From the NCBI RefSeq assembly GCF_014696875.1, contig NZ_JACJQV010000173.1, positions 1 to 48,324 on the forward strand: a stretch of 48,324 bases of DNA. The letters run 5' to 3'. The notes under the pieces were generated by a model. It worked only from the letters and a program-made list of their open reading frames with translations, was not told the origin of the DNA and searched no databases. Of this stretch, positions 1 through 48,324 are shown in pieces. Each line of letters opens with the position of its first letter. The first letter of the stretch is position 1. Position numbers and translations under genes: made by a program. Source of the stretch: Microcystis wesenbergii FACHB-1317. GTDB lineage: Bacteria; Cyanobacteriota; Cyanobacteriia; Cyanobacteriales; Microcystaceae.

Positions 1-110
1 AAGATTAGTTATTGTCACTAACTCTTTTGATTAGAAAAAGATAAACTTGAGAATTTTCATTCAAATTTATTGACTCAAAATCCGCTGTACTTAATTTAAA
101 TGAATCAACC

Positions 111-665
111 CTAGGGCAAGGGGGGGTAAGATACCTGCCAAGAATAAAGAAAAATGGTATTAGGTAGTTCCGACGGTTTTAACTTGAAATAGTCAATACC
201 TCGAGTTAACAACTCAATCAATCCTTGGTCATCAGATAGGTGGGCGGGAGTACAATGAGCGAATTTGGGAAAACCAAGACTATCTGTCGCTAGATGACGT
301 TTAATTCCATTGGTACACTTGTAGAAACAAAATCCTTTCGTCTCAACAATCGCATTACAGGTATTTTTGACGGCTTGAGAATCAATCATAATTAGAGTCG
401 TCCACAAGTTTTTTTTCTTGTTGTCGTAATCGGCGATGTAATTCTTCGATTATTTTTGGGATGATTCCCTGACTTCTCCACTGTTTATAATGCCAGAACC
501 CGGTGGAGTAGGTCGGGAAATCTTTCGGGAGGTCCCGCCAATTACAGCCATTTTGAGTTGATAGAAAATCCCATCTAAAATCTGTCGTTTTGTCCATTTC
601 GGGGGGCAAGTCAATTTCTTCTTTGGCAATAGCGGTTCTACGATAGACCACTCTTTATCCGTCAG
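111..665 (-). pseudogene. IS5-type transposase remnant, frameshifted and split by ISL3 insertion
   Basis: Minus-strand reading recovers an IS5-family (DUF4096/DDE type) transposase. It has the N-terminal words TDKEWSIVEPLLP and CNWRDLPKDFP, the WHYKQWR block, and a DDE stretch with MIDSQAVKNT, NGIKRHLATD and LSDDQGLIELLT. The frame is lost twice. One base is missing from an A-run near 552 (the family reads LKNGCNW). The two halves also overlap in different frames around 382-407. The 3' end degenerates after position 160 or so, and the usual C-terminal RWVIERSN block is absent. The original ATG was destroyed by insertion of the adjacent ISL3 element: bases 663-665 now read CTG on this strand, while the missing base lies at 2094. 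It is certainly non-functional; family assignment rests on motif memory. Confidence 0.8.
657..664. repeat. Left 8-bp target site duplication of ISL3 element
   Basis: ATCCGTCA directly precedes the left end of the ISL3-type element and is repeated exactly at 2086-2093 after its right end. Eight base pairs is the usual duplication length for the ISL3 family. Confidence 0.85.
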
Positions 666-791
666 GTTTTTCGGTACTTGTTATGCCAATAATTAATCAA
701 AAATAAAAAGTGGATAAAATTGTGTCAGTCTAAAAGTAGTTAGAATCTAGGCAAGAAAAGACTTAGGGTGCAATCGAGATAATTAAAAAAA

Positions 792-820
792 TTGACAAAA
801 GAGTTATTATTTAATATAAT
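792..820 (+). promoter_or_regulatory. Consensus sigma-70-type promoter of the ISL3 transposase
   Basis: TTGACA at 792-797 and TATAAT at 815-820 are separated by 17 bp, a perfect match to the vegetative consensus. The transposase ATG follows 24 bases downstream at 845. It lies inside the IS, so it belongs to the element and not to host sequence. Confidence 0.75.
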
Positions 821-844
821 CGTAAAAAACGAGAGTATTTAATT

Positions 845-2059
845 ATGACACTTGACAAGTTTTTGAATCTAGAAGAAATCTTTATTCAAGGCTATCGACA
901 CTTAGAAAATATCGGCCTAATCTTCCGGATCGAATCGAAAAATAAAAAAGCGACCTGTCCTCGCTGTGGGTTGACGAGCGATAAAGTACACCAGAATCAT
1001 CGCTATCTGGTGAAGGATTTACCGATCTCCGGGCAGTCGGTATATTTACAAGTTAATCGTCGCCAATTTAAGTGCGATAATTGCCAGAAGCCTTTTAGTG
1101 AGAAATTAGATTTTGTCAACTCCAAAAGAACCTATACAAAAAGATTAGCTGAAAACATACTCGGGCAACTAAAAGAAGGAGATATTTTAAATATTAGCCG
1201 AAGAAATGAAGTAACGGAAGAAGCAATTCAAAGAATGCTAGAGGATATCGCCGAAGAAATTATGTCTCTCGATCTATCGAAATTAAAAAGAATTGGAATC
1301 GATGAAATCGCTCTAGTTAAAGGACAAAAAAATTATGGTGCGGTTTTAGTAAATTTAGATACGGGGAAACTAATAGCTATTCTAGAAAAGCGAACACAAG
1401 AAGAGTTAAGAAAAACACTGACGGGCTGGGGAAAAGAGGTTTTAGAGAAAATTGAAGAGGTAAGCATAGATCTCTGGTCAGCCTATAAAAATTTAGTGGT
1501 AGAATTGATGCCATCGGCCGAGGTGGTCGCCGATAGATTCCATCTGATAAAACAAATTAATCAAGAATTAGATCAACAAAGAAGAGCAGAAAAGAAAGCG
1601 TCAAATGAACTAAAAAATCAAAAGAATTAAGCGGAATAGGAAGCAAAATTAGAAGTGTTAAAGCCAAGCAAATATAGTCTGCTGAAAAACGAAAAAGAGT
1701 TAACAGAAAAACAAAAAATAAAACTAGAATAAATCAAAAAAACATTGCCAAAGTTAAAAGAAATGCACGAATTAAAAGAAGAATTCAGAACAATTTACAA
1801 AACCTCGAAGAATGGGACAGAAGGAATGATAGACCTATCAGAATGGATGGCAAAATCGGCCAATATTTTGACCAAGAGTTGTCAAACAATCCGAAACTGG
1901 TTGGGAGAAATTATTAATGATTTCGAGCCAAGAACAACGAATGGGGTGGTTGAAGGAATCAACAATAAACTTAAACTAATAAAACGAAGAGGTTATGGTT
2001 TAAGAAACTTTCGAAATTTTGGGATTAGAAGTATGCTTGCTTGGCATTTTGTGTGTTAA
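845..2059 (+). pseudogene. ISL3-family transposase broken by three nonsense codons
   Basis: One continuous frame of 404 codons, the normal ISL3 length. It encodes an N-terminal zinc-finger-like region (CPRCG near residue 40, CDNCQ near residue 80), a helix-turn-helix, and a DDE core (GIDEIALVKGQKNYG, SIDLWSAYK, ADRFHLIKQ, then NGVVEGINNKLKLIKRRGYG near the C-terminus). There is no frameshift. Three in-frame stops interrupt it: TAA at 1628, TAG at 1637 and TAA at 1730. Each is one base from a Lys or Glu codon, and all sit in the variable lysine/glutamate-rich linker between catalytic blocks. The transposase is probably dead. Translation could give a 261-aa N-terminal DNA-binding fragment. Confidence 0.85.
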
Positions 2060-2085
2060 TTTAGCATAAAGAGTAACGAAGAGCC

Positions 2086-2371
2086 ATCCGTCATACTACT
2101 TGAGTACATTTTGGCTTACTCCTCTATCGATTTTCGGGGACGACTAGACGGCGGCGCATTCACTGACGGGGTTCAGACCAAAGTATTGCCGTTAAACAGG
2201 CTACCGACTCTCTTCCCTGAAACCTATAATGGACAAGGTTTTCGCTTCACCTTTTCAGCCTAGCATCTACAGGATAAAAGATACCAAATGGGTTCTATAA
2301 GGATTGTATAAGCCAGCGCAAGAGGGCAAAATCTTGATAAACTGAGGGGATAACTATCGCAGACAATCCCC
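2086..2371. other. Displaced IS5 upstream end plus unassigned IS-like sequence
   Basis: The first 8 bases are the right target duplication of the ISL3 element. Base 2094 completes the original ATG of the IS5-type transposase on the minus strand, so the next tens of bases are the former 5' end of that element. Further right, to about 2290, minus-strand reading shows only short broken frames. I could not identify them; an IS200/IS605-type end is possible. No intact gene is visible. Confidence 0.45.
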
Positions 2372-2548
2372 ATGACCACTCACTTTATTAGTGCCGAAAT
2401 CGACCTACAGGAAACCCCGCAACAACTGCAGCAAGAAATCGAAAAAGAATTAGCCAAACGCGGTGAACCCTTGCGTTGGGCAATCACAGAAGTGGATACC
2501 GAGAATAATCAAGTCAAAGTCGAAGCGATTGTCACCACTGTCTCGTGA
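2372..2548 (+). CDS. Small conserved-type protein, 58 aa, upstream of DUF3326
   Basis: ATG at 2372 opens a 58-codon frame beginning MTTHFISAEIDLQ and ending VEAIVTTVS. It is acidic, glutamine/glutamate-rich and has no membrane segment. The stop TGA overlaps the GTG start of the DUF3326 gene by four bases (GTGA at 2545-2548), which implies translational coupling and supports reality of both. I do not recognise a family; it is probably a small cyanobacterial partner or neighbour of DUF3326. The coding sense is supported by the overlap and by the absence of other frames here. Confidence 0.65.
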   Translation: MTTHFISAEIDLQETPQQLQQEIEKELAKRGEPLRWAITEVDTENNQVKVEAIVTTVS

Positions 2549-3603
2549 ATTCCCGTCCCTATACCGCCGTACTAATTATTCCCACCGGCATCGGGGCAGC
2601 GATTGGCGGTTATGCTGGGGATGGCATTCCCGTGGCCAGAGCGATCGCCCAAGTTTGCGATCGCCTAATTACCCATCCCAATGTCCTCAACGGCGCACAA
2701 CTGTACTGGCCTCTGGACAACACCTATTATGTGGAGGGTTACGCTTTAGATCGTTTTGCCCGGGGGGATTGGGGATTAAGTCCCGTCCATCAAAATCGCA
2801 TCGGGTTACTATTTGATCGCACCATTGAATTTGACCTCTTGCAAAGACAGCTTCAGGCTGCCGATGCTGTTCGGGCTACCCTAGGCTTAGATCTGACCGA
2901 TTACCTTATCACCGATGCCCCCCTAAATGTGCAGTTGCGAGAGGCAGCCTCCGGGGCCAGTTGGGGAACAATTGGCAATCCCGACAGCTTGCTGCGGGGG
3001 GCAGAAAAACTGATTAAGCAAAGCCGGGCAGAAGCGATCGCCATTGTTGCCCGTTTTCCCGACGATCCCGATAGCATTGCCCTGGCTAATTATCGCCATG
3101 GTCAGGGGGTGGATCCCCTTGCCGGGGCCGAAGCGGTAATTTCCCATCTGGTGGTGCGACAATTCCAAATACCGGCGGCCCACGCCCCCGCTTTAAGTCC
3201 GCTGCCCCTCGATCCGCAACTTTCCCCCAAGGCCGCGGCCGAAGAAATCGGTTATACTTTTTTACCCTGCGTTTTGGTGGGTTTAAGTCGCGCCCCCCAA
3301 TTGGTCAAGCAGCCCAGTCCCGATGCTATTTGGCGCCGGGAGGTGGACGCGCTGATCGTTCCCGCCAGTGCCTGCGGCTCTAGCACAGTATTGAGTTTTT
3401 GTCAAGAAAAAAGTGTACTGATTGCTGTCGAGGAAAATAGTACAAGAATGAAGGTGGCCCCGGAACCTCTAGGGGTGAAAGCAATTAGGGTACACTCATA
3501 TACAGAGGCGATCGGTGCGATCGTTTGTCAACGGGCCGGGGTTAGCCTCGCATCTCTTCGCCCTAATTTAAACTCTTTACGCTGTTTATCCGAGAATCCG
3601 TGA
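2545..3603 (+). CDS. DUF3326 family protein
   Basis: A 352-residue protein starting at GTG 2545 with a four-base overlap with the preceding small gene. The N-terminus (YTAVLIIPTGIGAAIGGYAGD) and the word NGAQLYWPLDNTYYVEGYALD are typical of the DUF3326 family, which is found almost only in cyanobacteria and plastid-bearing lineages. The biochemical role is unknown. Alternating hydrophobic segments and glycine loops (PTGIGAAIGGYAG) suggest a cytosolic alpha/beta fold. An alternative frame in the same region is an obvious shadow. The gene ends with another four-base GTGA overlap with the CPBP protease gene, so 2372-4181 reads as one coupled operon. Confidence 0.85.
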   Translation: MNSRPYTAVLIIPTGIGAAIGGYAGDGIPVARAIAQVCDRLITHPNVLNGAQLYWPLDNTYYVEGYALDRFARGDWGLSPVHQNRIGLLFDRTIEFDLLQRQLQAADAVRATLGLDLTDYLITDAPLNVQLREAASGASWGTIGNPDSLLRGAEKLIKQSRAEAIAIVARFPDDPDSIALANYRHGQGVDPLAGAEAVISHLVVRQFQIPAAHAPALSPLPLDPQLSPKAAAEEIGYTFLPCVLVGLSRAPQLVKQPSPDAIWRREVDALIVPASACGSSTVLSFCQEKSVLIAVEENSTRMKVAPEPLGVKAIRVHSYTEAIGAIVCQRAGVSLASLRPNLNSLRCLSENP

Positions 3604-4181
3604 CTAATTCCCCTAATCCCGAATTTGATCCCCTGACACGCACACAAGTCCTCACCATTATGGCGGTAACGGCGATTATCTTGCTGGTAGTCGCCAAAGT
3701 TTGGCAATATTTCGGTGCGATCGCTATTCCCGCCATTCGCTGGACTCTCCCGGATTTCCTGTTCGGATTAGCCTTAGCGGGGGCGATTAGTGGAATTAGT
3801 GGGCTTCTCTATCGTTTTTGGCCTAGTTATCGCCATAGTGCTAACTCTTACTTAGAATTAGTCATTAAACCTTTAGCTTGGCCCGATTTAATTTGGATTG
3901 GATTACTGCCGGGGTTAAGTGAAGAATTATTATTTCGCGGGGTAATTTTGCCAGCTTTGGGCTTAAATATCTTTGGTTTAACCGTTTCTAGTCTAATTTT
4001 TGGCATTCTCCATTTTAGCGGTTCCCAACAATGGCCCTATGTTATCTGGGCAACTGTTGTCGGTTTTGCCCTCGGTTATACCGTCATCATCACCGGTAAT
4101 TTATTAATCCCAATCCTCGCTCATATTATCACCAATCTCCTCGCTAGTTTTCTCTGGAAATTACAGAATAGTAATCAGTAA
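3600..4181 (+). CDS. CPBP family intramembrane metalloprotease
   Basis: A 193-residue membrane protein starting at GTG 3600 inside the stop of DUF3326. It shows the CPBP (Abi/Rce1-like) signature in order: EELLFRGVILPAL with the paired glutamates, FGILHF with the conserved histidine, and HIITN near the C-terminus. About five to six hydrophobic helices are visible, the first near residues 16-35. Members are glutamate-type intramembrane peptidases in the plasma or thylakoid membrane; cyanobacterial substrates are mostly unknown. The stop is followed directly by heptamer repeats. Family assignment is secure; the substrate is not known. Confidence 0.85.
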   Translation: MTNSPNPEFDPLTRTQVLTIMAVTAIILLVVAKVWQYFGAIAIPAIRWTLPDFLFGLALAGAISGISGLLYRFWPSYRHSANSYLELVIKPLAWPDLIWIGLLPGLSEELLFRGVILPALGLNIFGLTVSSLIFGILHFSGSQQWPYVIWATVVGFALGYTVIITGNLLIPILAHIITNLLASFLWKLQNSNQ

Positions 4182-4227
4182 TCAGTAATCAGTTATCAGT
4201 TATCAGTTATCAGTTATCAGTGATCAG
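4171..4227. repeat. Heptamer array, TCAGTTA/TCAGTAA type
   Basis: Seven-base units (GTAATCA, then GTTATCA) repeat about eight times directly at the end of the CPBP gene; the array starts within its last codons. Related arrays or short runs recur throughout the window, always between genes. Confidence 0.85.
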
Positions 4228-4391
4228 ATTTGAGTTTTAAGTGAGCAGTATTAAATAAAAGTTTCCTACTGTCTTTTCACTGATCACCGATTACTGTTCA
4301 CTATTCAATGATTACTGTTTACTGAAAATACTCCCTTCTCCCCAATTCATAATTCATAATTCCCACTTCCCCGTCTTCTGTCTTCTGTCTT

Positions 4392-4719
4392 CTGTCTCCT
4401 ATAAAAAATATGGAAGTGCAATTTCGCGAATTTAATCCTTTTGATGTCTGGTTTTGGCTGGAATTTTCGACGGTTCCCTCGAATTCAGTTATCAGTTATC
4501 AGTTATCAGTTATCAGTAATCAGTAATCAGTTATCAGTGACTACTCCTGTCTCCTATAAAAAATATGGAAGTGCAATTTCGCGAATTTAATCCTTTTGAT
4601 GTCTGGTTTTGGCTGGAATTTTCGACGGTTCCCTCGAATTCAGTTATCAGTTATCAGTTATCAGTTATCAGTAATCAGTAATCAGTTATCAGTGACTACT
4701 CCTGTCTCCTATAAAAAAT
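4392..4719 (+). repeat. Tandem 155-bp duplications of the DUF3531 5' end
   Basis: The leader and first 25 codons of the downstream DUF3531 gene occur three times, with ATGs at 4410, 4565 and 4720, exactly 155 bp apart. In copies 1 and 2 the coding sequence breaks after CCCTCGAAT and runs into a TCAGTTA heptamer array. Copy 3 continues into the full gene. Each truncated copy could encode a 38-aa peptide: 25 native residues plus a repeat-encoded tail ending at TAA. The identity between units suggests a recent slippage or recombination event through the heptamer arrays. Confidence 0.9.
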
Positions 4720-5163
4720 ATGGAAGTGCAATTTCGCGAATTTAATCCTTTTGATGTCTGGTTTTGGCTGGAATTTTCGACGGTTCCCTCGAATATGGAA
4801 CAGCAGTATGTAGAAGAAGTTTTTGCCTCTTGGTTTTATTTGGGTAAATTAGGGGCTTTCAATGCGGAAAACCTACAGGTACAGGAGGTGGGAATCGATA
4901 TTAGTTATATGGAATACGATCCAGATATGGCCGAAAATGCCTTTATGTCACCGATGCACAATATGACCGATTTTGAATACTTAGGTACTTGGGGACGTTG
5001 TTGGTTTGATCTCGGTACTAGCGATCTTATTGCTTTAGATATTTTAATCAATGCCTTGACCCAATTAAGTAAGGATTTTGTCGATATTAAACGTTTAATT
5101 ATCGGTGGAGAAAATCAAGATTGGCCAGTAAGCGATCGCAGTAATTATCTCTTTAGCGAATAA
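4720..5163 (+). CDS. DUF3531 family protein
   Basis: A 147-residue protein with the cyanobacterial/plastid DUF3531 pattern: MEVQFREFNPFDVWFWLEF at the start, then DPDMAENAFMSPMHNMTDFEYLGTWGRCWFDLGT in the middle. There is no signal peptide or membrane helix. The function is unknown, and the family is restricted to oxygenic phototrophs. The start is the third of three tandem copies of the same leader and ATG (4410, 4565, 4720); only this copy leads into the complete reading frame. The stop codon lies in a TAATTA hexamer that borders a one-ended MITE fragment. Confidence 0.85.
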   Translation: MEVQFREFNPFDVWFWLEFSTVPSNMEQQYVEEVFASWFYLGKLGAFNAENLQVQEVGIDISYMEYDPDMAENAFMSPMHNMTDFEYLGTWGRCWFDLGTSDLIALDILINALTQLSKDFVDIKRLIIGGENQDWPVSDRSNYLFSE

Positions 5164-5166
5164 TTA

Positions 5167-5289
5167 GGGTTTACTGAAAAAGTTTCTTGGTGGAGTCAGT
5201 ATTCTCCGAGTCAGGAGTTTATTTTTATTTATTTATTCTCCCCACACCCTACACCCCACACACACCCCACACCCCACTTAAAAACATCT
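5167..5289 (+). repeat. One-ended MITE fragment plus C-rich tract
   Basis: GGGTTTACTGAAAAAG starts directly after TAATTA, which contains the DUF3531 stop codon. It matches the terminal repeat of the MITEs at 14315, 31856 and 46019. No opposite end is visible. It is followed by CAGGAG-type words and a CACACCC/CACCCC tract that reaches the next gene. Confidence 0.65.
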
Positions 5290-7644
5290 ATGCTTAATCT
5301 CGTCTCCCTTCCAGAAATTCCCGCCGCCGCTTGGAAACGTCCTCTAGGCAAAGGTTGGGAAAAACCCTACAGCGTCCGCTACGCCAGCAATTTAGATGAT
5401 GGTCCTTGGCATGGGATGCCTCTGGGGGGATTTGGGGCCGGTTGCATCGGACGTTCCCCCAAAGGTGACTTTAACCTCTGGCATCTGGACGGCGGTGAAC
5501 ACAGTTTTAATAGCCTTCCTGCCTGTCAATTTAGCATTTTTGAACAAACAGAAGACGGAAGCGCCCAAGCCTACGCTATGGCGACGGAAAGCCCGACGGA
5601 TGGAACATTATCGCGCTGGTCGTGGTATCCTGCCGAAAAGGGAACATATTCTGCCCTTTATCCCCGCAGTTGGTACGAGTACAAAGATGTTTTTCAGACT
5701 CAATTAATTTGCGAACAATTCTCACCGGTTTGGGCGCATAATTATCAAGAAAGTAGTTATCCTATTGCCCTATTTGAATGGACGGTTCATAATCCCACCG
5801 ATAAACCGATTACTATTAGTATTATGCTGACTTGGCAAAATACAATCGGTTGGTTTACTAACGCGATTAAATCCCCAGTGGTTAAAGTGAGAGATGATGG
5901 TAGTCCCGTCTATGAATATCAATCAAAATGGGGGGAAAGTGAGGGTAATTATAATCAATGGATTGTCGATAATTTCCGCGTTGGCTGTCTAATGGGTCGA
6001 GATTACGAAAACCCCGGGGAAGGGGATGGACAGATGGCGATTGCTAGTATCACTAATCCGAGTCTAGAGGTATTTTATCTGGGTAAATGGAACCCTGCGG
6101 GCGATGGAGGCGAAGTTTGGGACTATTTCGCCATGAATGGCTCTTTACCGGATATTGAGGACGAAACCCCCGCCCAAAAAGGGGAACAAACGGCCACGGC
6201 CATGGCGATTCGTTTTACCATTCGTCCGGGGAAAACTCGCAAAATTCCTTTTATTTTAGCTTGGGATTTACCTATCACGGAATTTGCTCAAGGAATTAAC
6301 TATTATCGTCGTTATACGGACTTTTTCGGTCGCAATGGTCAAAATGCTTGGGCGATGGTACGCACAGCCTTAAAACACGGCGATACATGGCGAGAAAATA
6401 TTATTAACTGGCAAAAACCGATCCTAGAACGCAGCGATCTGGCCGATTGGTTTAAAATGGCTTTATTTAACGAATTATACCTCCTAACGGACGGCGGCAC
6501 TCTCTGGACGGCAGCCACGGAACAGGATCCCATCGGTCAATTTGGGGTCTTAGAATGTATAGATTATCGTTGGTATGAAAGTCTTGATGTGCGTCTCTAT
6601 GGTTCCTTTGGGTTATTGATGTTATGGCCGCGCTTAGAAAAGGCCGTCATGGAAGCTTTTGCCAGGGCAATTCCCAGCAGTGACGACACTCCTCGGATTA
6701 TCGGTTATAATCAAGCTAGTGCCATTCGTAAGGCTAAAAATGCCACTCCCCACGATTTAGGCGCACCCAATGAACACCCTTGGCAAAAGAGCAATTACAC
6801 CAGTTATCAAGATTGTAATCTCTGGAAAGATTTAGGCAGTGATTTTGTTTTATTAGTCTATCGGGATTATTTATTAACGGGGGCTAAAGATGAGGATTTT
6901 CTGCGGGAATGTTGGCCGTCAATTGTCCTGACTTTGCAATATTTAAAAACTTTTGACCTTGATAACGATGGGATTCCCGAAAATTCCGGCGCACCAGACC
7001 AAACCTTTGATGATTGGCGTTTACAGGGAATTAGTGCCTATTGTGGTGGTTTGTGGATAGCGGCCCTAGAAGCGGCGCTTAAAATTGGGGCAATTCTTGG
7101 AGAAGATACAGCAATTTTTGCCAGTTGGTTACAGCAATCTCGCGCTATTTATCATGATACTCTCTGGAATGGAGAATATTATAATTTAGATAGTGGCAGT
7201 GGTTCCGATGTGGTGATGACTGACCAATTATGCGGTCAATTTTATGCCCGTTTATTGGCTTTGCCAGATGTGGTAGAAAATCAATACACGCAATCAGCTT
7301 TAAGTAAGATTTATCAGGCTTGTTTTCTCAAGTTTCATGAGGGAAAATTTGGGGCAGCAAATGGGTTAAAACCCGATGGTACTCCCGAAAATCCCCAGGC
7401 AACTCATCCCTTGGAAGTTTGGGTAGGAATTAATTTTGGGTTGGTGGCTTTTTTACTGCAAATGGGAATGGAAAAGCAAGGATGGCAAATTACGGAGGCG
7501 GTGGTGCAACAAATTTATGAAAATGGCTTACAATTTCGCACCCCAGAAGCAATAACGTCGGTGGGAACTTTTCGCGCCTGTCATTATTTACGCGCCATGG
7601 CTATCTGGGCCATCTATGGGGTTTTGACGGAATTTCAGGGCTAA
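5290..7644 (+). CDS. GH116 family glycoside hydrolase (GBA2/bile-acid beta-glucosidase-like)
   Basis: 784 residues. The first half is a beta-sandwich-type region with the early GMPLGGFGAGCIGRSPKGDF motif. The second half is the catalytic (alpha/alpha)6 barrel. The segment FGVLECIDYRWYESLDVRLYGSF holds the expected nucleophile, Glu422, and DNDGIPENSGAPDQTFDDW holds the expected acid/base, Asp570; the positions match the spacing in characterised GH116 beta-glucosidases. The family hydrolyses beta-glucosides, including glucosylceramide in animals; the cyanobacterial substrate is unknown, with glucosylglycerol or glucolipids as guesses. No signal peptide is present, so it is cytosolic or peripheral. 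It is a single gene with no obvious operon partner. The family call is strong, the substrate unassigned. Confidence 0.9.
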   Translation: MLNLVSLPEIPAAAWKRPLGKGWEKPYSVRYASNLDDGPWHGMPLGGFGAGCIGRSPKGDFNLWHLDGGEHSFNSLPACQFSIFEQTEDGSAQAYAMATESPTDGTLSRWSWYPAEKGTYSALYPRSWYEYKDVFQTQLICEQFSPVWAHNYQESSYPIALFEWTVHNPTDKPITISIMLTWQNTIGWFTNAIKSPVVKVRDDGSPVYEYQSKWGESEGNYNQWIVDNFRVGCLMGRDYENPGEGDGQMAIASITNPSLEVFYLGKWNPAGDGGEVWDYFAMNGSLPDIEDETPAQKGEQTATAMAIRFTIRPGKTRKIPFILAWDLPITEFAQGINYYRRYTDFFGRNGQNAWAMVRTALKHGDTWRENIINWQKPILERSDLADWFKMALFNELYLLTDGGTLWTAATEQDPIGQFGVLECIDYRWYESLDVRLYGSFGLLMLWPRLEKAVMEAFARAIPSSDDTPRIIGYNQASAIRKAKNATPHDLGAPNEHPWQKSNYTSYQDCNLWKDLGSDFVLLVYRDYLLTGAKDEDFLRECWPSIVLTLQYLKTFDLDNDGIPENSGAPDQTFDDWRLQGISAYCGGLWIAALEAALKIGAILGEDTAIFASWLQQSRAIYHDTLWNGEYYNLDSGSGSDVVMTDQLCGQFYARLLALPDVVENQYTQSALSKIYQACFLKFHEGKFGAANGLKPDGTPENPQATHPLEVWVGINFGLVAFLLQMGMEKQGWQITEAVVQQIYENGLQFRTPEAITSVGTFRACHYLRAMAIWAIYGVLTEFQG

Positions 7645-8126
7645 GTTTTCTTTTGGACTAACACTAGGTCGCCTTTTATCAGTTTTAATGTAACAATGCC
7701 ATTAATATACACAATTCTGGCTTTAAGTCAATAGCCTTTACAAAACTTCAAAAATTGCCTCACAAAAAAATGTCATCCCTAGGGGCTTTTTTTGGGGAAT
7801 GGTATCAATGCAGTCCTCTGATTGTCGCAGTTTTGCGTTGATTTGAGGCTTAACGCTTAAACTAAGCCCACAGCATACCACGATCATACCAGATTAAGAA
7901 ATGTAGGCAATCCCGATTTACAGCCAAATTTTGGCAAATTCTGGGAAAGTTTAGATATTGTAACTTCCTTGTTACATTTAACTGATTGGCTAAAGTATTT
8001 AAATATTTTAATTATTTATTCTTAAATAATAATTTATACTTATTATAATCCTTTCTCTCCACTTGCCACTCTCCCATACCTTTTAAACAGGATTTAGTAT
8101 CATTAGCTTAAGGACTATAGAAGATT
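7645..8126. other. AT-rich intergenic region, no gene seen
   Basis: No convincing reading frame. A short palindrome, CCCTAGGG at about 7777, flanked by A and T runs could end GH116 transcription. The right part (7980-8060) is very AT-rich, with a TATAAT at 8044-8049 that lacks a good -35 box; it may drive the DUF2157 gene. Confidence 0.5.
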
Positions 8127-9185
8127 ATGAGACTAGAAAAAGAAGATTTTGATTGGGCAGTACAACAAAACCTAATTACTGCCAGCCAAGCTGAAAATTT
8201 ATGGACAGCTTTTTTATCCCGTTATCCCCAGGAAGATGAAGTTAATCGCCCTCGTTTTAATTTTGCTAATGTGGCTTACTATTTTGGCGCATTAATTGTT
8301 ATCTCTGCCCTGGGGTGGTTTATGAACAAAGCTTGGGAGAGTTTTGGTGGTGCAGGCCTATTTTTTATCGCCCTGTTTTATGCAGTTTGTTTTATTTTCA
8401 CGGGTAAAAATCTCTATTTTCAGCAAAATCTCAAAATCCCCGGCGGCCTTTTATTTACCATGGCAGTGGCAATGACTCCCTTAGCAATCTATGGTTTACA
8501 ACGCTGGACAGGATACTGGCAAGCTGGAAATATGGCCATTTATCCAGATTTCTATACCTGGACTAAAGGCAGTTGGTTTTTAATGGAATTAGGCACGATT
8601 ATCGCAGGATTAATAACTTTGCGATTTGTTAAATTTCCTTTCTTAACTGCACCGATCGCCTTTAGTTTATGGTATATGTCAATGGACTTAACCCCTTTAC
8701 TATTTGGAGAGAACGAATATACATGGAGAATGCGACGCTGGGTATCCTTTTGGTTGGGAATTGCCTGTTTAATAACTGCCTATTTAATTGATGTACGTCA
8801 GCGTCGTAGTCGGGGAGATTTTGCTTTTTGGCTATATCTATTCGGATTGATTATGTTTTGGTTTAGTCTATCTCTCCTCATCGAGGATAATGAAGCGCAA
8901 CGATTTTTATACTGTCTAATTAACTTGGGATTAATGTTATTATCCGTCCTGCTAAAAAGAAGATTATTTGTGGTTTTTGGAGGTATCGGAGTATTTGCCT
9001 ATCTTTCCTATCTCTCCTATCGTCTCTTTGCCGATTCAATTTTCTTTCCCTTTGCCCTAACTGTCCTAGGACTTGGTATTATCTATATGGGAGTTTTATA
9101 TCAGCGTCATTACCCAACCCTGGCTAGATTTATTGAAAGTTATATCCCTCTCGAATGGCGCAATTTATTACCCAAAGATAGATAA
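8127..9185 (+). CDS. DUF2157-type multi-pass membrane protein
   Basis: 352 residues. A short charged N-terminal segment (residues 1-45) is followed by about nine to ten hydrophobic helices. The N-terminal pattern, FDWAVQQNLITASQAENLWTAF followed by a first helix at NFANVAYYFGALIVISALGW, fits the DUF2157 (predicted membrane protein) family. No catalytic motif is apparent and the function is unknown. The gene is followed by a heptamer-type repeat and then by the response regulator gene on the same strand; co-transcription is possible but not evident. Confidence 0.7.
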   Translation: MRLEKEDFDWAVQQNLITASQAENLWTAFLSRYPQEDEVNRPRFNFANVAYYFGALIVISALGWFMNKAWESFGGAGLFFIALFYAVCFIFTGKNLYFQQNLKIPGGLLFTMAVAMTPLAIYGLQRWTGYWQAGNMAIYPDFYTWTKGSWFLMELGTIIAGLITLRFVKFPFLTAPIAFSLWYMSMDLTPLLFGENEYTWRMRRWVSFWLGIACLITAYLIDVRQRRSRGDFAFWLYLFGLIMFWFSLSLLIEDNEAQRFLYCLINLGLMLLSVLLKRRLFVVFGGIGVFAYLSYLSYRLFADSIFFPFALTVLGLGIIYMGVLYQRHYPTLARFIESYIPLEWRNLLPKDR

Positions 9186-9203
9186 TTAGGATAAATAGTT
9201 TTT

Positions 9204-9260
9204 CAGTGATCAGTAAACAGTGAACTGATCACTGATAACTGATAACTGATAACTGATAAT
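9204..9260. repeat. Heptamer repeat array before the response regulator gene
   Basis: CAGTGATCAGTAAACAGTGAACTG followed by four TGATAAC units. It belongs to the same family as the TCAGTTA arrays elsewhere, and ends ten bases before the ATG at 9270, so the ribosome-binding region lies at its edge. Confidence 0.8.
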
Positions 9261-9269
9261 GTTACTTCT

Positions 9270-9950
9270 ATGCGAATACTTTTGGTGGATGATGAAAAAG
9301 AATTAACCGAACCCTTAGAACAAATTCTTGCTCAAGAAGGCTATGAAGTTGATATTGCTGATAATGGTCGGACGGGGTTAGAATTGGCAAAAGAGAATAA
9401 TTATGACCTCTTAATTCTCGATTGGATGTTACCCCAGCAATCCGGATTACAAATCTGTCAATATTTACGGGATCAAGGGGACACCACTCCCGTTTTATTT
9501 CTAACCGCTAAGGATACCATAGACGATCGAGTGGCGGGATTAGATGCCGGTGCTGATGATTATTTAGTCAAACCCTTTCAACTGCGAGAATTATTAGCGA
9601 GAGTCCGCGCTTTATTGCGTCGTTCTCCCAATTTTGAAGCTAGTAATAGCAGTAAATTAAAATGTGCTGATTTAGAACTCGATAGCGAAAATCAAGTAGC
9701 CTATCGTCACGGTCGCACGATTAGTTTATCAGCAAAAGAAGTACAATTATTGACTTTATTTATGACCCATCCAGGGCAACTTCTCACCCATGAACAAATT
9801 TATCAGCATCTCTGGTCAGAAGGAGAGCAACCTAATAGTAATGTAGTTGCTGCCCTGATGCGCTTGCTGCGTCGTAAAATCGAAGCGGCTGGAGAAACAC
9901 CTCTAATTAATACTGTCTATGGGAAGGGCTACCGTTTCGGGGAAAATTAG
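9270..9950 (+). CDS. OmpR/PhoB-family response regulator (RppA-like)
   Basis: 226 residues. The receiver domain (1-115) has the acidic pocket at Asp7-Asp8, phospho-acceptor Asp51 within LLILDWMLP, Thr79 in FLTAKD and Lys101 in YLVKPF. The C-terminal winged helix (about 128-224) has the wing motif INTVYGKGYRF. The words DWMLPQQSG and LDAGADDYLVKPF resemble cyanobacterial RppA-type regulators, which control photosystem and pigment genes with a cognate histidine kinase, but no kinase gene lies next to it. That makes it an orphan here. The regulator family is certain; the RppA name is tentative, so no symbol is given. Confidence 0.88.
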   Translation: MRILLVDDEKELTEPLEQILAQEGYEVDIADNGRTGLELAKENNYDLLILDWMLPQQSGLQICQYLRDQGDTTPVLFLTAKDTIDDRVAGLDAGADDYLVKPFQLRELLARVRALLRRSPNFEASNSSKLKCADLELDSENQVAYRHGRTISLSAKEVQLLTLFMTHPGQLLTHEQIYQHLWSEGEQPNSNVVAALMRLLRRKIEAAGETPLINTVYGKGYRFGEN

Positions 9951-10007
9951 GGAATGCTGAAGGATAATGAGAATACCAACTGATTACTGATTACTGATTA
10001 CTGATAT

Positions 10008-11735
10008 ATGTTATCCTGCCTACAAATTGAAAATTTTACCCTCATCGATCGCTTAGAATTAACTTTCGGGAACGGATTAAATGTACTGACCGGTGAGACG
10101 GGGGCAGGAAAATCGATTATATTAGATGCGATCGATATTGTTCTCGGTGGTAAAGTCAATCATCGCGTCATCCGTCAGGGAAGCCAACAATCAACCCTAG
10201 AAGCGACTTTTTCTCTGACTCCAGAATTAATTGCTTGGCTAGAAAGTCAGGAAATTGACCTATTAGAGGATAATAGTCTGACCATTAGCAGGGAATTAGT
10301 GATTACTAATAATTCCTTGCGTTCTCGTTCTCGCATTAACGGAGTCGTCGCTAATCGCCAACAAATGGCGCAAATAAGAGATTTTTTGGTAGAAATCACC
10401 GCCCAAGGTCAAACAGTTCAGTTAATGGACGCTAATCGACAGAGGGAATTATTAGATCTCTACGGGGGTGAATCGCTGCTGCGGCAGCGGGAAAAGGTAG
10501 CCACAGCCTACGCTAACTGGCAAGAAAGCAAGAATAGTTTAAACAATAGGTTGCAATCGGAACAAAATCGCCTACAGAGATTAGATTTACTAGAATATCA
10601 ACTAAAAGAACTAGAATCAGCTAATTTAACTGACGCTGACGAGTTGGAACAGTTGGAACAGGAAAGAAACCGACTCTGCCACGGTGTCGATTTGCAAAAT
10701 TCCAGCTATCAAGTCTATCAACTACTCTACCAAAACGATCGCGATCAACCCGCTGTCGCTGATTTGTTAGGAAAAGCTGAAAATATCTTGACAAATATGA
10801 TGGTTTATGATACGAGTTTAGAGCCAATTTTAGAGATGGTGCGATCGGCATTAAATCAGGTGGTGGAAGCGGGACAGGAAATCAACGTTTATGGGGATAG
10901 TCTAGAGGCAGATCCCGAGAGATTGAACGAGATAGAAGAGAGAATTGTCCAACTTAAGCGCATTTGTCGCAAATATGGCCCAAGTTTAGCCGAAGCGATC
11001 GATTATTATCAGAAATTACAGCAGGAATTAGCGGAGTTGACGGGAGAAGGACAATCGATTGAGGAATTAGAAAAAATTTGTCAGCAACAGGAAAAAATCT
11101 ATCGAGAAACTAGCACCCAGTTGACCTTTTTGCGACAAGAAACCGCTAGTCAACTAGAAAAACAATTGGTACAGGAATTAAAACCTTTAGCCATGGAAAA
11201 GGTGATTTTTGTCTGTCGGATTAACCCGGGTAATCCTAGCAGTCTGGGAGTCGATCAAGTGGTATTTTATTTTAGTCCCAATCCGGGGGAAAAAATCCAA
11301 CCTTTATCCAGTACCGCTTCCGGAGGAGAAATGAGTCGTTTTCTCCTAGCGTTAAAGTCCTGTTTTTCCCAATCCCAATCGGCAGCGACAACCCTAATTT
11401 TTGACGAAATTGATGCGGGAGTATCGGGAAAAGTTGCCCAAGCAATTGCCGATAAATTAGATCAATTAGGTCAACAATATCAAGTTTTATGCGTTACTCA
11501 TCAACCCTTAGTGGCTGCTTTAGCTGATCACCATTTTCGAGTTTATAAACAAATGATTGCCGAAGATAATCCCACTAATCTCTCGGAAATTCGCACGGTT
11601 GTCCGGGTTACTTCTCTCGATAATCGTCAGACGAGAAGGGAAGAATTGGCACAATTAACGGGAGGAAATTCGGCAGCAGATGCCATCGCTTTTGCCGAGT
11701 CTTTATTGGAGAAAGCGGCTGCCAAAAAACAGTAA
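10008..11735 (+). CDS. recN: DNA repair protein RecN
   Basis: 575 residues, usual RecN length. It is an SMC-like ATPase that acts in recombinational double-strand break repair. Walker A is GETGAGKS at residues 29-36. A central coiled coil covers roughly residues 165-370. The ABC-type signature STASGGEMSRFLLALK precedes Walker B, IFDEIDAGVSG, with Asp466 and Glu467. The start is ATG 10008, directly after a short run of TGATTAC units. The gene runs convergently with the Uma2 genes; only three bases separate the stop codons. Confidence 0.95.
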   Translation: MLSCLQIENFTLIDRLELTFGNGLNVLTGETGAGKSIILDAIDIVLGGKVNHRVIRQGSQQSTLEATFSLTPELIAWLESQEIDLLEDNSLTISRELVITNNSLRSRSRINGVVANRQQMAQIRDFLVEITAQGQTVQLMDANRQRELLDLYGGESLLRQREKVATAYANWQESKNSLNNRLQSEQNRLQRLDLLEYQLKELESANLTDADELEQLEQERNRLCHGVDLQNSSYQVYQLLYQNDRDQPAVADLLGKAENILTNMMVYDTSLEPILEMVRSALNQVVEAGQEINVYGDSLEADPERLNEIEERIVQLKRICRKYGPSLAEAIDYYQKLQQELAELTGEGQSIEELEKICQQQEKIYRETSTQLTFLRQETASQLEKQLVQELKPLAMEKVIFVCRINPGNPSSLGVDQVVFYFSPNPGEKIQPLSSTASGGEMSRFLLALKSCFSQSQSAATTLIFDEIDAGVSGKVAQAIADKLDQLGQQYQVLCVTHQPLVAALADHHFRVYKQMIAEDNPTNLSEIRTVVRVTSLDNRQTRREELAQLTGGNSAADAIAFAESLLEKAAAKKQ

Positions 11736-11738
11736 GAT

Positions 11739-12380
11739 TTAACCTTGAAATTGACTGATTAACCAACGTCCCACCTGACTTTGATCCTTGCTGCGTGCCT
11801 GTTGTAAAGCTGACTCTAAAACCGCAAGTTTTAAATTAGGTAAAACCTTTGATATGTCAATTCTTTTGCTACCTCGATCGATTATTTCAAAAGCGAATAT
11901 TTGGGGATAATCGACGTTAACACTCCAATATTCACTAACTCCTAATTCTTCGTAGAGTAAGCGTTTATTACCTAAGTCATCATTGAGGGTAGATTTTGAG
12001 ATTTCAATGACTAAATCTGGTGGGGGATACTGATTTAAATCAATCAGCGAAGTACCGTAGGGAATCAGATTAGCTTTGTCAGCAAAATAATAAGATATAT
12101 CTGGTTGAACTTCTCGATAACCAGACTTGCGAAAACTGCAATTATCTTTGGCATTAAAGGTCAGATTTTTTAGGGTAGCATAGAGACTAACAGCGAAGAT
12201 CAAAATAGCATGATCGCTGGCATGATCGTTACCAATAGGAGTCATTTCTAATCGATAATAGCCATTGTAATAATAACTTTTTCCTTGATTTTCTGGGAAG
12301 TTTTTAATTGCTTCTAAGTATTCTTCCCAACTAGCTTTAATCCATAAATCTGTCGAGATAATAGTTTCTAGCTGTTGCAT
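11739..12380 (-). CDS. Uma2 family (DUF820) protein, copy A
   Basis: 213 residues with the Uma2/DUF820 restriction-endonuclease-like core: a conserved N-terminal helix, EVQPDISYY, then PPPDLVIEISKSTLNDD carrying the PD-(D/E)xK-type residues, and ELGVSEYWSV. The family is greatly expanded in cyanobacteria; nuclease activity is predicted from the fold, but the role is unclear. It is a near-identical neighbour of the next gene, differing mainly in residues 45-115, and so is the result of a local tandem duplication. It runs convergently with recN. Confidence 0.88.
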   Translation of the reverse strand: MQQLETIISTDLWIKASWEEYLEAIKNFPENQGKSYYYNGYYRLEMTPIGNDHASDHAILIFAVSLYATLKNLTFNAKDNCSFRKSGYREVQPDISYYFADKANLIPYGTSLIDLNQYPPPDLVIEISKSTLNDDLGNKRLLYEELGVSEYWSVNVDYPQIFAFEIIDRGSKRIDISKVLPNLKLAVLESALQQARSKDQSQVGRWLISQFQG

Positions 12381-12404
12381 AATCTTAGCCTCGATTTTAT
12401 GGAG

Positions 12405-13046
12405 TTAACCTTGAAATTGAGTGATTAACCAACGTCCCACCTGACTTTGATCCTTGCTGCGTGCCTGTTGTAAAGCTGACTCTAAAACCGCAAGTTTTAA
12501 ATTAGGTAAAACCTTTGATATATCAATTCTTTTACTACCTCGATCGATTATTTCAAAAGCAAATATTTGAGGATCATCTACCTTAACACTCCAGTATTCA
12601 CTAACCCCTAATTCTTCGTAGAGTAAGCGTTTATTGCCTAAGTCATCATTAAGGGTAGATTTTGAGATTTCAATGACTAAATCTGGTGGGGGATACTGAT
12701 TTAAATCAATAATCGAAGTCCCATTTGGTATCAGATTCGCTTTCTCTCCTAGATAGTAAGATATATCGGGCTGCACTTCTCTAATTCCTCTTTTGCGATA
12801 GGAACAAGTGGGGAGTCCTTGAAAAGGAATTTCTTTGAGGATAGCGTAGAGACTCACCCCCAAAAAGACAACGTGATGATCTCTAGCGTGTTCAAATCCA
12901 ATAGGAGTCATTTCTAAGCGATAATAGCCATTGTAATAATAACTTTTTCCTTGATTTTCTGGGAAGTTGTTAATTGCTTCTAGGTATTCTTCCCAACTAC
13001 CTTTAATCCATGAGTCAGTTATCCCCCTAGTTTCTAGCTGTTGCAT
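12405..13046 (-). CDS. Uma2 family (DUF820) protein, copy B
   Basis: 213 residues, same length and architecture as its neighbour, with EVQPDISYYLGEKANLIPNG and PPPDLVIEISKSTLNDD. The C-terminal 100 residues are almost identical to copy A, while the stretch around residues 50-85 has diverged (FEHARDHHVVFLGVSLY versus NDHASDHAILIFAVSLY). The 24-bp gap to copy A suggests co-transcription, with this copy first. No toxin/antitoxin partner is seen. Confidence 0.88.
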   Translation of the reverse strand: MQQLETRGITDSWIKGSWEEYLEAINNFPENQGKSYYYNGYYRLEMTPIGFEHARDHHVVFLGVSLYAILKEIPFQGLPTCSYRKRGIREVQPDISYYLGEKANLIPNGTSIIDLNQYPPPDLVIEISKSTLNDDLGNKRLLYEELGVSEYWSVKVDDPQIFAFEIIDRGSKRIDISKVLPNLKLAVLESALQQARSKDQSQVGRWLITQFQG

Positions 13047-13167
13047 AGTTATCCGATCCCGCTTTGAACTTTTTCTCTAATTATAGCAATTATTGCTCAA
13101 ATCAGAACCAGGGAACCGAGCAAGTATAATGATAGAATAGATTAATTGAGAAAAAATTAGCCCAATT

Positions 13168-14325
13168 ATGACCACAACTTATGATTATATAATTATCGGT
13201 GGTGGTATCACCGGTTCCGCCTTAAGTTATGAACTAGCTAACCTAGGCAGTCGAGTCCTCTTATTAGAAAAAGAAACCCATCCCCTCAACGCCACTTTCT
13301 ACAGTTACGGGGGTTTAGCCTATTGGTCGGCTACCACAGAAATCGAGAGAAAATTATACCAAGAAGGTCGAGAAATTCAGCGCAATTTATCCCAGGAATT
13401 GGGCATAGATAACGAATACCGGGACATAGAGTTAATTCTCACCGTTAACCCTGAAGATGATCCAGTCGCTGTGGCCGAAAAATTTGCTATCTTTGCTATT
13501 ACCCCCGAAATTCTCGATCCGCAAGCAGCGATCGCTTTAGAACCTCTATTAAATCCCGCAGCTATCTCCGGAGTTTTACGACTGCCCCACGGTCACATCA
13601 ACGCCGAAAAAACTAATCTTGCCTATCAACAAGCTTTTCTACGTCTGGGAGGCAAGATTATTCGGGAAGCTGTCATCGAATTAATTGAAACTGCATCGAG
13701 AATTACCGGCGTAAAAACTCCTAAAAATAATTATTATGCCGGGGAAACTATCGTTTGTGCGGGGGGATTAACTCGGTCTTTACTGCAAAAATCCGGTATT
13801 ACTGCTCCCGTCTATTTTACCCATGCCCAGGTGATCAAAATTCCCCCCAGCGAGATCAAATTAAACACCCTAGTTATGCCCGCAATTCCTGCCAGATTGG
13901 TATTAGAGCAAAAAATTACCCAACTAGAAAATCAGGGCATTTGGCAGAGAGAAACCCCAGAAATAATTGCCAGTGTTTTAGAAACGGGAGCGGTACAATT
14001 CCGGGATCAAAGCCTTTATCTAGGGCAAATTAGCGCCATTATCACCGATCCAGACGGGATTTTAAACCCTCTGGCGGGGGAAAAAGCAATACGCGCCGCC
14101 GTGGGGACATTGCTGCCTTCTTTAGCCTCTCTCCCCGGCAGCTGTCATCATTGCCTAGTGGCCTTTGCTCCCTCGGGACGGCCCCTAGTGGGAGCGATCG
14201 CCGATAAACTGGGATTGCAGGTATTTTCTGGTTTTACCAGTACGCTTGTATCGGCTCCGCCCCTGGCCCGACGTTTTGCGCGTCATCTGCTCGGGGAAAA
14301 TGACGAGATAATTAGGGTTTGCTGA
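13168..14325 (+). CDS. FAD-dependent oxidoreductase (DAO family), C-terminus rewritten by a MITE
   Basis: 385 residues. An N-terminal Rossmann FAD-binding motif (YIIIGGGITGSALSYEL, residues 4-20) ends in the acidic LLLEKE strand, and the C-terminal FSGFTSTLVSAPPLARRFA segment is typical of D-amino-acid-oxidase-like enzymes (glycine oxidase or L-2-hydroxyglutarate oxidase relatives). The substrate is not deducible. The final codons Arg-Val-Cys and the stop TGA come from the terminal repeat of a MITE inserted at 14315. Deleting the element and one target duplication would give an ending I-I-A-N-stop, one residue longer. The end is therefore altered, but only trivially. Confidence 0.85.
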   Translation: MTTTYDYIIIGGGITGSALSYELANLGSRVLLLEKETHPLNATFYSYGGLAYWSATTEIERKLYQEGREIQRNLSQELGIDNEYRDIELILTVNPEDDPVAVAEKFAIFAITPEILDPQAAIALEPLLNPAAISGVLRLPHGHINAEKTNLAYQQAFLRLGGKIIREAVIELIETASRITGVKTPKNNYYAGETIVCAGGLTRSLLQKSGITAPVYFTHAQVIKIPPSEIKLNTLVMPAIPARLVLEQKITQLENQGIWQRETPEIIASVLETGAVQFRDQSLYLGQISAIITDPDGILNPLAGEKAIRAAVGTLLPSLASLPGSCHHCLVAFAPSGRPLVGAIADKLGLQVFSGFTSTLVSAPPLARRFARHLLGENDEIIRVC

Positions 14326-14520
14326 AAAAGTTTTTCGTGGGGACAGGGTGTGGGGTGTGGGGTGTAGGTTTTTACCCATTTTCATCTGGTAAATTACCTA
14401 ATTTTCAGGGAAAAAGTCCCGGAATTTTCCCCCCGATCCCTCCGGGATCTGGGACTTTTTGATTGACCAAAAGTCTAAAAGTCTTACCCAACAAGGTTTT
14501 TAGATTTATTTAGCAAACCC
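14315..14520. mobile_element. MITE, 206 bp, with TAATTA/TAATTG target duplication
   Basis: The left end GGGTTTGCTGAAAAAG and the right end ...TTTAGCAAACCC are inverted repeats (about 10 bp perfect). The flanks are TAATTA (14309-14314) and TAATTG (14521-14526), a 6-bp duplication with one mismatch. There is no coding capacity. It contains a GGGTGTGGGGTGT tract and a strong 10-bp inverted repeat at 14411-14460. The terminal repeats and flank pattern (TANNTA) are shared with the elements at 31856-32067 and 46019-46192. Confidence 0.8.
14411..14460. terminator. Palindromic bidirectional terminator-like hairpin inside the MITE
   Basis: AAAAAGTCCC at 14411-14420 pairs perfectly with GGGACTTTTT at 14451-14460. 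Inside is a second hairpin, GATCCC-TCC-GGGATC. The outer A and T runs would give a U-run on either strand. It lies between two convergent genes (13168-14325 plus, 14576-14851 minus), so it could serve both. Confidence 0.55.
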
Positions 14521-14575
14521 TAATTGCTAATTGACAAAAGTTAAGAGAGAAATTAACTGATGGTTGCAATTAACC

Positions 14576-14851
14576 CTAATCGACTTTTTCCAACTGCCAA
14601 AGAATTTGGTTTCCCTCGCGTCTGACCCGGGAGATTACCCAATTTCGCCACGGCCAATGGTCGCCGCGACTGGTAACGGCCCCTGGATTAATATCCATTA
14701 AATCGGCCACTTCGGCGCTGGTAATCAAATAACCGCGATTGGCCACTTCATCGGCAATGCGTAGGGTTTCGATGAGATTTCTTAGCTGGTCAACTCTTTC
14801 TCCCCGGGGTAATTGGATTTCATCGCCAGCGCTATTAGGTGGTTCATTCAT
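14576..14851 (-). CDS. Small conserved cyanobacterial-type protein, 91 aa
   Basis: I chose the start at 14851 (MNEPPNSAG); an upstream in-frame ATG would add 20 hydrophobic residues that look like leader translation. The body has a helical stretch (RVDQLRNLIETLRIADEVANRG), then YLITSAEVADLMDINPGAV, which reads like a helix-turn-helix, then a tryptophan-rich WPWRNWVISRVRREG and a C-terminal strand. It may bind DNA, but no family name can be assigned. No neighbour suggests a pathway. Confidence 0.6.
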   Translation of the reverse strand: MNEPPNSAGDEIQLPRGERVDQLRNLIETLRIADEVANRGYLITSAEVADLMDINPGAVTSRGDHWPWRNWVISRVRREGNQILWQLEKVD

Positions 14852-15407
14852 GATGATGGTCTGGTCAAAGTTGATTAACAATAAAAATTGTCGGTTAAGG
14901 CAAACAATCAAGCTTCCCCTATCGTTATTCTATCGATTTCATCAATAATAGTCCTCATCAAAACAGTCCTATCTCCTCGAATCTTACCGTCACATCTTTG
15001 CTAAAACCCTAAAAACCCCTTGACAAAAAACACAAAATATAGTAGGTAAATCTGGGAAAGTGGTTAGCGGTCACTGATAAGTAGTCGTGCAAAATTAATT
15101 TCCTAGTCGAGACAGGAGACAGGAGACAGGAGACGGGATACAGCTATTAGGGATCGGATTTGAGTTTTCAGTTCTCTGTTTGCTCACCACCGCAGAAGTC
15201 TGACGGAGTAGTGGCTTAGATGTGTAATTAATTGTGCTTAGATACTTACACTGATAACTGCTCACTGATAACTGCTCACTGATAACTGCTCACTGATCAC
15301 TGATCACTGATAACTGATCACTGATAACTGATCACTGATTACTGATAACTGAAAATAACTGCTATAAAATTGGACTAGCCTTTTTCCCCAGAAAAAAATC
15401 CCCATCC
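14852..15407. repeat. Intergenic repeat region upstream of cysS
   Basis: No gene seen. 15106-15136 carries GACAGGA repeats (four units). 15250-15355 is a dense array of CTGATAACTGCTCA and CTGATCA heptamer-type units, the inverse-strand form of the TCAGTTA family. A TTGACA at 15020-15025 has no well-spaced -10 box. The array ends about 50 bases before cysS. Confidence 0.75.
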
Positions 15408-16850
15408 ATGACCTTAATCCTCTACAACACCCTCAGTCGTCGCGAAGAACCCTTTACCCCCCTCATCCCCGGCATGGTCTCCATGTATTGCTGCGGCATT
15501 ACCGTTTATGATTATTGCCATTTGGGTCATGCGCGTACCTGTGTGGTTTGGGATGTGGTGCGGCGTTATTTGGAGTATCTCGGTTATAAAGTGCGCTATA
15601 TTCAGAATTTCACTGATATTGACGATAAAATTCTCAATCGGGCTAAAAATGAACATACCACCATGGCAGCCGTAGCCGAGAGATTTATCGAGGCCTACTT
15701 TGAAGATATGGCAAAATTAGGAGTCAGACCGGCGGACGCTTATCCCCGGGCCACTCATACCCTCGACGGTATCAAGCGCCTAGTCTATGAATTAGAACAA
15801 AAAGGCTATGCTTACCCCAGCGATGGCGATGTTTACTATTCCGTCCGTCGTTTTTCTGATTATGGCAAACTATCAGGGCGAAAACTGGATGATCTGCAAG
15901 CCGGCGCCAGCGGCCGGGTAGAAACCGACGACCCGGAAGCAATTAAAAAACAAGACCCCTTTGATTTTGCCCTCTGGAAGGGGGCAAAACCGGGGGAACC
16001 TAGTTGGGATTCTCCCTGGGGCCAAGGTCGTCCAGGGTGGCATATTGAATGTTCGGCCATGGTCAAAGAACAATTGGGAGAAACTATCGATATTCATGTG
16101 GGGGGAAGTGATCTGATTTTTCCCCACCACGAAAACGAAATTGCCCAAAGTGAAGCGGCAACTGGTAAACCTCTGGCCCACTATTGGTTACATAATGGCA
16201 TGGTTAAGGTGGCCGGGGAAAAAATGTCGAAATCCCTCGGTAATTTCATCACTATTCGCGAGTTATTGACAAAATATGACCCCTTAGCCGTGAGATTATT
16301 AATTTTAGGGGCCCAATACCGCAAACCGATCGATTTTTCCGATGAGGGATTGCAGGCGGCCACTAATGGCTGGCATACTTTACAAGAGGGTTTATCCTTT
16401 GGTTATAAGCATCTTCCGCCAGATAATCCCGCAATTACTGACCAAGAGCTAGAAAATCGCTTTCAAGAGGCGGTAAATCACGATTTTAACTTTGCCGGTG
16501 GTTTAGCGGTGTTATTTGAAATCGCTAAGGAATTACGCAAGGAGGGTAATAATTTAACCCATGCGGGTAAGACGGACAGCAATCTGGCCGAATTAGCGGT
16601 AAAATGGCAGACTTTGGTGAAATTGTCTAGGGTTTTGGGTCTAGAAATTGCCGCCGACCAGAGGGAAACCCCTGTTTCTGAGGGAATTAGTGCAGCGGAT
16701 ATCGAAAATCTCATCCAACAACGCACAGAGGCGAAAAAAGCGAAAAATTACGCCGAAAGCGATCGCATTCGCGCAGAATTAAAAGCGCAAGGGATTAGTT
16801 TAATCGACCAACCCGGGGGAGTGACTAAATGGTTAAGAGAGGGAGACTAG
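15408..16850 (+). CDS. cysS: Cysteine--tRNA ligase
   Basis: 480 residues, a class I synthetase that charges tRNA-Cys in the cytosol. The HIGH-type motif is HLGH at residues 38-41, following the zinc-binding cysteine region YCCGITVYD (Cys28-Cys29). KMSKS is at residues 272-276, and further zinc ligands lie in WHIECSAM and HHENE. The helical anticodon region ends with the typical RTEAKKAKNYAESDRIR motif. The start is ATG 15408. The gene end overlaps the convergent transporter gene by 18 bases, an unusually tight 3' arrangement. Confidence 0.96.
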   Translation: MTLILYNTLSRREEPFTPLIPGMVSMYCCGITVYDYCHLGHARTCVVWDVVRRYLEYLGYKVRYIQNFTDIDDKILNRAKNEHTTMAAVAERFIEAYFEDMAKLGVRPADAYPRATHTLDGIKRLVYELEQKGYAYPSDGDVYYSVRRFSDYGKLSGRKLDDLQAGASGRVETDDPEAIKKQDPFDFALWKGAKPGEPSWDSPWGQGRPGWHIECSAMVKEQLGETIDIHVGGSDLIFPHHENEIAQSEAATGKPLAHYWLHNGMVKVAGEKMSKSLGNFITIRELLTKYDPLAVRLLILGAQYRKPIDFSDEGLQAATNGWHTLQEGLSFGYKHLPPDNPAITDQELENRFQEAVNHDFNFAGGLAVLFEIAKELRKEGNNLTHAGKTDSNLAELAVKWQTLVKLSRVLGLEIAADQRETPVSEGISAADIENLIQQRTEAKKAKNYAESDRIRAELKAQGISLIDQPGGVTKWLREGD

Positions 16851-18362
16851 AAATTCTTCGGCCACTTCCTCCACCCTGCGATCGCGTCCATCCACCTGAT
16901 AGTTTAATTTCTGCATAGTGCTGGAGGTGATTTTGCCAGTGAGTTTGGCTAAAACCTGTCGCAATTGCGGATATTTTTGCAAACTATCCCGGTTAAAAAT
17001 CGGTACCGCTTCGTAGGGAGGAAAATAGCGTTGATCATCTTCTAGGATGACTAAATCTAGCACGGGAATTAAGCCATCGGTGGAATTTCCCGCCACTAAA
17101 TCCACTTGTTTTTCGGCTAAAGCGCGGTACATTAACCCTAAATCCATCACTTTCGGGGGTCGGGCAAAAGTTAGGCCGTAGGTCTTCGCTAATCCCTTGT
17201 AACCGTCTTCCCTTTCCAAAAATTCATAACCAAAACCCGCTTGCCAATTGGGAGTATATTTAGCCACCTGCGAGAGAGTTTTCAGATTGTATTGACTGGC
17301 GGTTTCTCCCCGGATAACAATGGCGAAAGTATTCTCGAATCCTAGACTGGGAAAGACTTCTAGATTAAATTTTTCCGGATAAATCTCTTGCAGCTTTTCA
17401 GAGACTAATCGGGCATCGTTAAGGGGTTTTTCCTGCAAAATTCCCGTGAAAGCCGTGCCAGAATACTCCACATAACCATCGATTTTACCCGCTTTCACCG
17501 CTTCATGACAGATCAGAGTACCACCGAGATTAAATTGACGCTCAACCCGTAAATTCGTCTCTTTTTCGATTTTCTGTGCCAAAATTTCCCCTAAAATCAC
17601 CTGTTCGGTAAAATTTTTGGAACCGATCACCACTGTGCCGGGGGATGAATGGAAAATTTGAGTCAAGAGGAAAGATAGCAAGGCCAACCCGATTAAACCT
17701 AAGCCCCATTGCCATTTAGAGGGCTTTTTCGGGCGTTGCGAAGGGGAAAAGGTCTTTTCTAGCCGACCGAGACTCCAATCGGCAACAAGGGCTAAAAAAG
17801 CGGCAGGAATTGCCCCCGCCAAAATTAACTGATTATTGACCGTGGCAATACCGCGAAAAATAAACACTCCCAAACCACCGCCACCGATGGCAGCTGCGAT
17901 CGTGGCCACACCGATAGCAATCACCGTGGCAATTCTCACTCCTGCCAAAATTGTCGCCCCGGCCAGGGGTAATTCGATATAGCGCAGGATTTGACCGTCG
18001 GTCATGCCTAGGGATAACCCGGCTAATTTTAATTCGGGATCAACTTTTTTGATGCCCAGATAGGTATTTAAAACAATTGGCAGTAAGGTATAGAGAGTTA
18101 GGGCAACAATAGCGGGAATTTTGCCGATTCCTCCCAAAAAAGGCACGGAAATTAAAAAACCAAATAGGGCTAAACTGGGGATAGTCTGTAGGGTGTTAAC
18201 GATCGCTATAATTGGTGGGGCGAGAATAGCTTGACGACTAATCAAAATACCTAGAGGAATCCCAATTAAGCTACCCATAGCCATGGCTATTCCCGTCAAG
18301 AAAAGATGTTCTCCAGTGCGAAAAGCGATTTCCCCCCCATAATCTAGCCAAAAACTATCCAT
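16833..18362 (-). CDS. Osmoprotectant ABC transporter, permease fused to substrate-binding domain
   Basis: 509 residues. The N-terminal third (about 1-215) is a ProW/OpuCB-type permease with five to six helices and the EAA-like loop GMTDGQILRYIELPLAGATIL. A linker and one helix (about 222-240) lead to a ProX/OpuCC-type substrate-binding domain that begins VVIGSKNFTEQVILGEILA and contains GGTLICHEAVKAGKIDGYVEYSGTAF. The family imports glycine betaine, choline or related quaternary amines. The permease-binder fusion is a known type in cyanobacteria and firmicutes. No ATPase gene is adjacent, so the energising subunit must be encoded elsewhere. Confidence 0.88.
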   Translation of the reverse strand: MDSFWLDYGGEIAFRTGEHLFLTGIAMAMGSLIGIPLGILISRQAILAPPIIAIVNTLQTIPSLALFGFLISVPFLGGIGKIPAIVALTLYTLLPIVLNTYLGIKKVDPELKLAGLSLGMTDGQILRYIELPLAGATILAGVRIATVIAIGVATIAAAIGGGGLGVFIFRGIATVNNQLILAGAIPAAFLALVADWSLGRLEKTFSPSQRPKKPSKWQWGLGLIGLALLSFLLTQIFHSSPGTVVIGSKNFTEQVILGEILAQKIEKETNLRVERQFNLGGTLICHEAVKAGKIDGYVEYSGTAFTGILQEKPLNDARLVSEKLQEIYPEKFNLEVFPSLGFENTFAIVIRGETASQYNLKTLSQVAKYTPNWQAGFGYEFLEREDGYKGLAKTYGLTFARPPKVMDLGLMYRALAEKQVDLVAGNSTDGLIPVLDLVILEDDQRYFPPYEAVPIFNRDSLQKYPQLRQVLAKLTGKITSSTMQKLNYQVDGRDRRVEEVAEEFLVSLS

Positions 18363-18480
18363 AAACTTCTCTTAAAGCGGCTGCTTCATCCTATTGTATA
18401 GAATGAATGGGATCTATTAGTTCCAGTCTTGATTTAAAGATTCTATCACCATCTTGACATTATCTCCTCCCTAAAGACCA

Positions 18481-19485
18481 ATGACTAACAAATTTAATCC
18501 TCGGGCTAAAACTGTTGCCGATTGGGCCTATATCGGTATTGATAAACATTTTCATAAAGTTCTTAAACACGAAGCTGGGGTTTTACTCGATCAGGATCCA
18601 GAAGAATTACATCAAATTCGTGTGGGAATGCGCCGTCTTCGCAGTACCTTAACTGGTTTTGATCCCGCTTTAACCATGCCGAAATCTGCCGATCAAAAAC
18701 GGGTGGGTAATCTGGGCAGAATTTTAGGAGAATTGCGGGATTTAGATGTGTTAAAAGAGGCTTTTGTCGGTCATTATCAGCCAATTTTGCCCCCGCAAGA
18801 ACAGGATTTACTGAAGAAAGTTTTACAAGTTCTCGAAAGCCAAAGAAAAAAGGCTTTTGCTAAGGTAGAAAAGCTGTTAAAGTCCGACAAATTTCTCAAT
18901 TTTAAGGCAGATTTTGCCAGTTGGTTGGATAATCCCACCTATCAACCGATGGGAAAATTAGATATTGCTACGGTTTTACCAGACTTATTATTACCGCAAG
19001 CGAGTCGCTTTTTACTGCACGAAGGCTGGTTAGTTGGGGTAAATTTAGAGGAAGATCAAAAAGTAAGAGAGTTTTCTAGTCAAGAAATTGATGACTTATT
19101 GGAAAAAGAAGGATTATTACTGCATGATCTCCGCAAAGAAGCCAAGCGTTCTCGCTATAATATGGAGTTATTCACTCAGTTTTATGGCGACAAGTATCGA
19201 GAGTATCTAGAAGATATTAAAAACCTTCAAGGTATTCTCGGAGAAATGCAGGATTGTTGTGTTCTCTCGGATTTTCTTAGCCAAATTTTCCCTAATTGTC
19301 TCGCCAAGGAAATGCCCACCTTACTCGAAATTTTCCAAAATATCCGTCACCAAAAATGGCAAGAATGGCAACCCTTACAAAAGAAATTCCTTGACGCTGA
19401 CACCAGAAAAAGTCTGCACCAGACAATTTTACAGCCTATTTTTCGGCAAAATAGTGTAGAATTAGAGACTAATCCAGAATCCTGA
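18481..19485 (+). CDS. CHAD domain-containing protein
   Basis: 334 residues of almost entirely helical character. The CHAD signature is LHQIRVGMRRLRS (His44, Arg47, Arg51-Arg52), followed by the second half motif LLHDLRKEAKRSRYNMELF. CHAD domains bind inorganic polyphosphate through these basic residues and often localise to polyphosphate granules. There is no CYTH triphosphatase domain, so this is a stand-alone CHAD. It lies 11 bp upstream of the pyrF-pyrE fusion on the same strand, so co-transcription is likely, though a functional link is not obvious. Confidence 0.88.
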   Translation: MTNKFNPRAKTVADWAYIGIDKHFHKVLKHEAGVLLDQDPEELHQIRVGMRRLRSTLTGFDPALTMPKSADQKRVGNLGRILGELRDLDVLKEAFVGHYQPILPPQEQDLLKKVLQVLESQRKKAFAKVEKLLKSDKFLNFKADFASWLDNPTYQPMGKLDIATVLPDLLLPQASRFLLHEGWLVGVNLEEDQKVREFSSQEIDDLLEKEGLLLHDLRKEAKRSRYNMELFTQFYGDKYREYLEDIKNLQGILGEMQDCCVLSDFLSQIFPNCLAKEMPTLLEIFQNIRHQKWQEWQPLQKKFLDADTRKSLHQTILQPIFRQNSVELETNPES

Positions 19486-19496
19486 GATTAGAACCG

Positions 19497-20930
19497 ATGA
19501 ATTTTTTTCAAAAGTTAAACCACGCCATTAGTCAAAACCAGACTCTACTTGTCCTCGGTTTAGATGCTAACCCCGAAATGATGCCCTCCACCCCGGGAGA
19601 ATTAATCGTTAATTTAGAACAGTGGCTCAAGTTTATTATCGATGAAACTGCCCCTTTTGTCTGTGCCTACAAACCAACTTTAGGCTTTTATCAAGCTTTG
19701 GGAGCGGCAGGTTTAGAATTATTACAGCGAATTTTAACGGCAATTCCCGATCATATCCCGGTAATTTTGGATGCTAAACACGGCGATATTAATACTAGCA
19801 GTATTTTAGCCGAGACTATCTTTAAAACTTGGCAGGTGGACGCGGTTACTCTCAATCCCTACTCCGGACAGGATCACGTTGCTCCTTTTTTAGTTTATCC
19901 CGAGCATGGTGCTTTTATCCTCTGTCATACTTCCAATCAAGGCGCGATTAATCTGCAAGAATTTCCCAGTCGCGACAATCCTTTTTATCTGCAAGTTGTC
20001 AAAGAAGCTTGCACTTGGGGAACTCCCGAACAAGTATTTTTAGAAGTGGGAACCACTCAACCAGAGATATTGAAAAAGATTCGCAATTTTGCCCCCGAAA
20101 GATTGATTTTATTACGCAGTATTTGGGAAGAAAAAAGTAAATTCTCCGAGTTAATTACTGTGGGTTTAAATAGTCATGGCGAGGGTTTATTAATTCCTGT
20201 ACCCCAAGACTTTTTATCTCAACCCGATTTGGGAACAAAAGTCAAGGATTTACGCGAGGAAGTCAACAAAATTAAACAAAATCACCAGCAAGAATCGAGC
20301 CAAGATGATACTTGGACCGCTAACGTTTGTCTTTTAAAACAACATCCTCATCAGGATTTAATTCTACAATTATTTGATATTGGCTGCTTGATGTTTGGCG
20401 ATTATGTGCAAGCATCGGGAGAAACTTTTTCCTATTATATCGATCTGAGAAAAATTATCTCTAATCCTAATATTTTTCAGCAGGTAATTGAAGCCTATGG
20501 AGAAATATTAAAAACCTTGACATTTGACCGCATTGCTGGTATCCCCTACGGCTCTTTACCTACGGCTACGGGTTTATCTTTATTATTAAATCATCCGATG
20601 ATTTTCCCCCGCAAAGAAGTAAAAGCCCACGGCACAAGAAGAGTAATTGAAGGTAATTTTCAAGTGGGGGAAACCGTGGTAGTAGTGGACGATATTTTAA
20701 TTTCTGGCAAAAGTGCGATCGAGGGGGCAGCAAAGATTAAATCGGCGGGATTATTAGTTAATGATATCGTGGTTTTTATCGACCATGGTGGCCCCGTTAA
20801 AGATAAACTTCGTAGCCATGGTTATCAACCTTATTCGGTTTTAACCCTAGCAGAAATTACCGATACTCTCTACGAAGCGGGAAGACTGACAGAAGCAGAA
20901 TATAGCTGTTTTTTAAATCGCTCCCATTGA
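19497..20930 (+). CDS. pyrFE: Bifunctional OMP decarboxylase / orotate phosphoribosyltransferase
   Basis: 477 residues. Residues 1-270 are a PyrF type 2 barrel with the catalytic Asp92-Lys94-Asp97 triad in LDAKHGDINTS. Residues about 290-477 are PyrE, with a PRPP-binding loop VVVVDDILISGKSA (Asp398, Asp399). It should make UMP from orotate in two steps: PRPP transfer, then decarboxylation. The order, decarboxylase first, is the reverse of animal UMP synthase and is a known cyanobacterial arrangement. It is followed at once by a heptamer array. Confidence 0.92.
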   Translation: MNFFQKLNHAISQNQTLLVLGLDANPEMMPSTPGELIVNLEQWLKFIIDETAPFVCAYKPTLGFYQALGAAGLELLQRILTAIPDHIPVILDAKHGDINTSSILAETIFKTWQVDAVTLNPYSGQDHVAPFLVYPEHGAFILCHTSNQGAINLQEFPSRDNPFYLQVVKEACTWGTPEQVFLEVGTTQPEILKKIRNFAPERLILLRSIWEEKSKFSELITVGLNSHGEGLLIPVPQDFLSQPDLGTKVKDLREEVNKIKQNHQQESSQDDTWTANVCLLKQHPHQDLILQLFDIGCLMFGDYVQASGETFSYYIDLRKIISNPNIFQQVIEAYGEILKTLTFDRIAGIPYGSLPTATGLSLLLNHPMIFPRKEVKAHGTRRVIEGNFQVGETVVVVDDILISGKSAIEGAAKIKSAGLLVNDIVVFIDHGGPVKDKLRSHGYQPYSVLTLAEITDTLYEAGRLTEAEYSCFLNRSH

Positions 20931-20939
20931 TATTTAGCC

Positions 20940-21040
20940 ATCAGTTATCAGTTATCAGTTATCAGTTATCAGTTATCAGTTATTAGTTATCAGTTATCAG
21001 TTATCAGTTATCAGTTATCAGTTATCAGTTATCAGTTTTA
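20940..21040. repeat. TCAGTTA heptamer array, about 13 units
   Basis: Nearly perfect tandem GTTATCA units run from 20944 to about 21037, with one TTAGTTA variant. It is the longest such array in the window and starts ten bases after the pyrFE stop. Confidence 0.9.
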
Positions 21041-21053
21041 AGTAAGCAGTATG

Positions 21054-21175
21054 GGGAGCATCTCACCTTTGTAACCCCTAAATCAGGTTTTTATGTCAAG
21101 CTATTTTGAAAGCCTTGCTGGAAAACAGTTTTAGTGATAAGTATAATTACTCACTTGCATAAATGAGATGCTCCC
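21054..21175. mobile_element. MITE-like element, 122 bp, with 9-bp target duplication
   Basis: The ends are perfect 12-bp inverted repeats (GGGAGCATCTCA / TGAGATGCTCCC). They are flanked by an exact 9-bp duplication, AGCAGTATG, at 21045-21053 and 21176-21184. There is no reading frame. The element landed between two heptamer arrays. It differs from the TANNTA-flanked family in terminal repeat and duplication length; a parental IS with the same ends was not seen here. Confidence 0.85.
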
Positions 21176-21225
21176 AGCAGTATGTATTAAGTGAGCCTCA
21201 TCAAATGGCAGTTTCCTGCTGTCTT

Positions 21226-21346
21226 TTGACTGTTTACTGTTTACTGATTACTGTTTACTGTTTACTGATTACTGTTTACTGTTTACTGTTTACTGTTTAC
21301 TGATCACTGATTACTGATTACTGATCACTGATTACTGCTCACTGAA
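21226..21346. repeat. Heptamer array, TTTACTG/ATTACTG type
   Basis: About 15 units of (A/T)TTACTG and ATCACTG in tandem. It is the reverse-strand form of the same repeat family as at 20940 and lies just beyond the DUF1816 stop codon. Confidence 0.85.
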
Positions 21347-21351
21347 AATTG

Positions 21352-21636
21352 TTAAGAAACTTGACTGCGTAAGACCTTTAGGGTATTCAGGAGCTTGCTT
21401 TCTTCTTTTTCCTCAAAAATAGTTAAATCTTTCGGTTTACAACGTTTTATATGCAATTTAATCCCCTGCGCTCCTTCTGTTTTCAAATCTTCTTCGTAAC
21501 CAGCTTGAGCGACTTCAGCCTCGTCTTTAGCGAGAAAAGGACCGAAATAATAAGTACATCTGGGATAGTCGGTTTTAATCTCGACCCAGTAGGCTAATCC
21601 GAACCTTTCGAGTAAGCTAATCAAAAATTCTTTCAT
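21352..21636 (-). CDS. DUF1816 domain-containing protein
   Basis: 95 residues from the chosen start MKEFLISLLERFGLAYWVEI. An in-frame ATG four codons upstream is possible, but GGGGA lies just before this one and fits a ribosome-binding site. The core words YWVEIKTDYPRCTYYFGPF and DEAEVAQAGYEEDL match the cyanobacterial DUF1816 family, related to CpcD-like linker domains. It is small and soluble with a charged C-terminus. Its role is unknown; a link to phycobilisomes is only a suggestion from the fold family. It is last in a minus-strand series starting at carA but separated by 125 bp. Confidence 0.75.
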   Translation of the reverse strand: MKEFLISLLERFGLAYWVEIKTDYPRCTYYFGPFLAKDEAEVAQAGYEEDLKTEGAQGIKLHIKRCKPKDLTIFEEKEESKLLNTLKVLRSQVS

Positions 21637-21760
21637 TTCGTTCCCCATCTAAATCTACTCTGGTGGTTTTGTTACGTTCGTTTACATTTCGCAAACTTCC
21701 TTCCTATTTTATTTATACTTTTTCCTTTTGGCTATTGGGAGTGTCGAAAAATACAGATTC

Positions 21761-22627
21761 TCAGTCGGGGGAATTTTGCCAGCGTTGACGGTAAACCTCG
21801 TAAAGAGCCATACCCGCCGCCACCGAAGCATTGAGACTGGGGGTTTTGCCTGCCAAAGGGATAGATACCAACTCATCGCAGGACTTTTGGGTTAGCAGAC
21901 TCAAACCCTCTCCCTCCGAACCTACCACCAATCCTATCGCACCCGTTAAATTGATTGTGTGTAAAGATTTACCAGTTTTTGCCGCCGTGCCGTAGAGCCA
22001 AAAACCAGCCGCTTTTAATTCCTCTAAAGCACGATTGAGATTAACCACCCTAGCGACGGGTAAATATTCCAGGGCCCCCGCCGCCACTTTCATCACCGTC
22101 GATGTCACCCCAGCGGCGCGACGTTGGGGAATAACTACCCCCTGACAACCCATGGCTTCGGCGGTGCGAATAATTGCCCCAAGGTTATGGGGATCCGTAA
22201 TACCTTCAGCGATGACGATGACGGGGTGGCGACTTCTGCCCTTAGCTTTCTCGATCAGATCGGCTAATTCGATATAATCATAGGGAGACATCTGGGCGGC
22301 GATCCCCTGATGATTGGCCTTACTGGTAATCTGATCGAGACGCAGATCGTCCACCTCATCAATTACCGTGCCGTTGGCTTTGGCTTTTTCTAAGAGGGTA
22401 TGATAACGGGGATCGTAACGGAGTCGATTGACCACCCAAATCCGATTCAGTTGGCGCTCCTCTTCCATGGCTGTTAAAACCACCCGGCGACCGTAGAGCA
22501 GATCATCAGCTTCTTGGTTTTCTGGAGTTACTGTCGGGGATTTAGTCAGAATTGGCCCGGTTTTTGGCCGCGAGGGCCGGCGAGAATTACGATTATCGGA
22601 CTTGTCACGAAATGGTCGATCGCTCAT
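21761..22627 (-). CDS. rlmB: TrmH-family RNA 2'-O-methyltransferase, RlmB-like
   Basis: 288 residues. A basic, disordered N-terminus (1-45, rich in Arg/Ser) precedes the substrate-binding domain ([21 protein letters not shown]) and the SPOUT catalytic domain. The three SPOUT motifs are present: [22 protein letters not shown] and [22 protein letters not shown], forming the trefoil knot. It probably methylates G2251-equivalent of 23S rRNA. It follows the Mini-III gene by 40 bp, a pairing with rRNA maturation genes that is common in bacteria. Confidence 0.88.
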
Positions 22628-22667
22628 GATTGATTAATAGTAAAGGAGTCGGGAGTCATCCCGATGG

Positions 22668-23084
22668 CTATAATTCTAGTTTTTCTAATAGTTGATGTAA
22701 TCTTGAGGGGTCTTGCAGATAAAGATAGCCGAACAGGGTTTCTAAACTGCTGGCCTGCTGATAGACTTGGGCTGTCAGACGACGGCGTTTTCCCGTGACC
22801 GCATTGCGTCCCCGGCGCAGAATTTCTTTTTCTTGGTCTGTCAGATAGGGCTGCAGTTGCGCTAAATCTAAGGCCTGTTGTTCTGCTCTAACTTTGCCCA
22901 CCACCTGAGCGTGATAGTCTCCCAGACGCTGGGGCGGCAGTAAGTAATAAGTGCGGATGTATAATTCATAAACAGCATCCCCTAGATAGGCCAGAGAAGC
23001 AGGCGATAATCGGTCAAGACCCTCTAGGATTGGTGAACCCTGGCCACTGACCTGTAAGCGAAGTTTTTCGAGAGGAGATTCCAC
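22668..23084 (-). CDS. mrnC: Mini-ribonuclease III
   Basis: 138 residues containing only an RNase III catalytic domain and no double-stranded RNA-binding domain, as in Mini-III. The signature LAYLGDAVYELYIRTYYL holds Asp36 and Glu40; the second acidic patch lies in SLETLFGYLYL. Basic stretch GRNAVTGKRRRLTAQVYQQAS is typical. The enzyme matures 23S rRNA ends. It sits between the STAS gene (4-bp gap) and the rRNA methyltransferase gene, so one transcript is likely. Confidence 0.92.
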   Translation of the reverse strand: MESPLEKLRLQVSGQGSPILEGLDRLSPASLAYLGDAVYELYIRTYYLLPPQRLGDYHAQVVGKVRAEQQALDLAQLQPYLTDQEKEILRRGRNAVTGKRRRLTAQVYQQASSLETLFGYLYLQDPSRLHQLLEKLEL

Positions 23085-23087
23085 GAT

Positions 23088-23438
23088 TTACGCTTTTTCT
23101 AGATATTCGATCGCTTCTTCCAGGGTGGATCGCAGGGAAAAAAACTTCTCCAATCGCACCAGTTTTACGGTTTGAGTTACCCGGGGATTGGTAACAATTT
23201 GTAAACTGCCCCCTTCGGTTTTGGCCTTTTTTACCAATTTTACTAGGGCCCCTAAACCGGAGCTATCGATAAAATCAATCTGAGCGAGGCTAATAATCAC
23301 ATCCTTAGGACCTTGCTCCACATAGCCTTCGATCACCTTACAAAAAGTCGGTTCGGAAAAGGCATCTAAAAGACCCGTCAAACGGAAAATTTGGTACTTA
23401 TCTCTGACCTCACGCGTGCCTCGCAAGCTGACGGTCAA
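23088..23438 (-). CDS. STAS domain protein (anti-sigma factor antagonist-like)
   Basis: 116 residues, a single STAS domain. The phosphorylation-site motif DFIDSSGLGALV is intact, with Ser59 the likely acceptor. Such proteins switch partners with an anti-sigma kinase or act in two-component branches; no kinase or phosphatase gene is nearby. The stop lies 3 bases from the Mini-III start, indicating translational coupling. The start 23438 leaves a 74-bp gap to carA. This gene's regulatory partner cannot be inferred from context. Confidence 0.85.
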   Translation of the reverse strand: MTVSLRGTREVRDKYQIFRLTGLLDAFSEPTFCKVIEGYVEQGPKDVIISLAQIDFIDSSGLGALVKLVKKAKTEGGSLQIVTNPRVTQTVKLVRLEKFFSLRSTLEEAIEYLEKA

Positions 23439-23512
23439 GTTAATTGCTTCTGGAATAATCGCCTCCTAGCTCTAGAGCCGTAAAAATCAAAACCCTAGTA
23501 TATCCTAAAAAT

Positions 23513-24667
23513 TTACGACCGACCCTTTTTTGCTTGCCGCATTAAATCGACAAATTGGCCAAACAGATAATCGGCATCGTGGGGGCCGGGACTGGCTTCG
23601 GGGTGGTATTGTACCGAGAAAAAGGGCAAGGACCTGTGTTTTAAACCCGCTACGGTGCGATCATTGAGGTTGAGATGGGTAATCTCCACTTGCGGATTTA
23701 AAGATGCCTCCTGCACGGCAAAACCGTGATTCTGACTGGTAATTTCCACCTGTTGCTGGAGTCCACAGGGTTGATTTAACCCGCGATGACCAAATTTCAG
23801 TTTAAAGGTTTCTGCTCCTAGGGATAGGCCTAAAATTTGATGACCCATACAGATGCCAAAAGTGGGTTTTTCCCCTTGTAAAAGTTCCTTGGCTAGGGCA
23901 ATCCCTTCGGTGACAGCCGCCGGATCTCCCGGTCCGTTAGAAAAGAAAATACCATCGGGATTATATTCGGCGATTTTTTCGGGAGGAGTGTCAGAGGGAA
24001 CCACGATCACCCGACAACCGTAGCTGGCTAAACGCCGGAGAATATTGCGTTTGATGCCAAAATCGATCGCCACCACCGTTAACGGTTCTTGATCACTATC
24101 AATTGGCGCAAATTCCCAAGCGGACGGGGTGGGAGTCGTCCACTCGTACACTTCCTTGGTGGTAACTTCTTTGACGAGATTTAACCCAGCCATACTGGGG
24201 GCTGCCTGCACCAGCCGCAGTAAATCATGATAATCGAGTATTTCCGTGGAAATTGCCCCATTCATCGCCCCAACCGAGCGAATTTTGCGGGTCAGAGACC
24301 GGGTATCGATGCCATAGATGCCAATAACATCATGATCGGCCAGATAATCCGGTAGGGATTGGCTAGAACGCCAATTACTGGGCCGGTGGCAGATGTTTTT
24401 GGCGATCGCTCCTTTCACCTGGGGACGAATTGACTCCTCATCCTCGGGGTTAACCCCCGTATTTCCCAATTCTGGATAGGTAAAAGTGACGATTTGACCA
24501 GCATAACTGGGATCGGTGAGGACTTCCTGATAACCGGTCATCCCCGTGTTAAAGACAACTTCGCCGACAGTGGTTCCCTTGGAGCCGAAGGAATAACCCT
24601 CGTAAACCGTACCATCGGCCAGAACTAATAAGGCTTTTTGACTAGCAGCACTGGATATCATCGTCAA
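23513..24667 (-). CDS. carA: Carbamoyl-phosphate synthase small subunit
   Basis: 384 residues. It is the glutaminase subunit that supplies ammonia to CarB for carbamoyl phosphate in arginine and pyrimidine synthesis. The N-terminal domain begins [17 protein letters not shown]. The class I glutamine amidotransferase triad is Cys273 in [11 protein letters not shown] with His355 and Glu357 in [12 protein letters not shown]. Start ATG 24667; a second ATG two codons later is possible. It opens the minus-strand run toward the rRNA-maturation genes and is transcribed divergently from the helix-turn-helix gene at 24859. Confidence 0.95.
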
Positions 24668-24858
24668 TTTTTTAATCTTGAGTAGTGGTGAGAAACAGAA
24701 GTCAAGGATAGACTAGAACAGGGACTAGAAAACGAATTGCTTAGTTTTAATTGGCTAGAGCGTTTTATGATTAAGAGTACATCCGCTCAAGGACAATAGT
24801 TTCCCCTGACTAGCCATCGGCAAAATCCTATCGCTTAAAAAATAACTATATAAGTAAT

Positions 24859-25746
24859 ATGAGTGCAAGAAAACTGACTGATGCCACGAAAAAAGAAATT
24901 CTTAAGCTTTATCGGGAAACGGAGGCCACCACTTCCACGTTAGCCGAGCGTTATGGAGTGAGTAGTTCTACGGTCAGTCGTTTTCTCAAAAATTCTTTTT
25001 CTAGCGAGGAATACGAGCAGTTAATCCAGAAAAAACGCTTGGCCCGCAATGGTCGCAGCCTTGAGGAGGAGGAGGCAGCAGCGGATTTACCGGAAAAAGC
25101 GATCGAGGTGATTAGTGTTCGGGCAGCCCAAATCGCAGCTAAGGATGAGCAGGCTTTTCAGCAACCGATCACTTCTGTGGAACAATTAACCCTATTAATG
25201 GATACCTCTTACTCGCCAGAAGCAGATAATCCAGAAGATACAGAAATTAATGGCGATAAACCCCTAGAAGACGCTAATTTAAGCGAATTTTTCGTCGAAG
25301 CTCTCGAGGAAGAGGAGGATGAAGATGAGCTTGACGAGGATTGGGATGAAGAGGAGGATGAAGATGAAGATGAAGACGAGGAGGAGGAGGAACTAGCGGG
25401 GAGCTATTTAGGCCCGACTATCGTTAAAACAGCCCAATTACAGATATTACCCCTCTCGGCAGCGGCTTTTCCCAAAACCTGTTACTTGGTCATTGATCGC
25501 GCTGCCGAATTAATCACCCGTCCCCTCAAGGATTTTGCCGAATTGGGTAAGGTTCCCCCTCAGGAAATCCAGCAGCGCACTCTCCCCATCTTTGAAAGTC
25601 ATCGCATCGCTCGTCGTTTCTCCAAGCGCAAGGAAAAAGTGATTAAAGTTCCCGACGGTCGCCTGATCGAAAAAGCTCACGCTCAACTGGAAGCTAAAGG
25701 GATCACCCGTCTGCTCATGGATGGTCGTATCTACGCTTTAGAGTAG
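24859..25746 (+). CDS. Helix-turn-helix protein with long acidic stretch
   Basis: 295 residues. Residues 5-45 read as a transposase-OrfA-like helix-turn-helix (EILKLYRETEATTSTLAERYGVSSSTVSRFL). Residues about 150-178 are almost purely Asp/Glu, a very low-complexity acidic tract. The C-terminal half (about 185-295) is an ordered domain with LVIDRAAELITRPLKDFAELG and a basic stretch RRFSKRKEKVIKV. The layout is conserved in cyanobacteria in my recollection and is often misannotated as transposase; no catalytic DDE residues are present. A DNA-binding role is inferred. It is divergent from carA with 191 bp between the starts. Confidence 0.7.
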   Translation: MSARKLTDATKKEILKLYRETEATTSTLAERYGVSSSTVSRFLKNSFSSEEYEQLIQKKRLARNGRSLEEEEAAADLPEKAIEVISVRAAQIAAKDEQAFQQPITSVEQLTLLMDTSYSPEADNPEDTEINGDKPLEDANLSEFFVEALEEEEDEDELDEDWDEEEDEDEDEDEEEEELAGSYLGPTIVKTAQLQILPLSAAAFPKTCYLVIDRAAELITRPLKDFAELGKVPPQEIQQRTLPIFESHRIARRFSKRKEKVIKVPDGRLIEKAHAQLEAKGITRLLMDGRIYALE

Positions 25747-26321
25747 GGGATGAGAGGATTAGCCGGGGTTGGGAAGTGGGGAAGTGGGAATTATGAATTA
25801 TGAATTGGGGAAGTGGGGAGATGGGGAGCAGGGAGATGGGGAGCAGGGAGAATAAATAAAAATAATCCTCCTGACTGGAAAGAGGGTGTGGGGTGTAGGG
25901 AAAGAAACCTCTGTGGGGATGAAAATTTTTTCCTCGGGACTGACTCCTGAATACTGACTCCTGAATACTGTCTCCGGTCTCCTGACGACCGCCTCCTGTC
26001 TCCTAACCCCACCAACAAACTTTTTCAGGAAACCCTAAATATAATCGAGTTTGAACAATAGATAAGTTTTTTAACAAGAGTAGTTTCAGATACTAATTAC
26101 CCGATGGACTGGGGTAGAATTAGAAAAACCAGTCAAACTGTTTTAGCCAAGCTATTTAACTATGATTAAAATTAACTTGCTGTTCGGGTTATCTTCTCTT
26201 AAAAAATCGATAAAAAACTTTACATAAACTCAAATAAAAGCGGAGTGAGTTATCAGACAAAGTTTTTAGGTGCTTTTGTTGATTACTTCTTAACCACCAT
26301 CTTAGAAGTAGAAGAAGGGAG
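25747..26321. other. Repeat-filled intergenic region with one-ended MITE
   Basis: No gene seen. 25785-25850 holds GAAGTGGG, AATTATG and GGGGAGATGGGGAGCA repeats. 25940-26010 holds ACTCCTGAATACTG and CTCCTGT repeats. At 26009-26035, CAACAAACTTTTTCAGGAAACCC is the right end of the TANNTA MITE family, followed by TAAATA; no left end is visible. The part from 26040 to 26321 is AT-rich leader sequence of the pentapeptide gene, with GAAGAAGGGAG as a strong ribosome-binding site just before ATG 26322. Confidence 0.65.
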
Positions 26322-27101
26322 ATGAAAGTTAATCAGTTACTAAGACTCTACGAACAAGGAGAGCGGGATTTTTTGGGTATTGACTTGATGAGTCTAGACC
26401 TACAACAAGTGACTCTGATTGCTGTCAATTTTGCGGCGGCCAATTTGCGCGGAACTAATTTGAGCCGCTCTTTTTTGACTAAATCAAATCTACGGGGAGC
26501 GAGTTTGAATTGGGCGAATTTAACCTATGCCAAATTAAGTCAAGCGCAATTAGTGGAAGCGGACTTAACCAAAGCCAATCTCACCGGGGCCTTTATGGTA
26601 CAGGCAAACCTGCGTAACTCCCGATTAAGTGGGGCGGATCTTTCCCATGCTAATCTCCGGGGGGCGAATTTATGCGGGGCGAATTTATGCGGGGCGAATT
26701 TATACTTAGTTAATCTCTTGGAGGCAAACCTAGATAAAGTCAATCTCAATTGGGCTAATTTGCAGGAAGCGCGGTTAAGTGGGGCTAAATGTCGTCAGAT
26801 TTCCGCAAGGGAAGCCAATTTTAGCGGCTCTTTTCTGAAAGAGGTGGACTTTCAAGGGGCCAATTTAGAAAGGGCTAATTTTAGCGAGGCACGTCTGACG
26901 GGTAGTGATTTACGCGGGGCTAATTTAGTGGGTGCTAATCTAGCGGGAGCGCGTTTACAAGAGGTAAATCTACAGGGAGCGGACTTGAGGGGTGCTAACT
27001 TGACGGGGACTTGTTTTGAGAGCGTCACCGGTTGGACAGAAACCGCCCAAGAAGATGATATTTTTCCCCTAGACTGGTTTCAGCCCCGTTTTGCCACTTA
27101 A
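26322..27101 (+). CDS. Pentapeptide repeat-containing protein
   Basis: 259 residues. Residues about 35-240 are around 40 tandem pentapeptides of the A(D/N)Lxx type (ANLRG, ADLSH, ANLCG), forming a right-handed quadrilateral beta-helix. CGANLCGANLY repeats an exact 15-base DNA unit twice at about 26671-26700, a sign of recent unit expansion. No signal peptide or membrane segment. Many cyanobacterial members have no known function. The short C-terminal tail (GWTETAQEDDIFPLDWFQ) lies outside the helix. Confidence 0.9.
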   Translation: MKVNQLLRLYEQGERDFLGIDLMSLDLQQVTLIAVNFAAANLRGTNLSRSFLTKSNLRGASLNWANLTYAKLSQAQLVEADLTKANLTGAFMVQANLRNSRLSGADLSHANLRGANLCGANLCGANLYLVNLLEANLDKVNLNWANLQEARLSGAKCRQISAREANFSGSFLKEVDFQGANLERANFSEARLTGSDLRGANLVGANLAGARLQEVNLQGADLRGANLTGTCFESVTGWTETAQEDDIFPLDWFQPRFAT

Positions 27102-27142
27102 AAGTCAATATATCTGCCGAAAGCCTCTCCTTTTCTTCTCAA

Positions 27143-27670
27143 TTAACGATTAGCTGGACTGGTTAATCTTTGGTTAGGAATAGGAATTTGGGGAGCATTA
27201 TTCGGCTCATCCTCGAAGGGTAAAGCAGGGGGAGGAGGAGGAGTGGTAGCACCCGGAGATGGTGCTGGAGATGGACTGGGATTAACGGCAGCGGGGGAAC
27301 TTTTCGGGGTGACGACGGGTGCGGGAGAGCTAAAACCGAGGAGATCTTTGCCAAAGGGAAAAACATTCGTCCAGCGTTGAATATTAGGGTTGCCAAACCA
27401 ATCTTGACGGGATACCTTCACCGCCAGGAGAGGTGCGATCGCTCCTGATTTTTCGGCCGTTATTAATAAATCAATTTTATTAAGACCCTGTTGTTGATTA
27501 AAACGACTGATGATAGTTTTCTCTGCTAATTGCGATGCTCTAGTCAATAATCCTTCGTAGGATTCTCCCTGTTTAACTCTGATGGGAAGATTAACAGTAG
27601 ATTGAGCTAAAACCACATCAACGGCGATAATTCCCGTCAGCAGCGTTAAAACACTAATAGACTTGTACAT
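27143..27670 (-). CDS. Exported proline-rich protein, 175 aa
   Basis: A signal peptide covers residues 1-22 (SVLTLLTGIIAVDVVLAQS, with a plausible cleavage after ALAQ-type VLAQ). Residues 23-105 form a small ordered domain with LLTRASQLAEKTI and LLITAEKSGAIAPLLAVKVSRQDWFG. The C-terminal 70 residues are proline/serine-rich (SPSPAPSPGATTPPPPPALP), typical of a cell-wall-spanning or flexible linker. No known family was recognised; it is likely periplasmic or surface-located. It runs convergently with the pentapeptide gene (41 bp between stops). Confidence 0.7.
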   Translation of the reverse strand: MYKSISVLTLLTGIIAVDVVLAQSTVNLPIRVKQGESYEGLLTRASQLAEKTIISRFNQQQGLNKIDLLITAEKSGAIAPLLAVKVSRQDWFGNPNIQRWTNVFPFGKDLLGFSSPAPVVTPKSSPAAVNPSPSPAPSPGATTPPPPPALPFEDEPNNAPQIPIPNQRLTSPANR

Positions 27671-27868
27671 AGGACAGATGGTTAAACAGACAATCCTTGG
27701 CCAGGGTCGGGAGCTTCCCTGTTAGGGTTCCCCGATCGCCTTCTTAAATTACCACGATCGATCTCTGGCAACAATTAAAATTTTCCAGTAGCCAAATCGT
27801 CCTTGGCTCCTAGCAATAGAATTCCGCCCACGCTAACCTGAGAGTACAGCGTGGGGTTTCTCGACTAT

Positions 27869-28198
27869 TCACCCTAATTTCGGTAAACCCATACTATAGT
27901 TCTGGACTCTGGCGTTGAGATTATAGCTAATTTCGCCTTTTTGCAGGAGAGAACGGATAAAATGTTCTAGATCTGAACCGATGCGACGGAGATTATATTC
28001 GCTCAGTTCTTCCCCATTGTAGGATTCCACCAATTCATCGAACTTACTATAAACCTTATTGAGAGCCACTTCTTCCCAATTAAATTCATTATCGGGATCC
28101 ACATCAAGAGTCAAGACATTGTTGCTCTCGATTAATTGATTATTTTTTACTTCAGCCGTATAAATGCGAATATGACGGGTCGTGGATTTTAACAGCAT
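27869..28198 (-). CDS. ndhM: NAD(P)H-quinone oxidoreductase subunit M
   Basis: 109 residues beginning MLLKSTTRHIRIYTAEV and ending ARVQNYSMGLPKLG, matching the small peripheral NdhM subunit of the cyanobacterial and chloroplast NDH-1 complex. The words DPDNEFNWEE and YNLRRIGSDLEHFIRSLL are characteristic. It serves cyclic electron flow and respiration at the thylakoid. It is a single gene, as usual in cyanobacteria. Both flanking gaps carry no other gene (198 bp on the 3' side). Confidence 0.93.
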   Translation of the reverse strand: MLLKSTTRHIRIYTAEVKNNQLIESNNVLTLDVDPDNEFNWEEVALNKVYSKFDELVESYNGEELSEYNLRRIGSDLEHFIRSLLQKGEISYNLNARVQNYSMGLPKLG

Positions 28199-28505
28199 GG
28201 AATCTTCAAGGTAAGTTAGACGCTATGTCTAAGATTTTGCCATGATTTGCGGCAATGGGGAATTGGGAAGTTTTTTTCAGTGTTGCCAAAGGCACGGCGT
28301 AGCCGTCCAGTAATCAGTAAACAGTAATCAGTGAAAAGACAGCACTGTTACTGTCACCCACATACTGCTCACTTAATACTCCCACTGATAACTGGTAACT
28401 GATCACTGATCCCTGAGATGGCTGTCTCCCGAACAATGTTTACGGATCGACCAGAAACGTGATACTATAATAGATTGCAGTGTTTAAGCAGAGATCACGA
28501 GTCCT
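28199..28505. repeat. Intergenic region with heptamer-type repeats, ndhM/rpsO divergence
   Basis: No gene seen. 28308-28335 (CCAGTAATCAGTAAACAGTAATCAGTG) and 28383-28414 (CACTGATAACTGGTAACTGATCACTG) are heptamer-family units in opposite orientation. The rpsO promoter should lie to the right of them. Confidence 0.7.
28466..28471 (+). promoter_or_regulatory. Candidate -10 box for rpsO
   Basis: A perfect TATAAT lies 35 bases before the rpsO ATG, but no good -35 box is found 17 bases upstream. A transcript starting near 28478 would have a short leader of about 28 bases. Confidence 0.35.
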
Positions 28506-28775
28506 ATGGCCTTAACCCAGACCAAAAAACAAGAACTAATCAGCCAATATCAGTCCCACGAAACCGATACAGGATCATCGGAGTTACAGGTAGCTTTCTT
28601 AACCGAGAGAATCAACCAACTGACCGAACACCTGAAAGCTAACCCAAAAGACCACGCTTCCCGCCGGGGATTACTCCAGATGATCGGTCGTCGTCGGGGA
28701 CTGTTAACCTATATTCAGAAGAAAGATCAACAACGTTATCAAACCCTGATCGGTCGTCTCGGAATTCGCCGTTAA
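28506..28775 (+). CDS. rpsO: 30S ribosomal protein S15
   Basis: 89 residues, the standard S15 length, with [45 protein letters not shown] and the ending [12 protein letters not shown]. It binds 16S rRNA in the platform of the small subunit. Start ATG 28506. The PAM68 gene follows after 24 bp on the same strand and is probably co-transcribed. Confidence 0.97.
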
Positions 28776-28799
28776 GCTTACCCCCCTTGCATCCCTACC

Positions 28800-29264
28800 A
28801 TGGCCTCTGAATCGAAATCGACGGAGAAAAAAGAGCGTCTTCCCTTTGAGCCGCGCCAAAATAAGCGAAAAACCCCGAAAATTGCCCCTAGTCCCGTGCC
28901 ACCGCCGATAAAGAATCGCTCCGAGGAAACCAGCTTAAAGGCAATTCCGCAAGCGGTCAGTCAACGGATGGCCAAACGGATGGCGGTATTTTGTGGCATT
29001 CCGACAGTATTGGGGATAACTTCCTTTTTTGGCTTCTACTGGATTATTAGCCACAATCTTCTCGAAATCCCTTCCTACGTCGCCATGCTCGTCAGTTTAA
29101 GCCTATTTGGTCTAGGTTTTATCGGTCTGAGTTATGGCATCTTCTCCGCTTCTTGGGATGAGGATCGGGTGGGGGATTGGCTAGGATGGCAAGAATTTCA
29201 AGCTAATTTTGGTAGAACGATCGCCGCTTGGCGGTCCGGCAAAAAAGAAGTGGAAGAAAAATAG
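28800..29264 (+). CDS. PAM68 family photosystem II assembly protein
   Basis: 154 residues. A charged, proline-rich N-terminus (1-60) is followed by two transmembrane helices (VFCGIPTVLGITSFFGFYW and YVAMLVSLSLFGLGFIGLSYG). After them comes the conserved SASWDEDRVGDWLGWQEFQANF motif of the PAM68 (Sll0933-like) family, which helps early photosystem II assembly at the thylakoid. It follows rpsO by 24 bp. The C-terminus is lysine/glutamate-rich. Confidence 0.9.
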   Translation: MASESKSTEKKERLPFEPRQNKRKTPKIAPSPVPPPIKNRSEETSLKAIPQAVSQRMAKRMAVFCGIPTVLGITSFFGFYWIISHNLLEIPSYVAMLVSLSLFGLGFIGLSYGIFSASWDEDRVGDWLGWQEFQANFGRTIAAWRSGKKEVEEK

Positions 29265-29322
29265 ATAACCTCTAGAAATCGTCAACAATAGAGATTAAAG
29301 GAAACAATAAAAGGTTAATGCC

Positions 29323-30378
29323 ATGATTGTTGTCATGAAAGTTGGTTCCCCGGAAATTGAAATCGAGCGCATCGGTGCCGAATTCGAGGCATGGGGATTA
29401 AGTCCCGAGAAAATCGTCGGTAAGCATAAAGTTGTCATCGGTTTAGTCGGAGAAACCAGGGAATTAGACCCCCTACAAATCCAAGAATTAAGCCCTTGGA
29501 TCGAAACCGTCCTACGAGTCGAACAACCCTTCAAACGCGCCTGTTTAGAATACCGTCACGGGGAATACAGCGAGGTTTTAGTCCCCACTCCTAACGGTGT
29601 TATCCCCATCGGCAGAAATCATCCCGTTAGCATTGTCGCCGGCCCCTGTTCGGTGGAAAATGAAGCCATGATCGTGGAAACTGCCAAACGAGTGGCGGCA
29701 GCCGGAGCGCAATTCCTCCGGGGGGGTGCCTACAAACCCCGCACTTCTCCATACGCTTTCCAAGGTCATGGGGAAAGTGCTTTAGAATTACTAGCAGCGG
29801 CTAGAGATGCCAGTGGTTTGGGTATTATCACGGAAGTAATGGACGCGGCGGATCTCTCTAAGATTGTCGAAATAGCCGACGTGGTGCAAGTGGGGGCCCG
29901 CAATATGCAGAATTTTTCCCTCTTGAAAAAAGTTGGAGCGCAACCGAAACCAGTCCTACTCAAGCGCGGCATGGCGGCCACTATTGAAGATTGGTTGATG
30001 GCGGCAGAATATATCCTCGCGGCAGGAAATAGCAATGTTATTCTCTGCGAACGCGGTATCCGCACCTTTGACAGTAAATATACTCGCAATACCCTAGATT
30101 TATCCTGTATTCCCGTTTTAAGAACTTTAACTCACCTGCCGATCATGATCGATCCTAGCCACGGTACGGGTAAATGGGAATATGTACCGACCATGGCCAT
30201 GGCTTCCCTGGCAGCTGGGGCCGATTCCTTGATGATCGAGGTGCATCCTAACCCAGCCAAGGCCCTATCCGATGGGCCGCAATCCTTGACTCCGGACCGA
30301 TTCGATCGATTAACTCGGGAGTTAGCGGTCATTGGTAAGACGATTGGGCGTTGGCCCCAGGTTCCGGCACTGGTTTAA
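29323..30378 (+). CDS. aroF: 3-deoxy-7-phosphoheptulonate synthase
   Basis: 351 residues. An N-terminal ferredoxin-like regulatory domain (about 1-75) precedes the beta/alpha barrel with GPCSVENEAM, RGGAYKPRTSPYAFQG, KRGMAATIEDWLMAAEYI, CERGIRTF and DPSHGTG, all hallmarks of the type I-beta DAHP synthase. It catalyses the first shikimate-pathway step from phosphoenolpyruvate and erythrose 4-phosphate. AAAGG upstream of ATG 29323 is a plausible ribosome-binding site. The gene ends 12 bases before a strong terminator. Confidence 0.94.
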   Translation: MIVVMKVGSPEIEIERIGAEFEAWGLSPEKIVGKHKVVIGLVGETRELDPLQIQELSPWIETVLRVEQPFKRACLEYRHGEYSEVLVPTPNGVIPIGRNHPVSIVAGPCSVENEAMIVETAKRVAAAGAQFLRGGAYKPRTSPYAFQGHGESALELLAAARDASGLGIITEVMDAADLSKIVEIADVVQVGARNMQNFSLLKKVGAQPKPVLLKRGMAATIEDWLMAAEYILAAGNSNVILCERGIRTFDSKYTRNTLDLSCIPVLRTLTHLPIMIDPSHGTGKWEYVPTMAMASLAAGADSLMIEVHPNPAKALSDGPQSLTPDRFDRLTRELAVIGKTIGRWPQVPALV

Positions 30379-30390
30379 TTAAGATGATCA

Positions 30391-30414
30391 GGGGGTGAAT
30401 CAACCCCCTTTTTT
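30391..30414 (+). terminator. Rho-independent terminator after aroF
   Basis: GGGGGT at 30391-30396 pairs with ACCCCC at 30403-30408 across a 6-base loop and is followed by six Ts (30409-30414). Confidence 0.75.
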
Positions 30415-30443
30415 GGGCATAAATTTCGCTTTTCGGGGCAGTT

Positions 30444-31097
30444 ATGGTGACGATTCCTCTAGAGTTAAATACTGAGCAAATTAGGGGCGAAAAACGGGTA
30501 GTTTTTAATCATCTCAGTTGGTTATCCTATCAGCAAATTTTACAGGCAATAGGCGAAAATAATCGCGCCCATTTATTTTATGATCGTGGCACGTTAGAGA
30601 TTACTATGCCCCTAGAAGAACACGAGTTTTACCGAGAATTAATCGGACGTTTTATCTATTTTTTGGTGTCCGAATTGGGTTTAAAAATTAAAAGTATGGG
30701 TTCCACAACTCTAGCTAGGGAAGATTTAGAACGAGGGGCAGAACCGGATAATGCTTACTATATTCAAAATCAAGCTAAAGTGCTAGGAAAAAGGATTAAT
30801 TTAACTGAAGATCCGCCCCCAGATTTAGTGGTGGAAGTGGATATTACCCACACGGATATTAATAAATTAGCACTTTATGCCCGTTTGGGAGTGCCGGAAT
30901 TATGGCGTTTTAATGGACAAATCTGGCGCATTTATCGGTTAGAAAAGGGGGTTTATCAGGAAGAAGAATTTAGTGCGACTTTTCCCCTAGTTCCGAAAAC
31001 TAAACTCTATGAATTTTTAGCCACTGCTAAAGAGGATGAAGTGAGGGCAGAAAAGAATTTAAGAGCATGGGTTGTTAGTCAACTAGCTGAAAGTTGA
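30444..31097 (+). CDS. Uma2 family (DUF820) protein, copy C
   Basis: 217 residues of the Uma2 restriction-endonuclease-like fold, a different subfamily from the pair near 12 kb. Its core is EPDNAYYIQNQAKV then DPPPDLVVEVDITHTDINKLALYARLGVPELWRFNG, holding the expected acidic residues. Start ATG 30444 follows GGGGCAG. Only 7 bp separate it from copy D, which is over 90 percent similar, so this is a fresh tandem duplication and one transcript. Confidence 0.88.
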   Translation: MVTIPLELNTEQIRGEKRVVFNHLSWLSYQQILQAIGENNRAHLFYDRGTLEITMPLEEHEFYRELIGRFIYFLVSELGLKIKSMGSTTLAREDLERGAEPDNAYYIQNQAKVLGKRINLTEDPPPDLVVEVDITHTDINKLALYARLGVPELWRFNGQIWRIYRLEKGVYQEEEFSATFPLVPKTKLYEFLATAKEDEVRAEKNLRAWVVSQLAES

Positions 31098-31104
31098 GGT
31101 AATT

Positions 31105-31761
31105 ATGGTGACAGTTCCTCTGGAGTTAAATACTGAGCAAATTAGGGGCGAAAAACGGGTAGTTTTTAATCATCTCAGTTGGTTATCCTATCGGCAAATT
31201 TTACAAGCAATAGGAGAAAATAATCGCGCCCATTTATTTTATGATCGTGGTACTTTAGAGATTACTATGCCCCTAGAAGAACACGAGTTTTATCGAGAAT
31301 TAATCGGATTATTTATTCGGATTTTGGTGGTAGAATTGGGTTTAAAAATTAAAAGTATGGGTTCCACAACTCTAGCTAGGGAAGATTTAGAACGAGGGGC
31401 AGAACCCGACAATGCTTACTATATTCAAAATCAAGCTAAAGTGCTAGGAAAAAGGATTAATTTAACTGAAGATCCGCCCCCAGATTTAGTGGTGGAAGTG
31501 GATATAACCCACACGGATATTAATAAATTAGCACTTTATGCCCGTTTGGGAGTGCCAGAATTATGGCGTTTTAATGGAGAAATCTGGCGCATTTATCGGT
31601 TAGAAAAGGGGGTTTATCAGGAAGGAGAATTTAGTGCGACTTTTCCCCTAGTTCCCAAAACTAAACTCTATGAATTTTTAGCCACTGCTAAAGAGGATGA
31701 AGTTAAAGCAGAAAAGAATTTAAGAGCATGGGTTGTTAGTCAACTAGCTAAAAATAATTAA
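31105..31761 (+). CDS. Uma2 family (DUF820) protein, copy D
   Basis: 218 residues, near-identical to copy C. Differences cluster around residues 70-75 (FIRILVVELG versus FIYFLVSELG) and at the C-terminus (KAEKNL, AKNN). The stop TAA is part of TAACTA, which borders the left end of a one-ended MITE. Pieces of this gene's 3' end reappear at 33715-33839 and 37467-37490, after each of the two FGE-domain genes, so the tail is a recombination point. Confidence 0.88.
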   Translation: MVTVPLELNTEQIRGEKRVVFNHLSWLSYRQILQAIGENNRAHLFYDRGTLEITMPLEEHEFYRELIGLFIRILVVELGLKIKSMGSTTLAREDLERGAEPDNAYYIQNQAKVLGKRINLTEDPPPDLVVEVDITHTDINKLALYARLGVPELWRFNGEIWRIYRLEKGVYQEGEFSATFPLVPKTKLYEFLATAKEDEVKAEKNLRAWVVSQLAKNN

Positions 31762-31764
31762 CTA

Positions 31765-31800
31765 GGGTTTGCGGCAAAAAGTTTGTTGGTGGGGTTAGGA
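31765..31800 (+). repeat. One-ended MITE fragment after Uma2 copy D
   Basis: GGGTTTGCGGCAAAAAG follows TAACTA, whose first three bases are the Uma2 stop. It continues TTTGTTGGTGGGGTTAGGAG, as at 33843 and (reverse) 26008. No matching right end is present. Confidence 0.65.
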
Positions 31801-31855
31801 GACTCCGAGACAGGAGAATTAAGAATGAGTAATAATTAATTAAATGGTTTATTTA

Positions 31856-32067
31856 GGGTTGGCTGAATAAATGTGAAATGTAGGCAAGGTAAGGGTTTTG
31901 TGGCTCTTCTCTTGAAACAGGTGCCAGATTTTGAGAGAATCGTCCTTCAAAACCTTGCGTCTTCATCGGCCCGCGTCCTGTAGGGGCGAAGCATTCGGGC
32001 AATAACCTATCGGTGAAACTGGAGATTTTCTATCCGAATGCTTCGCCCGTACTTTTTCAGCAAGCCC
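31856..32067. mobile_element. MITE, 212 bp, perfect TATTTA target duplication
   Basis: The ends GGGTTGGCTGAA / TTCAGCAAGCCC are inverted repeats. TATTTA occurs at 31850-31855 and 32068-32073. An empty version of the same target survives at 33949-33960 (GGTTTATTTAGAGATT without the element), proving the boundaries. Inside, GGGCGAAGCATTCGG and CCGAATGCTTCGCCC form a 15-bp stem. The element at 46019 is a reverse-oriented relative. Confidence 0.9.
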
Positions 32068-32129
32068 TATTTAGAGATTTTCTGCCAGTTAATCTGGCTC
32101 TCCCCTACTTGTGGTCATAAGAAAAAGTT

Positions 32130-33557
32130 ATGAAAAAGTCAGAGATTCAAATTTTCCTAGCTCACGCTAGTGAGGACAAACCAGCAGTTTTGGCACTGCA
32201 TGAGCGCCTTAAGCAAGCGGGATATAAACCTTGGTTGGATAAAAAAGACCTGATTCCGGGCCAGAACTGGCGTTCAGTCATCCCCAAGGCGATCGCAGAT
32301 AGTCAACTGTTTATCGCTTGTCTCTCCCAACGCTCGATTGCTAAACAAGGATTCGTGCAGCCGGAATTTAAAATGGCCCTCAATCAATATGCTGACAGAC
32401 CGCCCAATTCAATCTATCTCATTCCGCTAAGATTGGATGAATGCGATATCCCCGACCTGCGACAGGAGGAGTATGGCTTGAATCTGCGAGACCTCCACTG
32501 GCTTGATTATTGGGAAGAAGACGGATTTGAGCAACTAGAAAGAGCAATTACCTATCAATTCAAGCTTGAACCGGAAGAGCCAAAACAACTGTTATCAGTA
32601 TTTAACTTTGAGGTGGTGGGAGTAAATGCGAAGGGTGAGCAAATTAGAAAAGAGTCGAAACAGTCCCAATATTTCAGGGAAGATCTGGGCAAAGGCATCA
32701 CCTTAGAAATGGTCGCCATTCCGGGGGGAACTTTCCTGATGGGAACAGAAGATGAGGAAATCGAAAGACTGGTTAAAAAATTTAATTGGGAAGGATTTAG
32801 AAGGGAAAGACCACAACATGAAGTAACTGTCCCACCCTTCTTTATGGGTAAATACCCCATCACCCAGGCCCAGTGGAAAGCGATCGCCTCTCGCACGGAT
32901 TTAAAAGTTAAACAAGACCTTGATTTCAACCCAGCCTATTTTAAAGATCCCCCCAAACCCCCCTTAAAAAGGGGGGCTTCCGATTCCCCCCCTTTTGAAG
33001 GGGGGGCTAGGGGGGGATCGCCCACGCACTGGGATAGACCCGTGGAACAAGTCAACTGGTACGATGCGATCGAGTTCTGTGCGAGATTATCAAAACTAAC
33101 GGTTCGGGAATACCGACTACCGAGTGAAGCGGAATGGGAATACGCTTGTCGTGCTGGAACCACCACCCCGTTTTACTTTGGGGAAACCATTACGGGGGAA
33201 TTGGCTAACTACAATGCCAGTAATACCTACGCCGATGAACTGAACGGAGAATATCGAAACGAAACAACTCGCGTGGGACAATTTCCCCCAAACGCCTTTG
33301 GACTGTACGATATGCACGGCAATGTCCGGGAGTGGTGCGCCGATACTTGGCACGATAACTATGACGGTGCGCCGACGGATGGCAGTGTCTGGATAGAAAA
33401 TGGTAATGATAATCGTTCTCCTCTGCGGGGCGGTTCCTGGGGCTACAATCCTACTTACTGCCGTTCCGCGATTCGCTACGACTACTACTTCCGCCGCGTC
33501 AACCGCATCAACAATTACGGTTTTCGGGTAGCCTGCGTTTTCGGGAGAACTCTCTAA
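32130..33557 (+). CDS. TIR domain-FGE domain protein, putative DGR-type variable protein
   Basis: 475 residues. Residues 5-130 are a TIR domain (IFLAHASEDKPAVLALHERL; Glu79 in FVQPEF is the position expected for the NADase glutamate). Residues about 190-475 are an FGE/sulfatase-modifying-factor domain of C-type lectin fold (LEMVAIPGGTFLMG, YRLPSEAEWEYACRAGTTTPF, MHGNVREWC). The C-terminal stretch 438-463, between RGGSW and GFRV, is rich in NNC codons (TAC, GAC, TTC, GTC, AAC, ATC), typical of DGR-diversified tips. A palindromic repeat at 32946-33018 is inserted in frame and adds about 25 residues of PPKPPLKRG type. By family knowledge such proteins sense a ligand and trigger TIR NADase activity; here that is inference. 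Confidence 0.85.
   Translation: MKKSEIQIFLAHASEDKPAVLALHERLKQAGYKPWLDKKDLIPGQNWRSVIPKAIADSQLFIACLSQRSIAKQGFVQPEFKMALNQYADRPPNSIYLIPLRLDECDIPDLRQEEYGLNLRDLHWLDYWEEDGFEQLERAITYQFKLEPEEPKQLLSVFNFEVVGVNAKGEQIRKESKQSQYFREDLGKGITLEMVAIPGGTFLMGTEDEEIERLVKKFNWEGFRRERPQHEVTVPPFFMGKYPITQAQWKAIASRTDLKVKQDLDFNPAYFKDPPKPPLKRGASDSPPFEGGARGGSPTHWDRPVEQVNWYDAIEFCARLSKLTVREYRLPSEAEWEYACRAGTTTPFYFGETITGELANYNASNTYADELNGEYRNETTRVGQFPPNAFGLYDMHGNVREWCADTWHDNYDGAPTDGSVWIENGNDNRSPLRGGSWGYNPTYCRSAIRYDYYFRRVNRINNYGFRVACVFGRTL
32946..33018. repeat. Palindromic G/C-tract repeat inserted in frame within the TIR-FGE gene
   Basis: It begins GATCCCCCC and ends GGGGGGATC, with internal CCCCCC/GGGGGG pairs, so it folds into nested hairpins. 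It is translated as DPPKPPLKRGASDSPPFEGG and a few more residues. The FGE paralogue at 35079 lacks it: LNPSKFSGNNRPVEQV there versus FNPAYFK-insert-DRPVEQV here. A related short copy is at 40803-40836. Confidence 0.85.
33435..33530 (+). other. Putative DGR variable region of the TIR-FGE gene
   Basis: Between the constant TCC TGG and GGT TTT CGG codons, most codons end in C or T and vary in the first two positions: TAC, GAC, TAC, TAC, TTC, GTC, AAC, ATC, AAC, TAC. That is the expected result of adenine-directed changes in AAC-rich template codons. No template repeat is in the window, so this is a pattern-based call. Confidence 0.55.
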
Positions 33558-33616
33558 CCCTTTTTCCTTTTTCCCCTTTTACCCTCATTCCCTATTTTTT
33601 CTTTTTTCTTTTCTTT

Positions 33617-33632
33617 CCCGCCCTTAGGCGGG
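33617..33632 (+). terminator. Possible terminator after the TIR-FGE gene
   Basis: CCCGCC-CTTA-GGCGGG stem with a short T-rich tail (TCGATTTT). The pyrimidine-rich stretch before it is long. The weak T-run keeps confidence low. Confidence 0.4.
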
Positions 33633-33714
33633 TCGATTTTGTAGGGGCGAACTCGACCCATTTGGTCGATTTTTGCTTAACAATTGTCAAGGATTGTTAA
33701 GATGCGCTTACCCT

Positions 33715-33839
33715 ACACTTTTCCCCTAGTTCCCAAAACTAAACTCTAGGAATTTTTAGCCACTGCTCAAGAGGATGAAGTGAGGGCAGAAAAGAATTTA
33801 AGAGCATGGGTTGTTAGTCAACTAGCTGAAAATAATTAA
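33715..33839 (+). pseudogene. Fragment of Uma2 3' end
   Basis: The last about 40 codons of Uma2 copies C/D (from CTTTTCCCCTAGTTCCCAAA to TAACTAGGG) recur here. One substitution makes an in-frame stop (CTCTAGGAA versus CTCTATGAA). The sequence is a mosaic: GTGAGGGCAG as in copy C, AAAATAATTAACTA as in copy D. It has no 5' part and is non-coding. Confidence 0.85.
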
Positions 33840-34228
33840 CTAGGGTTTGCTGAAAAAGTTTGTTGGTGGGGTTAGGAGTCAGGAGCCGGTCGTCAGGAGT
33901 CAGGAGAATTAAGAATGAGTAATAATTAATTAGATGGTTTATTTAGAGATTTTCTGCCAGTTAATCCGCCTTTTTGACGTTTTTGAATCCTCAAAAATCA
34001 ATTATGCGAGAGGTTTATTGTTACCCATCAAAAAAACAGGGAATCTCAACCGTTAAGTTAACACCAGTGAAGCCTTGCGCCCAAAATTCGAGGCTGTCAA
34101 CATCAGTTAACTTTTATAAACGTCCAGACTAGACTTTCATGGGTTGGGAGTATCATCGAAGTATAAATACTTAGTGATGCCGATTCTCTAGGTTAAAAAA
34201 TAGCCCCAGTCAAGGAGCGGAGGCGACC

Positions 34229-35050
34229 ATGAATGACCTCTATGGCCAAGGCTTTGCGCCAGAAGACTATTTGCTTAACCCTTTAGATAGTCAAGCTTTG
34301 GAGTTAGTTTCCCCAGATTTTACCGAGGTGAATCTGCCGGAAACCGAAAGCGGTTGGCAGGAAATGCCGAATCAAGAGTATTGGAATTGGCAAAATGAGA
34401 CGATGGAGGCCGCTTTCAACTATCAACCTGATGAGTCTTGGCAAGATGTATCCCACTGCCATCAGGATTTTCATTATGAATCGCCAGAAGCTTTAATTAA
34501 TGATATTCCCCATCAAGAATTAGGGTTTACGGGGTTAGGAAATGTGCATTTGTTGGCAGATTTACAAACGGGGCCAACCTGTGGTTACGAAACCATGGAA
34601 AATATTATCCAGTGTTTTCATCCCGACATTACGAATAATTTCTCAGACCAACTGCAAATAGACTATCCCGGTCGAGGAGGTGCTTTAAATCCTGAAGATT
34701 ATCAAGAAATTTTGAGTTCTTATGATATACCCTCCCATTGGGCAAGTTTTGACCATCAGGAATTGGTTAATGCTTTAGATGAGAATCGTCCCGTGGTTTT
34801 TGTCGGGGATGCCCACGATTTAGACCCGATTTCCTATCCCGATTCCCAATCTTGGCACGCGATTACTTTAACCGATGTTAGCCGAAATCTCGATGGTGAC
34901 GTTATTGGTTATCAGGGGATTGATTCTAATTTTCCCTATGAGGAAAAGTTTTGGTCTTGTTCACAAATTGAACAAGCAAATGAGCAGTTGACTGGGGAGG
35001 TTTTAATTACCGATAAACCGGCAGAAGCTTGGCCGTTTAAAACTACTTGA
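34229..35050 (+). CDS. Papain/C39-like cysteine peptidase homologue, putative effector
   Basis: 273 residues. Residues 1-95 are acidic and tryptophan/glutamine-rich and look disordered (SGWQEMPNQEYWNWQNETM). Residues about 105-265 resemble a C39/papain-like fold: the Gln-Cys pair in LQTGPTCGYETMENIIQ (Gln113, Cys118), the histidine in SWHAITLTDV (His210), and an Asp/Asn in GIDSNF (Asp232/Asn234). No signal peptide or ABC transporter gene is close, so bacteriocin processing is unlikely. It has a strong ribosome-binding site and lies 28 bp before the coiled-coil/FGE gene, so the two form an operon. I infer an effector protease paired with a diversified sensor; no exact family was recognised. 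Confidence 0.65.
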   Translation: MNDLYGQGFAPEDYLLNPLDSQALELVSPDFTEVNLPETESGWQEMPNQEYWNWQNETMEAAFNYQPDESWQDVSHCHQDFHYESPEALINDIPHQELGFTGLGNVHLLADLQTGPTCGYETMENIIQCFHPDITNNFSDQLQIDYPGRGGALNPEDYQEILSSYDIPSHWASFDHQELVNALDENRPVVFVGDAHDLDPISYPDSQSWHAITLTDVSRNLDGDVIGYQGIDSNFPYEEKFWSCSQIEQANEQLTGEVLITDKPAEAWPFKTT

Positions 35051-35078
35051 GCAAAGTTGATCTGGGAGAGGAAATCTT

Positions 35079-37466
35079 ATGACTGATGAAATAATGGGAT
35101 TTTATGTTGTTAATGGGGTTATCAATTTAATTAATAGTCAATTGGCGAGACAAGCAACGGAAAAACTGGAAGATAAGCGACAGGAATTTCAAAAATGGCA
35201 ACAATTAAATAATCAGGAATTTCAGCGAGAGCAATTTGAAAAACAGAAGCAATTGCAGAAAGAACTTGCTGAAGATAACCGTCAAACTCAGTTAAAAGTA
35301 GCCCTAGAACAACGAAATACTGCTCGTCAAGTTGTTCAAGATCAGAAATTATTTCAAAACTGGCCTTTGAGAATTGTTCCCGATCAAATTTTGAATGCTA
35401 ATCATGATGAGAATTTACTTTCTCTGAGAATAATTCCCGCACCTCCTGTTATCGATTTTGATCAATTTGGTGGCAACAACAAAAGTTTTCCTAATATTGA
35501 AACTGGTTTAGCGCAAGGATTACGGGAATTTTTTAATCAACATTATTCTTTTCAAAGTACCGAAAGACCGATCGAACTAATTGATGGTGGATGGGATAGT
35601 AAACGCTATCATGGTGGTGCGGCTATTATAGGTCTTTTTGCCTTATTAAAATCTGAACCCATGTTAATTTTAGAGTCACAAATTGATGGGGATTATCTTC
35701 ATCTTAATGTGGGCTATTGGGGAGAAGGACAGCAAAAATATTTTTATCAATCGATTATTTCTAATCTTCCCTATCGAGAAGTTGTCTATGAATCTGTTAA
35801 AATTAGAGCAAGACAATGGCGAGAAAAAAGAGAGCAACTGGCAAAACAATTAAATAAATCTTTGGAGGAAATTGATCGGCAATATGGGAGTGATAATGCC
35901 TTTAATTTGAAAATTTTACAAGACGAAGAAGCTCTCAAGAGTGCGGGAATCGATAGCAGTGATTTAGCGACTCAACCGTATAAAGTTACGGCTAAGGATT
36001 TTGAATATCTCTGTCAGTTTTTAGTCAAATGTCAATCACTGGTAGGCGGTTGGATTGCCGATATTCACTACCTAATTCATCACAATGTCCCGCCCATTTT
36101 GCCTAAGCTTATACCCGATTTAATGCGAGGTATTGATGATCCTAAGTTATTAAAGACTATCGTTTCTGGCTATCGTCAGGTTTATGAGGCTTTAGAAAAT
36201 GAACGCCCCGCTTGGATGCCTGAATTAGCATTAGATTTAGCTGATAGTTTAACTGCTTTGCCTGATAAAAATTGGGCAAGAGAACAGCTAGATTATTCCG
36301 TTAAGTCTTGGTTGCGATTGCGGGGGATAAATCCTCCTAATAATTTAGAGCAAGCGATTAAAGCGATGAAATCTGTTGTTACCGTAGCAGATGAAGTGTA
36401 TTTTAATAAATTACATCACTGTTTGGCAGAACTAGAAAGTCGTCAGCTTGCTACTCAAGTTAAAGGTTTATTGTCAGAACAATTGAGTGCTGAATCTTTT
36501 TACCAACGTAGCATTAAATTGCTGAATTCAGGTCAATTGCAAGAAGCTTTATCGAACCTTAATGCTGCGTTGGAACGTTATCCCAATCATTCTCAACTTA
36601 ACCAACTCCGTCCCCAATTACCTAGTAATGCTCAATTTTTTGATTTTCAAGCTGTCACCGTCGATAGTCGAGGCAAGGAAGTCAAACGGGAAAAGAAACC
36701 AGCGCGGTATTTTACAGAAAACTTAGGCAATGGTGTCACCCTGGAAATGGTCGCTATTCCAGCAGGACAATTCAAGATGGGTTCACCCGATGGACAAGGA
36801 AATGATAACGAACGTCCCCAACATCTAGTGACTGTTCCTGCCTTCTTTATGGGCAAATATCCCATCACTCAGGCCCAGTGGAAAGCAGTGGCCTCCCTGC
36901 CAAAAATTGAACGTGACCTTAGCTTAAATCCTTCTAAGTTCTCTGGCAATAATCGCCCCGTTGAACAAGTCTCTTGGTACGCTGCAGTGGAATTCTGTAT
37001 GCGACTCTCGAAAGCGACGGGACGAGACTATCGCCTCCCCTCGGAAGCGCAGTGGGAATATGCCTGTCGTGCAGGAACCACCACTCCCTTCTATTTCGGG
37101 GAAACCATCACCCCGGATTTAGCCAACTACGACGGCAATTCTATTTATGCTCAGGAACCCAAAGGTGTTTATCGTCAAGAAACCACCCCTGTTGGTAAAT
37201 TTCCCCCCAACGCTTTTGGACTGTACGATATGCACGGGAACGTCTGGGAATGGTGCGCCGATACCTGGCACGATAACTATAAGGATGCGCCGAGGGATGG
37301 CAGTGTCTGGATAAAAAATGGTGATGATAATCGTTCTCCATTGCGGGGCGGTTCTTGGTTAAACAACCCGAATTCCTGCGGTTCCGCTTACCGCGTCAAC
37401 TACGATTGGCACTTCCTCTTCAACAACGGTTTTCGGGTGGTGTGCGGTGCTGGGAGGACTTTGTAG
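35079..37466 (+). CDS. Coiled-coil/FGE domain protein, putative DGR-type variable sensor
   Basis: 795 residues. A hydrophobic N-terminal segment (1-20) is followed by a coiled coil (about 25-95, EKLEDKRQEFQKWQQLNNQEF). A long unrecognised domain (about 100-470) contains ELIDGGWDSKRYHGGAAIIGLFALLKSEPML. A short TPR-like pair (about 470-515, YQRSIKLLNSGQLQEALSNL) leads into a C-terminal FGE domain (about 535-795) closely similar to that of the TIR-FGE protein. The variable stretch is at 761-781 between RGGSW and NNGFRVVC. The long middle domain recurs, as I recall, in cyanobacterial conflict-type proteins, but I cannot name it. It is translated from ATG 35079, 28 bp after the peptidase gene. 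Confidence 0.75.
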   Translation: MTDEIMGFYVVNGVINLINSQLARQATEKLEDKRQEFQKWQQLNNQEFQREQFEKQKQLQKELAEDNRQTQLKVALEQRNTARQVVQDQKLFQNWPLRIVPDQILNANHDENLLSLRIIPAPPVIDFDQFGGNNKSFPNIETGLAQGLREFFNQHYSFQSTERPIELIDGGWDSKRYHGGAAIIGLFALLKSEPMLILESQIDGDYLHLNVGYWGEGQQKYFYQSIISNLPYREVVYESVKIRARQWREKREQLAKQLNKSLEEIDRQYGSDNAFNLKILQDEEALKSAGIDSSDLATQPYKVTAKDFEYLCQFLVKCQSLVGGWIADIHYLIHHNVPPILPKLIPDLMRGIDDPKLLKTIVSGYRQVYEALENERPAWMPELALDLADSLTALPDKNWAREQLDYSVKSWLRLRGINPPNNLEQAIKAMKSVVTVADEVYFNKLHHCLAELESRQLATQVKGLLSEQLSAESFYQRSIKLLNSGQLQEALSNLNAALERYPNHSQLNQLRPQLPSNAQFFDFQAVTVDSRGKEVKREKKPARYFTENLGNGVTLEMVAIPAGQFKMGSPDGQGNDNERPQHLVTVPAFFMGKYPITQAQWKAVASLPKIERDLSLNPSKFSGNNRPVEQVSWYAAVEFCMRLSKATGRDYRLPSEAQWEYACRAGTTTPFYFGETITPDLANYDGNSIYAQEPKGVYRQETTPVGKFPPNAFGLYDMHGNVWEWCADTWHDNYKDAPRDGSVWIKNGDDNRSPLRGGSWLNNPNSCGSAYRVNYDWHFLFNNGFRVVCGAGRTL
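37353..37440 (+). other. Putative DGR variable region of the coiled-coil/FGE gene
   Basis: Between TCT TGG and GGT TTT CGG the codons are TTA AAC AAC CCG AAT TCC ... TAC CGC GTC AAC TAC GAT TGG CAC TTC CTC TTC AAC AAC. NNC codons dominate, as in the other FGE gene, but the two stretches differ strongly while their flanks are nearly identical. TTA and GGT are not explained by adenine changes alone, so different templates or later drift must be assumed. Confidence 0.5.
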
Positions 37467-37490
37467 CAGAAAAGAATTTAAGAGCATGGT
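37465..37490 (+). repeat. Uma2 tail scar after the second FGE gene
   Basis: The 24 bases GCAGAAAAGAATTTAAGAGC plus ATGG match the Uma2 3' end (31707 onward and 33786 onward). They begin within the stop codon (TAG) of the FGE gene. Uma2 homology ends abruptly after ATGG. Confidence 0.75.
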
Positions 37491-37535
37491 GTCAACAGAC
37501 TTGCAAAAATTAGGTGAGCAATGCCCACCCTAATC

Positions 37536-39323
37536 TTAGGATGGCGGTTTGTAGGTAGAAGCAACGGATAATTCCTTTAATTGCTTCGCTGCCACTGTTG
37601 AAGGTGCAGAAGTGAGTAAACAACTAGCTTGCTGGGTTTTCGGGAAAGCAATCACATCGCGAATCGATTCTTCTCCTGCTAACAACATCACCAAGCGATC
37701 TAAACCGTAGGCGATGCCACCGTGGGGAGGGGTTCCGTATTCAAAAGCTTCTAACAAAAAGCCGAATTTATTATAGGCTTCCTCTGGGGATAGACCGATG
37801 GTGGCGAAGACTTTTTCCTGTACTTCCCGTTGATAGATCCGTAAACTGCCGCCACCGATTTCAATACCATTAAAAATCATATCGTAGGCGAGGGCGCGAG
37901 CGTGGGCTAGATCCTCTAAATCTTCGGGATTAGGGGCAGTGAAGGGGTGATGCAATGCTTCTAGGCGTTTTTCCTCGGCGTTGTATTCAAACATCGGGAA
38001 ATCCGTCACCCAGAGGAGGTTGATTTTCTCGGGATCAATTAATCCCAATTGTTCCCCTAAAACTAAGCGTAGGCGGGATAGGGATTTATTGACTGTATCG
38101 GTATCTCCCGCCCCAAATAAGAGCAGATGCCCCGGTTTTGCGCCAGTCTTCTCGATTAAAGCCTGTTTTTGTGCCTCTGTCAGGTTATCTTTAATCGCAC
38201 CAATGGTATCAAAATCGTAGTCCTCGCGCACGCGGATGTAGGCAATTCCCTTCGCCCCCGCATCGGTGGCTTCTTTGAATAAATCCCCACCCGGTTTGAT
38301 TCTGACGTTAGAAATCGCCTCGTTACCGTTGGGAATCGGTAAAACTTTCACCGTCCCACCACTAGCGATCGCACCTGAAAACACCTTAAATCCCGAATCG
38401 GCAAAAATCTCCGCCACATTGACCAATTCCAAGCCAAAACGGGTATCAGGGCGATCGATCCCATAGCGATCCATAGCCTCAGCATAGGTTAAACGGGGCA
38501 GGGGCAGGCTTATATCGATATTTTTGACTTTTTTGAAGATATGAGCGATTAAAGCCTCATTCAGGGCTAAAATCTCGCTTAAGGAGAGAAAACTCATCTC
38601 CATATCCAACTGAGTAAATTCCGGTTGACGATCAGCACGCAGATCTTCATCGCGGAAACAGCGAGCGATTTGATAGTAGCGATCCATTCCCGACACCATT
38701 AATAATTGCTTAAATAGTTGCGGTGATTGGGGTAAAGCGTACCATTGGCCCGGGCTGACACGGGAAGGGACCAGATAATCCCGCGCTCCTTCGGGAGTCG
38801 ATCGAGTTAAAATTGGTGTTTCCACTTCGATAAAATGCTGTTCATCTTCGAGAAAACGGCGCATTTCCTTGACAACTTGGTGACGTAGTTGTAAATTCTG
38901 ACTCATCCGCTCCCGGCGTAGGTCTAGATAGCGGTATCGCAAGCGCACATCTTCCCGGACCGATTCACTTTCGGAACTGGAGACGACAAAAGGCAGTTGT
39001 TTAGTAACCCCGTTGAGAATCTCGATGCTACTGGCATAAATTTCAATTTCTCCGGTGGCAATGCGCGGGTTAAGGGATTCAGGGGGCCGTTGACTGACTG
39101 TTCCCGTCACCTTGAGGACATACTCGTTTCTCACGGTTTCAGCGATCGGGTAGGAAGCGGGGGTTCGTTGGGGATCGCTGACGATCTGGACAATACCACT
39201 GCGATCCCGCAGATCAATAAAAATAACGCCACCGTGATCGCGACGGCGATCGACCCAACCGAAGAGGGTGACACTTTTTTCAATTTCGATCGCGCTAAGG
39301 TCGCCACAGTAGTGAGTTCGCAT
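37536..39323 (-). CDS. aspS: Aspartate--tRNA ligase
   Basis: 595 residues, usual bacterial length. The N-terminal OB-fold anticodon-binding domain (1-105) has [22 protein letters not shown]. The class II catalytic core has motif 2 around [20 protein letters not shown] and motif 3 [13 protein letters not shown], with the bacterial GAD insertion between about residues 285 and 420. The start is ATG 39323. It is a single gene, convergent with the FGE cassette: 69 bp separate it from the end of the second FGE gene. Confidence 0.96.
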
Positions 39324-39543
39324 AGTCTAACTAGAGAATTACTTATATTACGAATGTAGTATAGAAAGGATGGGGCCAGAAAAAAATCAGACGGCCTTGC
39401 TTATTATGCCAGTATTTTGTCGCTTTTGTCCTCTTGTTTAGGGTATTTTTATGGTCTTCTAGTCCTCAGCTATCGGCTTTTCGCAGATGGGCTATAATCA
39501 ACAAGGCTCCTCTAGCAGTTACCAATTTTGAACGATTAAAAAC

Positions 39544-40326
39544 ATGAATTGCTTAGAAAAAAAAATGGTGCAACTGTTAAGAGAACTCAGGGAAGATCAC
39601 CATGTTTCAGGGGTAAAAGCGGAATTCGAGACGGAAGGAACCCGACTGACGGAAGCGATGCGGTTGAAAGAAATTAGTCTGCAAGCGGGGGTGGATTTTA
39701 ATCTGAAAATCGCTGGTTGCGAAGCGATCAGAGATATATTTGATGCGGTTAATTTAGGAGTCGATCGCTTAATTGCTCCCATGGTAGAAACAGCCTACGC
39801 TTTACAAAAATATCTGCGGGGAGCTAGGAGGGTTTTAGCTGATCAAGGGGTGGAAGATGTGGAGTTATTAGTTAATATTGAAACGATTACTGCCTGTGAG
39901 AATTTTCAGGAAATGTTGGCGATTCCAGAGATAAAATCTCTCCATGGTATCGTCATCGGACGGATGGATTTAGCCTGTTCTTTGGGATTAACTCGCCGGG
40001 ATGTGAATAGCGAGCAAGTTTTGGATCTGGCTTTACCTTTGGCAAAAAAAGCTAAGGCTGCCGGTTTGACTGTTGCTATTGGGGGTGGAGTATCACTAGA
40101 TTCTTTACCGTTTTTCAAAATGTTCTGCCAAGGACATTTTGACCGATTCGAGACGCGCAAAGTTATCTTTAATTGTCCCCAAGCTTTGGATAATTTTAGT
40201 TTAGCTTTGTCCAAGGCGATCGAGTTTGAATTACTCTGGCTAGAGAATAAAAAAAATTATTATGGTGCTATTGTTCGTGAAGATGACCAGCGTTTAGAAA
40301 TCCTCCATGATTTACTTTTTGGTTAA
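39544..40326 (+). CDS. Aldolase/citrate lyase family protein (HpcH/HpaI-like)
   Basis: 260 residues. TIM-barrel motifs of the HpcH/HpaI and citrate-lyase beta group are visible: VSGVKAEFETEGTR, LIAPMVETAYAL (the family usually has P-x-x-E), NIETITACENF, GIVIGRMDLACSLG and the glycine-rich VAIGGGVSLDS. These enzymes cleave or form C-C bonds through a divalent metal and 2-oxo acid substrates. The actual substrate is unknown; no pathway partner lies adjacent. A glycine-rich GGGVS with the following basic FDRFETRKVIF region completes the barrel. The start at ATG 39544 has no clear ribosome-binding site. Confidence 0.78.
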   Translation: MNCLEKKMVQLLRELREDHHVSGVKAEFETEGTRLTEAMRLKEISLQAGVDFNLKIAGCEAIRDIFDAVNLGVDRLIAPMVETAYALQKYLRGARRVLADQGVEDVELLVNIETITACENFQEMLAIPEIKSLHGIVIGRMDLACSLGLTRRDVNSEQVLDLALPLAKKAKAAGLTVAIGGGVSLDSLPFFKMFCQGHFDRFETRKVIFNCPQALDNFSLALSKAIEFELLWLENKKNYYGAIVREDDQRLEILHDLLFG

Positions 40327-40368
40327 AGATATTCGTCCTTCGATCGTGCAAAACCTAGGCATATCCAA

Positions 40369-40557
40369 TCAATCTGACAAATAAAAGGGGTTCTTCGTTA
40401 CTTGGTATGGTTCGATAGGGTGGCATAAATCGGCTAAATCCTTATCTGGCAAGAGATTTAATTGATTAGTTCGCTCTAGATCAAAAACAATTGACAAAAA
40501 TCGCCAAACGTCTTTCTCTATAAGGGTTACATCCCTTATAGCTCCCGTCCATTGCAT
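40369..40557 (-). CDS. Short hypothetical protein, 62 aa, doubtful
   Basis: A frame beginning MQWTGAIRDVTLIEKDVWRF and ending PYQVTKNPFYLSD. The composition is protein-like, without repeat content, but it resembles nothing I recognise and could be the remnant of a larger gene. It lies convergent with the aldolase gene. An ATG at 40557 has no obvious ribosome-binding site. Confidence 0.3.
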   Translation of the reverse strand: MQWTGAIRDVTLIEKDVWRFLSIVFDLERTNQLNLLPDKDLADLCHPIEPYQVTKNPFYLSD

Positions 40558-41609
40558 AACACAAACCGAAGAACCATAAAAGGTAAGTCCGGCTGCATAA
40601 ATCTAAAAACCTTGTTGGATCAGATTTTTAGGCTTTTTGGTTTCCAAAAAGTGCCAGGGATTGGATCGCTCGGGGGTAAATTGGCCCTCTTATTCTTGGT
40701 GTGATCTCGCGTAGCGAGCGCGTTGCGACCAGTTTAACTTAAGTAGGTAGGTGTTAAAAATTGTCAGATGCCCTCTTATTCAGGAGGGATTAAGGGGATG
40801 CCGATCCCCCCTTATCAAGGGGGGGCAGGGGGGATCGAACCCAAAATCTATCTTCAATTTAATTAAAACCAGCTACTTATATAGGAGCGATCAATCTTTG
40901 TGTCCTTCCTGTCTTTGTGGTTCGCACCACACCCCCGCCCCCACCAACCAACTTTTTGCTGCAAACCCTAGATAGTTAACAGTTTCCCATCCCCAGTAGC
41001 TAATCTGGATCTTTTGTCGCAGCACATCTGGTCTATTTTGTCAAAAAAACTTTTTCGTTTTAACATAAGTACACATATTTTTGACAAAAGATCTTTTTCG
41101 TCAAAGGGGCAATTGGCAAGTTTTTACTGGGCACGAATTAGTCATCCTAGACGTGGTAAGGGTTTCAAGGTACAAGGAGTAAAAATGCACAGAGTAAGCC
41201 AATTCTTAGATCCTAGCAGCAGGCTGTAACTATTGCAATCTCGTTGACAAATAGGAATTTTTCTCAATTATTTTTTAAGAAAAGTAAAGATGAAGGAATG
41301 TAAATTTAAATCTTCTCAAGTATATTGGGATTTTGATAAATTTTTGTTATACAAAGACCAGTGATCAGATTTGATTTTTCAGTGAACGGTATTAAGTGGG
41401 CAGTCAGCTAAAACCACTCCTATACCCAAGATGGCTGAGGGTTCAGGTAAGGGGCGAAATCGCCGATTATCCCCGATTATTACCGCCGTACTCGCTCTTT
41501 ACCCTCTCCCTAGAGCAATCCCACTTGGAACGGCCAGAAACCGACTGATGTTGCTTACCACTTCCTAGCTACTTTGTCAACACCCTATAGTAGTTTTAGG
41601 TTAATACCT
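40558..41609. other. Repeat-rich gap, no convincing gene
   Basis: 40803-40836 is a palindrome (GATCCCCCC ... GGGGGGATC). 40880-40922 (ACTTATATAGGAGCGATC ... CTTTGTGGTTC) recurs inverted at 47040-47092. 40940-40968 is a one-ended MITE right end (CTTTTTGCTGCAAACCC) followed by TAGATA. 41037-41105 has TTTTGTCAAAAA and TTTTTGACAAAA in inverted orientation. 41523-41590 is the first copy of a 68-bp direct repeat. A 71-codon frame at 41014 has no support. Confidence 0.6.
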
Positions 41610-41759
41610 GTAGGTTGGGTTGAACGATAGTGAAACCCAACAACCGAGGATTTATGTCGGGTTTCGTTGCCTCAACCCGACCTACGAATTTACTTGGCAC
41701 GACCAGAAACCGCCCGATCTTGCTTACCACTTTATAGCTACTTTGTCAATACACTATAG
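41523..41759. repeat. 68-bp direct repeats flanking a hairpin repeat
   Basis: 41523-41590 and 41692-41759 both start ACTTGG, contain GACCAGAAACCG or GGCCAGAAACCG and TTGCTTACCACTT, and end ACTATAG or CCTATAG; about 58 of 68 positions match. The 76-bp GTAGGTTGGG hairpin repeat lies between them. Confidence 0.75.
41610..41685. repeat. GTAGGTTGGGTT hairpin repeat, copy 1
   Basis: 76 bp from GTAGGTTGGGTT to AACCCGACCTAC, its inverted complement. It has an internal stem (GTTGGGTT and AACCCAAC around GAACGATAGTGA). A second copy at 42569-42644 is identical; a composite third is at 43009-43176. Confidence 0.85.
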
Positions 41760-41870
41760 AAAGAATTAATAATTATAGTAGGTAAATGATAACAATAACT
41801 GATCAATGGTTGAAAAGAAGAGACGGCTGCGATAGAGTCGCCGTAATATTTCTTAACCTTTTTAGAGATC

Positions 41871-42534
41871 ATGAAAACCTTATCTATGTCTTTGGTGTTA
41901 GCGGGTGTTAGTAGTTCTCTTGTGCTAATGGGGGGGGGTAAACCCTGTCCGCGCGGCGGTTCTCATCGGGAATCTCCCGCCAAATAATGATGATACGGCT
42001 ACTGCCATTAGTGTTGATAACGATCGGGTAAGAGCGCTCGCCTTTACCCTACCCGCGGGTCACAATTACAGCCTCGACAACGTGATCCTGCGACTCCGTA
42101 ACCTCCGTATCGTCAGTCCCATAGACATTCCCCTCGTCCAGATTCGCAATGATGGGGGCATCAATCCGGGCAGTACCGTCCTCGCCAGTTTCACCAATCC
42201 CCCCAATCAAGGACCGGGAACCTTTGACTACAGCTTCACTCCCACTGCCCCCTTCACGTTTATTGCGGGGACAAAATACTGGTTAACCGTTGCCAGCACC
42301 CAGGGGCAGTTCGGCTGGAACATCGGTACGACTCCTGGTATAAACCCGACGGGAATTGCGACGCTATCGGGAAACCGAGTGAGTAATGACGGTGGATCGA
42401 CTTTCTCTAATTTTGCCAATTTCAACAGTTTCCAGATCAACGCAACCAAGGTTCCCGAACCTGGTGCGATCGCGGCGTTGTCCCTGTTCGGATTGGGATT
42501 ACTGGGGGTTAAAGGTCGTCGGAACAAGGGGTAA
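41871..42534 (+). pseudogene. PEP-CTERM exported protein, out of frame at a G9 tract (possibly phase-variable)
   Basis: ATG 41871 opens a signal peptide (MKTLSMSLVLAGVSSSLVLMG). It runs into nine Gs (41940-41948), after which this frame stops at once. Removing one G joins it to VNPVRAAVLIGNLPPNN and then to a 150-residue frame. That part has a choice-of-anchor-R-like beta domain (VQIRNDGGINPGSTVLASFTNP, GTKYWLTVASTQGQFGWN) and the PEP-CTERM sorting signal VPEPGAIAALSLFGLGLLG with GRRNKG. As written it is frameshifted; slippage between 8 and 9 Gs would switch it on and off. No exosortase gene is nearby. Confidence 0.75.
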
Positions 42535-42568
42535 TAGTAGCTTGATTCATCAATCAACTCTCATAGCT

Positions 42569-42644
42569 GTAGGTTGGGTTGAACGATAGTGAAACCCAAC
42601 AACCGAGGATTTATGTCGGGTTTCGTTGCCTCAACCCGACCTAC
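42569..42644. repeat. GTAGGTTGGGTT hairpin repeat, copy 2
   Basis: Identical over 76 bp to the copy at 41610-41685. It is 34 bp after the PEP-CTERM stop codon and could act as its terminator. Confidence 0.85.
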
Positions 42645-42671
42645 GAATTTACTATACAAACGGGGAAACTT

Positions 42672-42965
42672 TTAAGGATTCGGGATCGATCGCACCAGCA
42701 GAGTCAGAATACTGGTTAATACTGCCACTACCACGGGAATAATCAACGATTTTGCTCCCTTAAGGTCAGAGACATCCTGAATTAAAGCGTCCTGTGTTCC
42801 CTCTACTTTTTCCAATCGCCTATCAATACTTTTGAGTTCGGTTTTCACCTCGGCCATATCTACTTTTAGATCAGCGACATCTTTCTGTAAAGAGTCTAAC
42901 TTGCCTTCGATTCTTGTTAGAACAGTTTCTAGGGAATAGGTGATAGTGACGGGGGATTGACTCAT
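42672..42965 (-). CDS. Coiled-coil protein with C-terminal membrane anchor, 97 aa
   Basis: I chose the start at 42965 (MSQSPVTITYSLETVLTRIEG). A longer frame up to 43136 reads through a hairpin repeat and is unlikely to be translated. Residues 14-70 are a heptad coiled coil (KLDSLQKDVADLKVDMAEV); residues 73-92 (LIIPVVVAVLTSILTLLV) are a single C-terminal membrane helix. The family resembles small XhlA/DUF-type coiled-coil anchors found often in Microcystis; the function is unknown. Confidence 0.7.
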   Translation of the reverse strand: MSQSPVTITYSLETVLTRIEGKLDSLQKDVADLKVDMAEVKTELKSIDRRLEKVEGTQDALIQDVSDLKGAKSLIIPVVVAVLTSILTLLVRSIPNP

Positions 42966-43008
42966 CTGAATTTCCGGGAATATTTGATCGCCTAGTAATA
43001 TTGTAGCT

Positions 43009-43176
43009 GTAGGTTGGGTTTCACTATCGTTCAACCCAACCACCGAGGATTTATGTCGGGTTTCTACAAATTTACCAACCCCCCCGATGTCGGGGGGGCA
43101 AGGGGGGGAAGCTTTAAGCCGTAGAAACCCAACCACCGAGGATTTATGTCGGGTTTCGTTGCCTCAACCCGACCTA
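43009..43176. repeat. Composite hairpin repeat, copy 3, with flipped loop and nested insertion
   Basis: The left part matches the 76-bp repeat, but its loop reads TTCACTATCGTTC where copies 1 and 2 read GAACGATAGTGAA, the reverse complement. After GTCGGGTTTC it is interrupted by about 90 bp containing a CCCCCCCGATGTCGGGGGGG palindrome, and then resumes (ACCCAACCACCGAGGATTTA...) to AACCCGACCTAC. Confidence 0.75.
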
Positions 43177-43219
43177 CGAATTTACTTTTCTTTTCACCGA
43201 TAACTGTTTACTTTTTCCT

Positions 43220-44044
43220 TTAAAACACCTTTTCCTCCGTCACCAGAGTAATACCTGTCCATTCTCCCTTCTGATCATAAGAACGAATTAAGCGCTGTCT
43301 TTGAGCAGGAGAAAGTAACCAACCCACCTCTAAAACAAAAGGATGACCGGCAGTAATTTTCAGAGGTGTATTACAGGAAGAACCATCCGGCAGTAGCAGG
43401 ATTTGCACCAGCAGCGGACTATTTTCAAACAACAATCTTTGTCCCTCGATACGAGCGCTAGAAGTAATTTGATTATCACCAAAAGTCAAAGTTTGCGAGA
43501 GATAATTATCCCCCTGACGCTCGATCGAGACATGGGTAGAATAGGCGGCAGAATTATAAAAATCCCGTCCCGTTGTCACTGCTTGTCCTCGCCATTGACC
43601 CAGTAATTGCTCCACCGTTAACATCGGTCTTTCTGGTGACTGAGAATCAACTAACTTTTCCCGAATTAAAGTCAAGCGATCGAACTCACAGCGTTCATTA
43701 AATAACTGTACGATTCTTAATCGTCTTTCCCCGGAGATTAAGCCAAATTCTGCTCCGAATGGTGAGGAAAAACTACTAAAATATAAAGAACCTTGGCAAA
43801 AAGCTCCCGTCTGGCTAAATAGAATACCCTGATGGAGAGAACTATACTCTAAAATTAAATCTTCCGGCGCTCGATCGCTGTAGAGACGGCGAACCAATTG
43901 ACGAATCGATCGATTATTATTAATGCCTTGCAAAGATACCAAAGTCGGGGTATCTTCGATCAGATCGCCTTGGGGAGACAGACGGGTAAAAGAACCTTGC
44001 CATTGACCGAGATTTTTTAGTAAACATTCCCACTGGGAGAGCAT
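43220..44044 (-). CDS. DUF3598 family protein
   Basis: 274 residues from the chosen start [19 protein letters not shown]; an upstream in-frame ATG would add 22 residues overlapping the panD leader. The words [22 protein letters not shown] and [14 protein letters not shown] with [22 protein letters not shown] are typical of the cyanobacterial and plant DUF3598 (lipocalin/calycin-like) family. It has two beta-barrel-like halves and no signal peptide. Its role is unknown; ligand binding is plausible from the fold. It is divergent from panD, with 37 bp between the starts. Confidence 0.75.
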
Positions 44045-44081
44045 AATAATTGAGGTAATTGGGGGAAATAGGAAAAAATAC

Positions 44082-44501
44082 ATGGGAACAATTCGATTAA
44101 TGCACGCCAAACTCCATCGAGTGCGCGTCAGCGAGGCTAACGTCGATTATGTCGGCAGTATCACGATCGATCGAGAATTGATTGAGCGGGTCGGCATTTT
44201 GCCCCTTGAAGAGGTGGATGTGGTCAATCTTAGCAATGGTAAGCGCTTTTCCACCTACGTTTTTCCCGGCCAAACCGGGGAAATTTGCCCCAACGGTGGT
44301 GCGGCGCTGCTCTGTCAACCCGGAGATATTTTGATTATCTATGCCTACGAACAACGTCCGAGGCAAGAAGTTCTCGAAAAGGGTCATTTTGCCAAAGTTC
44401 TCGTCGCTGATGCTGAAAATCGCTGTCAGCAATTTTTTGAACAGAGCCTAATTCCCCGGGGTAATGGTCAGGGAGTGGAATTTTATAGCCGAGAATGCTG
44501 A
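44082..44501 (+). CDS. panD: Aspartate 1-decarboxylase proenzyme
   Basis: 139 residues. It makes beta-alanine from aspartate for pantothenate. The self-cleavage site is in DYVGSITID: Gly25-Ser26, with Ser26 becoming the pyruvoyl cofactor. The downstream core has [39 protein letters not shown]. The start at ATG 44082 gives a normal short N-terminus; an internal Met7 is an alternative. Downstream, the ArsA-type gene starts 74 bp after the stop. Confidence 0.93.
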
Positions 44502-44575
44502 TTCTTGTCCTAAAATTTGTTAACTTTCCCGTCATAATAAGAATAAGTAATGTAAATTTTCTTAAATCAACCCCC

Positions 44576-45763
44576 ATGCGTGTAATTCTCATGACCGGTA
44601 AAGGAGGCGTGGGTAAAACCTCTGTCGCCGCCGCTACAGGACTCCGCTGCGCCGAACTTGGCTATAAAACGCTAGTTCTCAGCACCGATCCCGCTCACTC
44701 TCTCGCTGACAGTTTCGATCTCGAATTAGGTCACGATCCTCGTTTGGTACGTCCCCATCTTTGGGGGGCAGAATTAGATGCACTAATGGAGTTAGAAGGC
44801 AACTGGGGCGCAGTAAAACGTTACATTACTCAGGTATTGCAAGCTAGGGGTTTAGATGGAGTGCAAGCGGAAGAATTAGCGATTTTACCCGGAATGGATG
44901 AGATTTTCGGCTTAGTTCGCATGAAGCGCCACTACGATGAGGGTACTTATGATGTGTTGATTATCGATTCCGCACCCACGGGGACAGCTTTACGATTGTT
45001 GAGTTTGCCAGAAGTGGGCGGTTGGTACATGAGAAGATTTTACAAACCTTTACAGGGAATGTCGGTGGCATTGCGACCACTGGTGGAACCTTTTTTTCGA
45101 CCGATCGCCGGTTTTTCCCTACCGGACAAGGAAGTTATGGATGCTCCCTACGAGTTTTATGAGCAGATTGAGGCTTTAGAAAAAGTTTTGACCGATAATA
45201 CTCAAACCTCGGTTCGTTTGGTGACAAACCCCGAAAAAATGGTGATTAAGGAGTCTTTACGCGCCCATGCCTACCTAAGTCTCTATAATGTTTCCACCGA
45301 TTTGATTATTGCCAATCGGATTATTCCCGACAAAGTAACCGATCCTTTCTTTGCTCGTTGGAAAGAAAATCAACAGGGTTATAAACAGGAAATTTACGAT
45401 AATTTTCATCCTTTACCAGTTAAGGAAGTTCCTCTCTACTCCGAGGAAATGTGTGGTTTACCCGCTTTAGAAAGACTGAAAGAAACTCTTTTTGCTGGGG
45501 AAGATCCGACTAAGGTTTATTACCAAGAAAACACCATTCGGGTAGTTCAACAGGAAAATAATTACAGTCTGGAATTATATTTACCCGGCATACCCAAGGA
45601 ACAAATACAACTAAATAAAACTGGAGATGAGTTAAATATTCGCATCGGTAATCACCGTCGTAATTTAGTCTTACCCCAAGCTTTGGCAGCCCTGAAACCT
45701 TCTGGAGCAAAGATGGAAGATGATTACCTGAAAATCTCTTTTAGCAACGTGGTGAAAGTGTAA
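44576..45763 (+). CDS. ArsA/GET3-family ATPase with C-terminal HSP20-like domain
   Basis: 395 residues from [16 protein letters not shown]; a longer frame from 44495 overlaps panD and reads through non-coding leader. The deviant Walker A is GKGGVGKT (8-15). Other ArsA-type words are [14 protein letters not shown], the central [14 protein letters not shown], and [12 protein letters not shown]. The C-terminal 85 residues ([26 protein letters not shown]) are the HSP20-like ArsA partner domain. The cyanobacterial homologue is probably a tail-anchored protein or cofactor-handling ATPase, not an arsenite pump. No arsenic genes are nearby. Confidence 0.88.
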
Positions 45764-46018
45764 TTTCCCCAGAGTAGGTGGGAAGCTTTTCAGTGATCAG
45801 TGATCAGTAATCAGTGAACTGAAAAATAACATCTGATACTAAATCTGGTTATTAAAGACTGATTATTTATTCCCCTTTTTGCATGAGTGCATGAGTAGAA
45901 AACGGGTTTCTCCGAGAAACCCGTTTTCTGTGCGTTACTCAACGGATTTAGTATGATAACTGATAGCTGTCTCCCATCAACCCTCTCGACTGGGAAATTA
46001 ATTTTGCACGACTACTTA
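45764..46018. other. Gap with inverted-repeat copy A
   Basis: No gene seen. 45790-45830 has heptamer units (CAGTGATCAGTGATCAGTAATCAG). 45845-45946 is copy A of a repeat whose inverted partner is at 47172-47298; its core, GAAAACGGGTTTCTC-C-GAGAAACCCGTTTTC, is a near-perfect 15-bp stem. Confidence 0.75.
45845..45946 (+). repeat. Inverted repeat copy A flanking cobK, 102 bp
   Basis: Starts CTGGTTATTAAAGACTG and ends GCGTTACTCAACGGAT. The reverse complement of 47172-47298 matches it throughout, except that the partner contains a 24-bp tandem extra unit of the TTTCTCCGAGAAACCC type and a few substitutions. Confidence 0.85.
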
Positions 46019-46192
46019 GGGTTTGCGGCAAAAAGTAGGGGCGAAGCATTCGGATAGAAAATCTATGGTTTCAGCGATAGGTTATTGCCCGAATGCTTCG
46101 CCCTTACAGAACTTGAAAATCTTACAGATGCTTCGCCAAACAGGCCCCAAACCCCTTACCTAGTCCATATTTCACATTTATTCAGCCAACGC
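46019..46192. mobile_element. MITE, 174 bp, reverse-oriented relative of that at 31856
   Basis: Ends GGGTTTGCGGCAAAAAG and ...TTTATTCAGCCAACGC. Flanks TACTTA (46013-46018) and TACTGA (46193-46198) form a 6-bp duplication with one mismatch. It contains the same GGGCGAAGCATTCGG ... CCGAATGCTTCGCCC stem as the copy at 31856. It ends 23 bp before the cobK stop codon. Confidence 0.85.
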
Positions 46193-46215
46193 TACTGATG
46201 ATTTTCCCAGAAAAA

Positions 46216-46971
46216 TCAAGAGAGCAGTCTTTTTTCTAACCATACCAGGACACTTTGAACATCTGCCACTTTTTCTCCTTCAGGTACAGGTGGACGTTGT
46301 ACCATTACCACGGTTATTCCCAACTCTCTAGCGGCGATAATTTTGGCGTAGGTGGCATCACCGCCGCTATTTTTACTCACGATCGCCCCAATCTTATATT
46401 CTTGTAAAAGAGAGCGCTCTGACTGCAAGGAAAAAGGCCCCCGTTCCAACAATAATTTTCCAACTGGTACGATGGCATCTGGTTCCGGCGGGTCGATCAT
46501 CCGCATTAAAAACCAGATATTGTTTAAATGTGCATAACTTGCCAGTTCTTGCCGACCAATAGTGAGGAATATCCGCGGCGCTAACCCCGATAAAATATTC
46601 GCCGCCGCTTGATTGTTTTCTACTTCAATCCAATTATCTTCAGATACTTTTTCCCAAGCTGGACGACTTAACATTAATCGAGGAATACCACAATCCGAGG
46701 CGGCTTGAGCGGCATTAAAGGAAATTTGCGCGGCAAAGGGATGGGTGGCATCAATTAAACAATCAATGCCTTCTTGGCGCAGATAATTGGCTAACCCGGC
46801 GGCACCACCAAACCCCCCCCGGCGAGAAGGAGTTGTGAGAGTAATCGGTTCTCTCGTGCGACCGGCAAAGGAAGCGATGGCATCTATACCCGGAATTGCC
46901 GCAATTTTAGCCGCTAATGCCGCCGCTTCCCCCGTTCCCCCTAAAATCAGCACTCTTTTATTTTTAGTCAT
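46216..46971 (-). CDS. cobK: Precorrin-6A reductase
   Basis: 251 residues. It acts in cobalamin (corrin ring) synthesis with NAD(P)H. The N-terminal LILGGTGEAAALAAKIAA nucleotide-binding segment, DATHPFAAQISFNAAQAASDCGIPRLMLSRPAW, FLTIGRQELASYAHL and KNSGGDATYAKIIAARELGI follow the CobK/CbiJ family. It is a lone gene here, with no other cob genes nearby. It sits between the two arms of a 100-bp inverted repeat and next to a MITE, so the unit could have been moved or could invert. Confidence 0.92.
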   Translation of the reverse strand: MTKNKRVLILGGTGEAAALAAKIAAIPGIDAIASFAGRTREPITLTTPSRRGGFGGAAGLANYLRQEGIDCLIDATHPFAAQISFNAAQAASDCGIPRLMLSRPAWEKVSEDNWIEVENNQAAANILSGLAPRIFLTIGRQELASYAHLNNIWFLMRMIDPPEPDAIVPVGKLLLERGPFSLQSERSLLQEYKIGAIVSKNSGGDATYAKIIAARELGITVVMVQRPPVPEGEKVADVQSVLVWLEKRLLS

Positions 46972-47171
46972 CCAGCAATCGCCAAAAGGTTAACTAATTT
47001 TCCATCTTCCCACCGGCTCTCTTGGGTGGGTAAAGGAAGGAACCACAAAGACACAAAGAAGACAAAGAAAGATCGCTCCCATATAAGTTAAACTTATCAC
47101 ACAAAGAGGCAGACATTCTAATCCTCTCTCCCGTTCTGGGAGAAGGGTTAGGGGTGAGGGCAATTAACCAT

Positions 47172-47298
47172 ATCCGTTGAGTAACGCACAGAAAATGGGT
47201 TTCTCGGAGAAACAGAAAACGGGTTTCTCGGAGAAACCCGTTTTCTGCCCATGCACTCATGCAAAAAGGGGAATAAATAATCAGTCTTTAATAACCAG
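47172..47298 (-). repeat. Inverted repeat copy B flanking cobK, 127 bp
   Basis: Reverse-complement partner of 45845-45946. The GGGTTTCTCGGAGAAAC core appears twice, so one 24-bp unit has been duplicated. It ends AATAACCAG at 47298. Confidence 0.85.
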
Positions 47299-47326
47299 CT
47301 ACTTATCAACTACCTATCTTAAAAAC

Positions 47327-47355
47327 TTGACATTTCTACCTAAATTCTGTATTCT
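47327..47355 (+). promoter_or_regulatory. Candidate promoter of the second PEP-CTERM gene
   Basis: TTGACA at 47327-47332, 17-bp spacer, TATTCT at 47350-47355 (four of six matches). It lies about 135 bp before the GTG start at 47490. Confidence 0.4.
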
Positions 47356-47489
47356 GCGGATGATGCCGTACCACCTAGCGAGTTAACCTGCGCTAAGTTA
47401 CCACAAAGTTTATTTTCCCAGCAGATGCTCAGAACATAGACCATCAATCAAGACCAATTTAACTCTTTTTGTCGTTAGGACTTCCAAAA

Positions 47490-48165
47490 GTGACCAAAAA
47501 CCAGCAAATTCTAGCAAAAATCGGGGGGGGGTAGCCTTGCTCTCCTTCTTTCCTTGGGTTTAGGGCAACAAGCTTATGCTGTCACCCTCGTTGAGAACTT
47601 AAGTGAATCAAATGATGGCATAGGAAGTATAAACTTTAACTTTTGGAATGGATCAAGCTTTACCACTGGTAGTAGCAGTTACAATCTTCAGTCTGCTACT
47701 CTTTTGTTCCAACAATTAACCGCCAGTCCCAACTTGTTTGTTCGTCTCTATAGCAACAGCAGTGGAACCCCCGGCACTTTGATAACCAGTTTTACTAACC
47801 CGGCTTCCATTACCACCTCTCTCGCCAATAACACCTTTACCCTGGCTACTCCGTACACATTAGCCGCTAATACCACTTACTGGTTAGTCAGTGGTGTTTC
47901 AGATAATGTCGGGAATTATCAATGGGGTTATACTACATCTTACGCTCAAACAGGACTACCCAGTTGGACGATTGGTGATGGTTACGTTGCTAGTAACAAT
48001 CAAGGGGGAAGTTGGGATTCTTTTCCTACGGATGGCCCTTACCAATTTAGCCTTGAGGGGACTACTCCTCCACCACCCACTAGCGTCCCTGAACCGGGTT
48101 CCGTGGTTGCCTTGTTAGGATTGGGAGGATTAGGGTTAGCTTCTAGCCTGAAGAAACGGAAATAG
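47490..48165 (+). pseudogene. PEP-CTERM exported protein, out of frame at a G9 tract (possibly phase-variable)
   Basis: The natural start is GTG 47490 (AGGA nine bases upstream), encoding MTKNQQILAKIGG. Nine Gs at 47523-47531 then put it into a TAG stop. With eight Gs it reads MTKNQQILAKIGGGSLALLLSLGLGQQAYAVTL, a classic signal peptide. The body has LYSNSSGTPGTLITSFTNP and TTYWLVSGVSDNVGNYQWGY, similar to the first PEP-CTERM protein, and the sorting signal VPEPGSVVALLGLGGLGLASS then KKRK. The intact frame alone starts at TTG 47554, without a complete signal peptide. The off-by-one G tract is in the same place as in the first gene. Confidence 0.75.
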
Positions 48166-48210
48166 GAACAGTAGGGTGGGGGCGACTCGATTAGACCTCC
48201 TGCAAAAGTC

Positions 48211-48324
48211 TTATTCAGCTACTTGATGATAGCCTAAAGCAAGTTCATAGTTGTAAATGCCAGCGATTAAATTAAATCTCAGACCAAAACGCCGTCTCCG
48301 ATTCCTATATCTTGATGATAAAAT
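48211..48324 (-). CDS. Transposase C-terminus, partial, runs off the window
   Basis: The last 37 codons, ending at TAA 48211-48213, read ILSSRYRNRRRRFGLRFNL then IAGIYNYELALGYHQVAE. RFGLRFNLIAGIYNYEL is a familiar C-terminal pattern of IS5-superfamily transposases in Microcystis. The N-terminal part lies beyond 48324. The IS right end probably lies just left, near 48195. Confidence 0.6.
   Translation of the reverse strand: MLSSRYRNRRRRFGLRFNLIAGIYNYELALGYHQVAE

Follow-up and report, generated by a model that had tools for sequence, protein, structure and literature searches.

The window analysed here, a 48,324-nucleotide stretch of DNA from Microcystis wesenbergii FACHB-1317, carries a gene that couples a TIR effector domain to a domain of the formylglycine-generating enzyme (FGE) family and ends in a variable region, VR1, of the type written by diversity-generating retroelements (DGRs). 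In our best reading, to which we assign a probability of about 0.75, this gene is an orphan DGR target: one receptor variant became fixed, and the allele then spread.

Architecture of the TIR-FGE gene

The gene (32130-33557; on the forward strand, like its domains and VR and the second target gene and VR described below) is a 475-residue open reading frame classed here as a remote target of DGR type. Pfam matches to TIR_2 (residues 8-136; 32151-32537; E 6e-27) and to the FGE/C-type-lectin-fold domain FGE-sulfatase, PF03781 (residues 193-468; 32706-33533; E 1e-54) confirm the TIR-FGE fusion proposed for this interval in the first-pass annotation. VR1 (33432-33530) is the NNC-rich stretch between the RGGSW and GFRV motifs and sits, as in DGR targets, at the C-terminus of the C-type-lectin fold. 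It is followed by a C-terminal tail (33531-33557) of the p1FD4-template type, ending in VFGRTL; an alternative tail type, VVCGAGRTL, is seen in genomes G004 and G011, where the tail after VR1 is of the type found in the second target described below. The two catalytic cysteines of FGE, residues 336 and 341 of the human enzyme, are not both present in an alignment to human FGE: the first aligns with a tyrosine at a variable codon, and the second is kept. The locus is bordered by Uma2-type genes upstream and a class II tRNA synthetase gene downstream.

The TIR domain is akin to defence TIRs in PADLOC (Aga_TIR, 3e-17; ThsB, 2e-4); it resembles anti-phage TIRs, and may hydrolyse NAD or produce a signal on activation. 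Over 32130-32560 the window genome (G000) differs from six full-length orthologues at 86-104 of 431 bases, and these differ mutually by 8-22. The divergent portion spans about 32220-32530, with a DNA difference of 20-24% from the six orthologues; its 3' border is near-identical to the orthologues, as is its 5' border in G007 and G011. A close donor for this core was not found among the 12 genomes, where the best amino-acid identity is 76%. In the window genome the TIR effector segment has thus apparently been replaced, with the sensor part retained. Inside the FGE domain there is also an in-frame insertion (32948-33038; 69 bases net) with C6..G6 inverted repeats, present in G000 and G002 only among eight orthologues; a repeat similar to that of the insertion occurs at 40806-40824.

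DGR-type origin of VR1 and the location of the machinery

The template that matches VR1 was located on plasmid p1FD4 of Microcystis aeruginosa FD4 (NZ_CP046974.1). VR1 differs from it by ten substitutions, all ten at template adenines (hypergeometric P 1.8e-6, 29 of the 96 template bases being A), and the 3' bases GGTTTTCGGGTA are common to both. VR1 has in addition one codon more than the template, seen as a 3-base alignment gap at 33489-33491 whose placement within a repeat is ambiguous; this extra codon counts against the best explanation. The same comparison with three other templates yields 5/18, 7/20 and 12/26 mismatches away from adenine. Another VR of the window genome, on contig C126, has 21 of 21 mismatches to the p1FD4 template at adenines. 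Since all ten mismatches of VR1 fall at adenines of the p1FD4 template, we regard VR1 as of DGR origin, and from the sequences it is almost certain that a DGR wrote it. The proposal of a DGR-type hypervariable C-terminus is thus borne out, together with the expectation of mismatches at template adenines.

A census across the genus points the same way. We initially collected 112 places with the VR frame and, after removal of four templates and five chance matches, retained 103 usable VRs in 12 genomes, 16 of the places being in the window genome. Most have the fixed codons CGT TCC GCN, CGC CGC and GGT TTT CGG, with NNC or NNT at the variable codons. When each VR is compared with the best of five templates, that with the fewest non-A mismatches (a choice that favours the result), 1661 of 1791 mismatches (93%) lie at template A, against 33% expected; with the first four templates only, the count is 1576 of 1932. 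The fifth template is on plasmid p1 of M. aeruginosa NIES-2481 (L263 6001-6880), where the adjoining reverse transcriptase (RT) matches query residues 104-350 only. This NIES-2481 plasmid type is the best template for 79 VRs, followed by p1FD4 (14), G002 (6), G003 (2) and G004 (2). Hence the best-fitting templates of 93 of the 103 VRs are on two plasmids; three of these 93 VRs are themselves carried by p1FD4, and the 93 include VRs of strains in which no DGR RT was found. One window-genome VR, on contig C70, agrees with none of the templates (14 non-A mismatches), and that on C77 duplicates the VR at C165:13453. A decay of VRs after loss of the RT was considered and rejected, as non-A mismatches are no commoner in RT-less genomes (P 0.83). 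On contig C165 (L185 10895-15157) we also observed a 1421-residue reading frame that is still open where the contig stops; it encodes five FGE domains in tandem, and every one of them has its own VR.

These patterns bear on the notion that the gene is an ordinary member of the FGE family, with NNC codons that reflect codon bias and no DGR involved. Genuine FGE enzymes do have parts of the RGGS..GFR frame. The adenine-only mismatches of VR1 and C126, however, and the predominance of adenine across the genus, are incompatible with chance codon bias, and the alignment shows a replacement at the first catalytic cysteine; we give this possibility a negligible chance.

The genome of the window strain is a 5.04-Mb draft assembly, split into 248 contigs and 99.86% complete. 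A search for a DGR RT in it returned no match at E<=1, and the sole RVT_1 match at E<=0.01, which is also the one RT domain that we detected there, is an AbiA-like reverse transcriptase of 649 residues on contig C75 (L019 1036-2985), rejected as a DGR RT on account of this type. No Avd was detected in the draft at E<=0.001. In G011, a complete genome of the same species, we found weak RT matches only, at 31% identity at best, and no Avd. A template of the p1FD4 type is found in neither genome, and 15 VR-like BLAST matches in the window genome (E<=1.7e-4) were discarded as template candidates, none being adenine-rich at the variable codons. The first-pass annotation was hence correct that the window holds neither RT nor template, and neither was found in the remaining assembly; its description of a remote or orphan target is supported by the failure to find RT, Avd or template in the draft. 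It had also held that a genome without RT or template would speak against the DGR idea altogether: this outcome does tell against present activity, but leaves DGR origin standing, since all ten substitutions are accounted for as changes at adenine by a template that another strain has on its plasmid.

Elsewhere in the genus a full-length DGR RT is present in four of the 12 genomes (G002, G003, G004 and G010, the last being FD4), and RT fragments are seen on the G010 chromosome, in G003, in G007 and possibly in G001. The templates of the full-length RTs are adenine-rich copies directly behind the RT. Plasmid p1FD4 carries the RT, two avd genes, the template, FGE targets, a MoxR ATPase and a TIR protein, and one of its FGE targets is part of a vWA-type protein related to SAV_2336. 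The fixed VR1 allele was not found in FD4, where the window TIR domain has a single match at E<=1e-10, to a remnant that contains a stop. On the FD4 chromosome (G010:C1:4485055-4485714) there is a second DGR RT piece, corresponding to residues 1-220, with an Avd gene and a VR as neighbours; in G004 a target similar to that of this piece adjoins a full-length RT accompanied by Avd. A p1FD4-type template with at most three mismatches was recovered from one of 291 genomes sampled from the order, namely FD4, and relatives at 83-89% are on Nostoc and Fischerella plasmids. As for carriage of the template by phages, viral contigs gave no exact match to one pattern and contained two distant RTs only (47% identity). 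For NIES-843, seven RTs are described, all of them group II related (PMC8934634).

One VR1 allele in different species

VR1 is the same to within 0-2 of 99 bases in eight of the 12 genomes (G000, G001, G002, G004, G007, G008, G009 and G011); counted directly, the window genome differs from the seven other carriers by 0, 0, 0, 0, 1, 1 and 2 bases. In all eight the allele occupies the same locus with conserved flanks, the gene being broken in G009, and of nine genomes seen with a gene at this locus only G003 has a differing VR. To place this in context we assembled strict pairs, from different species and with at least 1000 bases upstream at 93% or more and at least 500 downstream at 90% or more; the pair lists include paralogues, stem from 12 genomes only, and the pairs are not independent. 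All 11 strict pairs of the VR1 allele have at most two VR differences; the window genome is outside these 11, its TIR segment and insertion breaking the upstream match. Fourteen further strict pairs have 15-29 differences: 13 come from other loci (15-28), with none of the 13 at two or fewer, and the fourteenth is the VR1 locus itself in G003 versus G011 (29). With a looser filter of 500 bases upstream only, a single one of 147 other cross-species pairs has two or fewer differences and 146 have at least 12. If the 103 VRs are grouped into alleles of the same length with up to three differences, 89 result; besides VR1, two of these are common to different species, each in two genomes, and four more are shared by G000 and G011 only.

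The claim that this is a self-diversifying protein is therefore not supported: the comparison across strains yields no VR1 variation beyond 0-2 of 99 bases in eight genomes, and RT, Avd and template were not found in the assembly. It is very likely that VR1 is not diversifying in this strain. Within the species, four of 13 G000/G011 pairs have at most two differences (0-1), and eight of the other nine are in the C165 tandem array. In the ninth, the VR on contig C117 of the window genome differs by 20 bases from its upstream-matched counterpart in G011, the downstream sequence not matching; judging from this pair, VRs are apparently not all static within the species.

The best control is a second target 3.9 kb downstream, absent from the first-pass annotation: here VR1 is fixed and VR2 is rewritten. 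This gene (35079-37466; 795 residues) has an N-terminal part without a Pfam match and an FGE part that shares 50% identity with the C-terminal portion of the p1FD4 protein of vWA type. Its VR2 (37350-37439) is of another template type and has 6 of 20 mismatches away from A; it is perhaps partly decayed. Upstream of VR2 the window genome and G001 are about 97% alike, and they differ by 27 bases in VR2 versus one in VR1. At the VR2 place G001 has a wholly different VR, with part of the 3' end duplicated. The interval from about 33809 to 37466 is missing from G002, G008 and G009, and the genes that lie between the two targets may have been lost when these targets and flanking repeats recombined.

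G003 has an RT with 99% identity to the p1FD4 enzyme, and its VR at the VR1 locus has 27-29 differences within flanks of 96-98%; this VR fits none of the five templates well (at least five non-A mismatches), which leaves its rewriting by the p1FD4 lineage undemonstrated. G002 and G004, on the other hand, have a DGR RT yet kept the fixed VR1, which counts against the best explanation; their own templates are of other types.

Seven orthologues were compared for site variability, G009 being left out on account of its broken gene. Variable third codon positions number 32 of 195 in 32684-33336 versus 0 of 63 in 33337-33524 (P 1e-4, with the boundary at 33337 chosen after viewing window-wise variability). 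Over 21 pairs, divergence upstream of VR1 falls from 318/7710 (4.1%) at 300-700 bases to 78/4305 (1.8%) at 95-300 and 6/1995 (0.3%) at 0-95 bases. In the 13 pairs from other loci, the corresponding values are 165/4966 (3.3%), 150/2631 (5.7%) and 91/1235 (7.4%), and near divergence exceeds far divergence in ten of the 13, the other three being without a rise toward the VR. The simplest reading of the fall at VR1 would be one recent common tract around it, which implies spread of the allele by recombination; we consider such spread between species probable, though the pairs are not independent and constraint on the DNA is a possible alternative source of the low divergence.

Purifying selection might instead have held the receptor binding site since the species split, without horizontal spread. 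The flanks are indeed syntenic and of ordinary divergence, and VR1 has one variable site in 93 versus 54 in 679 before it (P 0.009). This contrast is lost when VR1 is set against the adjacent 192 bases upstream, where variability is no lower in VR1 (P 0.28), and selection on VR1 alone was accordingly set aside. Selection on the VR1 binding site itself is hence unproven, because its variability is not below that of the preceding 192 bases. Moreover, selection on amino acids does not predict that the deficit extends to third codon positions and to the 95 bases preceding VR1, and we hold this account to be unlikely. Less likely still is that VR1 is the target of an active remote DGR and still diversifying, with the RT and template missed by the draft, for example on an unassembled plasmid. 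The fragmentation of the draft, the plasmid location of the cognate DGR in FD4 and the one same-species pair with different VRs (C117) lend it some colour; it is countered by the completeness of the assembly, in which a search for RT, Avd and template found none of them, by the like absence of RT and Avd from the complete conspecific genome, and by the near-identity of VR1 in eight genomes, along with the other four G000/G011 VR pairs that differ by 0-1 bases.

Proposed history and relation to known systems

Under our preferred reading of a fixed and then spreading orphan target, a DGR of the p1FD4 lineage, borne on a plasmid, would act in trans on a chromosomal receptor that joins a TIR effector to a lectin fold: reverse transcription of the template RNA would introduce errors at adenines, and the resulting cDNA would replace the VR of the TIR-FGE gene. 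Such a plasmid would alter FGE genes of the chromosome and then be lost, with VR1 retained after loss of the machinery and rewriting ended in most of the strains seen. Homologous recombination would then carry the finished VR1 allele, with a few hundred surrounding bases, from one Microcystis species to another. The protein would now be a fixed receptor, in which the FGE fold binds a ligand and the TIR domain signals or depletes NAD; that it is an immune or signalling sensor, as first proposed, is a reasonable expectation.

Several of these elements have precedents. Cyanobacterial DGR targets with TIR domains, remote targets and plasmid-borne DGRs are already published, and fixation of a variant through loss of the machinery has been proposed (PMC7517822). 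The remote variable proteins of that study resemble the present one in their C-terminal CLec/FGE fold, 3'-terminal VR, N-terminal signalling domains including TIR, and location away from the RT, plasmid DGRs being noted as well. Unlike the cases described there, the genome here is one in which no RT or template was found, the template is on another strain's plasmid, and one VR is almost unchanged in eight genomes; Microcystis figures in the main text of that paper in a passage on caspases and in one reference only. The DGR antigen sensors described for multicellular bacteria are likewise CLec sensors with TIR, vWA and MoxR partners, and the parts of p1FD4 resemble those named for ternary conflict systems in the same work, which inferred trans action from non-adenine identity and has one target (DGR 1) that is not variable (PMC10907252). 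In contrast to those sensors, a single TIR-FGE protein is found here, with one VR allele near-identical across species. Plasmid p1FD4 itself is a close counterpart in that it has the type of template that fits VR1, and FGE targets beside its RT, avd, MoxR and TIR genes; it is unlike the window genome in that a complete DGR is on the plasmid. TvpA (2y3c) and Mtd of phage BPP-1 are without a TIR domain, and their DGRs are in their own genomes. Among the papers found in our literature search, of which a part was available as full text, we recognised none that describes a VR allele common to different species.

DGRs are usually studied as ongoing diversifiers, and for the later fate of a useful variant the VR1 locus offers an internal control: within 3.9 kb it has a target that is fixed and another that is rewritten. 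What becomes of DGR variants, and the part of plasmids as travelling templates, can thereby be tested in bloom-forming cyanobacteria. Tentatively, we suggest that mobile, partly plasmid-borne DGRs might serve as passing editors of Microcystis chromosomal receptors, and that the TIR-FGE gene might have been turned from a hypervariable site into a fixed, horizontally spreading allele. If this is true, random diversification would have been turned into inherited innate recognition across the genus.
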